Below, one piece after another: positions 1 through 64,000 of a DNA stretch of 64,000 nucleotides. Source of the stretch: Candidatus Methanoperedens nitratireducens (GTDB lineage: Archaea > Halobacteriota > Methanosarcinia > Methanosarcinales > Methanoperedenaceae); assembly GCA_020724545.1 (NCBI GenBank), contig DYGR01000009.1, positions 1 to 64,000 of the forward strand, written 5' to 3'. Numbering within the stretch: position 1 is the first letter of the stretch; every line of letters begins with the position of its first letter. The notes below the pieces were generated by a model that saw only the letters and a program-made list of their open reading frames with translations, was not told the DNA's origin and did not search any database. Position numbers and translations under genes: made by a program.

Positions 1-2
1 AC

Positions 3-653
3 TTAAAAGCACTGAGCAGGCCAGAAGGCTGGAATGTGGAATTCCTCTCAGATACTGATGATAAAGTGAGGCTGACCACGCTTGATCTGCCAGCGAAAGG
101 CGAGCAGAAGTTCAAGGTAAAAGTCAAACCTTCCCTGAATGCCAGCGACGGCATATACCCTGTACTCGTGGGTGCTGTTAGCGGAGAGAAAAGCGTATCA
201 CAGAAACTTGAAGTCACCGTTAACAAAGGTCTTGAGAAAAGCCAGATACTCAGCGTTTATCCGAGCTACAGCGAGGTAACGCTTAACCCTGGAAGCTCGA
301 CAGAGATCAGGGTTACCCTGAGGAACGGCGGGAATGAGGCTTTAAGCAACGTGCAGCTTGAGATACAGGACGTAAGCGGCATCAGCACCCAGATCAGGAG
401 CTTCGGGACAATAGAAAAACTGGAGGCGGGAGAATCAAGAAGCATCCCTGTTGAGATCACTGCAAGAGCAGATGCAGGCTCAGGGATAAAAGAGATATTC
501 ATGCGTGCCAGGAGCGGCGATGTTCAGGGCGAGGAAAAGAGCATCAAAGTCAATGTTGAAAAATCAGGATCAAGCGGAGTGGCAGGAATCGGGATGGTGC
601 TGCTGGCTGTTGCTGCGCTTGTGTTTATAATACGCAAATTCGGGAGAAGATAA
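3..653 (+). CDS. NEW3/CARDB-like cell-surface protein with C-terminal membrane anchor (5' partial)
   Basis: The frame is open to the left edge of the window, so the N-terminus is missing; a GTG at 36 is internal rather than a real start. Two consecutive immunoglobulin-like beta domains are visible, of the NEW3/CARDB type: the phrase RPEGWNVEFL opens one, and STEIRVTLRNGGNEAL opens the next. The protein ends in one hydrophobic helix (about 20 residues from SGVAGIGMVLL) followed by basic residues RKFGRR, which is a stop-transfer anchor with the bulk outside the cell. It sits 3 bases before an ABC ATPase, so it probably forms part of an exporter operon, perhaps as the extracellular domain of the same transport system. 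Function inferred only from fold and context. Confidence 0.7.
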   Translation, partial: LKALSRPEGWNVEFLSDTDDKVRLTTLDLPAKGEQKFKVKVKPSLNASDGIYPVLVGAVSGEKSVSQKLEVTVNKGLEKSQILSVYPSYSEVTLNPGSSTEIRVTLRNGGNEALSNVQLEIQDVSGISTQIRSFGTIEKLEAGESRSIPVEITARADAGSGIKEIFMRARSGDVQGEEKSIKVNVEKSGSSGVAGIGMVLLAVAALVFIIRKFGRR

Positions 654-656
654 AAT

Positions 657-1622
657 ATGGATGCAGAAAAAGAAAAAAATGAAAATATCATAGAAACAAT
701 AGATCTTACCAAGCGATTTGGTAAGAAAAATGAGATTACTGCAGTGGATTCGCTTAACCTTAGCGTTAAAAAGGGCGAGGTCTTTGGCTTTGTGGGACCT
801 AACGGTGCAGGCAAGACCACAACAATGAAGATGCTGATAGGCTTGCTTGAGCCTACAGGCGGCTCTGGCAGGGTAGCAGGCTTTGACATTGTGAGAGAGG
901 TCATTAAGATAAGGGAAGCCACGGGCGTTTTGCCTGAACCTGCTGGCTTCTATGATAATCTCACCGCAAGGCAGAACCTGAGGTTCTATGCCAAGCTCTA
1001 CGACATCGATGAAAAGACAAGAGAGAAGCGGATCGTTGACCTGCTGGAACTGGTGGGTCTTGAGCGTGCCATAGACCAGAGAACCGGCGGGTTCTCTACT
1101 GGCATGAGAAAGCGCTTTGGTCTTGCCCAGGCGCTGATAAACGAGCCAGGTGTTCTTTTCCTGGATGAGCCTACAAGCGGAATAGATCCATTAGGTGCAC
1201 AGATGATGCGGGATTTGATCAAGAAGCTCAGCAAGGATAAGGGTGTGACGGTGTTCCTGAGCAGTCACAGCATGGCTGAGGTGGAGGAGATATGCGACAG
1301 GATAGGCGTTATAGCAAGGGGCAGGCTTCTTGCCGTGGGTACGGTGGAGGAACTCAGGGATAAGGTGAGAGAAAAAGAAGGAGTAAGATACTCACTTGAG
1401 GTACAGGACTTGCCGGTGCAGAGGGTTATGGAGGGATTGAAGGGAGTGAGCGGTGTGCGCTCTATTGAGGCAGTGAACGGTCATGTCTCGCTGCTGACTG
1501 ATATGGGTGCGCGCATGGAGATAGCGAAGGCGGTGAAATCCATGGGCGGAACCATATCCATGTTCGAGGAGGAGAGAATGGATCTGCAGAGGGTGTTCCT
1601 GAAGCTGATAGAGGCGGCGTAA
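657..1622 (+). CDS. ABC transporter ATP-binding protein
   Basis: ATPase subunit of an ABC exporter. Walker A GPNGAGKT is at residues 47-54, the signature stretch TGGFSTGMRKR at about 141, and Walker B VLFLDEP at about 166, followed by SGIDPLG and the H-loop SSHSM. The C-terminal 90 residues form the accessory domain typical of the CcmA/drug and Na+ exporter group (COG1131). Length 321 residues is normal for the family. The ATG at 657 follows the upstream stop by 3 bases, so translation is coupled to the surface protein before it. No permease follows on this strand within the window, so the permease should lie upstream, outside the left edge. Substrate cannot be told. Confidence 0.92.
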   Translation: MDAEKEKNENIIETIDLTKRFGKKNEITAVDSLNLSVKKGEVFGFVGPNGAGKTTTMKMLIGLLEPTGGSGRVAGFDIVREVIKIREATGVLPEPAGFYDNLTARQNLRFYAKLYDIDEKTREKRIVDLLELVGLERAIDQRTGGFSTGMRKRFGLAQALINEPGVLFLDEPTSGIDPLGAQMMRDLIKKLSKDKGVTVFLSSHSMAEVEEICDRIGVIARGRLLAVGTVEELRDKVREKEGVRYSLEVQDLPVQRVMEGLKGVSGVRSIEAVNGHVSLLTDMGARMEIAKAVKSMGGTISMFEEERMDLQRVFLKLIEAA

Positions 1623-1674
1623 TGGCTAATGAAATAATGAGGTAATTTATGAAAAAAAATAAAAATTTAACATT

Positions 1675-1687
1675 GCGCTCAGAGCGC
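1675..1687. terminator. Short GC hairpin between convergent genes
   Basis: GCGCT-CAG-AGCGC is a perfect inverted repeat placed between the end of the ABC ATPase gene and the stop of tyrA on the other strand, next to an A/T-rich run. It could serve as a bidirectional transcription end, but archaeal termination mostly relies on oligo-T, so this is a weak call. Confidence 0.35.
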
Positions 1688-1688
1688 C

Positions 1689-2990
1689 TTACCTTATAGT
1701 ACACCCGATCCCCCGCAGAAGCGTCTCAACGTTCTGCTGTATGCCTGCCGCATCACAATCCCCATATATCGTTATACGGTATGTAATGCTTATAGTGTTT
1801 TGTTTGTTATAAACATCAATTATATCAGCAGAGATTACTCCATCTGACCTGCTGACCACGTTTCTTATAATCTGCGGATCAGAGCCATGTGGAATGAATA
1901 CAGATATATCGCGTATCACGCTTCTCAGGGCAGTGGCTTTCCATGCCAGCAGTTCTTTCTCATCCAAAAGCCTTACATTCTCTATTAGAAGCTCTGCAGT
2001 CTTTCCACCTCGCTCTAAAATAACCGTCCTGGGAGTTACTTTTTTAATAATCCCGAAGTGGATTACGCCTGAGTATATGTGCTTGAGCGCACGCTCATAT
2101 CCTATGGAGCGAACGAGTTCCTCATGCTCTGCTATTTTAGTGCCTATTAATTTTTCTGATCGCCGGAGTGCAGATTCTGTATCACCGAAATGAGATGAGG
2201 CTTTCTTCATGAGATCCACAAAACCTTCAATATCCCTCTCTCTGACAATCTCTGCCATGAGATTGCACCGGTTAATATAGGCCTTATGTACCCCTGCTAC
2301 CTCTGGGTTCATCTGTATCATCGCATATAGATATGGGTTCTGGGCAAGTATCCTTCCAACAAGATCCAGCATAATATCATACATCGGGCTCATGAATCTC
2401 CTGGATTGTGCCACATCGAACTCAAGCTCACTGAAAACAGAACCAATCGAGATATAGGCAAAATGGGTAAGACCCTGGACAACAGCCATCATTTTATCAT
2501 GCTGCACGGCACCCATTACCTCTATATGTGCGCCATTATCCTCATACAGGCCCCTGATCACAGGAAACCACCTGGAAGACCTTCCCTCAATCGGAGTGAA
2601 GATCACGATCTGGCCCCTTATGTCAGGTATTGAAGGCCCGAACATGGGATGCGTCCCCAGGATCTCAACATCCAAAGGCGCATACTTCCTCATGGCTTCA
2701 ATTGGTCCTGTTTTAATTGATGTGATATCCATGAGTAAGCTCTCTGGAGGCATTTTTGGGGCTATTTCCTCTATGGTCTTTTCTGTGATATTGATAGGAA
2801 CCGAGATCATTACGATGTCGCTTGTCATTATCTCTCTATCAAGGTCATCTGCAAATTGAACGCCAAGCTCTTGCGCAATCTCTTTTTTCTGATTTATTCC
2901 CCAGATTACGACATCAAAACCATGTTTTTTATAAAATTTAGCAAACCAGCGGCCGGTTTCACCCGTCCCGCCGACTATCAGTATTTTCAA
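1689..2990 (-). CDS. tyrA: Prephenate dehydrogenase, archaeal type with extra C-terminal domain
   Basis: NAD(P)-dependent oxidative decarboxylation of prephenate in tyrosine synthesis. The N-terminus has a Rossmann motif (ILIVGGTGETG) and the TyrA core phrases THPMFGP and QGLTHFAY are present. The protein is 433 residues, longer than the roughly 280-residue catalytic core; the last 80 or so residues look like a small alpha/beta regulatory domain, but no chorismate mutase or prephenate dehydratase fusion is evident. It overlaps aroE by 4 bases (ATGA), so both shikimate-pathway genes are translated from one transcript, aroE first. Assignment to TyrA is firm; the role of the C-terminal domain is unknown. 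Confidence 0.9.
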   Translation of the reverse strand: MKILIVGGTGETGRWFAKFYKKHGFDVVIWGINQKKEIAQELGVQFADDLDREIMTSDIVMISVPINITEKTIEEIAPKMPPESLLMDITSIKTGPIEAMRKYAPLDVEILGTHPMFGPSIPDIRGQIVIFTPIEGRSSRWFPVIRGLYEDNGAHIEVMGAVQHDKMMAVVQGLTHFAYISIGSVFSELEFDVAQSRRFMSPMYDIMLDLVGRILAQNPYLYAMIQMNPEVAGVHKAYINRCNLMAEIVRERDIEGFVDLMKKASSHFGDTESALRRSEKLIGTKIAEHEELVRSIGYERALKHIYSGVIHFGIIKKVTPRTVILERGGKTAELLIENVRLLDEKELLAWKATALRSVIRDISVFIPHGSDPQIIRNVVSRSDGVISADIIDVYNKQNTISITYRITIYGDCDAAGIQQNVETLLRGIGCTIR

Positions 2991-3802
2991 CTCAGTCTCT
3001 CCCTCACAGCTTCTTCCATTACATCAACTGGCGGTGCACATCCCGTCCAGATTTTGAATGCCTCAGCTCCCTGATACACGAGCATCATCACGCCATCGAT
3101 AGTTTTTGCACCGGCTTTTTTTGCCTCCTGAAGCAGCATGGTATTGATGGGATTATACACAATATCGAAAACAACAAGGTTCTTATGCATCATATCCGAG
3201 GTTACTATTGTTTCGGATATTTTTGGAGACATGCCAACGGCAGTTGAGTTTATGAGAATATCACAATTCTGGATCTGGTTTTTCAGGTCATCAAGGCTGC
3301 AGGCAGTGGATCTTCCAACCCGGCTCACTTCACCTGCAAGAGCCTCTGCCCGCTCAACTGTTCTGTTGGCAATAGTTACGCTGGCGCCATCCTTTGCAAG
3401 CTGGAATGCAATCGCTCTGGCTGCGCCGCCTGCACCCAGGAGCAGCACCTCCTTTCCTTTGATCTCAATCCCGCTTCCTGTAAGTGCCATCCTGGCCCCG
3501 ACACCATCCGTGTTATAGCCAGTGATCCCTTTTTTGAAATCAACAGTATTCACAGCGCCTATCTGTTTTGCAGGGTCTGCTGGATCAACTATTTCAAGTG
3601 CTTTCTCCTTTAGTGGTATCGTGAGGTTCAGTCCTCCGAATCCAAGGGCATAAGCTCCATGTATCGCATTGTACAGATTATCCTTATTCACCCTGAATGC
3701 ATGGTATTCGCAGTCCATGCCGAGTGCTCTGAAGGCTGCGTTGTGCATAACAGGCGAAAGGCTGTGGGATACAGGGTCACCAAGAACGCCGAATAGCTTC
3801 AT
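2987..3802 (-). CDS. aroE: Shikimate dehydrogenase
   Basis: Reduces 3-dehydroshikimate to shikimate with NADPH. The shikimate-binding N-terminus (GVLGDPVSHSLSPVMHNAAF) and the motif NLTIPLKE with its catalytic lysine are present; the dinucleotide-binding loop is LLGAGGAARA, followed by NRTVERA. The 271-residue length is standard. First gene of a two-gene operon with tyrA, which starts within its last codon. Confidence 0.96.
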   Translation of the reverse strand: MKLFGVLGDPVSHSLSPVMHNAAFRALGMDCEYHAFRVNKDNLYNAIHGAYALGFGGLNLTIPLKEKALEIVDPADPAKQIGAVNTVDFKKGITGYNTDGVGARMALTGSGIEIKGKEVLLLGAGGAARAIAFQLAKDGASVTIANRTVERAEALAGEVSRVGRSTACSLDDLKNQIQNCDILINSTAVGMSPKISETIVTSDMMHKNLVVFDIVYNPINTMLLQEAKKAGAKTIDGVMMLVYQGAEAFKIWTGCAPPVDVMEEAVRERLS

Positions 3803-3825
3803 GCTATCTTAATTATTGGTGGTGG

Positions 3826-4059
3826 TTAAAAGTATTTTGATATCACCTGGCCTGATGATCTTTTTTCCTTCCTCTCCCTCTCGATCCTGAGCAGGACCTC
3901 TTTTGCGCTCATGGAATAGAATTCCTCTTCGCATTCACAACACTTTACATAGGGTTCAGATCCCCGGTGGGCGAAGACATGGAAGTAAAAGTTATTTATA
4001 TCACTGTTTCCGCATACTTCGCAGGGTACGAATTCCTGTATTATTTCCTGGATTCTCAT
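3826..4059 (-). CDS. Small zinc-ribbon protein of unknown function
   Basis: 77 residues with two knuckles, CEVCGNSD and KCCECEEEF, spaced as in a single zinc ribbon, followed by a charged helix ending in RERKEKRSS. It lies 23 bases upstream of aroE on the same strand and may be cotranscribed. No function is recognisable; a nucleic-acid or protein-binding adaptor is possible. Confidence 0.6.
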   Translation of the reverse strand: MRIQEIIQEFVPCEVCGNSDINNFYFHVFAHRGSEPYVKCCECEEEFYSMSAKEVLLRIERERKEKRSSGQVISKYF

Positions 4060-4290
4060 AGTTTATTCCCCCAAGTTCTTACTGGTATACCGGGCTAAAT
4101 TATTCAGATCTTGAACTCTTAATCTAACCCGACACTCTAATTATCACTTAGTCGTAATAATATAAAAAGATTGCCTTATCGTCGAGACCCTCCACTAATT
4201 CCATACTGAGACGATATCAACCATTAACAGCAGATGGCTGTTATTCATCCTGTCTGAATGCGAGAAATTGACGGATGGTCTCGGGACATA

Positions 4291-4305
4291 CATAAAATAT
4301 AAATG
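4291..4305 (+). promoter_or_regulatory. TATA-like promoter and leader of the rps13 operon
   Basis: The stretch 4060-4392 between divergent genes has no gene. AAAATATAAATGC at about 4294-4306 is a good archaeal TATA element about 90 bases before the S13 start; transcription would begin near 4325-4330. The resulting leader of about 65 nt contains GGCTGCGCCGGCTAAG and GGGGCTAAAGCC, which could pair in part, and ends with the ribosome site AGGAGG at 4381. I see no r-protein autoregulatory motif I can name. Confidence 0.5.
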
Positions 4306-4392
4306 CTATGTGAGAGTATAATATTAGCCCCAAGATACAAGATATGGGCTGCGCCGGCTAAGTTCCGGGGCTAAAGCCACAGGAGGAAATCT

Positions 4393-5082
4393 ATGGCTAA
4401 AAAGGAAGAACCAACAAAAGTAAAAGAGACAACACAAGAGACCCAGAAGAAAGAAGTACCCCAAGAGGCAAAGAAAGAGAAGAAACATGAGGGGAAGGGA
4501 GAAGGAAAAGAGCAAGTAAAGAAAGAGCGCAAAGGTGCTCCAAAAGAGGGGAAAAAAGAAGCTCCTAAACCCAAGGAAACAGGACCAGAGATAAGACACA
4601 TTGTGCGTATCGCTGATACAGATCTTGATGGTAAAAAAAGTGTACAGTATGCACTCACAGGAATAAAGGGGATCAACAGGCGCATAGCAGAGATTTTATC
4701 AATTAATTCAGGTCTTGACCCCAAGGCCACTGTAGGGTACCTTAATGATGCTGATATAGACAGGTTACAATCTTCAGTGGATAACATAACAACAATCATT
4801 CCGTACTGGATGATGAATAAACAGAATGATCTCATGACAGGCGAGGATAGACATGTTATCGGGACAGATGTGTTATTGAGCCTTAATGAAGATATGAACA
4901 TTATGAAGAAAATGCGCTCATATAAGGGTATGAGACATGAGAGGGGCCTTAAAGTACGTGGTCAGCGCACCAGATCAACAGGCAGGAAAGGCAGGACTGT
5001 AGGTGTTACAAGGGCAGCTATTTCAGCTGGTAAAGCAAAAGAGGGAGAGAAGAAAGAAGAGAAAAAGGGAGGGGGTAAGTAA
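4393..5082 (+). CDS. rps13: 30S ribosomal protein S13 with long charged N-terminal extension
   Basis: The S13 body starts near residue 67 ([16 protein letters not shown]) and includes [14 protein letters not shown] and the C-terminal rRNA-binding stretch [19 protein letters not shown]. In front lie about 65 residues made almost wholly of Lys, Glu, Gln, Pro and Gly, and the tail also ends in a Lys/Glu/Gly run ([12 protein letters not shown]). At 229 residues it is about 70 residues longer than usual archaeal S13. The ATG at 4393 has the ribosome site AGGAGG 8 bases upstream, so the extension is translated, not a start-calling error. It overlaps rps4 by one base (TAATG). Confidence 0.95.
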
Positions 5083-5681
5083 TGGGATACCCGGGAAAAG
5101 ACAGAAAATCGTATGATACACCAAAACACCCATGGCAAGCGGCCAGAATGGCATCAGAGGTCGAACTCGTGAAGAGGTACGGCCTGCGAAATAGAAAAGA
5201 GGTCTGGAAGACCCACAGCAGCCTTAAGAATTACAGGGAACTGGCAAGAAAACTGCTTGCAGAGAGTGCAAAAGGAAAACTTGCAGGCAATGTGAAAACA
5301 GATTCTGATAATATCCTGAACCGGCTGAAGCGATACGGCCTGTTGAAAACTGATGCAGGGCTTGATGACATCCTCTCGCTGGATGTGACCAATTTTCTTG
5401 AGCGAAGGCTTCAGACACAGGTGCAAAAACAGGGGCTTGCCAATACTGTAAAACAGGCACGGCAGTTCATTGTGCATGGGCACATCTCCGTGGGAGGCAG
5501 GAAGGTTACTGTTCCAGGTTATCTTGTTTCTATGGATGAGGAACTGCAGATAGATTACTATGGCAGCTCACCCTTATTCGGTGAGGGGCATCCCTCAAGG
5601 CCTGCACAGGTCGTAAAAGGCATGGTGCAGGAAACAGCAAAACCTGCGCAGACGGCCAGTGAGACAAAAATGGAGGCTTAA
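5082..5681 (+). CDS. rps4: 30S ribosomal protein S4
   Basis: Archaeal S4: N-terminal region [12 protein letters not shown] and [18 protein letters not shown], then an S4 RNA-binding domain ([33 protein letters not shown]). S4 nucleates assembly of the small subunit by binding the 5' domain of 16S rRNA. Length 199 residues is a little over normal because of a polar tail after residue 170. It sits between rps13 and rps11 as in most archaea. Confidence 0.97.
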
Positions 5682-5683
5682 CA

Positions 5684-6064
5684 ATGGCAACTGAGAAATG
5701 GGGTGTAGCCCATATATATTCATCGTTTAACAATACCCTGATAACTGTTACTGATTTAACAGGGGCTGAAACAATATCAAAGATAAGCGGCGGCATGGTA
5801 ACAAAGGCCGCCAGAGAAGAGAGTTCACCGTATACTGCTATGCAGATGGCTACCCAGATTGCAGATAAGATACGGGATAAGGGAGTTATAGGAATACATA
5901 TAAAGGTAAGGGCACCTGGAGGAAATATGCAGCGAAGCCCTGGACCTGGAGCCCAGGCAGCTATCCGGGCTTTTGCCCGTGCCGGAATTAAGATAGGACG
6001 TATCGAGGATGTGACGCCGATCCCACATGATGGTACGAAAGCTAAAAAAGGAAGGCGTGTATAA
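5684..6064 (+). CDS. rps11: 30S ribosomal protein S11
   Basis: Platform protein of the small subunit. Diagnostic stretches are [37 protein letters not shown] and [14 protein letters not shown], ending KKGRRV. 126 residues, as expected. Two bases separate it from rps4. The final 22 bases are repeated almost exactly in the gap before rpoD (see findings). Confidence 0.98.
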
Positions 6065-6105
6065 AGTATAGAAAATTAAAAAAGAAAGGCGTGTATAAAA
6101 TAAAT

Positions 6106-6897
6106 ATGGATATAGACATAATTGAATTATCTGAACGCAAAGCCAGGTTTGTTCTATCTGGTGTTTCTGCGGCATTTGCCAATGCGCTAAGACGTAGCAT
6201 ACTTGCAGAGGTTCCAGTATTGGCTATTGCCGATGTGAATATCTATGATAATACATCTGTTCTGTTCGATGAGCAGCTTGCTTTAAGATTGGGACTTATA
6301 CCACTTAAGGCTGACACCAAAAAATATGTACTTCCAGAGGAATGTACCTGCCATGGCCAGGGATGCCCCTTATGTCAGGTCTCATTGACCCTGAGTGCTG
6401 AAGGCCCGAATGTGGTATACTCTGGTGATATGGTATCGACAGACCCTGATGTACGCCCGACGGATGCGACAATACCTATTGTAGAACTTAAAGAAAAACA
6501 TAAGGTCGTGGTTGAATCTATAGCAAGACTCGGAATAGGAACAGGTAAAAGCCACAGCAAATGGCAGGCTGGTATAGCAAGCGGATACAAGAATATGCCT
6601 GTTCTGACGATCGGAGATTGCGATGGATGCGGCAAATGCATAGAGCTATGTCCCCGCAGTATTCTCAAATTGAGCGGGGGCAATGTCAGTGTCACAGACG
6701 TGATAGAGTGTTCGATATGCAGAATATGCGAGGAAGCATGTGATATGAGCTCAATTTCCGTGAGCTATGATCCTGAATCCTTTGTGATGACCTTTGAAAC
6801 AAGCGGTTCTATGACAGCGGCTGAGCTTGCTATCGAGGCTGCAGATAGTATTAAGAAAAGGGCAGGACAATTAGGCGAGATACTTAATACGTTCTGA
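6106..6897 (+). CDS. rpoD: DNA-directed RNA polymerase subunit D with two [4Fe-4S] binding motifs
   Basis: Archaeal homologue of bacterial alpha and eukaryotic Rpb3, which with subunit L seeds polymerase assembly. The N-terminal alpha-like part (FVLSGVSAAFANALRRSILAEVP) is followed by an inserted ferredoxin-like domain with CDGCGKCIELCP and CSICRICEEAC, each a full four-cysteine set, so two clusters are expected, as described for Methanosarcina. I start it at the ATG at 6106 (MDIDIIELSERK); an upstream in-frame GTG at 6091 lies inside the duplicated rps11 tail and is less likely. Last gene of the operon in this window, followed by a hairpin. Confidence 0.95.
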   Translation: MDIDIIELSERKARFVLSGVSAAFANALRRSILAEVPVLAIADVNIYDNTSVLFDEQLALRLGLIPLKADTKKYVLPEECTCHGQGCPLCQVSLTLSAEGPNVVYSGDMVSTDPDVRPTDATIPIVELKEKHKVVVESIARLGIGTGKSHSKWQAGIASGYKNMPVLTIGDCDGCGKCIELCPRSILKLSGGNVSVTDVIECSICRICEEACDMSSISVSYDPESFVMTFETSGSMTAAELAIEAADSIKKRAGQLGEILNTF

Positions 6898-6898
6898 T

Positions 6899-6925
6899 AA
6901 AAGAGGTGATTACCTTACCTCTTTT
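6899..6925 (+). terminator. Hairpin directly after rpoD
   Basis: AAAAGAGGT and ACCTCTTTT form a perfect 9-base inverted repeat around a 9-base loop, beginning 2 bases after the rpoD stop codon and ending in a T run. The position and symmetry fit a transcription end or an RNA-stabilising hairpin for the ribosomal operon. Confidence 0.55.
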
Positions 6926-6995
6926 ACCGGGGCTAAAATATATCATATGGTTCTGCTATAAGGGATAGTGTTCTCAAAGGCGCATACATCATATT

Positions 6996-7080
6996 GCGAG
7001 GGTTGCCCAGTCAGGTCAAAGGCGCCAGCTTGAGGGGCTGGTCTCGTAGGAGTTCGTGGGTTCGAATCCCATCCCTCGCA
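6996..7080 (+). tRNA. tRNA-Leu (anticodon GAG)
   Basis: Acceptor stem GCGAGGG (6996-7002) pairs with CCCTCGC (7073-7079), with discriminator A at 7080. The anticodon stem CCAGC/GCTGG encloses the loop TTGAGGG, so the anticodon is GAG. A long variable arm (TCTCGTAGGAGTTC) marks it as a class II tRNA, and the T arm is GTGGG-TTCGAAT-CCCAT. No intron and no encoded CCA. Confidence 0.95.
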
Positions 7081-7520
7081 TTACTAATTTTATCGAACTA
7101 TTACCATCACCTTTACATGCTCGTTTACCATATGGTGATATGCAAGGACTGATAGACCTAATACACCACAAAAAACGTCCATCTTTTCAGTCCTTGCGGC
7201 TCAACCTCAAAGCAGGCTCACAGGTAGAAATAGAGCTGTTAATACCGAATCTTGAGGAAATGAAATAAGCCCTTTTTGGATTAGGAAAATAGGAAGTTTT
7301 AATAATATAGAGGTATAACGTAGAATACGGGAGTTTATAACCTAATAGTATCAGTATTATAAAACAGAAAACAATATATATACAAACACATATTATCATT
7401 ATGCTGATTATAATTTATAACAAATTATGTAGAAAGTTTTAAATACTACTATGAAAGGGATAGTTCATTTTGAACTACTTGCATATTGTATGGTTAAAGA
7501 TATAGAGGAGGTAGAAAAGA
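7081..7520 (+). other. Gap after tRNA-Leu with an 11-base inverted repeat and a doubtful 42-codon frame
   Basis: GCAAGGACTGA at 7142-7152 and TCAGTCCTTGC at 7187-7197 form a perfect inverted repeat around 34 bases. The same stretch holds an open frame from the ATG at 7140 to 7268 (starts MQGLIDLIHHKK, ends PNLEEMK) that I cannot match to a family. It may be a tiny gene, a gene remnant or just a structured transcript. The rest of the gap is AT-rich, with the promoter of the next gene at its right end. Confidence 0.35.
7433..7447 (+). promoter_or_regulatory. TATA-like promoter of the DUF5678-like gene
   Basis: GAAAGTTTTAAATACTAC combines a purine-rich BRE-like start with a TATA element. It lies about 75 bases before the ATG at 7521. 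The ribosome site GAGGAGG is at 7505-7511. Confidence 0.5.
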
Positions 7521-7775
7521 ATGGTTGGACACAAAAAATGGGTTGATTCGGCAGATGAAGAGGCTGACCAGTTGACCGCATTCATGAAGAATGTAGAAGT
7601 AGCAGACACAATCAGAGAAACACACCAAGGCAATTTCGTAGCTATATACGGGCAGGAGGTCGTTGGGTATGATCCCGAATACAGGAGCCTCTTGAATAGT
7701 GTTGTGAGATATCTTGGTGAAAAAGAACTATATGTAGGGTACATACCAAAGAACGAAGAAGTTCTTGTAGTATAA
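7521..7775 (+). CDS. Small DUF5678-like protein
   Basis: 84 residues. The central phrase GNFVAIYGQEVVGYDPEY and the following helix and strand resemble the short DUF5678 type of protein, which in archaea and bacteria is often found beside a small retropepsin-like protein. That is what follows here after a 24-base gap. A strong ribosome site GAGGAGG is 9 bases upstream of the ATG. The biochemical role of these pairs is unknown; a toxin-antitoxin-like or proteolysis adaptor role would be guesswork. Confidence 0.6.
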   Translation: MVGHKKWVDSADEEADQLTAFMKNVEVADTIRETHQGNFVAIYGQEVVGYDPEYRSLLNSVVRYLGEKELYVGYIPKNEEVLVV

Positions 7776-7799
7776 TTCAATCTCAAAAACGGTGAATAA

Positions 7800-8239
7800 T
7801 TGGCAATAATAAAATGTCTTTTACAGGAATTCCCTAGTAGACCCTATGTAGCTTCATGGGTAAACATACCAGGTTATCAGGCTAGGCCAGTTCGTTTTCT
7901 TATAGATACAGGCTCATCCGTAAGTTTTCTCTCTCCGACTGATGCAGAATCGATGGGAATTTTCTTAAATAGATTACCAAGCGCATCGCCCTCTCAACAG
8001 ATATTTAGTATTGGGGGGTAATAGCCAATCATGGGTTAGGAATAATCAGAGAGTATGATTTAAAATTGATAAGTAGTGATAATAGTTGGTATCAAATATA
8101 TGGTGAAAACCTTCTAGTCATAAAACAAGATTACGGATATAAAATTCCTTCTATATTAGGGGTGGATTTTTTGGCTAAAAATAGCTTTAGGTTAGTTTTA
8201 GATCACAATAAGAATTATGTAGAATTGAGCAATCGTTAA
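7800..8239 (+). pseudogene. Retropepsin-like aspartic protease gene interrupted by a frameshift in a G6 tract
   Basis: The first 73 codons (TTG start at 7800) carry the aspartic-protease signature FLIDTGSSVSFLS, with catalytic DTGS, and stop at 8019 directly after six G residues (8013-8018). Reading on in the -1 frame from the last G gives an open frame to the stop at 8237-8239 that includes IPSILGVDFLAKNSF, the usual C-terminal ILG-D-FL element of these small proteases. So one base is missing from the G tract relative to an intact gene of about 146 codons. Causes: real inactivation, a sequencing error in a homopolymer, or a -1 ribosomal slip. The active site is intact in the upstream part. 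The gene pairs with the DUF5678-like gene before it. Confidence 0.75.
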
Positions 8240-8311
8240 ATGGCGCTCTGGCATGATTGAAAACATTGATAAATAAAGCAAACCATTTGCCTTCTGGCGG
8301 GGAAAAGTACC

Positions 8312-9583
8312 TTGGAGACCAGATCATACAATCTAAATAAGGGCGAGGTTCTACTTGTAAGAGGCCCGGCAGCAGTCAGGGCTGAGAGCAAAGGCACCTC
8401 TGTTCTGGGTATTCGTATAGAGGTGGGCGATAAGATCGTTGTGAAGAAGAACAGAGTTCTGCCATTTGAGGCAGATGAGAATGGTACTCTGATACAGGTG
8501 ATCCTGGGCGATAGAGGGGAGAGCTGGATAACCCGTGATAGAGCTGGTATGAGAGTATGGAGTGATTTAGAGGAAAGTATCTTTACCAATCTAAAATCAG
8601 GAAAAAATAAACTAATGATAATAGGGGAAACCGATTCAGGGAAATCTACCCTGACATCCTATCTCGCCAACATAGCCTTAATGAGAGGTTTAAGAGCTGC
8701 GATCATAGATGGTGATATAGGTCAGGGCGACCTGGTACCACCGGGCTGTACAGGAGCTTCGGTTGTAAGGAATAAGATCTACGACCTCAGGGATATAAGA
8801 GCGGATATCCTGGGCTTTGTAGGATTTACCTCCCCTTCCCTTCTATCAGTCAGAGATCTGATAATAAAAAGAATGAATGAGCTTATTTCTTACCTTGAAG
8901 AAAGGGAGTATGACCTGTGCATAATAAATACTGATGGCTATGTTGCCGACGGGGGTATGGATTACAAGGTCGATATGATCCGTGAGCTTAAACCGGATAT
9001 TATCATTTGCTTTAAAGAGATCGATAAAGAATTGCTAGAAAGGCTCAAAGGTTTTGATAATCCCCCTGTAGTGATCCCTGCAGATAGGCCTGAAGGTATT
9101 GTTAAGAGTATTTCCCAGAGAAGTGAGAGAAGGCTGAGCCAGTATTTTCGATTTTTAAAAGACGGAAAGGATTTAAGCATTGACTTAAAGAAGATCAGGC
9201 TGAGCTTTATGGGGGATCTTTATGAGCATAACCTATCTGATCTTGAATTAAAAGATCAGGGATTTTCATTGCCTGCGGCGGGGTTTGCAAAGAGAGCTGA
9301 TAATAAAATAATCGCATTTAGATCAAATATGGAGGATGTAGTAGAGATATTTGATAGATCTATAATATTCAGTCATGGCAGTTTAAGGGGAATGTTCGCA
9401 GGATTGGGTTCTGGTGATGATGTATCTGGCTTTGCCCGGATAGCCAGATTGCATCCGGATCAAATAATAACTCTAAATACGAATCTTAAAGGCAAATTCG
9501 ATACTTTGTTCTTGAGCACCATAAGAATCTCTCCAGATCTAAAAACTGAAGCCATATTGCCTGTTGTAAGGAGAGGCTGGTAG
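8312..9583 (+). CDS. Clp1/GRC3-like polynucleotide 5'-hydroxyl kinase
   Basis: Archaeal member of the Clp1 group, which phosphorylates 5'-OH ends of RNA (or DNA) with ATP. After an N-terminal beta domain of about 95 residues comes the P-loop GETDSGKST (near residue 107), then AIIDGDIGQGDLVPPG, the Clp1 lid/metal region, and CIINTDGYV as the Walker B-like strand. The C-terminal 130 residues form the third Clp1 domain (RIARLHPDQIITLNTNL). Start is a TTG at 8312; no better ATG exists nearby. 423 residues. It converges with the next gene with no spacer (stop codons abut at 9583/9584). Exact substrate not known. Confidence 0.8.
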   Translation: METRSYNLNKGEVLLVRGPAAVRAESKGTSVLGIRIEVGDKIVVKKNRVLPFEADENGTLIQVILGDRGESWITRDRAGMRVWSDLEESIFTNLKSGKNKLMIIGETDSGKSTLTSYLANIALMRGLRAAIIDGDIGQGDLVPPGCTGASVVRNKIYDLRDIRADILGFVGFTSPSLLSVRDLIIKRMNELISYLEEREYDLCIINTDGYVADGGMDYKVDMIRELKPDIIICFKEIDKELLERLKGFDNPPVVIPADRPEGIVKSISQRSERRLSQYFRFLKDGKDLSIDLKKIRLSFMGDLYEHNLSDLELKDQGFSLPAAGFAKRADNKIIAFRSNMEDVVEIFDRSIIFSHGSLRGMFAGLGSGDDVSGFARIARLHPDQIITLNTNLKGKFDTLFLSTIRISPDLKTEAILPVVRRGW

Positions 9584-12500
9584 CTACCTCAGGAGACCAG
9601 CGATCTTATATACCCTGCCCTTTACCACTATTTCATAATCTTTTGAGATAAATCCAGGCTTTTCAGCTCTTATCCTGTGCTCACCCCTTCTTATCAGGAC
9701 TTCAACCTCTCCATCAGGATTGCTCTTAACATTGCGGCCATCCACATATATATTGGCATCATCTACAGGAGCGCCCTCACTATCCCTGACCTTTATTATG
9801 GCATTGCCCTCATATACGCCAGAAAAGTCCAGGTCGAATTCTTTCCTTGTGTAATCCGGTTCTATGGTTACCTGTTTTTGCTCATTGCCCATCAGATCAG
9901 TGCTGACATAGAGCATGCAGTCCCCATACTTCATCTCCTGCCTGGATATGCGGCCGTTTACGGCATAGTATGGACAGGAATCGTTCAGGACAGGCAGTTG
10001 CAGCCGATATGTTATCCCTGTTACATCCTCACTATTGTAGTTAGAGATATTCAGGATGGCATAATCCACGCCCCTGGTTGCTTCTGTATAAACTCTATTA
10101 AGAGATCTGAAATGAGAAGCCTCTGTATCAGGAGTTGTAAAGCTCATGCCCCTGCTCTTTGAGTACTCTATTAACTCCACAACTTCATCTAAATAGTCAG
10201 GGTTGCCTATGTCTGCCGCATTCCACCAGAATACAGCCATACCCCCGTCATCGGCTACGGAATCAAGAGTCTCTCTCCAGCTTGAGAACGTATCCTCCAC
10301 ATTAGATTCAGGGCGCAAGACAGCGCTGACCGGGAGAGTAACAGGAATCAGTACAACCCCTGTTTTTTCTCCCTGGTAATAAGCAGATTTAGGATGTCTT
10401 AACCCCTCTCTATAGAACTCCATGAATGGAGGTGTGACAGTAAGCGCCTGTGCGAACAGGACATTATTATCTGATAATACTTTTATAGTATCCATATTAT
10501 ATTTAGATCCTCTAAATGTCATCCCATTAACGCCAAGTGCTTTTACCTTTTTAATCTCATCATTCTGGTCGCTCTGGCTTTTATATACACTCTTATCAAA
10601 GAGGTCTGCATAACCTATATGATTTATTCCATTTTGAAATGAGGTCTTATCCCCGGGTTTGATTACTTCATTATAAATTAAATTATAGTCCTGTAATTTT
10701 CCATATATGTTTGATGAATACTCTGCATTACTGTACTGACTTAAATAACCGGTTAAGACAACTGGAATTCTGGCATCTGAATACAGATATGGAGAAATTG
10801 ATGTATAATATACCATATTATTTGTTGCAGTCGGCTTATCTCCAACTGAAAAGTATTGTGTTATATCAGCAGACTCTGCAGGAGAAAGAGAATATCTTGA
10901 ATCCATTGAAACGCTTGCATACTGGTACGCTGTGGAGCCTCTATATAACATTCTGGTGGGATATGGTTTCAGGTCGCTGTACTTGATAAATAAGCCCGTA
11001 CTGCTTTCGTTGAGATAGATCTGATTGATTTTTTTATCCCTTAAGACCACTGTATCCTGAGAGGGATATATCTTTTTATATACTGAATTCTCTTCCTTGT
11101 ACCCGACCTGATTGAATTCAAAATCACTTAAAGGGGCAAAAACCGTGCTGGATAATGTTACATACATACTCAGATAATCATCCAGGTTCACCCAGTCATT
11201 TGCTACTGTTATATCTCTCTGTATAGCCTTCTCATAGAAGATATATCTGACAATCAGTGTAGCCCAGTTCTCGGTATTACTCTCATCTCTTATTGCTGTT
11301 CTATACGTTATCTCATTGTTATCTACTGAAATATAAGGATATTTTAGATCGCCTATGTCATAGTATGCATACTTATCCTTGTAGGCACCTCTCCATGAGA
11401 TCCCTATAGTATCATAAATTCCACCCTCTCCTAAGAAATTTTTAGTCCTGGTTCCGATATACATTATCCTGGGTGAAGCCTCGCTGAGTTTTACTTTATA
11501 AAATTCGTTCTCAATCAGGTAAGCTGAGCCAGAATCCTTTATCTCTGGAGCATTATCTTCAAACCTCAGCCCGGATCTCTGTGGATTTGGGTTTTTTATA
11601 GGTGCAGGAGGAGCAACGTATTTATAGATACCAAAATTATTATCGGATGAATATATTTTATCGAGCTGTTTATTTGAATCTACACTTAATGATGTACCGG
11701 GTTCATTAAATCCTTTAAGTATCCTCTGTGAAGAAATTATGTAATTAATATTGAACGAACGGAGGTCTTTTATGTATACTTCTGCCCCTTCTGAGAAATA
11801 TACATTTTTGAGGTTATTCAGGTATCTCTTCATCTCGGAGCCTGAGCGAACGCCGGGCGTAAGCTTGTTTGCGTATAGATCTATTCTCTCCCTGTATGCG
11901 AACCCAGGTACTCCTTCTGTGGAGTTGCCAACTGTGCTCAGCCACATCAAGTTATCTATCTCGCTCCTGGTACCTGTGATCGTGGGCTGGTAGTACAGGT
12001 TTCCTATTATGGGCGCGAATATGAGAGACAGAAACAGGAGTATAACAAATATAGCAGCAAATGATTTTTTAATCTTATTATTAGAATATTTATTTATCGC
12101 TGGAAGGATATAATAAAATCCTGCTGCAGAGCTGATCGGGATTATCAGGAAGAGGAAATATATCTGCCTCAATGAGCCTGTGCCTTCTTCTGATTGCAGT
12201 GCACCAGGGAAAAGAGATGTCAAAACAAGCGAGAGCGCAATACACTTGCCTTTTTGATCAAGCTTGAATACTCCAAAAATAGAAAGTAAGGTATGCACAG
12301 GCCCCAACCAGAAGGGTGTGGTTACAATACTGTGAGAAACGTTCTTAATACTGCCTATAACAGGTATGGCTAAAGGGTTTATATGATCCGCAGATTCAAT
12401 TCTTGAACGAATAGATAGAGCAGATCTCCCTATAACGAATATCAGACATGACCAGAAAATTACATAGATAAAGTTATTGGCGACAAATATCCTGTCATAG

Positions 12501-13357
12501 AATATCTGGCCCATCTCTTTGATATATTCTATCCCAAGCTTTGAAGAGAGCGATTGACTGATAGACAGAACCATTCTTCCTTTGTCTATATACTGCGGCT
12601 GCACAAAAGGAAATAGATGCACTGAGATGACATAGAGAGCCAGAAGACTTACGATCAAAATATACATGCCTGTATCGAATTTCTTCCATATCAGGGCAGA
12701 TAATATAAAATAAGATATAGAAAAAAATATCAAAAACATATAGGTGCCAGTATGTGTAAAACCCAGTGAAAATACAAGCAGACCTGCAATCAGAACATTA
12801 CTAAACGTGGGCCTATTTATGGATAGATATATGATTGCCATCAGAAACACTGCAACAAACCTGCCTGTGGAATAGTTTAACATACCCATTGTTATGACAG
12901 GCATGGAAAGCAGGAATATGCATGCCAGAATCGCCTTGTTTGTTGATAGAAGCAGGCGATGGGCATATATATAATAAACAGAGATCGATACAACCAATAG
13001 AATAAGAGGCAGAATATAGGCAAGCTCTTGAATCCCCATTCCTGTGACTTTCATCACTATGGAGCCAAAAAACCAGAGACCAAACGGGTAATCATACAGC
13101 AACTGCTCTTCTATAAAGGATTTTTCATAAAATTCGAACAGGGAATTCGAGTCTACCATTCTTAGCGTGCTGTACATATGTGTATATACATCTGTGCCAG
13201 AAGGAGAACGGAATATAAGCGTGGGGACTATGTATGCAATAATTATAACCGCTAAAAGAAAATAAATTAAATACAGTGTCTCTCTTGTTACTGTCCGACC
13301 AGAAAAAGGCAGATTAACAGGTCTATTAAATAAGCTCTTACTAACTCCCATCACCAT
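9584..13357 (-). CDS. Giant GT-C-like membrane protein with polysaccharide-deacetylase-like and PEGA domains
   Basis: 1257 residues. The first 470 contain about a dozen hydrophobic helices; the first outer loop carries SPSGTDVYTHMYST, an acidic motif placed as in GT-C glycosyltransferases and oligosaccharyltransferases. The outer part (from about 480) starts with a beta-rich domain; between about 930 and 1120 it resembles a polysaccharide-deacetylase barrel (AVFWWNAADIGNPDYLDEVV, then a SRGMSFTTPDTEA ending), but I do not see the usual catalytic Asp-Asp/His-x3-His pattern. The C-terminus is a PEGA repeat (GEHRIRAEKPGFISKDYE). A role in building or modifying surface glycans is inferred from this architecture. 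Lipid-linked sugar donors would be the expected substrate. No operon partner; the next gene upstream diverges. Confidence 0.65.
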   Translation of the reverse strand: MVMGVSKSLFNRPVNLPFSGRTVTRETLYLIYFLLAVIIIAYIVPTLIFRSPSGTDVYTHMYSTLRMVDSNSLFEFYEKSFIEEQLLYDYPFGLWFFGSIVMKVTGMGIQELAYILPLILLVVSISVYYIYAHRLLLSTNKAILACIFLLSMPVITMGMLNYSTGRFVAVFLMAIIYLSINRPTFSNVLIAGLLVFSLGFTHTGTYMFLIFFSISYFILSALIWKKFDTGMYILIVSLLALYVISVHLFPFVQPQYIDKGRMVLSISQSLSSKLGIEYIKEMGQIFYDRIFVANNFIYVIFWSCLIFVIGRSALSIRSRIESADHINPLAIPVIGSIKNVSHSIVTTPFWLGPVHTLLSIFGVFKLDQKGKCIALSLVLTSLFPGALQSEEGTGSLRQIYFLFLIIPISSAAGFYYILPAINKYSNNKIKKSFAAIFVILLFLSLIFAPIIGNLYYQPTITGTRSEIDNLMWLSTVGNSTEGVPGFAYRERIDLYANKLTPGVRSGSEMKRYLNNLKNVYFSEGAEVYIKDLRSFNINYIISSQRILKGFNEPGTSLSVDSNKQLDKIYSSDNNFGIYKYVAPPAPIKNPNPQRSGLRFEDNAPEIKDSGSAYLIENEFYKVKLSEASPRIMYIGTRTKNFLGEGGIYDTIGISWRGAYKDKYAYYDIGDLKYPYISVDNNEITYRTAIRDESNTENWATLIVRYIFYEKAIQRDITVANDWVNLDDYLSMYVTLSSTVFAPLSDFEFNQVGYKEENSVYKKIYPSQDTVVLRDKKINQIYLNESSTGLFIKYSDLKPYPTRMLYRGSTAYQYASVSMDSRYSLSPAESADITQYFSVGDKPTATNNMVYYTSISPYLYSDARIPVVLTGYLSQYSNAEYSSNIYGKLQDYNLIYNEVIKPGDKTSFQNGINHIGYADLFDKSVYKSQSDQNDEIKKVKALGVNGMTFRGSKYNMDTIKVLSDNNVLFAQALTVTPPFMEFYREGLRHPKSAYYQGEKTGVVLIPVTLPVSAVLRPESNVEDTFSSWRETLDSVADDGGMAVFWWNAADIGNPDYLDEVVELIEYSKSRGMSFTTPDTEASHFRSLNRVYTEATRGVDYAILNISNYNSEDVTGITYRLQLPVLNDSCPYYAVNGRISRQEMKYGDCMLYVSTDLMGNEQKQVTIEPDYTRKEFDLDFSGVYEGNAIIKVRDSEGAPVDDANIYVDGRNVKSNPDGEVEVLIRRGEHRIRAEKPGFISKDYEIVVKGRVYKIAGLLR

Positions 13358-13451
13358 ATATAGGGCTTTAATGGATTTTAAGCTTTTCTAATAGGAACAT
13401 TCATATAGATGAGAATAGAAACAACAATAGGACAATGATATAAGGGGGTAT

Positions 13452-14321
13452 ATGCTTAATAAATTTCTTAGATTATTACGGGATTCTGCAGATCTGGAGA
13501 GGGCAATAATCATTACTATATTGGCAGGAATAATCATTGCTGCAGTACTTGTTATAGAGGGAAAGGAAGAAAATTTTTCCTCTCTTTACATATACCCTGA
13601 TTCTTATACAAACTACCCGGTGAACGATACTATATCTTTTACATACGGGGTTAAGTCCTATGAAAAAGAAAGGACTGGTTACGATTTTGAGGTATTCATA
13701 GATGATCAGCCTGTTGATAAAAAACATTTTGAGATAAACCCGGGGGATACGCACGAAGAGAATGAGACCCTCAAACTACCGTATATAGAGCTTCCCGCAA
13801 AGGTAAACCTGGTGCTGAAATCACCTTCTAATACCTATGCTGTACATTACTGGCTCTTGCGGCCTCAAGATACCCTGCTACCTGCAGAAACACCAGTAGT
13901 AGCCCCTGCGGCTCCTGCAGCTCCTGCGATTCCTGCAGTAACCCCTGCTGAGACTCCTGTAACCCCTGCTGTAACTTCTGTAACCCCTGGTGTTACTCCT
14001 GTAATGACTCCAGTGATTACCCCATCATCTGCTATTACCCCTGCTGGAACTGTGGTCTCTGATCCAACCTCTATACCTGTTCTGATCGATAGCAGAAGGG
14101 GGTTCATGCCAGAAAAGGTATCAATAAGGGCTGGAGATTCGGTTAAATGGGTAAATTACGACATAGGAGAGAGTGAGTTCACACTTACGAGCAAAGAGGA
14201 CCTTTTTACCGTGGTTCTTAAAGAGGGTAAGAGGTTTGAATATCAGTTCAATACCCCGGGCACCTATACCTTCTCTATAAAGGAGAAACCACGTATAAAA
14301 GGAGTGGTCAGAGTAGAGTGA
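13452..14321 (+). CDS. Membrane-anchored cupredoxin-like protein lacking copper ligands
   Basis: An N-terminal helix (AIIITILAGIIIAAVLVIEG) anchors it, followed by a beta domain similar to the DUF1616 group (residues 40-140), a linker of about 65 residues of TPV/TPA/APA repeats, and a C-terminal cupredoxin-like domain of about 90 residues (from VLIDSRRGFMPEKVSI). In copper proteins of this type the ligands are a His before the VTS strand and a C-x2-H-x2-M set in the last loop. Here these sites read GESEFTLTS and SIKEKPRIKG, so all four ligands are replaced. The protein is thus likely structural or ligand-binding rather than an electron carrier. A GGGGGT ribosome site lies just upstream of the ATG. 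Confidence 0.7.
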   Translation: MLNKFLRLLRDSADLERAIIITILAGIIIAAVLVIEGKEENFSSLYIYPDSYTNYPVNDTISFTYGVKSYEKERTGYDFEVFIDDQPVDKKHFEINPGDTHEENETLKLPYIELPAKVNLVLKSPSNTYAVHYWLLRPQDTLLPAETPVVAPAAPAAPAIPAVTPAETPVTPAVTSVTPGVTPVMTPVITPSSAITPAGTVVSDPTSIPVLIDSRRGFMPEKVSIRAGDSVKWVNYDIGESEFTLTSKEDLFTVVLKEGKRFEYQFNTPGTYTFSIKEKPRIKGVVRVE

Positions 14322-14372
14322 TACCCTGTTGGGATATCAAATATGCAAATTTTGCTGCCGCTTAAGGTGTGT

Positions 14373-14666
14373 TTAAGTTTTTAGCACCTTCTCCAGCATC
14401 TCAAATCTTTTCACGGCAAGTTCCTTACCTGATATGCGCCTTATTATGGCACGCCCTGTATCGAATACTATTATCTTCTCAACCGGCGGGTTTGTCAGTA
14501 TGAGCATCTCGTTATCAGGTGTCGCCTGTACGCCCTCGAAGTGTTTTTTAAGTTCTTCGATCGCCTGTGAGGTTATATTTATACTTTCAAATTCGGCCTC
14601 ACCGCTAAATAAATCCTCATCATCTTTGGTGAAACATGGCTCAATAGTAATGATCTTCATTGTCAA
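14373..14666 (-). CDS. Conserved-looking 97-residue protein, function unknown
   Basis: A compact alpha/beta protein starting MTMKIITIEPCFTKDDEDLF and containing NEMLILTNPPVEKIIVFD. Its start overlaps the coaBC stop by 4 bases, so it is translated with coaBC as the last gene of the moaA-moeA-fmdE-like-coaBC operon. I do not recognise the family. The operon position hints at a role in cofactor metabolism, without direct support. Confidence 0.6.
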   Translation of the reverse strand: MTMKIITIEPCFTKDDEDLFSGEAEFESINITSQAIEELKKHFEGVQATPDNEMLILTNPPVEKIIVFDTGRAIIRRISGKELAVKRFEMLEKVLKT

Positions 14667-15853
14667 AAGATCTCCTCGATTTTATCCATAAGCGCTATTG
14701 CTATCTCATGTTTGGTGCCGCTAACTCGCTTTACGCCTTCATCGATAATATAGACATCGTTTCCCTCTGTCCCCATCCCCCCGGAGGATACATCGTTAGC
14801 CACAACCATGTCAAGCCCTGCTGATTCCATTGATTCGCGTCCTCGTTTTACCAGTTCATCTGCTGTAACAGCGGTCTCTGCTTTAAAACCGATGATCCTG
14901 AGTTCTGGATATCTCAGGCGTGCCTCCTTTATGAGTTTGGGTGCAGGTCTTAAGGTGAGGGTGATCTCTTTGTCTGACTTTATCTTACTCCTGGAGGGTG
15001 AAAGTGTGAAATCCGAGATAGCGGCAGCACTGATCAGAAGCTCGTATCCTTTACTTAATTCCTCAAGCACGGTATCTGTCATTTCCTGTGCGCTCTGGAT
15101 ATTGAACTCACGTATTCCCTGGATACCTGTTCTGCCTCTATGCACAAGGGTTACATCAGCCCCCCTCCTGAAAGCCTCAAGCGCAAGCTCGATCCCTGTC
15201 TTACCCGATGCGCGGTTGGTAAGTATCCGTATCGGGTCAATCGCCTCTGCTGTCGCACCTCCTGTAATAAGTATGCGTTTACCTGATAATGTCTTTCCTC
15301 CGAGTATTCTCTCAACCCGAAGCACGATCTCATCCTCCCCTGCTATCTTGGCAGCGCCCTCTTCCATTACAGGCATGACGAACTCGACCCCGAGTTCTCT
15401 GAGTTTTTTGATGTTCCCGGCAACGATCGGATGGTCGTACATGGATTCGTGCATTGCAGGAACGACCATAACAGGAACACCTGAGCCAAATGCCGTTGTG
15501 GCAAACGTCGTAACAGGTGTATCATCGATACCGTGCGCAAGCTTTCCAATCGTATTTGCAGTACACGGCGCTATCAGTAGAAGATGCGCCCTGCCGTTTA
15601 TGCCGCAGAACTCCACATGCTCGACATCGCCTGTTATCTCTGTGATCACGCGCTTCCCTGTGGCGTAGCGCATCGCCTCAGGATGGATGATTCCACGGGC
15701 TGCGTGTGTCATTACAGCATGCACATCTGCTCCATGCCTCCCCAGTTCCCTTGCAAGCTCAACGCACCGAACTGCTGCGATACTGCCTGTGATGCCAAGG
15801 GCAATGGTTTTTCCTTCAAGGGATTTTGATGACCGGGTGATTCGTGAAATCAT
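14663..15853 (-). CDS. coaBC: Bifunctional phosphopantothenoylcysteine decarboxylase / phosphopantothenate-cysteine ligase
   Basis: Two steps of coenzyme A synthesis in one protein. The N-terminal flavin-dependent decarboxylase half (CoaC) has GITGSIAAVRCVELAREL, APCTANTIGKLAHGIDD and VVPAMHESMYDHP. The C-terminal ligase half (CoaB) has ITGGATAEAIDPIRILTNR, SGKTG and AAAISDFTL. Archaeal CoaB uses CTP or ATP; the preference cannot be told here. 396 residues, full length. Lies 21 bases after the fmdE-like gene and overlaps the next gene by 4 bases. Confidence 0.96.
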   Translation of the reverse strand: MISRITRSSKSLEGKTIALGITGSIAAVRCVELARELGRHGADVHAVMTHAARGIIHPEAMRYATGKRVITEITGDVEHVEFCGINGRAHLLLIAPCTANTIGKLAHGIDDTPVTTFATTAFGSGVPVMVVPAMHESMYDHPIVAGNIKKLRELGVEFVMPVMEEGAAKIAGEDEIVLRVERILGGKTLSGKRILITGGATAEAIDPIRILTNRASGKTGIELALEAFRRGADVTLVHRGRTGIQGIREFNIQSAQEMTDTVLEELSKGYELLISAAAISDFTLSPSRSKIKSDKEITLTLRPAPKLIKEARLRYPELRIIGFKAETAVTADELVKRGRESMESAGLDMVVANDVSSGGMGTEGNDVYIIDEGVKRVSGTKHEIAIALMDKIEEIF

Positions 15854-15874
15854 TTTATACTACTTATCTGCCAC

Positions 15875-16447
15875 TTAAGATAATTTATAGTATGCATCAC
15901 CCATACAGGCTCTACAGTAAACCCCACCATTCTTCATGACAGCCGAGCTCTCAGGTATTGACTCACCGCATCTTGAGCATCTGGTTATGGGTGATCTCTC
16001 AAAATTCTGGTCTCTGTATATCTCAACATCCTGAACTAAAAAATATTTCTCATCCATCTCAAGCAACTGCGCACCCAGTTCATCCTCTTCTGCATGCGAG
16101 AGTTTCCCAAGGCGCATCATCCATTTATTCATAAGCGGGGAGAGCCTGCTCCCATCCTCTCGAAGCGCCACACGCACGCCTTTTCTAGTCCTTGTGTCTC
16201 CTATAGTAAGGGCAAGTTTACCATAGTCCTCAACACAGGCATTCCCGTGTCCCAGGGTGCAGCCTGTTGCCGCCTGCATGGCATCTGCAAGGCAGCGTGC
16301 GGTCTCGGATACCCCGATAAGATACTTATCTCCCTTTTTCGTATTCAATCTCAAAAGCGCAACCTCACTCATCCTGAGCCCAAGAGCAATGCCAGGCGCA
16401 AGATGACCGTGCAGCACAGTGGCAAGATCAACTGTTTTTTTATCCAT
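15875..16447 (-). CDS. FmdE-like protein with C-terminal zinc ribbon
   Basis: 190 residues. The FmdE domain is recognisable from the opening LHGHLAPGIALGLRMSE and the cysteine-containing CTLGHGNACVEDYGK stretch. A C-terminal ribbon with CSRCGESIP and VYCRACMG should bind zinc. Free-standing FmdE proteins were first noted as a subunit or accessory of molybdenum formylmethanofuran dehydrogenase; their exact role is unclear. Placement 8 bases after moeA in a Mo-cofactor operon supports a part in molybdenum or tungsten enzyme maturation. Confidence 0.8.
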   Translation of the reverse strand: MDKKTVDLATVLHGHLAPGIALGLRMSEVALLRLNTKKGDKYLIGVSETARCLADAMQAATGCTLGHGNACVEDYGKLALTIGDTRTRKGVRVALREDGSRLSPLMNKWMMRLGKLSHAEEDELGAQLLEMDEKYFLVQDVEIYRDQNFERSPITRCSRCGESIPESSAVMKNGGVYCRACMGDAYYKLS

Positions 16448-16455
16448 GTTCTACC

Positions 16456-17643
16456 TCAACTGAAAAGATATACCTTAACCTGTTCGCCTTTTTCAATATC
16501 TCTATCTGTTATAACATACCCATCCACGATTGTTGAGCGTGGAGAGGCGGAGATGATCGCTGTTTTGTACTCCTTATCAAACAGCTTCATCTCTGAGCCA
16601 TCATATCCCATGGTGTTTGCTGTGTTTTTTGTTTTTGATATTTTAACGAACAGGATGTAATTAAAGCCTCTCTCCTGCAGTACAACGTCCTCATTTATCG
16701 TAAGCTCGCTCGTTGCCCTGGGTATATCCGTGAAATAACTGCGCACCACCATCTCAAGTGCAGCAAACGCCCCTGTGGGCTTGCCCGGAAGGGCAAACAC
16801 AGGCGTATCATTCAATACGCCGACTGCAATTGGTTTTCCGGGTCTGATGGTTACCCTGTGAAATACAATTTCTCCGACCTCTGCTATGATATCTGCAACA
16901 TAATCTCTCTCCCCAACCGAGACCCCGCCTGTCGTGAATACTGTATCGTACCTACCTGCTGAATTTAGCAGCAGCTCCTTTGTTCTATCATAGTCATCAG
17001 GCACAGTGCCTATAAATGTGGATTCACAGCCCAGCTCCTTCATGAATCCCTGTATCAGCACGGCGTTGGTATTTTTGATCATGCCGTTATGAATCTCTGT
17101 ACCTGTGGATATTATGCCGGCTCTTATCTTTTTATATACAGGGACTTTTTCGATACCAAGGCTGTACAGGAGCGCTGTGCTCTGTGGCATGATGCGGTGG
17201 TTTTTCTCAAAAATCTTATCTCCCACCCTGTAATCCGAGCCTGCGCGGAATACGTTCTCCCATCTCTTCAGGCTTTTGCCGTAAAGCAGATCATCCTTTA
17301 TCCTGGCATCCTCGATTTTTAACACGGCATCTGCGCCCTGCGGAAGGAATGCACCTGTTGCTATTGAGATTGCCTCACCTCTGTTTATGTTTGCTATTCT
17401 ATCGCCTGCATATGCGCTTCCTGATATTCTCAGAGGATAACCATCATCGCTGCGAACCGCAAACCCATCCATTGCAGCTATATCGAGTTCAGGCGATATT
17501 GAATTTGCAAAAATAGTTTCGCTGAGTTCTCTGCCTACCGAGTCATTGAGATCTACCTGTTCAGCCTCACGCCTGAAGTAGAATACATCCTTTAACTCTT
17601 TTATTTTTTCTAAAGCCTGACTCAGGCCTATCTGTGAGTTCAT
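16456..17643 (-). CDS. moeA: Molybdopterin molybdenumtransferase MoeA
   Basis: Inserts molybdate into adenylylated molybdopterin. Seen: IAAMDGFAVRS near the N-terminus, ATGAFLPQGADAVLKIED, the MoaB/Mog-like core with IISTGTEI, TTGGVSVGERDYV and FALPGKPTGAF. 395 residues, standard. There is no periplasmic-binding-domain fusion of the kind some archaeal MoeA have. It overlaps moaA by 4 bases, and the cofactor would serve the two molybdopterin oxidoreductases encoded 2 and 13 kb to the right. Confidence 0.96.
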   Translation of the reverse strand: MNSQIGLSQALEKIKELKDVFYFRREAEQVDLNDSVGRELSETIFANSISPELDIAAMDGFAVRSDDGYPLRISGSAYAGDRIANINRGEAISIATGAFLPQGADAVLKIEDARIKDDLLYGKSLKRWENVFRAGSDYRVGDKIFEKNHRIMPQSTALLYSLGIEKVPVYKKIRAGIISTGTEIHNGMIKNTNAVLIQGFMKELGCESTFIGTVPDDYDRTKELLLNSAGRYDTVFTTGGVSVGERDYVADIIAEVGEIVFHRVTIRPGKPIAVGVLNDTPVFALPGKPTGAFAALEMVVRSYFTDIPRATSELTINEDVVLQERGFNYILFVKISKTKNTANTMGYDGSEMKLFDKEYKTAIISASPRSTIVDGYVITDRDIEKGEQVKVYLFS

Positions 17644-18593
17644 GGTATCGTTTTTTTGGGTGTTTTGTCCTTATAATAAGGCTCTCTTAGTTCTACTATC
17701 CTTTTAAGCTTTTCACGTATCTCCTCCATAGTGGCTTTTTCGCTGATATCTACCAGGTTATCATTCCTCATCAGGCAGGGTTTCAGCTTGCCATTAGAGG
17801 TTACGCGCAGCCTGTTGCAATTGGCGCAGAATTTGGAATTATCTATTGGTCTTACGAGTTCGACCTCAACTCCGTCTATTAGATATTTTTTCCTTCTATG
17901 CATCAGACGTTCCTTAGTAAAAACAGATCTGGATTCCAGCATTCTCTCTATGCTGTCTATATCAACCATAAATTGATTAATATTCTTAAAATTCATGAGT
18001 TCGATCAACTGCAGGATCACATCTCCATCAAACCTGGCTGCAAAATTAATAGCTCCATCGATCTCAGATTCGTTGATTCCTTTCAACAGCACCATATTAA
18101 GTTTTATAGGGGTTAATCCGGCACCTATTGCAGCATTGATCCCATCAAGTACCCTGGGAAGCGCATGTGGATTTCCTGTTATTGTCCTGTGATGTTCCTT
18201 ATTCAGCGAGGGGAGGCTTATGTTCACACGATCAAGACCGCTGTCTGCAAGAGATGCAGCACGCTGTGAGAGAAGCACACCGTTTGTGGTGGCTGATACA
18301 TCCTTTAATTCAGGTAATGCTGCTATTATATCCTCAAAGTCGCTCCTCATTAACGGCTCGCCTCCTGAAAATTTTACCTTCCTTACACCGAATTCGGTTG
18401 CAGATGTTACTATTTTGACTATTGTATCGAGTGCTATCTCACGATTAGAACTATCGCTCTCACCCTCTTGATGGCAATAGATGCAGTTTAGATTACATTT
18501 TTTCGTTATCGAGATGCGAAGACTTGTAACAGCCCTGCCGTAATGGTCGGTAAGCATACAATTCTTAAATGTAAGCATGGTACTCATAAACAT
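17640..18593 (-). CDS. moaA: GTP 3',8-cyclase (radical SAM)
   Basis: First step of molybdopterin synthesis. The SAM-binding cluster motif CNLNCIYC has Cys33, Cys37 and Cys40; the second cluster near the C-terminus is formed by CANCNRLRVTSNGKLKPC. GGEPL, the SAM glycine motif, is present. 317 residues, normal. Several start codons are possible (MFMSTMLTF); the internal ATG at residue 3 is equally good. First gene of the minus-strand cofactor operon, 25 bases downstream of arsR on the same strand, so it could be read from the arsR promoter as well. Confidence 0.95.
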   Translation of the reverse strand: MFMSTMLTFKNCMLTDHYGRAVTSLRISITKKCNLNCIYCHQEGESDSSNREIALDTIVKIVTSATEFGVRKVKFSGGEPLMRSDFEDIIAALPELKDVSATTNGVLLSQRAASLADSGLDRVNISLPSLNKEHHRTITGNPHALPRVLDGINAAIGAGLTPIKLNMVLLKGINESEIDGAINFAARFDGDVILQLIELMNFKNINQFMVDIDSIERMLESRSVFTKERLMHRRKKYLIDGVEVELVRPIDNSKFCANCNRLRVTSNGKLKPCLMRNDNLVDISEKATMEEIREKLKRIVELREPYYKDKTPKKTIP

Positions 18594-18617
18594 TTTCTTC
18601 CATGCATGGTTGAATAT

Positions 18618-18965
18618 TTAAGCGGGTGATTCATTAAAAGTATCTAAAAAGTCCATGGCTGTTCTTTCTATTCTGTAATATTTATATTTTGATTGGTTGT
18701 AAGAACTGATAACATGATTTTTCTTCATTATTGAAAGGTGGTGCGATACCAGGTTCTGTTTCTCTTTCAGGACCGAGACGATCTCACATACGCACAGGTC
18801 GCCTTTATTTAATAACAGAGCGATGCTTACTCTTAATGGATTGCTGAATATTTTGCAAAAGTTACTTATTTCAATCGCTTTATCCTTAGATATGTTATCA
18901 GATTCACTTTCAAGTCTATCCGTCCACTCTTTCTTAATAGTTTTATCTTTTGGGCAGCATTTCAT
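18618..18965 (-). CDS. arsR: ArsR-family metalloregulator
   Basis: 115-residue winged-helix repressor. The helix alpha-3 metal site CVCEIVSVL fits the ELCVCDL type of arsenite site in ArsR, and the recognition helix region reads NLVSHHLSIMKKN. The N-terminus adds MKCCPKD with two more cysteines, which could complete a three-thiolate arsenite site. It is divergent from acr3 with a symmetric operator between them (18989-19008). As(III) binding would release the DNA, giving self-regulated expression of itself and the pump. Confidence 0.93.
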   Translation of the reverse strand: MKCCPKDKTIKKEWTDRLESESDNISKDKAIEISNFCKIFSNPLRVSIALLLNKGDLCVCEIVSVLKEKQNLVSHHLSIMKKNHVISSYNQSKYKYYRIERTAMDFLDTFNESPA

Positions 18966-18988
18966 AGTATGATGTATGATGTGCTATC

Positions 18989-19027
18989 ATATCAATTTTT
19001 CTTGATATTCAAGTCATATATTTATTT
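18989..19027 (+). promoter_or_regulatory. ArsR operator and acr3 promoter
   Basis: ATATCAA-N6-TTGATAT (18989-19008) is a perfect 7+7 inverted repeat of the form expected for an ArsR/SmtB dimer. An overlapping second symmetry, CTTGA-TAT-TCAAG, runs 19001-19013. Immediately right of it, ATATATTTATT (19017-19027) is a TATA-like element for acr3, so bound repressor would block assembly of the archaeal TBP/TFB complex. The same site lies just upstream of arsR on the other strand. Confidence 0.7.
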
Positions 19028-19080
19028 TGTTTATAGCAGTTAAGATTTAACTGAAATCTATTTGTATAGAAATTTATGCG

Positions 19081-20190
19081 ATGAAAGGTGATTACTTGAA
19101 CGAAATAACAGGTTGTTGCGGAGGAACAAGCACAAGTAAAGGTAGCCTTAGCATAATAAGTAAGTTCCTGACTCTCTGGATTCTCCTCGCCATGGCAGGT
19201 GGTATAATCCTCGGGGCTTTGTATCCAGAGATAGCCACAATACTCGATGCTGTCAGAATCGAGCAGGTCTCGCTTCTCATCGCGATTGGACTCATCTGGA
19301 TGATGTACCCGCCCCTTGCAGGCGTGAAATACGAGGAACTCTCCAAAATGAAGCAGCAGGGGAAAGCCCTGAGCGCATCCATATTCCAGAACTGGGTAAT
19401 AGGTCCTGTGCTCATGTTCTCTCTGGCGTGGATATTTCTTCCCGACCTTCCTGAGTATAGAATAGGTTTGATCATAATCGGTCTTGCACGCTGTATCGCC
19501 ATGGTACTTGTCTGGAACCAGCTTGCAGGGGGAGATAATGAGCTGTGCGCCGTTCTTGTCGCTATGAATTCTATCTTTCAGGTGGCGCTTTATTCGGTGC
19601 TTGCCTACGCATTCATAACCGTGTTATCAACATGGATAGGCGGAGCAGGAGCAGGCGCGATTGTGGATATATCCATATGGCAGGTAGCGAAAGCAGTATT
19701 CATCTATCTTGGAATCCCCTTTCTAGGAGGCATAATAACAAGAACTGTCCTGGTAAAAAAGAGAGGGAAGGACTGGTATGATAATGTATTCATGCGGAAA
19801 CTCGGTCCCACCGCGCTGATTGGACTGCTCTTTACAATAGTAGTCATGTTCTCCTTAAAAGGAGAGTACATTGTAAAACTCCCTATGGATGTGTTCAGGA
19901 TAGCAGTCCCACTGCTTTTGTATTTTATTATAATGTTCGGCATCTCATTTTTTATGTCTCACAGGCTTGGTTTTTCCTTTGACCATTCCACAACCCTTGC
20001 GTTTACCGCAGCAAGCAACAATTTTGAACTTGCAATAGCGGTGGCTATTGCAGTGTTCGGGATAGGCTCGGGTGTAGCCTTTGCGGCTGTAGTGGGGCCA
20101 CTTATAGAAGTGCCTGTTATGCTGGGACTGGTACACGTGGCAAGGAGAGCGAGCGTCATGTGGTTTGATCAAAAGAAACATAGTTACTAA
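19081..20190 (+). CDS. acr3: Arsenite efflux permease, Acr3 type
   Basis: 369-residue membrane protein with about ten hydrophobic helices. The Acr3 family hallmark ARCIAMVLVWNQLAGGD is present, including the conserved cysteine in the fourth helix that is needed for As(III) transport; TAASNNFELAIAVAIAVFG is the second conserved element. It removes arsenite made by the adjoining arsenate reductase. Divergent from arsR and likely under its control; an 80-base leader separates operator and start, with a GGTGA just after the ATG. Confidence 0.96.
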   Translation: MKGDYLNEITGCCGGTSTSKGSLSIISKFLTLWILLAMAGGIILGALYPEIATILDAVRIEQVSLLIAIGLIWMMYPPLAGVKYEELSKMKQQGKALSASIFQNWVIGPVLMFSLAWIFLPDLPEYRIGLIIIGLARCIAMVLVWNQLAGGDNELCAVLVAMNSIFQVALYSVLAYAFITVLSTWIGGAGAGAIVDISIWQVAKAVFIYLGIPFLGGIITRTVLVKKRGKDWYDNVFMRKLGPTALIGLLFTIVVMFSLKGEYIVKLPMDVFRIAVPLLLYFIIMFGISFFMSHRLGFSFDHSTTLAFTAASNNFELAIAVAIAVFGIGSGVAFAAVVGPLIEVPVMLGLVHVARRASVMWFDQKKHSY

Positions 20191-20252
20191 ATTCGCCGAT
20201 ATCCAGGTTTAATAAAATTTCAATAAATCCCATATAAAATTGAATTCTAGTT

Positions 20253-20302
20253 AAATATTTATACTCCTGATGTGTAATAATAGAACATCTGAAAAATGGA
20301 GG
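20253..20302 (+). promoter_or_regulatory. arrA promoter and ribosome site
   Basis: AAATATTTATACTCC (from 20254) is a TATA-like element; transcription would start near 20285-20290, about 20 bases before the arrA start. The ribosome site GGAGG (20298-20302) decides the start: it serves the ATG at 20308, not the ATG at 20296 that it overlaps. Confidence 0.6.
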
Positions 20303-20307
20303 CCGAA

Positions 20308-22764
20308 ATGGCTTTAGAACTAAAAATGGATAGAAGAGGTTTTTTAAAAGCTGCAGGTATAGCGGGTGCAGCGTCGCTTGGCTACCTGAGTCTTGACCAG
20401 CCCATCATTAAGGCCCTGGCCCAGGGCACATATGCTGCCAGTGAAGAGAAATGGGTAGCTACAGGGTGTGCGGGCTGTGTGGGCTGGTGTCCACTTCAGG
20501 TAAGAGTGGCAAATGGCAGGGCAGTGAACATAAGAGGGAATCAAAACTCTGTATGGACAAGAGGCAAGGTATGTCCCAGGGCTTATTTGAATCTGCAGAT
20601 ACTCTATGATCCTGACAGGATTAAAACACCACTTAAGAGAACCAATCCGAATAAAGGAAGGGATCAAGATCCGGGGTGGGAGGCGATAACCTGGGAGGAA
20701 GCGCTCAGTACAATTACGCTCAAGCTCAGGGAACTGAGGGATAAAGGCACGCCAGAGAGGTTCGTGTCCCTGCGTGGAAGATACGATGCAGCTTCTGCGG
20801 ATCTATTATATTCAAGGTTTACAAAGACATACGGAACCCCAAACACTATCTCCCACTCAGCCATATGCGCGGAGTCCACCAAGGGCGGACGATGGCTGGC
20901 TATGGGCGACTACGACTACTCGGGTTTTGACTGGTACAATGCTAGCTACATCATCAGTTTTGGCGCGCCCATCCTCGAGGCATACAGGCCTGTCACCGGC
21001 AATATAGCCGCATTCGGCGAGGTCCGAAGAGGCGGGAAGGCAAGGGCCAGGTTTGTGATGATTGATCCCAGATACTCTGTAACAGCATCAAAGGCTGATG
21101 AGTGGATACCCGTGAATCCCGGAACAGATGGCGCGCTTGCACTTGGAATGGCGCATGTTATACTCACGGAGGGTCTGTGGGACAGGAGCTTTGTAGGAGA
21201 CTTTGATGAGAACTCACCCGTAAAGGGATTCGAGACTGGAAAAGCAATATCCGAAGACTACACGACAGAGGCGGGGGTAGAGGAGGAGACCTTTAAAGAG
21301 GCATCCACATACGGACTTATCAAATGGTGGAATATATATCTTAAGGATTTCACGCCTGAAATAGCAACGCAGAAGACCGGGGTGCCGGTAGAGACCATAA
21401 AAAGACTGGCAAGGGAATTTGCAAAAGCAAAACCCTCTCTGACAGTATGGGGCAGGGGGAGCGATTCATGGCCGAACGGCTTATTCAGCTCGTATGCGAT
21501 CATATCCCTCAACGCGCTCTCAGGCAGTATAGAGAAGGTGGTCAACCACAGACCGAGTGTGAAGTATTCAGAAGAAGCAATCAAGCTTGAACAGGATGAG
21601 GTCGCAGAAAAAGGGACAAAAAATCAGAAGATAGACGAGTCCAAGACAAAGAAATTCCCGCAAGCAAGCGTGGTCACGAACAATGTAGCGGATAATATAC
21701 TGAGGGATTACCCATATCCTGTAGAGGTTATACTTGCATGGTGGAGCAACTTCGCTCACTCAACTCCAGGTTCTAAACGCTGGGAAGATGTGTTCAAAAA
21801 AGTACCTTTCGTGGTGCATCATACCACGCATATAAGCGAGACCAGTATATATGCAGACATACTCCTGCCTGCAAAGACCTACATAGAGAAATGGGGATAC
21901 GGTCATCCTGCAGGTACAGCAGGGCTCTCAAGAGGAACAACGCTATTCCAGCCCGCGGTTGAGCCTCTGTATGATTGCAAGAGCGAGACTGAGCTCGGGC
22001 TGGAACTTGGAAAAAAGCTTGGCGAATATTACCCGAGCATAAAGAAGTCCTTTGAAGGCATAGGCGGAGAATACGGCGATACTGATGAGGGCTATGTCAG
22101 AGCAAGAACCGAGGAGCAGTGGAAGGTGTTTCCTGGAGGCTGGGATGAGTTCAGGCAAAAAGGCGCAACAAACCATTTCTATAAGCCAAAGACAGAGTTT
22201 TCAACTACATCCAAGAAGTTCGAATTCTATTCAGGCACCCTTAAAGCTACGTTTGAGAAGCTCAATATGACTGATGAGGATCTGGATAAGATACAGATCA
22301 AGGTCAGAGGCGATGTTGTATATGTACCGCATTTCGAAGACCCCATATTCATAGGCGATAAGGGAACCTACCCGCTGTCGCTGATAACCTACAAGCCCAT
22401 GCTGAACCAGGAAGGCAGGAGCCATAATTCTCAGTGGGCGCAGGAGATATATCTGCCGCTGTATGATACCGGCTGGACAAACCTTGCAGAGATCAATCCC
22501 GAAACAGCAGAGAAATTCGGTATAAAGGACGGGGATACCATATACGTGGAGTCTGAGATCGGGAAGATAAGAGCAAAGGCAAAGGTATTCCACGGGATAC
22601 ACCCTGAGGTGGTTGCCATGGCATACGGGCAGGGGCATTTCTCCTACGGCAAATTTGCAAAGAACAGAGGAGCTAATCCCAATGCGATCACGGGTGTTAT
22701 GTACGACCACATCACAGGCATGGCTGCATTCTTCAACACCAGGGTTAAAATAGAGAAGGCGTGA
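20308..22764 (+). CDS. arrA: Respiratory arsenate reductase catalytic subunit ArrA
   Basis: Molybdopterin enzyme of the DMSO reductase family that reduces As(V) to As(III) as terminal acceptor. A Tat signal (DRRGFLKAAG, cleaved near ALAQG) exports it. The N-terminal cluster motif is C-x2-C-x3-C-x27-C. The ArrA traits are LRGRYDAASADLLY, with the RGRY stretch that separates ArrA from ArxA, and SHSAICAES, whose Cys should ligate molybdenum; YDPDRIKTPLKRTNPNKGR is also ArrA-like. 818 residues, close to family length. The second start in the track of this frame (20296) is rejected because the ribosome site lies over it. First gene of arrABCD, 8 bases from arrB. Homology by eye only, but several separate motifs agree. 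Confidence 0.87.
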   Translation: MALELKMDRRGFLKAAGIAGAASLGYLSLDQPIIKALAQGTYAASEEKWVATGCAGCVGWCPLQVRVANGRAVNIRGNQNSVWTRGKVCPRAYLNLQILYDPDRIKTPLKRTNPNKGRDQDPGWEAITWEEALSTITLKLRELRDKGTPERFVSLRGRYDAASADLLYSRFTKTYGTPNTISHSAICAESTKGGRWLAMGDYDYSGFDWYNASYIISFGAPILEAYRPVTGNIAAFGEVRRGGKARARFVMIDPRYSVTASKADEWIPVNPGTDGALALGMAHVILTEGLWDRSFVGDFDENSPVKGFETGKAISEDYTTEAGVEEETFKEASTYGLIKWWNIYLKDFTPEIATQKTGVPVETIKRLAREFAKAKPSLTVWGRGSDSWPNGLFSSYAIISLNALSGSIEKVVNHRPSVKYSEEAIKLEQDEVAEKGTKNQKIDESKTKKFPQASVVTNNVADNILRDYPYPVEVILAWWSNFAHSTPGSKRWEDVFKKVPFVVHHTTHISETSIYADILLPAKTYIEKWGYGHPAGTAGLSRGTTLFQPAVEPLYDCKSETELGLELGKKLGEYYPSIKKSFEGIGGEYGDTDEGYVRARTEEQWKVFPGGWDEFRQKGATNHFYKPKTEFSTTSKKFEFYSGTLKATFEKLNMTDEDLDKIQIKVRGDVVYVPHFEDPIFIGDKGTYPLSLITYKPMLNQEGRSHNSQWAQEIYLPLYDTGWTNLAEINPETAEKFGIKDGDTIYVESEIGKIRAKAKVFHGIHPEVVAMAYGQGHFSYGKFAKNRGANPNAITGVMYDHITGMAAFFNTRVKIEKA

Positions 22765-22772
22765 GGTGAGTT

Positions 22773-23432
22773 ATGGTAAGATATGCAATGGTAATTGACC
22801 TGGATAAATGTGTTGGATGCCAGGCATGTGTGATAGCATGCAAGGCAGAGAACAGCGTTGCATCCTCAACGCCTGATGAATATGCAAAGAAACGAATAAC
22901 GAGATGGAACAGGGTAATAACAGTATATAAAGAGGGCAAATACCCGAATGTAAACGCAAGCATAATGCCCATCCTGTGCAACCACTGCGAGCATCCTCCC
23001 TGCGTAAAAGTATGCCCTGTGGGTGCCACTTATAAAAGAGAGGATGGCGGCATGGTGCTTCAGAGATACGAGCGCTGCATAGGATGTAAATACTGCATGA
23101 TCGCATGTCCATACGGACAGAGGTTCTTTAATTTTACAGAGCAGCCTGAACTTGAGTATCATAATCCTGACGTTCCAGGAAGAGATGTCGGGATCGTTGA
23201 AAAATGCACGTTCTGCGTGCACAGGCTGGATAAAGCAATTGCTGAGGGTAAGAAAATAGGCTCACCTGACGGTGTTGTACCCGCGTGCACCGAGGCATGT
23301 CCTGCCGGTACAAGAACCTTCGGGGATATTGATGATCCCGATAGTGAGGTCTCAAAACTGCTTGCAGGCAGGAGAAATTATCAATTAAGGGCTGATCTCG
23401 GCACAGAACCACATATATATTATCTTGATTAG
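22773..23432 (+). CDS. arrB: Arsenate reductase iron-sulfur subunit ArrB
   Basis: 219-residue ferredoxin-like electron transfer subunit. Four cysteine groups are visible: CVGCQACVIAC, CNHCEHPPCVKVC, CIGCKYCMIAC and CTFC...C...C, enough for four [4Fe-4S] clusters. It hands electrons from the membrane subunit to ArrA. No signal peptide of its own, as usual; it would be carried across the membrane with ArrA. Closely similar to the second copy at 34264. Confidence 0.92.
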   Translation: MVRYAMVIDLDKCVGCQACVIACKAENSVASSTPDEYAKKRITRWNRVITVYKEGKYPNVNASIMPILCNHCEHPPCVKVCPVGATYKREDGGMVLQRYERCIGCKYCMIACPYGQRFFNFTEQPELEYHNPDVPGRDVGIVEKCTFCVHRLDKAIAEGKKIGSPDGVVPACTEACPAGTRTFGDIDDPDSEVSKLLAGRRNYQLRADLGTEPHIYYLD

Positions 23433-23443
23433 GAGATAAAAAC

Positions 23444-24616
23444 ATGGCATACAGGAATATAGAATATAGTAAAGTTGAAGGAAAATCCATAGTATACTAC
23501 GGCTTGATTGTACTATTCGGGCTATTTATAGCAACAGGTGTATTTGAATTTTTCAAAACACTTCAAACAGGACAGGTGGATCTGGGAGTAAGCGATCGTG
23601 TGCCGTGGGGAATGCCTATTGTCATGATAGAATTCCTGAAAGGAATAAGCGCAGGTCTGCTGCTGTTTTCGACGCTTGGATATGTGTTTGGGAAAAATGA
23701 ATACAGGTCAATTTCAAGGATAGCAGCTTTTCTTGCTATCGTAGTGCTTATAGGTGCCATGGCTATGATATTAGGTGAGCTTGGCAAGCCTTTGAGATTT
23801 ATAAACGTTTTCATATACGGGCCTGCATATCTTAATTCATTATTTGCTTTGAACTCTCTCTTGTACTCTGGCTTTATCGTGGTAGCAATAGCTTACTTAT
23901 GGTCTATACTCGGTGAGAGAACACAGCTTGCCAGATACCTTGGAACAGCCTGTATTGTACTGTCGGTGGCGGTTATCGCTGCAGGAGGTTCGATATTCGG
24001 CTTTATGATTGGAAGAGAACTCTGGTACTCTCCCTTCCTTCCAGTATTGTTTATAGCTGGAGCCCTGGTTTCAGGTGTCTCGATGCTAATACTGATATTG
24101 ACAGCAACCACAAAGCTTGAAAGCAAACCAATCGATGAAAAAATAATAACAGGATTTGGAAAATATCTGCTGTCCTTCCTGCTTGTACTGGCATTCTTTG
24201 TACTGATAGAAGCTTTCACAAGGATGTATGGGAACGAGGGAGGTGGAGAGGGCTTGAAGTTCTTCCTGACCGGACCCTATAGCTCTGTTTTCTGGGTAAT
24301 GTATGTACTGCTTGGCATAGCAATACCGATCGGAATACTACTATCAGGAGCAGGCAATAAACTTTATGGGGTTGTGGCTGCTTCTTTCCTTGCAATGATA
24401 GGAATCCTTGCCGAGAAATACACCCTTATAATAACAGGACAGGACCTGGTTCAGCAGCAGGTGGCGGGAAGAGCCATTATGGGATTTGAAGGGATGCCTG
24501 CCATCTATTCAGTCTCGATAGCAGAGCTTTCCATTATTCTTGGAGTGATTGGAGGAATAGGGATTCTATATCTGGTAGGGTTGAGGATGCTTAAACTCCT
24601 CCCCTCCCAGACTTAA
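23444..24616 (+). CDS. arrC: NrfD-type quinol-oxidising membrane subunit
   Basis: 390 residues, with nine or ten hydrophobic helices in the NrfD/PsrC pattern; the phrases VPWGMPIVMIEFLKGISAG and GKPLRFINVFIYGPAYLNS match the conserved quinone-site region. It would oxidise menaquinol or methanophenazine-type carriers and pass electrons to ArrB. It lies 12 bases after arrB and 6 bases before the chaperone gene. Many bacterial arr loci lack this subunit and use CymA; a dedicated NrfD gives this system its own membrane anchor. Confidence 0.88.
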   Translation: MAYRNIEYSKVEGKSIVYYGLIVLFGLFIATGVFEFFKTLQTGQVDLGVSDRVPWGMPIVMIEFLKGISAGLLLFSTLGYVFGKNEYRSISRIAAFLAIVVLIGAMAMILGELGKPLRFINVFIYGPAYLNSLFALNSLLYSGFIVVAIAYLWSILGERTQLARYLGTACIVLSVAVIAAGGSIFGFMIGRELWYSPFLPVLFIAGALVSGVSMLILILTATTKLESKPIDEKIITGFGKYLLSFLLVLAFFVLIEAFTRMYGNEGGGEGLKFFLTGPYSSVFWVMYVLLGIAIPIGILLSGAGNKLYGVVAASFLAMIGILAEKYTLIITGQDLVQQQVAGRAIMGFEGMPAIYSVSIAELSIILGVIGGIGILYLVGLRMLKLLPSQT

Positions 24617-24621
24617 TTTTT

Positions 24622-25164
24622 ATGAACAAAGAGTTTTATAAGATTTATAGCCTCATTTTCCACAGGCCAGATAGGGAATTTGCCAGATATTTGAGAGATG
24701 GCTTCATAAAGGACATAGAGTTCCTGATTTGTGATGCAGTCACTGGATTCTCCAGATTCCTGGAGGAAACAAAAGAGAAAAGCGATGAGGAATTTTATAA
24801 CCTGATTGCGGTTGAATACACCAGGCTTTTTATTAATGCAATCCCAAATGTGCCCTGTCCTCCGTACGAATCAGTATATAGAGAGGGTACTGTAATGGGA
24901 GATTCTACTCTGGATGTGCTTGCCTTCTATAATAAGGCAGGATTAAAGATTACTAATAATTTTCATGACCTGCCAGACCATATAGCAGTGGAACTGGAAT
25001 TTCTTTATTATCTCGCTGATACAGGAAATACCGAGATGCATGATTGCTTCATGCAAAAGCACTTTTCAAAATGGTTTCCTGAATTCTGCAAGCGAGTTGA
25101 GGAAAATGATCGAACAGGATTTTACAGGCATGCATGCACAGTATTAGGAAATCTAATCTCGTAA
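24622..25164 (+). CDS. arrD: TorD/DmsD-family chaperone for ArrA
   Basis: 180-residue all-helical protein. VEYTRLFINAIPNVPCPPYESVY is the TorD-family core signature, and DLPDHIAVELEFLYYL the second conserved helix. Such proteins bind the Tat signal of the molybdoenzyme and hold it in the cytoplasm until its cofactor is in place. Paired with its arrA in this operon and with a paralogue at 36108. Confidence 0.88.
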   Translation: MNKEFYKIYSLIFHRPDREFARYLRDGFIKDIEFLICDAVTGFSRFLEETKEKSDEEFYNLIAVEYTRLFINAIPNVPCPPYESVYREGTVMGDSTLDVLAFYNKAGLKITNNFHDLPDHIAVELEFLYYLADTGNTEMHDCFMQKHFSKWFPEFCKRVEENDRTGFYRHACTVLGNLIS

Positions 25165-25255
25165 ACAGCATAACCTACTGGAGAGGGCCTTTCTTAAAAA
25201 CCATATTTCTTGCAGAAAAAAATTTATCCTATATAGGTTCTAAGGAGGCATATAA

Positions 25256-26188
25256 ATGATAAAAAAGGTTTTAATGATTATATTATTTCTACTCGCACCT
25301 GGACTTGGAGGCTGCATAGAGAAAGAAGATGCAAAAAAGGTAAGCTTTGAGGAGAAAATAGAAACTGAACCGAAGGCCGAAAATGAATCTATCAGGATTG
25401 GCGTCGCTGCGATAGTTTCTCCTGAGAAAACTTTTGTTAATTATCAGGAGATCTTCGATTATATCTCAGAGAAAATAGGAAGACCCGTAAAACTTGTGCA
25501 GAGAAAAACGTACTATGAGATGAATGAACTTGTGAAAACAGGCTATGTTAGCGCAGCATTTATCTGCAGTACTGCATACGTAGAAGGTCACTATAGCTCC
25601 GGGATGGAGCTTCTTGTTGTTCCTGTCGTTAATGGAAGGACTGTTTATTACTCCTATACAATCGTTGCTAGAGATAGCGAGATAGCAAGTTTTGAGCAGC
25701 TCAGGGGAAGATCTTTCGCGTTCTCCGATCCGCTCTCTAACTCAGGATATTTAGTCCCTGCCTATTATCTGGCTATGATTAACGAAACTCCTGACTCATT
25801 CTTCAAGTCTTACATCTTTACTTACAGTCACGACAGGTCGATTGAGGTTGTTGCAGAGAAGCTCGTAGATGCAGCAAACGTGGACAGCCTTATCTGGGAC
25901 TATGCAAACGCTACAGACCCAAAACTCACCTCAAAAACAAAAATAATAAAGAAATCACCGCAGTATGGTATGCCCCCGGTAGTGGTTCCCAAAGATCTGG
26001 ATTCAGAGTTGAAGAATAAACTCAGGGAGGTCTTCCTGCGCATGCACGAGGATGAAAAAGGAAGAGCAATACTCTCCAGGATTATGATAGATAAATTCGT
26101 TTTAGCAGATGATGCTGATTATAATTCAATTCGAGAGATGCGCACAAGAGTAGAAACTCAGAGTAGAAACTTATGGAAAGTAGAATAG
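25256..26188 (+). CDS. PhnD/AioX-like substrate-binding lipoprotein (sensor cassette 1)
   Basis: 310 residues. A signal peptide ends in the lipobox LGGC, so the mature protein is tethered by Cys19 or so. The body is a PhnD-type solute-binding fold: SIRIGVAAIVSPEKT, then VKLVQRKTYYEMNELV, AFSDPLSNSGY. In arsenite oxidation operons a PhnD-like protein (AioX, ArxX) binds arsenic outside the cell and drives the AioS/R pair; the order binding protein, kinase, regulator here is the same. Binding of arsenate, arsenite or phosphate is an inference. Its end overlaps the kinase gene by 16 bases, and the protein is strongly similar to 28232-29164. Confidence 0.8.
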   Translation: MIKKVLMIILFLLAPGLGGCIEKEDAKKVSFEEKIETEPKAENESIRIGVAAIVSPEKTFVNYQEIFDYISEKIGRPVKLVQRKTYYEMNELVKTGYVSAAFICSTAYVEGHYSSGMELLVVPVVNGRTVYYSYTIVARDSEIASFEQLRGRSFAFSDPLSNSGYLVPAYYLAMINETPDSFFKSYIFTYSHDRSIEVVAEKLVDAANVDSLIWDYANATDPKLTSKTKIIKKSPQYGMPPVVVPKDLDSELKNKLREVFLRMHEDEKGRAILSRIMIDKFVLADDADYNSIREMRTRVETQSRNLWKVE

Positions 26189-27564
26189 CTCTTAGCCTGA
26201 GAGTCAAGTTCATCATACCAATAATCGGGATAATCTTATTCCTGGGCGCAGTCACAACGATATTCGTTCACTCAACTTTAACTTCGACGCTTACCCGGGA
26301 GCTTCAGGAAAGGGGCACGGTTATAAGTAAGAACCTGGCTGCAAACAGCATGGATGCCATACTTACCGACAATGTTGTTGAACTCAGGCGTCTAATATTT
26401 GATGCCAAGGAAGCTGAGAAAGACATAGCTTATGTGTATATCCTTGACTCAAAGAAGGATATAATAGTGCATACCTTTGAGGATGGATTTCCAAAGGCAC
26501 TGCTTGAACTGCATAGCTCTGGCGGCATGAATCTGCTCGAAACAGAAGAGGGGTTTGTACGCAGCATTGCAACACCAGTACTTGAGGGAAGGGCAGGCTT
26601 TGTTTACGTCGGCATATCAGAAAGTTCAATCAGAGAAAAAATAGCAGATATTACGAAGACGCTATTCATTCTCACTTTTATTGCTATAGGCGCGGGTATC
26701 CTTCTGGCTTATTTTACAGTAAACCTGATAACAAAACCTATCTATGTACTTACTAAAGGTGCTGAGGAAATAGGCAAGGGCAACTTTGACACAAGAATAA
26801 ACATTTCCACAGAAGATGAGGTTGCAATCCTTGCAGATGCCTTCAACAAGATGATCATTGAGTTAAAAAAAAGCATGGTTCGATTGATCCAGGCAGAAAA
26901 GCTTGCTTCCATAGGAATGCTTGCAGCAGGAGTAGCTCATGAGATAAATAATCCCCTGACCAATATTTTACTGAGCGCTGAATCACTGCTGCGCAAGCGA
27001 ACAGATGAGAACACTTTAAAGCAGAAGCTAGAGGAGATAATTTCTGAAGTTGAGCATGCCAGAATAATAACAAGGAATCTAAGTGAGTTTTCGAGGCAGG
27101 TGGAGCCAGAGATCAAAAAGATGGATATAAAAGAGATACTGGAGAGAATCCTGGGTATAATACACATTAAAAATATCAGGGTGGAGAAGGATCTTCAGTC
27201 AGTTATTCTGGAGGGAGACCCTTCCCAGCTCCAGCAGGTATTTTTGAATATAATCATTAATGCAGTGCAGGCGATGCCAAAGGGAGGCAAACTCAGCGTT
27301 TCCGCAGGAGAGGTCAACGGCTTCGTGGAAGTAAGTATTTCAGACACAGGCATCGGAATCCCGGAAGAAAATCTTGGAAAAATATTCGATCCATTCTTCA
27401 CAACAAAAAAAGTTGGAGAAGGAACGGGCCTGGGTCTGTCAATATGCCTGGGAATTGTGGAGAGGCACGAAGGAGAAATAAAGGTAAAGAGTAAAGTAGG
27501 AGAAGGAAGTACATTTACAGTGAGGCTTCCTGGTGATAGACATGGTAAGCATTCTGATAGTTGA
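26173..27564 (+). CDS. Membrane sensor histidine kinase (sensor cassette 1)
   Basis: 463 residues: TM helix near residues 13-33, an extracytoplasmic sensor part of about 130 residues, second TM (TLFILTFIAIGAGILLAYF), HAMP domain (KPIYVLTKGAEEIGKGNF), a HisKA dimerisation helix with phospho-His256 ([10 protein letters not shown]) and a HATPase domain ([39 protein letters not shown]). Similar to NtrB-type kinases. The outer domain probably touches the lipoprotein encoded just before it. Start ATG at 26173 overlaps that gene by 16 bases. Confidence 0.92.
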   Translation: MESRIALSLRVKFIIPIIGIILFLGAVTTIFVHSTLTSTLTRELQERGTVISKNLAANSMDAILTDNVVELRRLIFDAKEAEKDIAYVYILDSKKDIIVHTFEDGFPKALLELHSSGGMNLLETEEGFVRSIATPVLEGRAGFVYVGISESSIREKIADITKTLFILTFIAIGAGILLAYFTVNLITKPIYVLTKGAEEIGKGNFDTRINISTEDEVAILADAFNKMIIELKKSMVRLIQAEKLASIGMLAAGVAHEINNPLTNILLSAESLLRKRTDENTLKQKLEEIISEVEHARIITRNLSEFSRQVEPEIKKMDIKEILERILGIIHIKNIRVEKDLQSVILEGDPSQLQQVFLNIIINAVQAMPKGGKLSVSAGEVNGFVEVSISDTGIGIPEENLGKIFDPFFTTKKVGEGTGLGLSICLGIVERHEGEIKVKSKVGEGSTFTVRLPGDRHGKHSDS

Positions 27565-28189
27565 TGACGATACACGGATTTGCAGGAATCTGTCAGAGAT
27601 TTTGATAGACGAGGGTTACTCAGTTGAGACTGCCGCTTCGGGAGATGGAGCTCTAAAGCTTCTCAAATACAAGAAATTTGATATGGCTATAGTAGATCTT
27701 ATTATGCCTGACATGAACGGAATGGAGCTGCTCTATGAGATTCGCAAAAGCGATCCGAATACACAGGTTATAATGATAACTGCCTTCGGCACGATTGAAA
27801 ATGCAGTTGAGGCTATGAAAATGGGGGCAGCAGATTATATCACAAAGCCTTTCAAAACAAACGAGATACAGATTGCGGTGAAACGAACGCTTGAGGAGAT
27901 CAACTTTAACATCACAGCCGTTGTAAAATCTGTTGAGAGTGAAAATTTGCTCAGTGCTCTCAACAGTTCGATCCGCAGAGGGATACTGCTGTATCTTAGC
28001 AAGGGAAAATTTACCTTATCCGAGATACTAAGAGCAGTGGAAATGGACGACCTGTCGAAGTTAAGCTTCCATATCCAGAAGTTAAAATCATGTGGATTAG
28101 TAGAGCAGGATGAAAGCAAAAAATATTTCCTGACTGGCGGTGGTAAAAAAGCGCTGAATATCCTGATGCAACTGGAATCTCAGTTATGA
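27542..28189 (+). CDS. Response regulator with receiver and archaeal winged-helix output (sensor cassette 1)
   Basis: 215 residues from the ATG at 27542 (an in-frame GTG at 27533 lies inside the kinase gene). Receiver: ILIVDDDT, phospho-Asp52 in IVDLIMPDMNG, MITAFGTIENA, YITKPFKT. After residue 130 there is no NtrC-type AAA+ or Fis domain; instead a winged helix (RRGILLYLSKGKFTLSEILRAV, LSFHIQKLKSCGLVEQ) of the ArsR-like archaeal type. This suits control of a TATA/TFB promoter by a bacterial-style phosphorelay. Overlaps the kinase gene by 23 bases. Confidence 0.88.
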   Translation: MVSILIVDDDTRICRNLSEILIDEGYSVETAASGDGALKLLKYKKFDMAIVDLIMPDMNGMELLYEIRKSDPNTQVIMITAFGTIENAVEAMKMGAADYITKPFKTNEIQIAVKRTLEEINFNITAVVKSVESENLLSALNSSIRRGILLYLSKGKFTLSEILRAVEMDDLSKLSFHIQKLKSCGLVEQDESKKYFLTGGGKKALNILMQLESQL

Positions 28190-28231
28190 GAGAAGATATT
28201 AAAGGAAATAAAGAATCTAAAACGGATCTGT

Positions 28232-29164
28232 ATGCACCCTGAAAAAAGCATTATTCTGATATCGGTGCTCCTGTTAGTCTTAACCTTGAGCGGGTGTTTG
28301 AATACTGAAGAAGCTGAAAGAGTCGATCTCTCAAATAGAACTATTGATGCTGGCGATAGTTCAGATACAGAGAGCATCAGGATCGCTGTCTCAGCGATAA
28401 TTTCCCCGGAGGAGACGCTGGTCTATTATCAGGATATGCTCGATTATATCTCCGAGAAAACGGGTGTTCCGGTCAAACTTGTCCAGCGCAAGACCTATCA
28501 GGAGGTAAACGACCTTATCCGCAGGAACAGTGTGGATGCGGCTTTCGTTTGCAGTCTGGCATATGTAGAGGGGTACGATCAGTTCGGTATGGAACTCCTG
28601 GTAGTGCCCGTAATGAGAGGAGAAACTTATTATTACTCATATATAATAGTTCCAAAAGACAGCGATGTTAACGACCTGAAGGAGCTTAAAGGCAAAACTT
28701 TTGCCTTTTCAGATCCGTTATCCAATTCAGGGAAACTATCACCTGAGTATATATTAGCGCAGATGGGTGAAAATCCAGAGACTTTTTTCAGGCTGACGTT
28801 TTTCACCTACAGCCACGATAAATCCATCGAGGCGGTAGCGGAGAGGATGGTTGATGGTGCTGCTGTGGATAGTCTGGTCTGGGATTATAAAGACACCACT
28901 GATCCGAAGTTCACTTCAAGAACCAGGATTATCAATATATCCCGGCCGTACGGAATTCCCCCTGTGGTAGTCTCAAAGGATATAGACCCGGAACTTAAAG
29001 AGAGGCTGAAGATAATCCTTCTTCAAATGCATGAGGATGAAAAAGGCAAAGCGATCCTGAACAATATCATGATAGACAGATTCTCGGAAGCGAACGACAG
29101 CCTCTATGATTCTATAAGGGAGATGAAAAAGGTAGTCAAAGATGTTAAAGGATACAATAGTTAG
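28232..29164 (+). CDS. PhnD/AioX-like substrate-binding lipoprotein (sensor cassette 2)
   Basis: Paralogue of the gene at 25256 with the same length (310). Lipobox LSGC follows the N-terminal hydrophobic stretch LISVLLLVLTLSGC. The binding fold keeps IRIAVSAIISPEETLVYYQD, VKLVQRKTYQEVNDL, FAFSDPLSNSG and FTYSHDKSIEAVAERM. Differences are spread over the whole protein, so the copies are old enough to have separate specificities. It overlaps the following kinase by 23 bases. Confidence 0.8.
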   Translation: MHPEKSIILISVLLLVLTLSGCLNTEEAERVDLSNRTIDAGDSSDTESIRIAVSAIISPEETLVYYQDMLDYISEKTGVPVKLVQRKTYQEVNDLIRRNSVDAAFVCSLAYVEGYDQFGMELLVVPVMRGETYYYSYIIVPKDSDVNDLKELKGKTFAFSDPLSNSGKLSPEYILAQMGENPETFFRLTFFTYSHDKSIEAVAERMVDGAAVDSLVWDYKDTTDPKFTSRTRIINISRPYGIPPVVVSKDIDPELKERLKIILLQMHEDEKGKAILNNIMIDRFSEANDSLYDSIREMKKVVKDVKGYNS

Positions 29165-30902
29165 AATAAATAATTTTATAGGGGGGGGTCTGGTAAGAAA
29201 ATTCGTTGTCTGGATAGTCGTTATTATAATGCTTCTCGGTGCTCTGACCACGATCTTCGTGCAAATAAGCCTGACCAGGACATTATCCGAGGAGCTTAAC
29301 GAGAGAGGGATGGCTATATCAAGGAACCTGGCTGCAAGCAGTACTGAGCCTTTATTGATCGAGGATACGGTGAGCCTCAACCGACTTATTGAGAATATCA
29401 AGAAGACAGAGAAGGATGTTAAGTATATATTTATAACTGATGCAAAGGGTAAAGTGCTGGTGCATACTTTTAGTGCTGGCTTTCCAGTCGAACTCCTTAC
29501 CGTTCATACTGAAGACAGCAGTGGCTCAAAGCTTCTTAATACCGGTGATGGCTATGTTATTGATTTTAAAGCTCCAATACTGCATGGCAGGGCGGGATTT
29601 GTCCATATTGGACTGGATGAGACATCTCTGAACGAGAAGATAACCCAGACAAGTCGTATCATAATTATGCTCACTTTTATAGTAGGGGTACTGGGCGTTT
29701 TTATGGCGTATATAGCTGGAGATTATTTAACAAGACCGATACGCGCTCTGGTAAAAGGAGCCGAAGAAATCGGCAGGGGGAACCTTGGATATCAGATAGA
29801 GACTGAGTCTACTGATGAGATCCATATCCTTTCAAAAGCATTCAACCAGATGTCACATAACCTGAATAACAGTATAAACGAACTTCGCACCTCAAAAGAG
29901 AGATATAGAAAACTCGTTGATGGTATAAGCGATGCAGTGATATTGATAGATTCACAAAAAAATATTCTCTCGTGGAATAGTGCAGCACAGGAGATATTCG
30001 GCTATAGTTTTGAAGAAGTTGTTGGTAAGAGCATAGATATCCTGTACTCTCCCTTCAAAGGTATAGTTACTGATAATATGGGGGAGATTCTTGATGGCGA
30101 AGGTGTTTTCATTAAAAAAAACGGCCTGCTCTTCCCGGGCGTTGTGAGCAGCAAACCCCTGCAGGAGGGTGCGGATGTGGGTAGAGTGGTTGTTATCAGA
30201 GATATCACACACCAGAAAGAAATGAAAAGGCTTGAGAAGCAGCTCTTGCAATCCGACAGGCTTGCTACTATAGGTCAACTGGCTGCAGGCGTGGCACATG
30301 AGATTAACAATCCCCTTGCTAATATATCCCTGTATGCACAGATGCTCCTTAAGAAAACAGAGGATGAGAATGCTAAAAGCAAACTAAAAACCATTGATGA
30401 TGAGGCAAACAGGGCGGCACATATCGTTCAGGGATTGCTTGAATTTGCACGCCAATCAGAACTCAAACTAAATCCCATAAATATAAATACGGAGATAGAC
30501 AAAGTATTGAGCATCCTGAACCATCAATTCAATGATATCAAGGTTACGACTATCCTTGAGCCTCTACCCCTTATCTATGCAGATAGCGGGCAGATCCGAC
30601 AGGTCATCATAGATATACTGACAAATTCAATACAGGCCATTACAAAAAACGGAGAAATAATGATCAGAACTACAGCAAAGCAGGACCATATAGAGATCAG
30701 TATATCTGATAACGGCTACGGCATACCCAGGGAAAATATGGACAAAATATTTGATCCATTTTTTACAACCAAGGAGCCTGGTGAAGGGACAGGTCTTGGA
30801 CTCTCGATCTGTTACGGGATTATAAACCGCCACAGTGGCGCAATTGACGTGAGAAGTGAAGTCGGGATAGGGACAACATTTACAATAAAATTACCAGTAT
30901 GA
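29142..30902 (+). CDS. Membrane sensor histidine kinase with PAS domain (sensor cassette 2)
   Basis: 586 residues; like the kinase at 26173 but with an inserted PAS domain between HAMP and the kinase core (about residues 250-370: [40 protein letters not shown]). Phospho-acceptor His386 lies in [13 protein letters not shown]; the ATPase domain has [11 protein letters not shown] and [14 protein letters not shown] gives it an additional cytoplasmic input, possibly redox or a small ligand. The lipoprotein before it and the regulator after it complete the cassette. Confidence 0.92.
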
Positions 30903-30906
30903 TATT

Positions 30907-31542
30907 ATGGAAAGTATTTTAGTTATTGAAGATGATCCGAAAATGCGGGACGGACTTGTAGAAATATTGAAAGATGAAGGTTATCTTGTAGATTCTGCCC
31001 AGAATGGTCAGCTTGGGCTTGATATTATCAGGAAGAAGGATTATGATGTTATCCTGACCGATCTCATAATGCCAGTTATGGGAGGAATGGAGGTCTTAAG
31101 GGAGACAAAACGTATAAGACCTAAAGCTCATGTGATCCTGATAACAGCGTTTGCAACAATTGAAAATGCAGTTGAAGCGATGAAAGCCGGGGCTTCTGAG
31201 TACATAACAAAGCCATTTAAGATAGACGAGGTTCAAACAAAGATTCGGAAGGTTCTTGCAGAAGCAGAGTTTGAAAAACATTCTCAGATTCTTAATTCCG
31301 ATGTCATTAAGGCTATCTCAAATCCAATAAGGAAAGACGCGGTAAGACTTCTGAATCAAGCCGGGAAACTTAAGTTCACAGAAATTCAGCGTGGGCTTGG
31401 TATCGAGGATGCCACCAAGCTGAGTTTCCATCTCAGGGTACTGAAATCGCATGCAATAATAGAGCAAGATAGTGAAAAAGTGTATATGCTAACACCTCTT
31501 GGAAAAAGACTTCTTGAAGCTCTAAAGGCTGCTGAGCTTTGA
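30907..31542 (+). CDS. Response regulator with receiver and archaeal winged-helix output (sensor cassette 2)
   Basis: 211 residues. Receiver with ILVIEDDPKM, phospho-Asp52 in LTDLIMPVMGG, ITAFATIENA and YITKPFKI. Output: winged helix from about residue 133 (AISNPIRKDAVRLLNQAGKL, KLSFHLRVLKSHAIIEQ), again ArsR-like with no AAA+ part. It lies directly upstream of the second oxidoreductase operon and is a natural candidate to control it. Four bases separate it from the kinase gene. Confidence 0.88.
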   Translation: MESILVIEDDPKMRDGLVEILKDEGYLVDSAQNGQLGLDIIRKKDYDVILTDLIMPVMGGMEVLRETKRIRPKAHVILITAFATIENAVEAMKAGASEYITKPFKIDEVQTKIRKVLAEAEFEKHSQILNSDVIKAISNPIRKDAVRLLNQAGKLKFTEIQRGLGIEDATKLSFHLRVLKSHAIIEQDSEKVYMLTPLGKRLLEALKAAEL

Positions 31543-31587
31543 ATTTTTCTTCAAGTAAATGCTATTGATTGAAATTTATTTCTAAAA

Positions 31588-31601
31588 AATCTTTTATATG
31601 T
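31588..31601 (+). promoter_or_regulatory. TATA-like promoter of the second oxidoreductase operon
   Basis: AATCTTTTATATG is TATA-like and lies about 105 bases before the start at 31702, giving a leader of roughly 80 nt. The ribosome site GGAGG is at about 31690. No ArsR-type repeat as in 18989-19008 is seen here, so the two reductase operons are probably controlled by different factors. Confidence 0.45.
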
Positions 31602-31701
31602 AGCCGTTCAACTTTACCATAATTGGATCAGGATTCGTGAAAATAGCTATGATAGGAACTCAAGAACTGGTACTTATTATGGATAAAACGGAGGCTATAG
31701 A

Positions 31702-34254
31702 ATGGTTTCAGAACTAAAAATCAATAGAAGAAGTTTTTTAAAAGTTGCAGGTGCTGTTGGCGCGGCAACCATGGGTTACGCTTCTTTAGGCCAACCGGTC
31801 ATTAAAGCCCTGGCCCAGGGTGCTGATGCGGCCAGAGAAGAAAAATGGGTCTCAAGCGTGTGCATTCAATGCCCGGGAGGCTGCGGGACAAAGGTAAGGG
31901 TTGTAAACGGCAAGGCTGTAAAGATAGAGGGAAATCCCGAGCATCCATACAGCAACGGAAAGCTCTGTCCCAAAGGATATGCAGGACTTCAATTGCTCTA
32001 TGATGTGGACAGGGTGAAATCTCCTCTCAAGAGGACAAATCCCAATAAAGGTCAAAACGAAGACCCGAAATTCGTACCTGTCACATGGGACGAGGCGCTG
32101 GATGATATAGCTGATAGATTGAAGAAGCTGAGGGCGGAAGGAAAGTCCCATACCATAGCCTATCTGAGCGGCAGAAACCGCGGCAGAGCAGGGGGGGTAT
32201 GGGGCACATTCACAAAATTGTACGGTACTCCCAATAACCTTGGTCATTCCTCTATATGCGCAGATGCAAGCAAAAAAGCAAGGCTCTGCATGGATGGTAC
32301 TGACGATTACTGCGCCTATGATTGGGATAATTGCAACTATGTATTGAATTTCGGAGGGGCTACCCTTGAAGCATGGAGACCTACGAATCTAATGCTCCAG
32401 AAATGGGCGCATATGAGAAGAGGAAGACCGGTCAGGGCCAAGCAGGTCATAGCAGATACCAGGTTCTCAACGACTGCTATAAAAGCAGATGAGTGGCTTC
32501 CGGTTAAACCTGGCACGGATGGCGCACTTGCCCTTGGAATCGCGCATGTCATACTCACAGAGGGACTGTGGGATAGAGGCTTTGTGGGCGACTTCAAGGA
32601 GATTGGGAGAAAGTTCATAACTGGAGAAAACGTAGCAAACGAAGACTTTGAAGAAGCATGGACATCTGGACTGGTGGACTGGTGGAACAATGTGCTAATT
32701 AATTTCACACCGTCCAGAGCAAGTGAGATCACAGGCATACCTGCTGAGACTATTACCAGGATAGCCAGGGAATTCGCTACAACAAAGCCTGCTATTGCTG
32801 CAGGTGAAAGAGGCGCAGGAGCTCATACCAACGGTGCTTATAACCACATGTCGATCCATGCGTTAAATGCACTTGTGGGGAGCATGTTCGCCCTCGGCGG
32901 CGTGATGTACCAGATAGGTGTACCATATGGCAAGCTCCCGATCGATGATACAGAGTACATGGATGATATCGCCAAAAAGGTTGAGAAGGATTTCAAGGAG
33001 CATACGCTTGATCGCATCGATAAGGCAAAGAGCGATGAATGGCCAATCGCAAGCAATGTGTATCAGAATATACCAGATAACCATGTGAATGGGAATCCCT
33101 ATAAGCTGAGCGTTCTGTTCACTTACTATACAAATCCGCTGTTCTCAAATCCCAATCCGCAGAGGGCACACGAGGCTTTCAAGGACGTATTCATAGTTGA
33201 AACCTCAAGCTACCTGAGCGAGACAGCGCTGTACGCTGATTATATCCTGCCTGATACCTATTACCTTGAGAGATGGCAGGACGATACAGTATATGCAAGC
33301 ACAGGCTACCCAGTGACCGGACTCAGAGTACCTGCTGTTCAGCCTGTATACGATAACAGGAACTCCATGGAAGTCATCATCGATCTTGGTAAGAGGATGG
33401 ACGGAAAGATGGGAGAATACTACAACGCTCTTGGAAACTTCGAGAACATACTCCACAGCATAGCAAAAGGCTTTGAAACAGTCCCCGGAGATAACGGAGT
33501 TAACAGCTTTGACTCATGGGCTGAGAAAGGAGCATGGTACAAGAAGCCTTACCTCTACCGCTACTTCAACGGAAAATTCTATGAATGGGATGGTGTAGGA
33601 TACAACAAGGAGCTTAAGAAGACTGAGGAGACTGTAAAGGAGACAAAGGACGGCAAGGAAGTTGAAACAAAGGTTATCAAAGATACTGTTAAGGATAAGT
33701 TACTGAAAACAAAGTCTGGTAAGTTTGAATTCAGAAGCTCAAAGCTTGAAGGGTTTACAGATACCCAGAAGGAAGTAATTAAGAAGAAATTGAAGACTCC
33801 TGATCTCTTTGAATATCCTCATTATGAGGAGCCCACATTCGCAGGTAAAGCTGAGGGCTTTCCGCTTCATATGAGTTCTCCCAAGATGATAACCCATGCA
33901 GAGGGCAGGGGTGCAAATACCCAGTGGCTGCAGGAGAGGTTCGGAGTGGTAGTAGGAGAAGGTTGGACTAACTGGGTAGAGCTCAACCCCGATAAGGCAG
34001 ATGAACTTGGGATCAAGAACGGTGATGAGGTATGGGTCGAATCCCCGGTAGGAAAATTAAAGACGATAGCTGTGATAAACCCGGGCAATCCACCCTGGAT
34101 CGTGGTCTTCCCCTTCGAGCACGGACACTGGAACTATGGCAGGTATGCTAAAGGCTTAGGAACTAATCCCAACGAAATTATAGCCAACCTCTCAGATCCG
34201 ATATCTGCACAGAGCTGTACCAATGCTACGATGGTCAAGGTGCAGAAGGCGTGA
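31702..34254 (+). CDS. ArrA-like molybdopterin oxidoreductase of uncertain substrate (paralogue)
   Basis: 850 residues with Tat signal (NRRSFLKVAGAVG, ALAQG) and cluster motif C-x2-C-x3-C-x27-C identical in spacing to arrA at 20308. The likely Mo-ligand Cys is in GHSSICADASK. At the site where arrA has RGRY this protein has SGRNRGRAGGVWG, which is neither the ArrA nor the plain ArxA form. YLERWQDDT and a charged insertion near residues 640-670 (KETKDGKEVETKV) are absent from the first copy. It could reduce another oxyanion or sulfur compound, or be a divergent arsenate enzyme; arsenate is not shown. Start fixed by GGAGG upstream. Confidence 0.8.
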   Translation: MVSELKINRRSFLKVAGAVGAATMGYASLGQPVIKALAQGADAAREEKWVSSVCIQCPGGCGTKVRVVNGKAVKIEGNPEHPYSNGKLCPKGYAGLQLLYDVDRVKSPLKRTNPNKGQNEDPKFVPVTWDEALDDIADRLKKLRAEGKSHTIAYLSGRNRGRAGGVWGTFTKLYGTPNNLGHSSICADASKKARLCMDGTDDYCAYDWDNCNYVLNFGGATLEAWRPTNLMLQKWAHMRRGRPVRAKQVIADTRFSTTAIKADEWLPVKPGTDGALALGIAHVILTEGLWDRGFVGDFKEIGRKFITGENVANEDFEEAWTSGLVDWWNNVLINFTPSRASEITGIPAETITRIAREFATTKPAIAAGERGAGAHTNGAYNHMSIHALNALVGSMFALGGVMYQIGVPYGKLPIDDTEYMDDIAKKVEKDFKEHTLDRIDKAKSDEWPIASNVYQNIPDNHVNGNPYKLSVLFTYYTNPLFSNPNPQRAHEAFKDVFIVETSSYLSETALYADYILPDTYYLERWQDDTVYASTGYPVTGLRVPAVQPVYDNRNSMEVIIDLGKRMDGKMGEYYNALGNFENILHSIAKGFETVPGDNGVNSFDSWAEKGAWYKKPYLYRYFNGKFYEWDGVGYNKELKKTEETVKETKDGKEVETKVIKDTVKDKLLKTKSGKFEFRSSKLEGFTDTQKEVIKKKLKTPDLFEYPHYEEPTFAGKAEGFPLHMSSPKMITHAEGRGANTQWLQERFGVVVGEGWTNWVELNPDKADELGIKNGDEVWVESPVGKLKTIAVINPGNPPWIVVFPFEHGHWNYGRYAKGLGTNPNEIIANLSDPISAQSCTNATMVKVQKA

Positions 34255-34263
34255 GGTGATTTT

Positions 34264-34917
34264 ATGGTAAGATATGGAATGGTCATTGATCTGGATAGAT
34301 GCGTGGGATGCCAGGCATGTGCAGTAGCCTGTAAGGCAGAGAACAGCGTGGCATCATCCACGCCTGAGGATTACAAGAAGAGAAGACTGATGGAATGGAA
34401 CCGTGTTATCACTGTGTTCAAAGGGAAGTATCCTAATGCGAGCGCAAGCATCATGCCCATCTTATGCAATCACTGCGAGAAAGCTCCATGTGTGAAGGTG
34501 TGCCCTGTGGATGCCACATATAAGAGAGAGGATGGTCTTGTGCTCCAGAGGTATGAGCGCTGCATAGGATGCAAGTACTGTATGGTGGCATGTCCCTATG
34601 GACAGAGGTTCTTCAATTTCTATAAGCAGGAAGAGAAGGACTATCATAATCAAGATGTGCCGCCCAGAATCGCAGGCATAGTGGAGAAATGCACCCTGTG
34701 CGTACACAGGATAGATAAAGCGAAAGTTGAGGGAAATAAGATAGGTTCGCCTGATGGTGTTGTAACTGCGTGTGCCCAGGCATGCCCTGGTAGAGCAAGG
34801 ATCTTTGGAGACCTTGATGACCCTGAGAGCGAGGTCTCAAAACTACTTAGTAGCAGGAGGAACTACCAGCTCAGGGCTGATCTGGGTACAGAACCACAGG
34901 TATATTATATGGATTAG
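34264..34917 (+). CDS. Four-cluster ferredoxin subunit of the second oxidoreductase
   Basis: 217 residues, very similar to arrB: CVGCQACAVAC, CNHCEKAPCVKVC, CIGCKYCMVAC and a fourth set from CTLC to CAQACPG. It links the NrfD-type subunit to the catalytic subunit. The similarity to arrB is clearly higher than that between the two catalytic subunits, which suits an electron carrier under less pressure to change. Confidence 0.92.
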   Translation: MVRYGMVIDLDRCVGCQACAVACKAENSVASSTPEDYKKRRLMEWNRVITVFKGKYPNASASIMPILCNHCEKAPCVKVCPVDATYKREDGLVLQRYERCIGCKYCMVACPYGQRFFNFYKQEEKDYHNQDVPPRIAGIVEKCTLCVHRIDKAKVEGNKIGSPDGVVTACAQACPGRARIFGDLDDPESEVSKLLSSRRNYQLRADLGTEPQVYYMD

Positions 34918-34928
34918 GAGGTTAAAAT

Positions 34929-36101
34929 ATGGAATACGCTAAACAAACTGAATATGTTAAAATTGAAGGAAAATCAATAGGATATTACGGACTGATAGCG
35001 GCATTTTTGGTAATGGTAGCTATTGGGTTATACGAATTTATTAGCGGTATGATATATGGACATGAGAGTTTTGGTACGAATAATTTAGTTCCATGGGGTT
35101 TGCCCATAACTGCAGTGATATTTCTCATAGGTGCAAGTGCAGGAGCTCTTATGCTGTCCTCTCTGACCTATGTATTTGGAAAAGAGGAATACAAGCCTGT
35201 CTCAAAGATATCCATATTCTTAGCAATACTCTTATTAATAGGAGCACTGGCGACTATATTAGGTGAGCTGGGCCGCCCAGAGAGGTTTATGAACCTTATG
35301 ATCTATGGGCCTCAGAATCTGACCTCAATGTTTGCTATAAATTCATTTTTATATAGCGGATATATCGCTCTGTCGTTAGTATATCTCTGGACCACCTTCA
35401 GGCCTGATCTGCTGAAAATGACCAAGGTACTTGGTGCTGCGGCTGCCGCTCTTGCAATATTCGTCCATGCAGGCACAGGTTCTATATTCGGCTTCATAGT
35501 AGCAAAAGAACTCTGGTTCTCGCCATTGCTTCCTGTACTTTTTATCGTGGCTGCCCTGACCTCTGGAGTAGCTCTGTTGATACTGATACTGACAACTACA
35601 TTCAAGCTTACAGGCAGGAGAATGGATGAGAAACTGGTAGTGGGTCTGGGCAAATATCTAACAGTCTTCCTGCTCATCCAGTTGTTCCTTGTATTTATAG
35701 AGAACATGGTGCGGACCTACGGCGGAATCGGGGGCGGAGAGATGACAAAATTCCTGTTCTCAGGCCCATACAGCTTTGTGTTCTGGGGAGTCCAGATATT
35801 CCTTGGAACCCTGATACCGATAGGTATCCTGTTCGCAAGGAAGAACATGTTAACAGTGCAGCTAGCCTCAGTACTTGCTGTGATAGGGGTATTTGCAGAA
35901 AGGTTCAGCCTTGTTATACCAGGCCAGTCAGTGCCTGCACAGCAGGTGGTTGGAAGAACCATAATGGGATTCTACGGCGAGCCAGCAGTGTACTCAGTGT
36001 CAGGAGCAGAGGTCGCTATAGTCCTGGGAGTGATCGGAGCATTAGGAATTCTCTATATGGTAGGGTTGAGGATGATCAAATTCCTCCCCTCCCAGATTTA
36101 A
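34929..36101 (+). CDS. NrfD-type membrane subunit of the second oxidoreductase
   Basis: 390 residues, the same length as the first copy, with nine or ten hydrophobic helices and conserved VPWGLPITAVIFLIGASAGA and GRPERFMNLMIYGPQNLTS. The helix order and the C-terminal GLRMIKFLPSQ match the paralogue at 23444. It should take electrons from a membrane quinol or phenazine and deliver them to the ferredoxin subunit. Confidence 0.88.
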   Translation: MEYAKQTEYVKIEGKSIGYYGLIAAFLVMVAIGLYEFISGMIYGHESFGTNNLVPWGLPITAVIFLIGASAGALMLSSLTYVFGKEEYKPVSKISIFLAILLLIGALATILGELGRPERFMNLMIYGPQNLTSMFAINSFLYSGYIALSLVYLWTTFRPDLLKMTKVLGAAAAALAIFVHAGTGSIFGFIVAKELWFSPLLPVLFIVAALTSGVALLILILTTTFKLTGRRMDEKLVVGLGKYLTVFLLIQLFLVFIENMVRTYGGIGGGEMTKFLFSGPYSFVFWGVQIFLGTLIPIGILFARKNMLTVQLASVLAVIGVFAERFSLVIPGQSVPAQQVVGRTIMGFYGEPAVYSVSGAEVAIVLGVIGALGILYMVGLRMIKFLPSQI

Positions 36102-36107
36102 TTTTTT

Positions 36108-36674
36108 ATGAATAAAGAGTTTCACAGGATATTCAGCCTCATATTCCACAGGCCTGACAGGGAATTCACAGGATATTTGAGGAATGGCTTCATAAAGGAC
36201 ATAGAGTTTTTGGACAGCAATGCAATAGCTGGCTTCTCTAATTTCCTTGAGGAGAATAGAGATAAAAACGATGAGGAATTCTATAACCTGCTTGCTGTTG
36301 AATACACCAGGCTTTTTATTACCGCAGTCCCAGGGCTACCCTGTCCTCCTTATGAGTCAATATACAGGGAAGATACTGTAATGGGAGATTCTACTCTGGG
36401 AGTACTTGATAGCTATAGCAGGGCGGGATTGAAGGTGATGGAGAACTTCCATGACCTGCCTGACCACATAGCTGTTGAACTTGAATTTCTATATTACCTT
36501 ATGAGCAATGGGAACACAGAAGCGTATGATTGCTTCATGCGGGAGCATTTTTCGAAATGGGTTCCGAAATTCTGCAAAGAGGTAGAAAAAAATGATAGAA
36601 TCGGCTTCTACAGGAATGCAGCCAGAGTATTAGAAAAGTTCATAAATGTAAGGATAGCTGCTTCTAAGGAATGA
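36108..36674 (+). CDS. TorD-family chaperone of the second oxidoreductase
   Basis: 188 residues, paralogue of the chaperone at 24622, with VEYTRLFITAVPGLPCPPYESIY and DLPDHIAVELEFLYYLMSNG. Having a separate chaperone implies that each catalytic subunit is matured by its own partner. Last gene of the operon; 6 bases after the membrane subunit gene. Confidence 0.88.
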   Translation: MNKEFHRIFSLIFHRPDREFTGYLRNGFIKDIEFLDSNAIAGFSNFLEENRDKNDEEFYNLLAVEYTRLFITAVPGLPCPPYESIYREDTVMGDSTLGVLDSYSRAGLKVMENFHDLPDHIAVELEFLYYLMSNGNTEAYDCFMREHFSKWVPKFCKEVEKNDRIGFYRNAARVLEKFINVRIAASKE

Positions 36675-36817
36675 GATCAATACAGTCCTGCGGTAGCTGA
36701 TGGATTTTTTTAACACAACTCTAAATGAGCGCAAGGCTTATAAGACAAGATTCATAAAAGCTTAATAATTAGATTCAATATATCTTCAGGGATATAGGGA
36801 GAGAAGGGGGTGAGTAA

Positions 36818-37465
36818 GTGAATAGAAGCATAATACTGGTGTTATTACTGCTAACAGCAGCGATCTTAGCTGGTTTACCAAATGCCTTATCAGCCACATC
36901 TGTTAGGGTTGAGATTAAGGATTCTGAGTTTGCAGCAGATGTAGCTATATCGAGGGGAACAACTGTAATCTGGGTACAGGATGATAATGTGCAGACCGTA
37001 ATAAATGAAAATGGCATCTCTAATGTAGGTATTCTAAGACAAAGAGATTCCTTTGACTACAGATATAATGGGATTGGAGTATATAGAAATTATTATAGAA
37101 TTAATCCATCCAGGGTTGAAACAGTGATCGTAACAGAAACGCCCGCTGGAACAGTAACTGGAACATCGGGAAGATACTCAAGAACAGTAACTGGAACATC
37201 GGGAAGATACTCAAGAACAGTAACTGGAACATCGGGAAGATACACAGAAACAATAGACGATATATCAGAGACATATACAGGAATAGCAACTGGAACATCG
37301 GGAAGATACACAGAAACAATAGACGATATATCAGAAACATATACAGGAATAGCAACTGACACACCAGAAATACCCACAGAAACAGTAACTATCACACCAA
37401 TAGCAACAGTGCCGCAGATCCCGACGATAATAGTGCCACCCATTTCAACTATGACGGCGCAGTAG
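36818..37465 (+). CDS. Secreted cupredoxin-like protein with repeat-rich tail and no copper ligands
   Basis: GTG start at 36818 with GGGGGTGAG just upstream. Signal peptide (IILVLLLLTAAILAGLPNALSA), then about 80 residues with a cupredoxin outline (VRVEIKDSEFAADVAISRGT, VIWVQDDNVQTVI). The last loop reads GVYRNYYRINPSRVETVIV: the Cys, His and Met positions of copper proteins are Arg, Asn and Val, and the first His is Gln. After residue 108 come tandem TVTGTSGRYSR units and longer repeats ending in a Pro/Thr/Ile tail, as in surface linkers. It follows the second oxidoreductase operon but has its own start region, so a link to arsenic metabolism is open. Confidence 0.65.
   Translation: MNRSIILVLLLLTAAILAGLPNALSATSVRVEIKDSEFAADVAISRGTTVIWVQDDNVQTVINENGISNVGILRQRDSFDYRYNGIGVYRNYYRINPSRVETVIVTETPAGTVTGTSGRYSRTVTGTSGRYSRTVTGTSGRYTETIDDISETYTGIATGTSGRYTETIDDISETYTGIATDTPEIPTETVTITPIATVPQIPTIIVPPISTMTAQ
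37151..37358 (+). repeat. Coding tandem repeats (33-base and 66-base units)
   Basis: Three copies of a 33-base unit starting ACAGTAACTGGAACATCGGG run 37151-37249, the third ending differently. They are followed by a 66-base unit (37250-37315) and a partial second copy (37316-37358) that begins ACAATAGACGATATATCAGA. The repeats are almost identical at the DNA level, so the array is young and may vary between strains. Confidence 0.9.
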
Positions 37466-37499
37466 CGCAGGTTCCAGCAATAATAATGCTGCAGAAGTG

Positions 37500-37640
37500 A
37501 TGCGACCAGATGACGGCTGGACGCTCCACATCGATGAAGATACCTACGGCAAGGTCTATATCCTATGGGACCCAGGCAAGAATGTACTTCCAATAGGGAC
37601 TCCAGGCATAACCGTTCCAGACCTGAACAGCAGCCGTTGA
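37500..37640 (+). pseudogene. Possible displaced C-terminal fragment after the repeat protein
   Basis: 46 codons from the ATG at 37500: MRPDDGWTLHIDEDTYGKVY, then ILWDPGKNVLPIGTPGITVP. The same frame is open leftwards through SSAGSSNNNAAEV to about 37455, close to the stop of the repeat protein at 37463-37465 but in a different frame. Composition looks coding. It could be the end of the repeat protein split off by a frameshift, or the remnant of another surface protein. Family not recognised. Confidence 0.45.
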
Positions 37641-37651
37641 AAAGAGAGAAG

Positions 37652-37664
37652 AATAAATTTAAAT
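37652..37664 (+). promoter_or_regulatory. TATA-like promoter of pyrBI
   Basis: AATAAATTTAAATT lies 24-36 bases before the pyrB ATG at 37688, so the transcript would start at or very near the start codon (short leader or leaderless). No ribosome site is obvious, which fits. Confidence 0.5.
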
Positions 37665-37681
37665 TAGAATGTTACCTATAG

Positions 37682-39054
<1,373 letters not shown>

Positions 39055-39120
39055 TCTCAAATAATCTCAAGTTGGCATGGTTTTATTTATGCAGAATCAA
39101 GATAGGTATCTGGTGAGAAT

Positions 39121-40866
39121 CTGAAATATATAGAGCTTGTTGATTTTTATGAGATGATCTCGGCGACCACAAAGCGACTTGAGATGACGGATCATCTGGT
39201 AAACCTTTTTAAAAGTACGCCCGGCGATGTGATAGATAAGGTCGTGTACCTGACTCAGGGCAAGCTATACCCGGATTTTGCCGGGATAGAGATAGGCATG
39301 GCTGAGAAGATGGCGCTCAGGGCACTTGCCATGGCCTCAGGGCTATCTATGGATGAAGTGAAGCAGGAGCTTAATAGAAAAGGAGACATAGGCCTTGCCG
39401 CCGAAAACCTGCTAAAGACAAAAAAGCAGACTGCGCTTCATAAAAGAGAGCTTCTGGTACAGGATGTTTATGATTCTCTTGATAGGATCGCAGGAACAAC
39501 AGGAGCTGGAAGCGTTGATATTAAGGTGAGGACTCTCTCAGGGCTACTCTCAGATGCCGGGCCTGTTGAGGCAAAGTACATTATGCGTACCGTTACAGGC
39601 AAGATGAGGCTTGGCATTGCGGATATGACGATACTCGATGCCCTTGCCCAGGCTTTTGCCAGTAGAGAGGCAAGGAAAGCAATAGAGAGGGCGTACAACC
39701 TTACCTCTGATCTTGGAGATGTTGCCAGGGCGCTGAGCAGGGAAGGTATTGAGGGCATAAAGGAATACCATGCAAAGATAGGGAGACCTGTCGGGATGAT
39801 GCTTGCCCAGCGCCTGGAGAATGCAGGCGAGATCGTTGAGAAGCTGGGAAAAGCGATATGTGAGTGGAAATACGACGGCGAAAGAATCCAGATTCACAAG
39901 CTTGGGGATGAGGTATCGCTGTTCTCAAGAAGGCTTGAGAATATTACAGGGCAGTATCCAGATGTAGCAGCCCTTGTAAGGCAAAATCTAAAGGTAAACG
40001 AGGCCATAATAGAGGGGGAATGCGTTGCGGTTGATCCTGATACCGGCACTATGCTCCCGTTCCAGCAGTTGATGCACAGAAGGCGAAAGTACGGGATAGA
40101 AGAGGCAGCTAAGAAATTCCCTGCCCACATGTACCTTTTTGATGCCTTACTTGTTGAGGGTGAGGACTTAACCCAGAAGCCACTGATCGAGCGCAGGGAG
40201 AGATTGAGAAATGTGATAATAGAGACCAACGGGTTCAGGCTTGTATATTCCCTGATCTCTGATAATGTAAAGGAAATCGAGGCTTTTTTTGAGAGTGCAA
40301 TAGAGAACGGGTGTGAAGGGCTTATATTAAAAGACGAGGATTCGATTTACCAGGCAGGGGCCAGGAGCTGGCTCTGGATAAAACTCAAGCGCAGTTTTAA
40401 GTCAAAGATGATCGAGCCGATAGATGTTGTGATCGTGGGCGCACTCATGGGAAGGGGAAGGAGGTCAGGAAGCTACGGCGCGCTATTAGTTGCGGTCTAT
40501 GACCATGAGCGGGATGTCTTCCCGACAATAACCAAGCTTGGAAGCGGTTTTACTGATGAGGATCTCAAGAATTTACCTGATATCCTTTCACCATACAGGT
40601 TGGAGCACAAACACGCAAGGGTTGAGAGCAAGCTTGAGGCCGATATCTGGTTTGAGCCTGCGCTTGTGATAGAGATAATCGGGGATGAGCTTACTCTAAG
40701 CCCTGTTCACCCGTGCGCTTATAATGAGATAAGGGAGAATGCGGGCATAGCTGTGAGGTTCCCCAGGTTCACGCACAGGTGGAGGAAGGATAAAGCGCCT
40801 GAGGATGCCACTACTGTTGAGGAGATCGTGGATATGTATAAGGCACAGTTGAAGAGGATCGGGTAG
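39121..40866 (+). CDS. lig: ATP-dependent DNA ligase, probable CTG start
   Basis: Seals nicks in DNA using ATP. The catalytic lysine is in EWKYDGERIQ (motif I), with EGECVAVD (motif III), EGLILKD (motif IV) and the motif V/VI region WIKLKR and VRFPRF. An N-terminal helical DNA-binding domain precedes them. The first ATG (39154, MISATTKRLEMTDHLV) would cut off a stretch that belongs to the family: the in-frame codons before it read KYIELVDFYE. The only start-like codon between the in-frame stop at 39103 and 39154 is CTG at 39121, with the ribosome site GGTGA 4 bases upstream. I therefore start at 39121 (581 residues); 570 residues if ATG is used. Confidence 0.9.
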   Translation: MKYIELVDFYEMISATTKRLEMTDHLVNLFKSTPGDVIDKVVYLTQGKLYPDFAGIEIGMAEKMALRALAMASGLSMDEVKQELNRKGDIGLAAENLLKTKKQTALHKRELLVQDVYDSLDRIAGTTGAGSVDIKVRTLSGLLSDAGPVEAKYIMRTVTGKMRLGIADMTILDALAQAFASREARKAIERAYNLTSDLGDVARALSREGIEGIKEYHAKIGRPVGMMLAQRLENAGEIVEKLGKAICEWKYDGERIQIHKLGDEVSLFSRRLENITGQYPDVAALVRQNLKVNEAIIEGECVAVDPDTGTMLPFQQLMHRRRKYGIEEAAKKFPAHMYLFDALLVEGEDLTQKPLIERRERLRNVIIETNGFRLVYSLISDNVKEIEAFFESAIENGCEGLILKDEDSIYQAGARSWLWIKLKRSFKSKMIEPIDVVIVGALMGRGRRSGSYGALLVAVYDHERDVFPTITKLGSGFTDEDLKNLPDILSPYRLEHKHARVESKLEADIWFEPALVIEIIGDELTLSPVHPCAYNEIRENAGIAVRFPRFTHRWRKDKAPEDATTVEEIVDMYKAQLKRIG

Positions 40867-40963
40867 ATGTGTTTCTTTATCGTTAATTCACCGAACCAGG
40901 GAGCTTCTATTATAGAAAAAAGAGAAAGGCAATTCAGAACTCCTGAATCGCCATAGAATAATT

Positions 40964-41260
40964 TCAAGCCTGCGATAGAGTTTTCATAACTTCCTCTACC
41001 TGGCTTAATGAAAGTACCGGTTTCACCTTGAACTTGATATATGGCATGTACTTCGTTAATGTCAGAGCAATCTCCTGCTCAGTTCCTTCAGCTATGGCGT
41101 ATCCTACGTTGCCGCCTACAAATTCTCCCCAGTCCAACAGGCCTTTTTTGAAATCTTCCTTAACCATATCCAGAAGCTTTGCAGAGAGTGTCATTTGCTC
41201 TTTAATATTCTCAGGCACCCTCATTGTATCCACTCTCCAAAGTATTAGAAACTTCACCAT
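40964..41260 (-). CDS. Small alpha/beta-barrel-like protein of unknown function
   Basis: 98 residues with the strand-helix pattern of a dimeric ferredoxin-like barrel (KFLILWRVDTMRVPE, QMTLSAKLLDMVKEDFKKGL, GYAIAEGTEQEIALTL), similar in outline to DUF3303-type proteins. A ribosome site AGGTGG lies 8 bases upstream of the ATG. No operon. Function unknown. Confidence 0.65.
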   Translation of the reverse strand: MVKFLILWRVDTMRVPENIKEQMTLSAKLLDMVKEDFKKGLLDWGEFVGGNVGYAIAEGTEQEIALTLTKYMPYIKFKVKPVLSLSQVEEVMKTLSQA

Positions 41261-41386
41261 CTAACCACCTCACTTTAGATTACAAATAAAAGAACATCAC
41301 CCGGTGCATTTATAGTTATCGGATAATGCGCCTATATGAGCATGAAAATTTCAATATTAACAAAATCTAAATAGACCATACCTGTA

Positions 41387-41504
41387 AGTTAAAGCGGTCA
41401 TGGGTTTGAGGCTACCTAGCCACGTAGCATAAAGCTTATCCGTATATACCTGCTTTAAGTTCATACTACTCCTGCTTAACTATGCAAATAATTGTAGTTA
41501 AGCA
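41387..41504. other. Clustered inverted repeats in the gap before the DEAD-box gene
   Basis: In the 376-base gap 41261-41636, TGCTTAACTA (41473-41482) and TAGTTAAGCA (41495-41504) form a perfect 10-base inverted repeat around 12 bases. To its left, TTAAAGC and GCTTTAA bracket about 55 bases that contain two more short symmetries, GGCTA-CC-TAGCC and GCTAC-N8-GTAGC. This could be a small structured RNA, a regulatory hairpin or remnant element ends. A TATA-like stretch, AACTTTTATAAAG, follows at about 41541 and probably drives the helicase gene. Confidence 0.4.
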
Positions 41505-41636
41505 TTCTGTAGAGAAACTTTTAAGCAGTGGATTAATCTAAACTTTTATAAAGTGGTGCTTATAGCTCTTAATTGTTTTTAATATATAAATTAATGAGGT
41601 TAATAAGGAATAGCATTATGCTTTTTCGAAGAGATT

Positions 41637-42830
41637 ATGGAAAGTTTTAAAAATCTGGGTATCAGTGGGCCTTTTTTGAAATCAATAAATGATGAGAAGT
41701 TTGAAAATCCAAGCGAAATACAGGAAAAATCGATCCCTTTAATCCTTGCCGGAAGGGATGTTATTGCCGGGTCTGCAACAGGTTCTGGAAAGACACTTGC
41801 ATTTGCTTCCGGTATATTACAGAGCTCTGAGCGAGGAGAAGGTATACAGGCTTTAGTCCTGACTCCCACAAGAGAACTGGCAGAGCAGGTCGCAAAGGCT
41901 TTAACTAAATTTTCAAAGTACAGACCTCTGGGAATTATTGCGGTCTACGGGGGTGTGGGAATCAATCCGCAAATCCAGGAATTGCGGACTGCGGATGTTG
42001 TGGTGGGAACACCCGGCAGGATACTTGACCATATCGGAAGAAACACTATTAAATTGGGCAGTGTAAAAACCCTTGTCCTGGATGAAGCAGACCGGATGTT
42101 TGATATGGGATTTAAAGAAGATGTAGAGAGAATAATCAAAAAATGTCCTCAGGGCAGGCAGACTCTTTTGTTCTCGGCAACGATCTCAAAAGATGTTGTC
42201 AGGCTTGCCCAGAGGCACATGAAAAAACCGCTTCAGGTTTCAGTTGAGTCTTACGTTGACCCGAAAAAACTGGTTCAGACTTATTATGATGTTGGCGAGG
42301 ATTTAAAATTTTCTTTGCTGGTGCACCTGCTGAAGCATGAGAACTCGGGGCTTGTTATGGTCTTCTGCAATACCAAAAGAAATACAGACAAACTTGCAAA
42401 AAACTTAAGATTCTCGGGTATAGATGCCCTTGCTATTCATGGCGGGTTAACCCAGTGCAAGCGGAACAATGTTATGGGGCTGTTCCATTCCGGGAAATCC
42501 TGTGTCCTTGTATGCACGGATGTGGCTGCAAGGGGGCTTGATATCCAGGGTGTTTCTCATGTTTACAATTACGATATTCCCCGAGAGAGCAAGCAGTATA
42601 TCCACAGGATCGGAAGGACTGCAAGAGCAGGAGCAGAAGGAAAGGCGATAAATATCCTTTCCAGTAAAGATTATGATAATTTTTCAAATGTGTTGAAAGA
42701 AAATGATGTAGTGATAGAGGAAGAGATAATGCCTGTTCTGGAGAAGGCTGCAATGAGAAAACCGGAAAGAAGGGTGAATAAGCTCATTGTTAGAAGAGGG
42801 CAGCAGCATAACAGGCGCAGGCATCGTTAG
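41637..42830 (+). CDS. DEAD-box RNA helicase
   Basis: 397 residues, the minimal two-domain DEAD-box helicase. Q-motif region FENPSEIQEKSIPLIL, motif I ATGSGKT, PTREL, motif II VLDEADRMFD, motif III SAT, and HRIGRTARAG (motif VI). The C-terminus ends in a basic tail (RRGQQHNRRRHR) that likely binds RNA nonspecifically. These helicases unwind short duplexes in ribosome assembly and mRNA, and are often induced by cold. It has a long AT-rich leader (about 70 nt). Confidence 0.95.
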   Translation: MESFKNLGISGPFLKSINDEKFENPSEIQEKSIPLILAGRDVIAGSATGSGKTLAFASGILQSSERGEGIQALVLTPTRELAEQVAKALTKFSKYRPLGIIAVYGGVGINPQIQELRTADVVVGTPGRILDHIGRNTIKLGSVKTLVLDEADRMFDMGFKEDVERIIKKCPQGRQTLLFSATISKDVVRLAQRHMKKPLQVSVESYVDPKKLVQTYYDVGEDLKFSLLVHLLKHENSGLVMVFCNTKRNTDKLAKNLRFSGIDALAIHGGLTQCKRNNVMGLFHSGKSCVLVCTDVAARGLDIQGVSHVYNYDIPRESKQYIHRIGRTARAGAEGKAINILSSKDYDNFSNVLKENDVVIEEEIMPVLEKAAMRKPERRVNKLIVRRGQQHNRRRHR

Positions 42831-43308
42831 TGGTTGTATTGGGTTAAAATTATTGAAATTCCGGCGCCGGCAGTATATGGAAGGGCTGGGTCTGCGTTCG
42901 GCGCCTGGTTGCGCGGGTGATGGCCAACAGCAAGGTGAGATTTACCGCGAGAGTAGATTATATTTACTTTTGGATTGGGTAAGGGTGGAATCATTGATGC
43001 AAGAACAGTATTCAATAGCTCTGGTTGAGCATAATGGTACAGAGTACAATGCATCTCGTCCATAACATATCATTCCGCCACAAGACGAACTAGGTACGGT
43101 TTTGATGTCAGATCGGTCATAACAAATGGGTTCATAGTAAGACATTGGTTACGGCAGGGGTACTATATAAATACTATTACCAAATATTTACAAAGTGTGC
43201 ACAGGCACTCATCCACAAATAAAAATAATTATCCAGACTGAGGGTATGGTTGAATCCTGCATTCAAAAAAGTAGCGAATCCATCGTCTCATTTGTTCTAT
43301 ATACTCAC
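42831..43308. other. Gene-poor stretch with weak coding-like traces
   Basis: No gene I can support. On the plus strand two short open pieces look faintly coding: IEIPAPAVYGRAGSAFGAWL up to a stop near 42922, and MANSKVRFTARVDYIYFWIG ending near 42980. They lack ribosome sites and known families and are probably the first traces of the decayed region that continues to 45.6 kb. Confidence 0.3.
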
Positions 43309-43577
43309 TTATTCCCTCACCTTGAACCATTCTTTAAAGCCATTTTGCTTTAACTCGTCTATGGCGGCTATTTTTTACTACCAAATCTTTATTAGGCTTT
43401 TCCTTTCTTATCCATAGCCCTCAGACCTTTTATCCTTTGTTTTTGATAAGCCACTATCTTATCACTTAAAGGATGGTCAGGCTTCCCTTCTTTGGTTTCA
43501 TACAGGATTGTATTCCTTTGAAAGATTATAGTTTTATTCCTCTGCGGCTTGATATTCGAATTTCCTATACGTTTTCA
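43309..43577 (-). pseudogene. Two fragments of decayed genes
   Basis: Minus strand. The right piece (43577 to the stop at 43392) is open for more than 50 codons, begins after a stop without a start codon, and reads KPQRNKTIIFQRNTILYETK followed by EGKPDHPLSDKIVAYQKQ. The left piece, ending at 43309, reads AAIDELKQNGFKEWFKVRE and stops. Both have the composition of real protein but no start or ribosome site. The second piece has a diverged double near 44915-44980 (see findings). Families not recognised. Confidence 0.45.
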
Positions 43578-43868
43578 TCTGACTTTTCTCAATTCTCGGT
43601 TGATTTCATCAAGATCAAAAGCTTCGGGATCAAAACTACCGCCCACCCACTCAAGCATGTGATCATACTCTGGGTTGTCGGGATCCTGAATTGCCTTTAG
43701 GAATGCGTAATAGCCCCAGATTCCGCCGCAGTCTTCGGGAGGACAGGCACGTTTGCCTTTAAGACATATTGGGTAATGCTTATCCGGCTCCAGGGGCAGG
43801 ATCTTTTCAACCAGGATTTTATGATACCAGTAATCTCCAAAATCGTATATATAGGCAAATTTAGCCAT
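43575..43868 (-). CDS. Short pRiA4b ORF-3-like protein
   Basis: 97 residues: YIYDFGDYWYHKILVEKILP, CPPEDCGGIWGYYAFL and FDPEAFDLDEINREL are the hallmark of the plasmid pRiA4b ORF-3 family, often carried by transposons and plasmids. Family members are normally near 180 residues; this one has only the C-terminal half. A ribosome site (AGGAG) 8 bases upstream of the ATG suggests the short form is translated. Its neighbours on both sides are gene remnants. Confidence 0.7.
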   Translation of the reverse strand: MAKFAYIYDFGDYWYHKILVEKILPLEPDKHYPICLKGKRACPPEDCGGIWGYYAFLKAIQDPDNPEYDHMLEWVGGSFDPEAFDLDEINRELRKVR

Positions 43869-43903
43869 GTTCGTTTCTCCTATAGATAATTAGCCCACAA
43901 TCA

Positions 43904-44189
43904 TTAAAACTTTACCAAAAAAGTGAATAGACACTGGTGAATTATTCTTCCTTCAAGTGAAGTATCATAGATTGCTGCAACGCTCTTTGCTATATCTGTA
44001 AGATCAAGTGTGTATCCATCAAATCCCGTGTTATCCGCGTTCTATTCTTCAGGTGTTGTCTAAAACTCTCTGCAAAACACTATAGTTACGTAGGTATTAG
44101 AACCATTACCGATCAAGAAAACGCTCTATATTGCATCCTGGTGGCTCGACCTTGTAGAAGTATTGCGAAAATACGCTATACTCATTCAA
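43904..44189 (-). pseudogene. Two coding-like remnants without proper starts
   Basis: Minus strand. 44189-44106 encodes 27 residues from a TTG: LNEYSVFSQYFYKVEPPGCN, then IERFLDR and a stop. 44041-43904 is open for 45 codons and reads ADNTGFDGYTLDLTDIAKSV, then AAIYDTSLEGRIIHQ, with no start. Both look like pieces of once longer proteins. The sequence between them has stops in all frames. Confidence 0.4.
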
Positions 44190-44220
44190 ATAGCTATAAC
44201 TAAAAAGTGGTTAAGAGAGA

Positions 44221-44424
44221 TTAGACCTCAGGATAATAAAACTGGCTTTCGTGGACATGCCATACCTGTACCTGCCCACAAAAAGGGCAAGCGCCTTTAA
44301 AGCTTTGAATCTTAGCAGCTTGTTCAGGAATGACATGACCGCATGCTTCCCCTTCAATCACACACAGCTCGGGCCGTTTATAGTGTTTTGAGACATCATG
44401 ACGTTGCATTTCTTTGTAGTGCAT
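44221..44424 (-). CDS. Small zinc-ribbon protein
   Basis: 67 residues. The C-terminal half carries CGHVIPEQAAKIQ and CPFCGQVQVWHVH, and a Cys in LCVIEG, enough for a zinc site. A strong ribosome site GAGGAGGGG lies 11 bases upstream of the ATG, unlike the remnants around it, so this gene is probably live. Function unknown. Confidence 0.55.
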   Translation of the reverse strand: MHYKEMQRHDVSKHYKRPELCVIEGEACGHVIPEQAAKIQSFKGACPFCGQVQVWHVHESQFYYPEV

Positions 44425-44533
44425 ATTTTAAATTCCCCTCCTCTCAGATAGTTGATATATTAATAGTAAACCTCTCTGGAATTAATAACTATAGCTTAAA
44501 TCTGGTGGCAAGCAAGTAATCAAGATGAAATCT

Positions 44534-44686
44534 TTATTCTGCTGGCTGGAAATTCTCGCAAGCCATGTCATCTGCCCTTACTGCTCCGTAAAAAAGGCAC
44601 TTATCATAAGCAGGATCAAACCACAGGCATTCCCTGCACTTAGCATCGTTTTTAGTATACAAAGACTCACACTCTCTAATATAGGG
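44534..44686 (-). pseudogene. Cysteine-rich protein remnant
   Basis: Open minus-strand stretch of about 50 codons ending at 44534: CESLYTKNDAKCRECLWFDP, then AYDKCLFYGAVRADDMACEN and FQPAE. The regular cysteines suggest a small metal-binding protein. A stop (TAG) lies shortly upstream and no ATG or ribosome site is available, so it is probably the 3' end of a broken gene; a TTG start giving 47 codons cannot be excluded. Confidence 0.45.
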
Positions 44687-44977
44687 CTATATCCGGCAAT
44701 TTGTTGAAGGCGCTTAAATTGCAGCTGGTTACTGTTATAAGAAAGTTACTCCTTAAATTATCAACTACTATCTGTTACATCCCTATGACTACCAATATAT
44801 TACTACTCCTATTAAAGATTGTGGGATAGATTACGAGAGATACAGATTTAGTAAATTATACCAGATACCAGTGCAAATTAATGGTTGCTATTTTAGCGGT
44901 TTTTTCACTGAGAGTCATTCCCCTACCTCGAACCATTCTTGAATTTGCTTTGTTTCAGTTAATCTATGGTGGCTACT

Positions 44978-45133
44978 TTAAATCCGTATCAGCTCTAGAT
45001 CATCGTTAAATGGGGATCTTGCTGTAATTTTGACCTCCTCACCGGTCTTGCCCCACCTCAAATGCCATGGCCGGATGACGAGTAAATAAGCTGCTGACAC
45101 GGCGAATATCGTGCCTGCGATCAGATACCACAT
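44978..45133 (-). pseudogene. N-terminal fragment of a membrane-linked SRPBCC (polyketide cyclase-like) protein
   Basis: 51 codons: a hydrophobic start MWYLIAGTIFAVSAAYLLVI followed by RPWHLRWGKTGEEVKI. The phrase PWHLRWG-T-EEV is typical just before the SRPBCC domain in a common family of more than 180 residues, and that domain is missing here. The frame stops at 44978, where the next few bases begin the repeated AAID-like module shared with 43309-43376. So the gene seems to have been cut and joined to other remains. Confidence 0.55.
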
Positions 45134-45216
45134 TTCCTTGATTCTCCTTATTCGAGGTTCTTGCTGTCGGTTGCATATCAGGATTCACTCGTATGCAGTA
45201 TAGATGCTGCGTAATC

Positions 45217-45537
45217 TCAACTCATGACCTGAGGGATTCGGGCACAGGCAGCCTCCTGAACGGGAGAGACCTGAACGCTCTTAACCTCTTTTTCTTCAGC
45301 AGCCCTGGCTTTTGCCTCATCGATCATAGATCGTACCAGTTCCTGGACCTTTTCTTTAACTTTATTATAATTGGTCTCTAGTTTCAATGCCCTCTCCGCG
45401 AAGTCCGTGCTTGAGACCCTGTACGGGGTATGTCTTGTGATCCTGTCCCCGCATTCTTTTGAGCAGAACCTGCAGTCCTGCCCTGGTAAAGTGACGTTCA
45501 GGCTTCTCAGTTCTTTTATCTTTTCTACCGTTTGACG
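45217..45537 (-). pseudogene. 5'-truncated cysteine-containing, helical protein remnant
   Basis: About 107 open codons on the minus strand without a usable start (an in-frame TAA lies just upstream). Reads QTVEKIKELRSLNVTLPGQD, CRFCSKECGDRITRHTPYRV, then a charged helix LKLETNYNKVKEKVQELVRS and a tail ending RIPQVMS. A C-x2-C-x3-C knuckle suggests metal binding. Coding character is strong, so truncation is recent. Family not recognised. The gap 45538-45734 holds nothing I can name. Confidence 0.5.
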
Positions 45538-45734
45538 AGGCGATAATTAGAGTCGGGCATAAAGTGAAATGGTCTTCTACCTGTATGAGCTTATTTTTAT
45601 TGCTTTGGTAAGTAAGATGAAATTATTCGTTATCAAATAATCCCCATAAGTTTTGGATTCATGTGATGTATGAATGAAAATCGGGTTTTTCATAGGAAAC
45701 ATTTTTAAGGAGAGAAAGCTTAATATACAAAATT

Positions 45735-46022
45735 ATGGTGCTTGATCTTATTGCTCTGATTGCTGGGATTATGTACGGTTACTTAAAGCCTGGAAAAGAA
45801 GATAAGAAGGCTCTTCTAAAGAAAGGTTTATTGATTGGAATAATCTTTTCTATCCTATTTGCCGGTTTGGCGGCTATCGCGGGCAGATCATCATTGATGT
45901 TTTTTGCCGGTTCTATCATCGCAATAATAATAGGTGTATTATTTCTTACAGTACTTTTCATAATAGGCACATTTATTGGAGATTGGCTCGAAGTAAAATT
46001 TAAGGCGCCTCTCAAAGCATAA
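45735..46022 (+). CDS. Small integral membrane protein
   Basis: 95 residues with three hydrophobic helices (LIALIAGIMYGYL, GLLIGIIFSILFAGLAAIAG, FFAGSIIAIIIGVLFLTVLF) separated by a basic loop GKEDKKALLKKG. Resembles the DUF5518-like small membrane proteins of methanogens, but I am not certain. TTAATATAC just upstream may act as a TATA box. Converges with the UvrD-like gene, 20 bases apart. Confidence 0.65.
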   Translation: MVLDLIALIAGIMYGYLKPGKEDKKALLKKGLLIGIIFSILFAGLAAIAGRSSLMFFAGSIIAIIIGVLFLTVLFIIGTFIGDWLEVKFKAPLKA

Positions 46023-46042
46023 TATCCGGTCAAGTCTTAATC

Positions 46043-49000
46043 TTAGCAATACAATTTATATCCGCATTCCCTGCAGGCACTCTCATTTTTTGTTTTTTTG
46101 AATCCATGCTCGTAATCGTATGCGATCTGCTTTGCAATTTCAATCATACTTTCAATAGCTATATTATCAAGCGCTCCTATTCTTGAGTTACCGGCGCTCT
46201 CATATTTTCCATCCTTTAATTCGAATGTCCTCGGAGCAGTAAGTGCCAGCAGTTCGAGTGTGAGCTTTTTCACTTTTAATTGCGGATGGATATGCTCAAG
46301 ACCCCGGGCATAGAGTAAGAGCTGTTTTGAACGTTCATCAGGACCGGGTTCATATTTCCCGGTCTTGTAATCGATAATTTCCACATCGTTCTGTGTCCCG
46401 GGAATTTTATCAACTCGATCAATGAATCCCTTGAAATTAAACCCGTCAAGATGTACATTGAACCGCTGCTCAACCATCAGGTTGTTCGCAATTGTGTTCC
46501 TGTTGCGCTCCCAGAATACATCAAGCGCTTCGGTTGCTGCCTTAAGATTGATCCCTTTCCATTGCGGTTCCTTCGCAACATGATCCCTGATTTTGTATAA
46601 CTGCTCCTTTGTTGTTATTTTTTCACCCACGGCATTTTCAAGAACCTTGTGGATAAAACTCCCCATGTTCATGGCTCCTGTCGAGTCCTCCGAGGCGCGG
46701 GTGGGCATCCTGAGGAGTTCTGCTAGTTCATACTGCCTGGGACAGTTCGCATATGTATTTATCGAGGTCACACTAAAGGTCATACCTGCAGGATTGAATT
46801 TTAAACCGTTTTTATTCTCTTTTATCCTTGCAAGAATATTGTCTGCATCTTCTGAAGGGTCTATTTTTGGCCAGTTAGAATCAATAAATTCCTTGAAAAC
46901 CATTGTTTTTCCATGTCTCAATGCCTGATACAGGAGCGTATTTCTCATTATTTCATTAAGATCTCCTGCGTCCAATAACTCAATGATAAGTCTTTTACGC
47001 ATGGCTTTTTCTCGCTCAAGCGCGCTATCTTTTACCATCTCCCGGACTTTGATCCCGGTATCCCTCGCATAGGTAAGGTCTCCGGCAGTGATATTCCCGC
47101 CCGCTCTCCAGTTCTCATACCCGATATCGGATAAGAATTCTGACGGCTCTTTTTCATCCCCGCCATATTTTGTCGCTAATGTCAGGAAAAGATGATCTTT
47201 TGCTCTTGTAAATGCGACATAGGCAAGCCGTCTCTCTTCCTCCTTTTTGATCTCTTTTTTGCGCTCCCTGACCGCTTTGTCAATATCGGTGATTGATCTG
47301 TCCTCGAAGAGATCACTATACTGCTCCATTAATTCTGGCGGGATGAGCGGCTCTACACCGCCTCGATATAGAGGGAATTTATCTTTTGCAAGGTTCGTGA
47401 GAAATACCGCGCCAAACTCCAGTCCTTTTGCCGCATGTATCGACATGAGATTTATAGCATCCTCGCTTTCGATCCTTGCAGGCGGAGGGTTGCCGTCCAT
47501 CTCATCGAGTATCTCAAGATAATCTATGAAAAGGCTGGGGTCTTTTCCATGGAACTCCTCAAAATTCCTGGCCAATTCATAAAGCTGCCTCAGATTTAAA
47601 AGAGCTTCACGGCTTCGTATAGTATCATGATGTACAAACTGCCTTGAAAGACCGGATTGGTCATATACCTCAAGGATCAGGTCCGATATGTCGAGATTCT
47701 TCTTTTCACAGAGCGACTCTATCCGCTTTTTTACATTGCCAGTGGTCTCAAGACCGCTTCTTGTTAGCCTGAGTTCATCGATATGATGGTAAATGGCTTC
47801 CTGAAATGAGACATATGTTCTCTTGATAAATTCTCCGATCCTTATGGAATCTTCCTGACTCAGGGCATTGTTATAATGGAATATCCTCCACCATGCTTCT
47901 GTTCCCCGCGCGGTGGGATGAGAGATGTTGTTGATGACATAGAGATAGGCCAATGCGGTCTTTATTTCTGGCTGCTTCATGAAATCCGTATCATCTTTGA
48001 CCCTGAATGGAAGACCCCGATTCTCAAGAGCATGTCTTACCTTCCGCCCCTGGGCATGCGTTCTGTATAATATGGCGATTTCAGATGGCAGGGTGCCCTG
48101 TGAAAGAAAAGCCTCGATTTTCTCTACTATGGCTCTTGCTTCTTCATTCTCATCTTCTGCTTCGATCATACAGACGTTCTCCCCTTCTATATCCTTGTGA
48201 TTTTTAAGGAGCTGGCATTCATGCATATTTTCTTCTGAATAGTTCTTTTCTATAAGGGTATGGGCTACTCTTAGTATCTTGTTGGTAGACCTGAAACTCA
48301 CATCCAGTGATATGATGTCTTCTGGCTTTAGCTTGAATTGTTTCCTGAACTCCTCTATGTTATTGGTGTACGCCCCACGGAATGCATATATCGTCTGGTT
48401 CGGGTCTGCTACCACTGTAATGTTCTTATTCGCTGCAGTGAGTTTTTTGATCAACTCGAACTGGACATAATTCGTATCCTGGAATTCATCAATGATGATA
48501 TAGCGGAATGTGTCGTTCAATTCCTTCGTGCCGTACATATCAAGATAGGCAAGGGCGATCCTGTTCAGGTCGCCATAGTCCAGGGCATTTATTCCAGATT
48601 TCTTTTCCTCGTATTTCTCCCAGGCTGATATGAATTTCGAATATTTCAGGTATTCCTCATATAAGTCAATGAATTCAGCATATCTTTTTTTCTCTGCCTG
48701 CTTTGCCTTCTTATCCTCCTTGTCCTTAAATGTCTTGAGATGAAAAGTGTTTAGCCTGAATTTGAATTCGCGATACAGCTCCTCCCAGTTATCCGCATCT
48801 TTTTTGATATCCTGAACGCTTTTCTTAAGCTTTTCAAGATATTTTTTGAAATCCTCGATTGAAATATTGAGGTCTTTGGCTTTTGAGATTGTGTTCGCAT
48901 ACCTGCTTGCGTTCCTCGCGTCCACTCCAATCTCCCTGTATATGAAAATAGCAGAATCGATCTCCTCGAATATCTTGAAGTCCACAGGGACTCTGCATCT

Positions 49001-49300
49001 GTCAGCATTGTCGCGGATAAGTTCAGCGCAAAAAGAGTGAAAAGTCCTGACATATACTTCTTTTCCCTGAAGGAGTTTCTCGATCTTTTCCCGCATGTTC
49101 CTGGCAGCTTCCCTGGAGAATGTGAGCGCAAGGATATGTGATGGGTCGATACTTTCTTTCTCCACCATGTATGCGATCTTGGCAGTGATGGTCGTTGTCT
49201 TTCCAGTTCCAGCACCCGCAAGAATCAATTGCGGACCTGATATGCGTTTTATAGCTTCTAGCTGGCGCGGTTTTAGGTCTGAGAGCAAGGAGTTCAGCAA
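46043..49300 (-). CDS. UvrD/AddA-like superfamily 1 helicase with C-terminal RecB-type Fe-S nuclease
   Basis: 1085 residues. Motor: LAGAGTGKTTTITAK (Walker A, near residue 32), YIIIDEFQDTNYVQFE (Walker B), DVSFRSTNKILR, then SIHAAKGLEFGAVFL and VAFTRAKDHL. The last 280 residues are a PD-(D/E)XK nuclease of the RecB/Cas4 type: FIDRVD, EIIDYKTGK, and cysteines in YANCPRQYELAE and SACRECGYKLYC, which would hold a [4Fe-4S] cluster. It combines helicase and nuclease as in AddA, for DNA end processing or defence. Transcribed away from the BREX genes, with a 153-base gap between. Confidence 0.88.
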   Translation of the reverse strand: MLNSLLSDLKPRQLEAIKRISGPQLILAGAGTGKTTTITAKIAYMVEKESIDPSHILALTFSREAARNMREKIEKLLQGKEVYVRTFHSFCAELIRDNADRCRVPVDFKIFEEIDSAIFIYREIGVDARNASRYANTISKAKDLNISIEDFKKYLEKLKKSVQDIKKDADNWEELYREFKFRLNTFHLKTFKDKEDKKAKQAEKKRYAEFIDLYEEYLKYSKFISAWEKYEEKKSGINALDYGDLNRIALAYLDMYGTKELNDTFRYIIIDEFQDTNYVQFELIKKLTAANKNITVVADPNQTIYAFRGAYTNNIEEFRKQFKLKPEDIISLDVSFRSTNKILRVAHTLIEKNYSEENMHECQLLKNHKDIEGENVCMIEAEDENEEARAIVEKIEAFLSQGTLPSEIAILYRTHAQGRKVRHALENRGLPFRVKDDTDFMKQPEIKTALAYLYVINNISHPTARGTEAWWRIFHYNNALSQEDSIRIGEFIKRTYVSFQEAIYHHIDELRLTRSGLETTGNVKKRIESLCEKKNLDISDLILEVYDQSGLSRQFVHHDTIRSREALLNLRQLYELARNFEEFHGKDPSLFIDYLEILDEMDGNPPPARIESEDAINLMSIHAAKGLEFGAVFLTNLAKDKFPLYRGGVEPLIPPELMEQYSDLFEDRSITDIDKAVRERKKEIKKEEERRLAYVAFTRAKDHLFLTLATKYGGDEKEPSEFLSDIGYENWRAGGNITAGDLTYARDTGIKVREMVKDSALEREKAMRKRLIIELLDAGDLNEIMRNTLLYQALRHGKTMVFKEFIDSNWPKIDPSEDADNILARIKENKNGLKFNPAGMTFSVTSINTYANCPRQYELAELLRMPTRASEDSTGAMNMGSFIHKVLENAVGEKITTKEQLYKIRDHVAKEPQWKGINLKAATEALDVFWERNRNTIANNLMVEQRFNVHLDGFNFKGFIDRVDKIPGTQNDVEIIDYKTGKYEPGPDERSKQLLLYARGLEHIHPQLKVKKLTLELLALTAPRTFELKDGKYESAGNSRIGALDNIAIESMIEIAKQIAYDYEHGFKKTKNESACRECGYKLYC

Positions 49301-49423
49301 ATAAGCACCACCGTTTTATCGAAAAATATCGTATCTCTCTTATAATTCTTTCTATTTGTTACTAAAAATATGCCGAATATGCTGTTAACAGCATAGATCC
49401 AAAAAACAATTAAGAGACCGCAA

Positions 49424-49434
49424 CTTTAATATAC
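49424..49434 (+). promoter_or_regulatory. TATA-like promoter of the BREX locus, probably leaderless
   Basis: CTTTAATATAC at 49424-49434 is centred about 25 bases before the brxB ATG at 49454. There is no ribosome site in front of that ATG, so the message probably starts at the A of ATG. A second TATA-like stretch (TTTTATATAC) follows but would start transcription inside the gene. Confidence 0.5.
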
Positions 49435-49453
49435 TCTTTTATATACTAAAGTA

Positions 49454-50044
49454 ATGGAAATGAAACTTGAAAAGCGTTTAGAGTTGCTAAAACAAAAAGT
49501 TCAAGAAGATGACTTTCTGAGTGCAAGAGGTCTTGGCAACGAAATTCCGTTCTGGATATTCGACTATCCTCCTGAAAAAGAGCTGCTCGTCCGTGAAACA
49601 ATCGATAAGATGACACTTAGCCTGAAGAATAGATCGGTCAATGTTCTTGTGATTGATTTATACGAAATATGTCTGAAATTATTGGAAACTAAAATAAGTG
49701 CTGATAAGATATTTGAGTTTGAAAATAAGAAGGGTTCGGATGAATTAATCAATAAACTTAAAATTATGCTTAAACCTGAGACCATCAAGAGAGCTATACA
49801 GAAAAAGATGGAATCCGGTGGAAATATCCAATTAATGTTCTTGACAGGTGTCGGTAAAGCGTGGCCTCTCGTGCGATCTCATTCAATTCTAAACAATTTA
49901 CAGCCAGTATTGGGAAATGTTCCGCTGGTAACATTTTATCCGGGCGAATACGACAATCATGAACTGAGCTTGTTTGGAAAATTCAAAGACGCCAACTATT
50001 ATCGAGCATTCAGGCTTATTAACGAAAAAACATCTGAAAACTGA
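49454..50044 (+). CDS. brxB: BREX system protein BrxB (DUF1788)
   Basis: 196 residues, full length for BrxB. Begins EKRLELLKQKVQEDDFLSAR and contains IPFWIFDYPPEKELLVRE, IQLMFLTGVGKAWPLVRSHS and VPLVTFYPGEYDNHELSLFG, which mark DUF1788. BrxB is a core part of BREX type 1, with unclear biochemical role. brxA (DUF1819), which usually precedes brxB, is absent here. The next gene's GGTGA ribosome site overlaps the end of this one. Confidence 0.88.
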   Translation: MEMKLEKRLELLKQKVQEDDFLSARGLGNEIPFWIFDYPPEKELLVRETIDKMTLSLKNRSVNVLVIDLYEICLKLLETKISADKIFEFENKKGSDELINKLKIMLKPETIKRAIQKKMESGGNIQLMFLTGVGKAWPLVRSHSILNNLQPVLGNVPLVTFYPGEYDNHELSLFGKFKDANYYRAFRLINEKTSEN

Positions 50045-50055
50045 GGGTGATAAAA

Positions 50056-51942
50056 ATGTCTATAAATCTTAGGGTAGAAGACCTATTTAAAAAAGATATC
50101 AGAAGAGATATCGATGGGGTTATCAAGGTAGATAAATACGATGAAGATAGCGTCTACACAGAACTTGAGGAATATGTGGTTACGCAAGAGTCATTGAAAC
50201 ATCCTGATAAGATCCAGGATGTCGATAAAGAGTTCGAGGATTCCATAGTCATAGGCGGCAGAGTTTTTAACAAAAAGATCAGGCAGCAGAGAGAGCGGCT
50301 CATCAGGGAGGTTAAAGAAAAAGGGTACGACCAGGTTATAGATGAGGTCACCTACACATGGTTCAATCGTTTTGTTGCCCTGAAGTTCATGGAGGTCAAC
50401 GGATACCTTCCTGTGAAAGTGTTTTCCTCGGTTGAGTCGGGCAAGCAGGAGCCTGATATTCTCACAAAGTCCCTGAGCCTGGATTTTTTGAATATTGACA
50501 GGGGAGCTGTCATCGACCTGAAGTCTGCGGGTAAGGATGAGGAGCTCTACAAGTACCTTACACTGAGCCTGTGCAATTATCTCAATAAGATCATGCCGTT
50601 CCTGTTCGAGAGCATTGAAGATCATACTGAACTTTTATTCCCTGATAAGCTGCTGCATACTGATTCTGTCCTGAGTGACTTAAACGGCATCATCAAAGAG
50701 GAAGATTGGAAGGATGGAGAAGGGTATATTTTCGATTCTTCAGGACCTACAGCTTTTTTGAAAGATGAATCAAATATGGAATATTTGTGTTCTTTACTCA
50801 ATACAAAAATCTCTGATAGAATTCTAAGTATTATTACACCAACAATCCACTTTAACAACGGAGTTCTACGTTCTTTTCCTATAATGTTTTCATCCTTAAA
50901 TGAAACTAAATCCCACATCAACTCCCTCACTCAATCATGCATCGACATCTCCAGAGAAGAATGGTACTCCCGTGAAACAAGCTGGGACTTCAGGAAAAAC
51001 GAACTCCTGCACCTCAAAACATCGAACAGGCTCAAAGACGCATACGACAGTTACTGCTCATACTGGAAAAAGAAATTCCAGAAGCCCCATGCAAATGAAG
51101 AGGAGCTCAACCGCATCTTCATAGACATCTACGACCTTGCAGATGAACTCACGCCGGATGTGCCGCTTGAGGACATTACCATCCTGAAAGATGAATCTGA
51201 GATCAAGGACGGCGAACTTGTATTCAAAAAGGATGTCATCATAAAGCAGTTCATTTCCTATGCAGTGGGCTGCATGTTCGGCAGGTATTCTCCTGATAGG
51301 GAGGGACTCATCCTTGCGAATAAGGGGGAGACTATTAAGGATTTCATAGCAAAAGTTCCGGCGCCGTCATTTGTGCCTGACGATGATAACATCATCCCGA
51401 TACTTGAGGATGAGTACTTTAAAGATGACATTGTATCCAGGTTCAAGGAATTCCTCAAAGTGACATTCGGAGCAGAAACCATTGCCGAGAACCTTGATTT
51501 CATAGCAGGGGCACTTTCAAAGTCGAAGAAAGGCGGCGAGTCATCTGAGAAGATCATACGGGACTATTTCCTGAGATCGTTCTTCAAAGACCATGCCAGG
51601 ACTTATAAGAACAGACCTATTTACTGGCTTTTCACATCTGGTAAGGGCAGGGGATTCAACGCGCTGGTGTATATGCACAGGTATGATAAGACCACGCTTG
51701 CCAAGATGAGAACTGATTACCTGCTCAAGCTTCAGGACAAACTTGATGCCAGGATGGGTATGCTGTCATCTGAGTCAACCAGGGATAAACAGGAGAAAGA
51801 GAAGCTCAGTAAACTGATGGAGGAACTTGCGGCATACGATGAGAAGCTGAATAATAAGGCGCTTGCTTATATTGATATTGACCTTGATGATGGGGTTGCG
51901 GTGAATTACGCGAAGTTTGAGGGGCTGGTGGAGGGGATATGA
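50056..51942 (+). pseudogene. BrxC-PglX chimera: BrxC N-terminus joined to PglX lacking its methyltransferase core
   Basis: One open frame of 628 codons from the ATG at 50056 (GGTGA at 50046). Residues 1-49 are the start of BrxC (VEDLFKKDIRRDIDGVIKV, ELEEYVVTQESLKH). From about residue 50 (50203) the sequence is PglX: RQQRERLIREVKEKGYDQVI, TYTWFNRFVALKFMEVNGYL, up to KEEDWKD at about residue 220. It then jumps (50710-50724) to the PglX C-terminal part YIFDSSGPTAFLKDES, LLNTKISDRIL, and runs to the normal end DLDDGVAVNYAKFEG. Missing are the BrxC P-loop ATPase (about 1150 residues in complete BrxC) and about 570 residues of PglX with the SAM and NPPY motifs. Both joins keep the frame. As it stands it cannot be a working BrxC or methyltransferase. 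Mis-assembly should be excluded. Confidence 0.82.
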
Positions 51943-51969
51943 AGGTAGTACACCCCAAAGTAAGGACAG

Positions 51970-53031
51970 GTGGCTATCTTGAGTGATAAAATCGATGTGC
52001 TTGAATATGAAAAGGATTTTTTTGAGATCGTTCAGCTTATAAAGAAAGCAAGATATAATGCATTAAAAAGTATAAATCTGGAACTAATTAATCTTTACTG
52101 GCAGGTCGGAGAACACATCAGTAAAAAGGTGGAAAGTGCGGAGTGGGGGATAGGAGTTGTGGACAAACTTGCAGACTACCTGCACAGAACCCAGCATGAT
52201 TTAAAAGGGTTCAACCGCAGGGGGCTATACAGGATGAAGCAATTTTATGAGACCTATTGTGGAAATGAAAAAGTGTCATCACTGCTGACACAAATAAGCT
52301 GGACCAATCATCTGTTAATTCTATCAAAGACTAAAAGTATGGAAGAGAAAGAGTTCTATTTAGCACTAACGATTAAAGAAAAATATACTTCAAGGGAGCT
52401 GGGACGACAGATAGATAGCGGATTTTATGAGAGATATATGCTCTCCAATGCAAATGTGTCATCACTGGTGACACAGAATAATGCAGATATTGGTTCTACC
52501 TTTAAAGATACATATATTCTGGATTTTCTAAACCTACCACATCATTACTCTGAAAAAGATCTCCAGAAGGGGATTGTAAAAAACCTAAAGGAATTTATTC
52601 TGGAATTTGGTAAAGATTTCACTTTTGCAGGAGAAGAATACCGAATACAAGTAGGAAATAACGATTACTATATTGATCTATTATTCTTCCACAGGGGACT
52701 GTCGTGTCTTGTAGCCTTTGAATTAAAGATCGATGATTTCAAACCCGAATATCTTGGCAAGATCAATTTTTATCTTGAAGCTCTTGACCGTGATGTCAAG
52801 AAACCGCACGAAAATCCAAGCGTTGGCGTTATCCTCTGCAAAAGCAAGGATGAGGAAGTTGTGGAATATGCACTATCCCGCAACCTTTCACAATCTATGA
52901 TTGCAGAATACCAGACAAAACTCATCGAAAAAAAAGTTTTGGAACAAAAACTTCATGAACTATTTCTACTATCGGCGGACAATTTGGAAGATGAGGAGAC
53001 AGAACATACACAAGCAAAAAATGAGGTTTGA
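51970..53031 (+). CDS. DUF1016/YhcG-family PD-(D/E)XK nuclease-like protein
   Basis: 353 residues, apparently complete. N-terminal DUF1016_N part (INLELINLYWQVGEHISKKV, GFNRRGLYRMKQFYETY, ISWTNHLLILSKTKS) and a C-terminal nuclease fold with YYIDLLFFHRGLSCLVAFEL and KID, the Asp and Glu-x-Lys of the PD-(D/E)XK site. GTG start at 51970, ribosome site AGGTGG overlapping. DUF1016 proteins are common riders in type I restriction and BREX loci, with a probable role in DNA cleavage or repair. Unlike its neighbours it shows no deletion. Confidence 0.85.
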   Translation: MAILSDKIDVLEYEKDFFEIVQLIKKARYNALKSINLELINLYWQVGEHISKKVESAEWGIGVVDKLADYLHRTQHDLKGFNRRGLYRMKQFYETYCGNEKVSSLLTQISWTNHLLILSKTKSMEEKEFYLALTIKEKYTSRELGRQIDSGFYERYMLSNANVSSLVTQNNADIGSTFKDTYILDFLNLPHHYSEKDLQKGIVKNLKEFILEFGKDFTFAGEEYRIQVGNNDYYIDLLFFHRGLSCLVAFELKIDDFKPEYLGKINFYLEALDRDVKKPHENPSVGVILCKSKDEEVVEYALSRNLSQSMIAEYQTKLIEKKVLEQKLHELFLLSADNLEDEETEHTQAKNEV

Positions 53032-53033
53032 TT

Positions 53034-53627
53034 ATGGGAGATATAACGCGCAAACCATTTCCATCAGGGGATCTCGAGGCATTGTGCAAAGTTCTGGCGG
53101 ATACCAATAATGGATTAACTGGAAGTGAGATTGCTCACACATTAGCACAAATAGCTTTTGCTAATACAAAAGGCAGATGCTTTAAAAGAGTGGACAGCAG
53201 CAATCGCATAATGAGAGCGCAGGAGATCGCACATATGCATCTTCATTCCACAGGATTGAGCTGGGATAAATATCCTGTTCAAAATGCCAGCCTTGAAGAT
53301 ATTGATATTGAAAGGATTAAAAGGTATATACAAAAAGCAAAGGAAACCGGTAGAAAAAAGATAGGGGATGATGAAGATTCGGTGCAGGTTCTTGAAAAAA
53401 TGAATTTAATAATCAAAGGACAGCCCACATGGGCAGCAATTCTTATTTTCTGCAAAGAGCCGCAAAAAATTATCTCTCAGGCTGCGGTACACTGCGGAAG
53501 GTTCAAAGACGGAGATATCGTAGGTCGGTACTACAGGGAAAGGCACAGCATACATTCTAAGACGCCAAAGACGCCACAAAGACGCAATATTGACGCCAAA
53601 GACGCCAGAACCTTGATGAACTTATAG
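53034..53627 (+). CDS. Probably chimeric, truncated AlbA_2-type protein
   Basis: 197 codons from the ATG at 53034. Residues 1-38 (KPFPSGDLEALCKVLADTNN, GLTGSEIAHTLAQ) look like the start of an AbiJ/TIGR02391-like protein. From about residue 40 it reads as the AlbA_2 (schlafen-like) DNA-binding family found beside RecG-like domains: KGRCFKRVDSSNR, HLHSTGLSWDKYPV, LIIKGQPTWAAILIF, HCGRFKDGDIV. The conserved remainder (wing and C-terminal HTH) is missing; the end runs into a GACGCC repeat with unlikely residues. It therefore seems to be joined from two genes and cut at the 3' end, in the same style as the BrxC-PglX join. Confidence 0.55.
   Translation: MGDITRKPFPSGDLEALCKVLADTNNGLTGSEIAHTLAQIAFANTKGRCFKRVDSSNRIMRAQEIAHMHLHSTGLSWDKYPVQNASLEDIDIERIKRYIQKAKETGRKKIGDDEDSVQVLEKMNLIIKGQPTWAAILIFCKEPQKIISQAAVHCGRFKDGDIVGRYYRERHSIHSKTPKTPQRRNIDAKDARTLMNL
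53561..53607 (+). repeat. Short direct repeat GACGCCAAAGACGCCA
   Basis: Two identical 16-base copies at 53561-53576 and 53592-53607, each holding two GACGCC units, with a further partial unit between. They occupy the tail of the chimeric AlbA_2 gene and mark the point where its coding character is lost. Confidence 0.75.
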
Positions 53628-53643
53628 ACAAAAGGAGAGAAAG

Positions 53644-53991
53644 ATGATTGAATCTGGAGAACCAAATTCCGCCTGGTCTAAAAAAGGGGCTACTCTTAGT
53701 GATAAGTCCGCTCGAAAAGAATTTGGACTTACACAAGAGGAAATTATTGAGGGTATTAATGATGGCAAACTACAGTACCGCCATAATAATGTGTTTGGGA
53801 ACCCATATTTGAGGCTGGTTCGAAGTGAAGTAGAAGCATTTGTAGATGAAAAACATGGTAGCAACTACCTTAAGAAGAAAAAAATCAAGAAAGAGCTGGC
53901 ACAGATCAACAAGGAATTGAAGATGTTGAAAACTCAAGTTGCCTCCCTGGAACTAAGAAAAGCTGCACTGCTGTCAAGTCTTGATGAATGA
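53644..53991 (+). CDS. Small DNA-binding protein with helical tail
   Basis: 115 residues. N-terminal 60 look like a short HTH/excisionase-type domain ([40 protein letters not shown]), followed by a basic coiled coil ([20 protein letters not shown]). An AGAGAAAG purine stretch is just upstream of the ATG. Short regulators of this shape accompany defence loci; no further function visible. Confidence 0.6.
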
Positions 53992-54016
53992 ATATAACGT
54001 TAAGGGAGTCATAGAA

Positions 54017-54499
54017 ATGAAAAAAGAATATAATTGCAACTGTAAATCAGGATGTAAAAACAGTCGATGTTCCTGTTTCAAAAATCTTGAACCTTGTGAT
54101 GATAAATGTGGATGTGTTGAATGCCAGAATCCGCTTAATGGAATTGATGTTAAAAAGTATTCAACTTGCGCGCTTCAAAATATAGCTACTGTTAAAGCTT
54201 TATCACAGGAAAAATTAGATGAGGAGTATGAATTACCGTGTGGATGTGAGAAAGTCCAATTGAAAAATTTATTAAATGAATATGAATGCAAAGAATGCAG
54301 GACAGAGTATTGGTATTCATTTTGTTTGAACGACGTGGTTCAAGATGATTGTACATGGCATTGTAATAGATGTGGAGAATGTAGAGATTGGAGAGAATGG
54401 CATTGCGAAAGATGTAATAAATGTACATATGGAGTAACACTACCCTGTCAACACTGTGATAAAAAAGGACCTTATCGAGATTTGATCGGAATATGCTAA
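54017..54499 (+). CDS. Cysteine-rich protein with CXC-type domain and second zinc-binding module
   Basis: 160 residues from the ATG at 54017 (ribosome site GGGAG at 54004; a TTG/ATG start near 53981 is less likely). The first 35 residues, [18 protein letters not shown] then [13 protein letters not shown], have the nine-cysteine layout of the CXC (tesmin/MSL2-type) domain, known for binding DNA through zinc clusters. The second half has further paired cysteines and histidines ([41 protein letters not shown]) suiting a RING/CHY-like multi-zinc fold. It overlaps pglZ by 7 bases, so the two are co-translated. Role in BREX unknown. Confidence 0.65.
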
Positions 54500-57102
54500 A
54501 TCCAGAAAAAACAACCCAGAGCATACTTAAAAAATTCGAAGTTCTGGATGAGTATGGAAAAAGGAAGATCGTATTCTGGTACGACAAGGACAGGACTGCT
54601 GATGCTGAAGGTCTTGAGTCCATTAAATCCGCACTCACTGAAAAAGGCATAAAAACACACATCCTGAACAACAACTTCTTTGAAACAAAAAAACTCCTTG
54701 AGCATGACGATACACAATCCAGTTATCTTATCTATTCCCCTGAAGCAGAACGAGACCCTAGATCAAACTGGCTGCTAGACATACAGCTCTATTCATCCAG
54801 ATTCGAGAACAGCAAGATCTCGGATATTAAAAGTGAGCTTGGCATGGAAGATTACTACCTCGATAAATTCCTGGAAAAAAATTCTAAATTCTTTGAAAAC
54901 AAAAAGAGAGTTTCGGCTTTCAAGCAGTTCTACCAGAGCGATTGGAAAGAAGAGAAATTTGTATCAGGGATGCTTGCGGTACTTTCAGGCTCCTCGACTA
55001 TCGACCAGAAAGAGATAGTTAGAAAACTGTTAATGAGTTCAATTATAGAAAAAGAAAACAAAATCTTGGATGACATTGAAAGATTCGGGCTTGTAGATGA
55101 ATTCTGGAACATGATAAAAAGCCGTTTTGGGTTTTCATCCGAGCATCCAACCTTGAAGAAACTGTTCCTGAGTTTCATCATAACCCACATCGTCAGAAAT
55201 ACAAAAGTCGTTCTGAAATCCTATGAGCAATACATCAACAGACAGAGCAACGAATGTGAGATCTTCATACGAGGATGGATGGACCATTCAAATGACTCCA
55301 GGAAATTTGATGATTACTGCCACCAATTGCTCTCTGAGGACAAATATAAACTCGAAAAGAGCCTGACATCACTGTTGAACAAACATGAAGTAGAGGATTA
55401 TTTTGAAGCCGAGTCTGTCGACATTTTCGACAAGAATATCATTCGCAATATAGTCACGAAACTTAACGGCGGCAGCGATAATTTCGAGAAATATCTTGAA
55501 TGGATCGATAAGAGGAAAACCAAACACTGGTATCAGGTATACGGGGACATCTACTGTGCCCTTGAAAATGCCATTAAGCTCCAGCAGCTCTCAAAGGAGC
55601 TTGAACAGGAAGGCATCAATGAACAGAGCCTGAATGAACTCTTTAAAGGCTATACTAACCGCTACTATCTTATCGATTATTATTACCGCAAGTTCTATTA
55701 CCATTTCGACAGGGACAGTGAGAAGGAGATACTTAAGAAAGACACCAAGGAGAGGGTTGAAAATCTGTATAACAGGATGCTTGACAGGCTTCTCACACGG
55801 TGGAGCGACCTGATAGGAAGAGAGCTTAAAACCACATGGAATATTGAACTAATCGATAATCAGAGTAAGTTCTACAACATCTATGTTGATAACATTATCA
55901 GAAAGAATGACAGAGATAAGGTTGCTATCATCATCTCAGATGGATTGCGATATGAGAACGCAGTCGAATTGAAAGATGTGCTTAATAAAAGCACCAAAGG
56001 CACGATAGAACTAAAAGCTATGGCTGGCTCACTCCCATCGTACACAAAACTTGGAATGGCAAGTCTCCTGCCGAACAATAAGCTCGAGTTCAGGAACAAT
56101 AGCATCTTCGTAGATGGGATTGACTCAAATGGCACCGAAAATAGGGAACAAATTCTATCAAAATTCTATCCCGATTCTGTAGCATTCAAGCTCGATGAAC
56201 TCATGGAGTTAAAAACAGATGATGCAAGAGATAAGATCAAAGGTAAAAGGGTGATTTACATCTATCATAACAGGATAGACGATACGGGAGATAAATTATC
56301 ATCTGAACACAAGGTCTTTGATGCAGTGGAATCCACTATCCAGGATATTGACAAGATGGTAAACCGTCTGGGTAGATCGCTCAATGTAACAAAGGTAATA
56401 GTCACATCTGACCACGGTTTCATCTATAAGAGAGAACACCTCGAAAATGTAGATAAGCGTAAGACACAGGATTTTGACAGAAGCAAGATAATCGAATTCA
56501 ACAAACGATTCATTATAAGCGAACAGGATCTGACTTTGTTGAACACACACAAGTTTAGTATGGCTCCAATAGTCGACTCTGACAAGCAGATGAATCTATA
56601 CGTCCCCCAGGCAGACCTGCGCTTCAAATCCCAGGGCGGAGGAGTGAATTATGTCCACGGCGGCGCGTCATTGCAAGAGATCGTGATACCAGTGCTGATC
56701 TACAATCACAACCGCTATGATTCGGACCTTGATAGAAAGGAGATAGAATACGGAAAAGTGGAGATCATGGTTATAGATTCCCACAAAAAGATAACCAGCA
56801 GCCCATTTAAGGTAAGATTACTACAAACAGGAAAAGTGACGGATAAACGTCAGCCGCTAAGCTGCAGGATCGCTTTATGGGACAGTGATGGGCGAAGGGT
56901 CAGCGATGAAAAACTGGTCATTGCAGACAGCACATCAGATGAACCAGAGGAAAGAATCAAGGAGATCAAATTGACCCTGAGCAGCGATATCAAGAACAAA
57001 ACCTACAATCTAAAAGCGATTGATGATGATCCAAATGCATTACAAAATGAGATATTTGAGATTCCTATTGAAGTGGATATTCTGATAACAGATGATTTCT
57101 AA
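54493..57102 (+). CDS. pglZ: BREX-1 phosphatase-like protein PglZ (type A)
   Basis: 869 residues, full length. N-terminal [17 protein letters not shown] is typical for PglZ-A. The alkaline-phosphatase-like core carries [16 protein letters not shown] (near residue 480, metal-binding Asp), [18 protein letters not shown], and [14 protein letters not shown] (near 638, Asp-His). [16 protein letters not shown] is the other conserved end of the core. PglZ is essential for BREX and may act on nucleotides or nucleic acids. Intact, unlike pglX and brxC. Confidence 0.93.
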
Positions 57103-57151
57103 TATATTCAGATATTCGGTATAGATAAAAATTGAAAAATAAACCAGGCAG

Positions 57152-59197
57152 ATGAAAATGGCAGACATAGATTCAGGCACCCAGATTGATAATAAACTAA
57201 ACACCTATTTTCCAGGAAAGGTAGTAAGAAAAGATCTCACCAAACTTATGAAGGTGGGTCACAACGTCCCAGTCTATGTATTGGAATACCTCTTAGGATC
57301 TAACTGTGCTACGGATGATGAAGACCTTATACAGGAAGGTGTCAAGAAAGTAAAAAAGATTTTGTCAGAGAACTACGTGCGCCCTGATGAAGCTGAATTG
57401 ATCAAATCAAAAATACGAGAGACTGGATACTACACAATAATAGACAAAATTACAGTCCGACTTAATGAAAAACGGGATGTCTACGAAGCATTGTTCTCCA
57501 ATCTTGGAATCATGAATGTGGAAGTTGAACCGGATTATGTTAAAAAGTATGATAAGTTGCTTGGCGGTGGTATCTGGTGCATCATCAAAATGGAATACTC
57601 AACTGAATCTTCTTTTTCCCCATTTGTGATATCCAGCTTAAAACCTATACAGATACCTAATGTGAACATAAATGAGTTTATAGAACAGAGGAAAAATTTC
57701 ACAAAAGATGAATGGATCGATGTCCTTATAAGAACCATTGGAATGGAACCAACACAACTGGAATATCAGGTTAAATGGCATTTACTGGAACGTCTTGTGC
57801 CTCTTGTTGAAAACAATTATAACATGTGTGAACTCGGACCGAGAAGCACTGGAAAATCTCATGTTTACAAAGAAATATCCCCCAATTCAATATTGATATC
57901 TGGCGGACAAACTACAGTAGCAAATCTATTCTATAACATGAGTACAAGACAGGTGGGACTCGTAGGGCTGTGGGATGTTGTCGCATTCGATGAGGTTGCA
58001 GGGATAAGATTCAAAGATAAGGACGGGATACAGATACTCAAAGATTACATGGCATCTGGTTCCTTTGCCAGGGGAAAAGACCAGATAAATGCGAATGCAT
58101 CCGTTGTATTCGTGGGTAATATTAATCAGAGCATATCATCATTACTCAAAACATTCCATCTTTTTGCACCATTTCCGGAAGCCATGAACACTGATAGTGC
58201 ATTTTTTGACAGAATCCACTATTACTTACCAGGGTGGGAAGTCCCGAAGTTCAGGCCGGAACACTTCACTGATAGATATGGCTTTATAGTGGATTATTTT
58301 GCTGAGTTCTTAAGAGAAATGAGAAAAAGGTCATTTAGTGACAATATTTTCAATTACTTCAAGCTTGGAAATAATCTGAACCAGAGAGATGTCATTGCAG
58401 TGAAAAAAACATATTCTGGTCTAATGAAACTCATATACCCTGATGAGAACATATCCAAAGAGGAGGCACAAGAGATACTTGAGTATGCATTGGCAGGCAG
58501 AAGAAGGGTAAAGGAGCAATTAAAGAAAATCGGTGGGATCGAATTTTTCGATATCAATTTCTCTTATATCGACAATGAGGATTTGTCAGAACATTTCGTA
58601 ACTGTCCCGGAAAGCGGTGGGAACAAGATCATTCCTGTTGGGATGACGAAACCAGGACAGGTTTATGCAGTATCTGGAGCAGCTTCGAGCAAGATTGGTG
58701 TGTACAAAATAGAGTTACAAGTTGTATCAGGTTCCGGGAAATATGAAAAATCAGGTCTTGGTTCAAGTCCAAAAGCTAAAGAAGCTATTCAAACTGCATT
58801 TAACTATTTCAAAGCAAATGCAAAATCAGTCAGTCAAGGTATGTCAACAAAAGAAAAAGATTACCACTTACATGTGCAAGATCTGACAGGCGTGGGAATG
58901 TCTGATTATCTTGCCTTAGCAGCTTTCCTTAGTCTGTGTTCGGGTGCTTTAGAAAAGCCAATACAAGAACAAACCGCAATACTGGGTACAATTACTATAG
59001 GTGGATCTATCAGCAATATTGAAAACTTATCAGATCTCTTACAGGTTTGTTTGGACGCAGGAGCGAAAAAGGTTCTAATTCCAATATCAGCGGCTTCAAA
59101 AATATCAACTGTGCCACCGGATTTATTTAGCAAATTCCAGATATCTTTTTATGAGGATCCGATTGATGCTGTGTATAAGTCGCTGGCGTTGAACTGA
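57152..59197 (+). CDS. brxL: BREX-1 Lon-like ATPase BrxL
   Basis: 681 residues, full length. Opens LNTYFPGKVVRKDLTKLMK, as BrxL does. AAA+ part: GPRSTGKSHVYKEIS (Walker A, near residue 229), VVAFDEVAGIRF (Walker B, near 275), FVGNINQ (sensor). C-terminal Lon-like domain with LTGVGMSDYLALAAFLSLCS and DAGAKKVLIPISAAS, the expected Ser and Lys positions. BrxL forms hexamers on DNA. It follows pglZ by 49 bases. The last core BREX gene of the locus. Confidence 0.93.
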   Translation: MKMADIDSGTQIDNKLNTYFPGKVVRKDLTKLMKVGHNVPVYVLEYLLGSNCATDDEDLIQEGVKKVKKILSENYVRPDEAELIKSKIRETGYYTIIDKITVRLNEKRDVYEALFSNLGIMNVEVEPDYVKKYDKLLGGGIWCIIKMEYSTESSFSPFVISSLKPIQIPNVNINEFIEQRKNFTKDEWIDVLIRTIGMEPTQLEYQVKWHLLERLVPLVENNYNMCELGPRSTGKSHVYKEISPNSILISGGQTTVANLFYNMSTRQVGLVGLWDVVAFDEVAGIRFKDKDGIQILKDYMASGSFARGKDQINANASVVFVGNINQSISSLLKTFHLFAPFPEAMNTDSAFFDRIHYYLPGWEVPKFRPEHFTDRYGFIVDYFAEFLREMRKRSFSDNIFNYFKLGNNLNQRDVIAVKKTYSGLMKLIYPDENISKEEAQEILEYALAGRRRVKEQLKKIGGIEFFDINFSYIDNEDLSEHFVTVPESGGNKIIPVGMTKPGQVYAVSGAASSKIGVYKIELQVVSGSGKYEKSGLGSSPKAKEAIQTAFNYFKANAKSVSQGMSTKEKDYHLHVQDLTGVGMSDYLALAAFLSLCSGALEKPIQEQTAILGTITIGGSISNIENLSDLLQVCLDAGAKKVLIPISAASKISTVPPDLFSKFQISFYEDPIDAVYKSLALN

Positions 59198-59417
59198 GCA
59201 TTTTAAGTGTTAGATTGTCAGAAATTGATGATCGGTATTGAAATCTTTCGAAAAGTGGTCGAAGTGTCGTAAGAAAAACTAATGAAAAGTAATCCAGTAG
59301 AAAAATCGATTCTTTATAGCAAGCATGATATAGAAATAACACTAAAATAACTTAGTAAAATTAATATATTATTAATCTGTATCTAGCGATAATTTAGCCT
59401 ATATATTTCGATAAGAT

Positions 59418-62400
59418 ATGAATAATAAATTATCAAATACTAAAATTGAACAACAGTTGCAAGGTGCCAGACAAAATTTATTAGACCTTACAATGCGTAA
59501 CCGTCTTTTAAACTTCAAACCAACAAATGCAAAGACAATAAAAGTCATTGATGGGATTCCAGGCGATATATATGATATTCTGGTCTTTCAAGAAAAGAAA
59601 ATGGAATTCTCTCCCATTAATAAAAGGAAAATTCCTCAATCTAATGCTGGGGAAGCCGACCCAAATAACCGTTTTCTTCAAACATCATTAGAAACCGATG
59701 ATCTTAAAAAGTATCTTTTCAAGATAAACTACCAGACACAATCTGTTCTAGAAGAACAAGGATATACTATTCTTTATTTGGCATTGGGTTTCCTGGAGTG
59801 GACTGAGAACCAAAACTCTATTGAATCCAGACTAGCTCCATTGATCCTTATTCCCGTCGAATTAGAACGTACCAAGATCGATATGTCTTTCAAGGTAGTT
59901 TGGACAGGAGAAGACATTTTCACTAATATCTCAATTCAAGCAAAACTTCTTGAACAAAATATCTCGTTACCCGATTTTGAGATGCCAGAAATTAAATCGG
60001 ATATTGATGAATATTTCAAACGCGTAGCTAAAGCCATATCTAATATGGCAAAATGGCAGGTTTTGCCCGATATTCACTTAGGTTTTTTCAGTTTTACGAA
60101 ATTTGTAATGTACAAAGACCTCGATTTGAAATCTTGGCCAGAAGGAAAATCTCCTGCTACCCATCCACTGATAACAGCTATATTTGATCCATCATCGGCT
60201 AAACAATCTATTTCAGAATTTTCAGAGAATCAAGTAGACGAGAAACTTAATGCGCGGGATCTCTATCATATAATGGATGCGGATCCTTCTCAAATCGCAG
60301 TAATCGAAGACGTTAAAACTGGGAGAAATCTGGTAGTGGAGGGACCACCAGGTACTGGGAAGTCACAGACTATTACAAACATCATTGCTGAACTTCTTGC
60401 AGCTAAAAAAACGGTACTATTTGTAAGTGAAAAAATGGCAGCCCTTGAAGTCGTGAAGAGCCGTCTTGATCAGGTGGGTCTTGGAGATTTCTGCCTTGAA
60501 CTACATAGTCGAAAATCAAATAAAAAAGGTGTTCTTGAAGAACTTCGAAGAACAATAGAGAGATCCCCGCCAAAATCGATATCTATAGAAAATGAATTCG
60601 ATAAATTGGATTCTCATAAGTCTGAGTTAAATAATTACGCTAAGGCATTACGAGAGCCCTTAGGAGAGATAGGTAAATCTCCGTTTATGCTATTCTGTAT
60701 TAAGGAGAGGATGTTGCGCCATTTTGAAAGGGCCAGGAAACCTATGCCACAAATTAAATTCTCAAATGTAGATAAATTCCAGCAAAAAGAATGGACTAAT
60801 GCAATATCGACGCTCTCGGATCTAGCAGAAATATTACCTGCGGTAAAACCTATAGGGAAGAATCCCTGGAAAGGATGCGAACCCTCAATGGTGCTGCCAC
60901 CTGATGAACGGGAAATTGAAATACTGATTAACGAGTGCAAAAATTCTGTAATTGAACTTGAAATGGCAATTGATAAGCTAGTGGAAGCATGTGAAATGCA
61001 ACGACCCGCTACCTTAAAAGAGGTGCTAAATGCTATCTCGGCAGCAGAAGTCATAGCTATATCAAAGCCAATCGATAGAGATGTTCTAAGAAACCCGGAG
61101 TGGAATGAAATAAGTGAGACGACAAAAACACTAATTCAAAAAGTTGAGGAATTTCAGAGACAACTTCCTATGATAAATTCCAAATTCAAAACGCTTGCTT
61201 TTGAAAAAGATATAGATTCTCTTCTTAAAGAATATAAAGAACTTTCAGCCAAGTTTTTCATTATTAGAATTTTAAACAATAGATACCGTCCTTTAAAACA
61301 TGAGATTTCCTCCATTTACAAGAATTTCCCACCTAAAGATTCAAAGGAAATTATTTTTGATCTAACAACATTAGTAGTTTTTAAACAACTAAGGGAAGAG
61401 ATTCAGAAGGCTAATCAAAAAGGTCGATCACTTTTCGGCTCACACTGGCGAGGAGCAGATAGCGATCCTCAGATAATGTATTCTTTTTCAAAATGGATTG
61501 TTTCTTTCAGGCAACAGTTACTGAATAAAGTGTTCAATGAAAAAATTGTAGATAGAATAAGTACTGGCATATCGAAGGAACAAATAGAAACTGCAGCGGA
61601 GAATGTTGATAAAGCCTCAAAGCGTTTTGTAGAAAAACGTGACCTTTTGGCAAATCGATTAGGAGTAAATTATGAAGCGATTTTTGGAGGACACGCTGAG
61701 GATATTTTACTAAAGAATTATACCTCACGTTTGGAATTATGGAAAGATGGACTCTGTAAACTTCAACGATGGGCACAATTTTCTAATGTTCGAAAAACCT
61801 GCCTCAATACTATTGCCTATCCTATCGTTGAGGCAATAGATTCAGATCTTCTTGAATCAGAAGACATTATTCCCTGCTTTGAGGGAAACTTTGCGGATGA
61901 ACTACTAAGGTGCGCTTTTGTTGAACGACCAGTCTTGGCAAATTTTGTCGGAGACCTACATGAGAAAAAAATCAAGAATTTTATGGATCTTGATCGTGAA
62001 TTAATTACTCAGAATAGACAAAGACTTGCATATATTCTTTATCAGAACCAACCGCGTCTTTCGGGCGGAGCTTCACGAAATTCAGAAGCTGGAATACTTC
62101 TGAGTGAATTTAGCCGCAAGCGTAGACATATGCCTATTCGTAAACTTATGTCTCTTGCTGGTGGATTGATTCAAAAAATCAAACCATGTTTTATGATGAG
62201 TCCACTTTCAATAGCTCAGTTTCTTGACCCAAAGACAGCTCGTTTCGATGTGATTGTTTTTGATGAAGCAAGCCAAGTCAAACCAGAAGATGCACTTGGT
62301 GCGCTTTTACGCGGGAGTCAAGCAGTTGTAATTGGAGATACACGTCAATTGCCTCCTACAAATTTCTTTGATCATATCATAGAATCAGATGAGAGCGAGG

Positions 62401-64000
62401 GTCCAGAAATAATTGCTCCAGTTTCAGATATTGAAAGCATTCTTCATTTGTGCAAAATTAGTTTCCCATCAAAGACTTTGCGCTGGCATTATCGAAGCAA
62501 ACATGAGTCTCTGATTGCCGTATCTAATCAAGAATTCTATGATAATCGACTGGTTATCTACCCGTCGCCAATTAATAATGTTGAACATCTGGGTTTGAAA
62601 TTCATCCACTCACCCGCTACAGTTTACGATCGCGGCAAGAGTTCCGTGAACCGAATGGAAGCCAGAATTGTCGCAAAAGCAGCATTAGAACATTATCAAA
62701 AATACCCAGGTAAAAGCCTTGGTATTGGGACATTCAACATTAAGCAACAACAGGCGATTTTAGAAGAGGTAGAACAGCAAATAAGAGAGCATCCCGATAT
62801 GGAGGAATTTTTTAAGGCGAATCAGAATGAGCACTTCTTCGTAAAGAACTTAGAAACCATACAGGGTGATGAGCGTGATGTAATCTTTCTTAGTATAGGA
62901 TTTGGATTCGATGAATTAAAGCGCCTTACCCACAATTTTGGACCTCTAAACCAAGATGGTGGTGAGAGGCGTTTAAATGTCTTGATATCTCGCGCCCGAG
63001 AAAGATGTGTTGTTTTTTCGAATTTCAAGGCGGGAGACCTATCGATTGACGCGAACTCATCATTTGGCCTGAGAGCTTTGAAAGTATTTCTTGACTATGC
63101 TGAAAATAGAAAATTGCACACTATCGAATCAAAAGGTGAAGATACAGACTCACCATTTGAAGATTCTGTTTATGAGTTTCTTAGAGACCATGGTTATGAC
63201 GTCCGCAAGCAGGTGGGTTGTGGCGGTTACAGAGTAGATCTAGCAATTGTTTCCGATAAATCCCCAGGTCGTTATATATTAGGTATCGAATGTGATGGTG
63301 CTAAATATCATTCTTCTCCAGTTGCAAGAGATAGAGATAGGCTTCGCCAACAAATCCTGGAAGGATTAGAGTGGAATCTTTATCGAGTATGGTCAACCGA
63401 TTGGTACCGGAACCGCGCAGATACAAGTCGTAGATTGCTAGAGGCGGTTGAAAACGCTAAAAAATTGGGAAATAAATCTCCAGAGGTTATTCAAAGGCAA
63501 GCTCCACTTGTAAAAGAGATTCAAAAGGAGATTAAACGCGAAGAAAGCCTGGGAAAAAATACCCCGGATAACACTCTTGATGATATTGTTCCTTATTATG
63601 AAATGTGTACATCTCTTGAGATCAACACACAAATTGCGTTAGATGAAATACCTGTAGATCAACTTGCGAAGGCATTTATTAAGGTCGTAGATTTTGAAGG
63701 ACCTGTTCATTTTGATGAGGTTGTTCGACGAATTCGTTCTCATCGTGGTTTAAAGCGAACAGGTACTAAAATTCATGATGCCATTAGCAGAGCTGCAGCA
63801 TTTGCTGAACGTAAGAAAGCTGTTATTCGACGTGGTAATTTCTATTGGTCAACCAGTAATCAGGTTATCAAGGTGCGCCACCGTAGCGGTGATTCACCTG
63901 CTAAGATAGAGTTAATATGTGATGAAGAGATCGCAGAGACAATAAACTTAGTTCTAAAGCATCAGTTCGCTACTATGCAAGATGACTTAATTGTTAAATC
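59418..64000 (+). CDS. DUF4011 superfamily 1 helicase with Vsr-like nuclease and DUF3320 domains (3' partial)
   Basis: Open for 1527 codons to the right edge of the window. Domains in order: DUF4011 region (ARQNLLDLTMRNRLLNFKP, residues 1-290), Walker A VEGPPGTGKSQTITNII (near 307), VIVFDEASQVKPEDA (near 947), WHYRSKHESLIAVSNQEFY, the ISRARERC motif, a Vsr/MTES_1575-type nuclease (YRVDLAI, LGIECDGAKYHSS, LYRVWSTDWYRN; about 1255-1330) and DUF3320 (DFEGPVHFDEVVRRIRSH; about 1395-1450). COG1112 group, which also includes the helicase of Mokosh defence systems. Probably the last gene of the BREX-linked island. The gap 59198-59417 before it is AT-rich with no gene. Confidence 0.88.
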   Translation, partial: MNNKLSNTKIEQQLQGARQNLLDLTMRNRLLNFKPTNAKTIKVIDGIPGDIYDILVFQEKKMEFSPINKRKIPQSNAGEADPNNRFLQTSLETDDLKKYLFKINYQTQSVLEEQGYTILYLALGFLEWTENQNSIESRLAPLILIPVELERTKIDMSFKVVWTGEDIFTNISIQAKLLEQNISLPDFEMPEIKSDIDEYFKRVAKAISNMAKWQVLPDIHLGFFSFTKFVMYKDLDLKSWPEGKSPATHPLITAIFDPSSAKQSISEFSENQVDEKLNARDLYHIMDADPSQIAVIEDVKTGRNLVVEGPPGTGKSQTITNIIAELLAAKKTVLFVSEKMAALEVVKSRLDQVGLGDFCLELHSRKSNKKGVLEELRRTIERSPPKSISIENEFDKLDSHKSELNNYAKALREPLGEIGKSPFMLFCIKERMLRHFERARKPMPQIKFSNVDKFQQKEWTNAISTLSDLAEILPAVKPIGKNPWKGCEPSMVLPPDEREIEILINECKNSVIELEMAIDKLVEACEMQRPATLKEVLNAISAAEVIAISKPIDRDVLRNPEWNEISETTKTLIQKVEEFQRQLPMINSKFKTLAFEKDIDSLLKEYKELSAKFFIIRILNNRYRPLKHEISSIYKNFPPKDSKEIIFDLTTLVVFKQLREEIQKANQKGRSLFGSHWRGADSDPQIMYSFSKWIVSFRQQLLNKVFNEKIVDRISTGISKEQIETAAENVDKASKRFVEKRDLLANRLGVNYEAIFGGHAEDILLKNYTSRLELWKDGLCKLQRWAQFSNVRKTCLNTIAYPIVEAIDSDLLESEDIIPCFEGNFADELLRCAFVERPVLANFVGDLHEKKIKNFMDLDRELITQNRQRLAYILYQNQPRLSGGASRNSEAGILLSEFSRKRRHMPIRKLMSLAGGLIQKIKPCFMMSPLSIAQFLDPKTARFDVIVFDEASQVKPEDALGALLRGSQAVVIGDTRQLPPTNFFDHIIESDESEGPEIIAPVSDIESILHLCKISFPSKTLRWHYRSKHESLIAVSNQEFYDNRLVIYPSPINNVEHLGLKFIHSPATVYDRGKSSVNRMEARIVAKAALEHYQKYPGKSLGIGTFNIKQQQAILEEVEQQIREHPDMEEFFKANQNEHFFVKNLETIQGDERDVIFLSIGFGFDELKRLTHNFGPLNQDGGERRLNVLISRARERCVVFSNFKAGDLSIDANSSFGLRALKVFLDYAENRKLHTIESKGEDTDSPFEDSVYEFLRDHGYDVRKQVGCGGYRVDLAIVSDKSPGRYILGIECDGAKYHSSPVARDRDRLRQQILEGLEWNLYRVWSTDWYRNRADTSRRLLEAVENAKKLGNKSPEVIQRQAPLVKEIQKEIKREESLGKNTPDNTLDDIVPYYEMCTSLEINTQIALDEIPVDQLAKAFIKVVDFEGPVHFDEVVRRIRSHRGLKRTGTKIHDAISRAAAFAERKKAVIRRGNFYWSTSNQVIKVRHRSGDSPAKIELICDEEIAETINLVLKHQFATMQDDLIVK

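Follow-up and report, generated by a model that had tools for sequence, protein, structure and literature searches.

A type 1-like BREX locus of Candidatus Methanoperedens, probably inactivated by serial deletion, with remnants of brxC and pglX in one open reading frame

Results

In 64,000 nucleotides of Candidatus Methanoperedens nitratireducens DNA, the whole of which is called the window here, a BREX system has probably been inactivated by several separate deletions, which would have welded the remnants of brxC and pglX into one ORF (our own estimate of the probability, ∼0.8; Table 1). The join is real in the assembly; the preferred reading is that a BREX island is undergoing ordinary gene decay through successive deletions, with an instructive pattern. 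As in type 1 BREX (brxB-brxC-pglX-pglZ-brxL), brxB, pglZ (type A), and brxL are in order and match their families over the full length, and pieces of BrxC and PglX occupy the usual places. Unlike in type 1 BREX, the AAA+ ATPase BrxC (residues 1–49 are all that is left), the N6-adenine methyltransferase core of PglX, and BrxA (PF08849) are missing.

Table 1. Features of the BREX locus in the window.
Feature	Positions	Strand	Basis or remark
brxB, full length, 196 aa	49454–50044	+	PDLC02463 1–192/193, E 2.8e-71; PF08747
Fused ORF	50047 (GTG) or 50056 (ATG) to 51942	+	stop-free; 631 aa counted from GTG
BrxC stub, residues 1–49	50056–50202	+	profile matches and L014 comparison
Joint J1, brxC codon 49 to pglX codon 32	50202–50203	+	∼3500 bp absent versus L014, in frame (DNA alignment)
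PglX N-terminal piece, L014 residues 32 to ∼204	50203–50718	+	
Joint J2, ∼540 PglX residues missing, in frame	50709–50721, about 50714	+	position approximate
PglX C-terminal piece, L014 residues 744–1148	50719–51942	+	
DUF1016/YhcG nuclease-family gene	51970–53031	+	PF06250, PF17761; L014 has two other genes there
Composite ORF, pieces of two adjacent L014 genes	53028–53627	+	L014 alignment
pglZ type A, full length, 869 aa	54493–57102	+	TIGR02687, E 1.7e-261
brxL, full length, 681 aa	57152–59197	+	TIGR02653

Composition of the fused ORF

The ATG of the fused ORF lines up with the brxC start of a syntenic relative, L014 (G009:C134; Ca. Methanoperedens sp. nzgw24), and the frame stays open upstream to the GTG. 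The N-terminus matches BrxC models at their start only (PADLOC PDLC02471 positions 2–45, E 5.1e-15; NCBIfam NF033441 positions 2–48, E 1.4e-12). Residues 5–49 match the solved BrxC structures 9zll, 9zn5, and 9zdx, and identity to residues 1–55 of L014 BrxC is 84%, in an alignment that overruns the join by a few residues. The remainder is PglX, matched by NF033452 in two stretches (E 3e-186) and by the PglX/BrxX structures 8zek, 9ewz, and 8c45 at the N-terminal region and the C-terminal part. The combination of a BrxC start with PglX lies far beyond chance. The sequence-only reading had proposed just such an in-frame fusion, and profiles and L014 alignment place it in one open ORF of the assembly. 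The 49 residues assigned to BrxC were matched by PDLC02471 and NF033441, the DNA comparison with L014 sets the onset of PglX, put at about 50203, to a join at 50202/50203, and the original brxC start region is indeed kept. That reading spotted the ORF correctly but under-described it, having missed the internal interruption of PglX.

L014 encodes a complete BrxC (1183 aa) and PglX (1148 aa) in a locus composed of brxB, brxC, pglX, an ATPase-helicase pair, two further genes, a cysteine-rich gene, and pglZ, the names of the non-BREX genes being putative and given by reading rather than by family search. The order brxB-brxC-pglX, on which the earlier interpretation had rested, is thus seen in an intact relative. 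At the DNA level, the window matches L014 blockwise, and genes adjacent in L014 are joined here in one frame with the intervening stretch gone, as in a deletion-derived fusion. At J1, ∼3.5 kb were deleted, with brxC codon 50 the first and pglX codon 31 the last to be lost. The BrxC ATPase was lost with it, as had been claimed: the P-loop GFFGSGKS stands at residue 74 of L014 BrxC, beyond the 49 residues retained, and does not occur in the fusion.

A single deletion had been thought to explain the ORF. Its in-frame loss stood, but the one-deletion model is ruled out because PglX is cut internally as well, again in frame, and three joints follow downstream. PglX breaks off after ORF residue ∼224 and is picked up again at PglX residue 744. 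The deletion at J2 took PglX residues ∼204–743, which comprise the SAM motif DPAKGSGH (301), NPPY (466; both in L014 PglX numbering), and most of the recognition region; the position of J2 is approximate, since the recognition region of the window differs from that of L014. A motif scan found no P-loop, SAM, or NPPY pattern in the fused ORF. In 8zek and 9ewz, the regions at about 63–212 and 778–1191 align to it; unlike a PglX/BrxX methyltransferase, it has neither DPAxGSGH nor NPPY nor a counterpart of the ∼565 residues between (213–777).

An intact brxC elsewhere in the genome, a check suggested with the earlier reading, was sought across the assembly (G000; 88 contigs, completeness 99.96, contamination 5.44) and not found: the BrxC family matches the stub only, with nothing above the NF033441 cut-off. 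Nor did this genome hold a second copy of the fused protein, which matches its own locus only, or another PglX core, L014 PglX matching just the two kept pieces. BrxA (PF08849) is absent from it and present in one of 10 genomes searched; G009, the genome of the intact relative, also lacks it.

Neighboring genes

The composite ORF behind the DUF1016/YhcG gene opens with the beginning of one L014 gene and continues with two pieces of the adjacent one, the first of ∼20 bases and the second longer. Its joints near 53152–53154 and at 53173 are in frame, and that at 53521/53522 is out of frame.

Immediately upstream of brxB and divergent from it, a UvrD-type helicase with a PD-(D/E)XK nuclease domain is encoded (46043–49300, minus strand). 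Just before pglZ lies a small cysteine-rich protein (53981–54499) with sub-threshold CXC-domain matches. Such a protein likewise precedes pglZ in L014/L074, L075, and L076, and may be a lineage-specific BREX neighbor. A large DUF4011/DUF3320 protein (59418–63998), its frame still open at the window end, is related to the anti-phage proteins ProA and Hhe but reaches neither of the two NCBIfam cut-offs. Partial copies of the pglX 3′ end, ∼30–240 bases long, recur in L014, L015, L068, and L021. In L014, two of them (reverse-complement 8516–8753 and 12734–12971) bracket two genes inserted after pglX; the copies may indicate a site at which defence genes are inserted repeatedly.

Scars in related genomes

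A query of the BrxC stub plus the PglX N-terminal piece matched 34 of 185 genomes of the order. Among these 185, the fusion itself is present in the window's genome alone, and its conservation in relatives is rejected on this basis; elsewhere, the BrxC and PglX parts were separate matches, or just one was present. No stretch of viral contigs matched any of six peptide patterns, and 264 plasmid records matched, with all of the matches listed (20) annotated as pglX. Two candidates for a PglX lacking its core, L027 and L032, are full-length pglX genes.

The L014 block matched 18 of the 31 genomes of the genus at E ≤ 0.001, some of these matches being short stretches upstream of brxB or single neighboring genes. 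Fragments of brxB (leader included), brxC, and pglX were found in five of the 30 other genus genomes (G003, G008, G017, G022, and G024); what G003, G024, and one of the G008 pieces have of brxB is mostly leader. G003 and G024 have one scar in common. G030 carries a single 70% match to brxC, plus BrxA, and G009 is the intact genome. One control block (window 59300–64000) gave long matches in three of the 30 other genomes (one piece in G007, two in G023, and three in G015), without a scatter of short fragments; for both blocks, fragment counts are lower bounds, as mostly nine candidates were scored per genome.

G008 also carries an ORF of 271 aa (L015 5308–6123, minus strand), a composite in which a start of other origin is joined to the C-terminal part of PglX; this start presumably belongs to an AIPR-type protein. 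In several Methanosarcinales loci (L068, L020, and others), PglX is encoded by two genes, with frames of ∼560–630 aa.

Sequence overlap and reading frame at the joints

Ten joints could be placed for an overlap test: J1 and J4 of the window, six in G008, and one each in G017 and G022. The same alignment failed to locate a parent for J2, for the inner J3 joints (two), and for the scar shared by G003 and G024, and these were left out. Overlaps, determined by BLAST extension with mismatches counted, were 13, 0, 9, 1, 12, 4, 0, 0, 5, and 3 bases. Their mean of 4.7 bases compares with 0.33 in simulated joints (n = 398, 13% substitutions, no indels; P = 0.001 from resampled sets of ten). As a group, the joints thus overlap more than by chance, as expected for microhomology, with single joints ranging from 0 to 13 bases and zero overlap at three of them (J4 and two in G008). 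At J1, ∼1 exact base is common to both parents at the break, and TGATAAG lies two bases further in both, in the same register, which makes pairing of an imperfect short repeat plausible.

Of the 11 coding joints, seven keep the frame (P 0.039); with J1 set aside, six of 10 do so (P 0.077, calculated by hand). The G008 brxB/brxB joint was excluded, its left side being leader sequence of brxB; before this exclusion, the count was eight of 12 (P 0.019). The brxB piece at the G017 joint has a net length change of one base. The in-frame excess could point to selection, as a hint rather than a result.

Microhomology-mediated deletions are reported, in the available text on another archaeon, Haloferax volcanii (PMC7521656). 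The joints described here resemble that case in overlapping more than simulated ones, and differ in that some overlap imperfectly or not at all. Ku was matched in 20 of the 31 genus genomes. It is present in G003, G008, G017, and G024, and no match was found in G000 or G022, so that no clear link emerges and Ku-dependent joining is rejected as a general cause.

Age and constraint

Relative to L014, the two PglX pieces have dN/dS values of 0.119 and 0.14, compared with 0.147 in the BrxC stub and 0.074 in brxB; pglZ (versus L074) and brxL (versus L083) gave 0.10 and 0.049, respectively. Silent and replacing codon changes specific to the window number 11:5 and 22:8 in the PglX pieces, versus 12:6 and 17:10 in L014, the comparison for the second piece resting on two relatives. 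Two sets of small numbers point in the opposite direction: the last 193 codons, where G008 served as the third sequence (12:6 versus 4:1), and the 49-codon BrxC stub (1:3 versus 6:0 in L014). As amino acid changes are not clearly in excess in the PglX pieces, the loss looks recent. This implies either deletions that are recent relative to the L014 split or a constrained product, and the data do not separate the two.

Discussion

The type 1-like locus would have been hit by several separate deletions, one removing nearly all of brxC with the first 31 pglX codons, another excising the methyltransferase core of PglX together with most of its recognition region, and others leaving three more joints in the next genes (ORF 53028–53627). 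They probably arose through illegitimate recombination between short repeats that are in part imperfect. As far as the available text goes, each of brxX, brxB, brxC, and brxZ is needed in E. coli for both protection and modification, whereas brxA can be dispensed with (PMC6326788). BrxC is described, likewise in accessible parts of the source, as binding BrxB:PglZ via the AAA+ domain in its ATP-bound state, K78 being the Walker A position (PMC13326643). As these contacts lie beyond the 49 kept residues, the locus should, given the E. coli data, neither methylate nor restrict, and a tether to BrxB by the BrxC stub is unlikely. The fused protein would most likely have no BREX activity, and brxB, pglZ, and brxL would be uneroded leftovers. 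PglZ has been presented, in the title of a report, as a metal-dependent nuclease pairing with BrxB (PMC12205998).

An error of assembly, in which pieces of a locus intact in the organism were wrongly joined, is an unlikely explanation. The number of contigs and the estimated contamination leave some room for it, but five separate joints within ∼3.4 kb would all have to be wrong, at 0–13 common bases with mismatches. Moreover, similar scars occur in other assemblies, one of them shared by G003 and G024, and the missing parts are nowhere else in this assembly. In a reading of a different kind, PglX was already split into two genes in the ancestor, as in L068; J2 would then connect separate genes, and the ORF would be made up of three. 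Such a history would be another form of decay, not an alternative to it, and we consider it doubtful. Split pglX does occur in several loci of the order, and the N-terminal piece is equally near L068 and L069 (86 and 84%) and L014 (85%). Against this, the C-terminal piece is far nearer the one-gene L014 (85%) than the split L068 (66%). The C-terminal piece resembles the second pglX gene of L068 (60% identity). Together, the two genes of L068 retain the methyltransferase core, which the ORF described here lacks.

It is very unlikely, in our judgment, that the fused protein owes its retention to a function, such as that of a scaffold or brake formed by a PglX without methyltransferase and working alongside BrxB, PglZ, and BrxL. 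An open frame of 631 codons and PglX pieces without a clear excess of amino acid change speak against decay, as a retained gene would look alike; the kept brxC start region, the low dN/dS of both pieces (0.119 and 0.14), the full-length brxB, pglZ, and brxL, and the share of coding joints in frame (7/11) fit retention as well. However, the fusion occurs in one of 185 genomes, most of the divergence may be older than the deletions, and the few changes in the BrxC stub lean toward replacement. The AAA+ domain through which BrxC contacts BrxB lies past the stub, to judge from the accessible text (PMC13326643), and the next ORF is broken likewise. A function for the fused protein is therefore unlikely, and serial deletion in a decaying island is the preferred reading.

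A more general proposal goes well beyond this reading and is highly improbable as a whole: Ca. Methanoperedens would erode BREX islands mainly by large deletions guided by short homology, with little-changed pieces joined, often in frame, and some of the composite ORFs would be translated and maintained, for instance to supply BrxB, PglZ, and BrxL with a PglX partner that has no methyltransferase. In the literature searched, no work treated BREX and Methanoperedens together, and among the matches listed, none described a fusion of the BrxC/PglX type.

For annotation, the fused ORF is a warning: with 621.6 bits, it passes the cut-off of the NCBIfam PglX model (500) despite having no methyltransferase core. 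The fragments in related genomes provide a natural record of deletions in an uncultured archaeon. The locus itself would represent an archaeal BREX system caught during its loss, with ATPase and methyltransferase gone and the other core genes still there.
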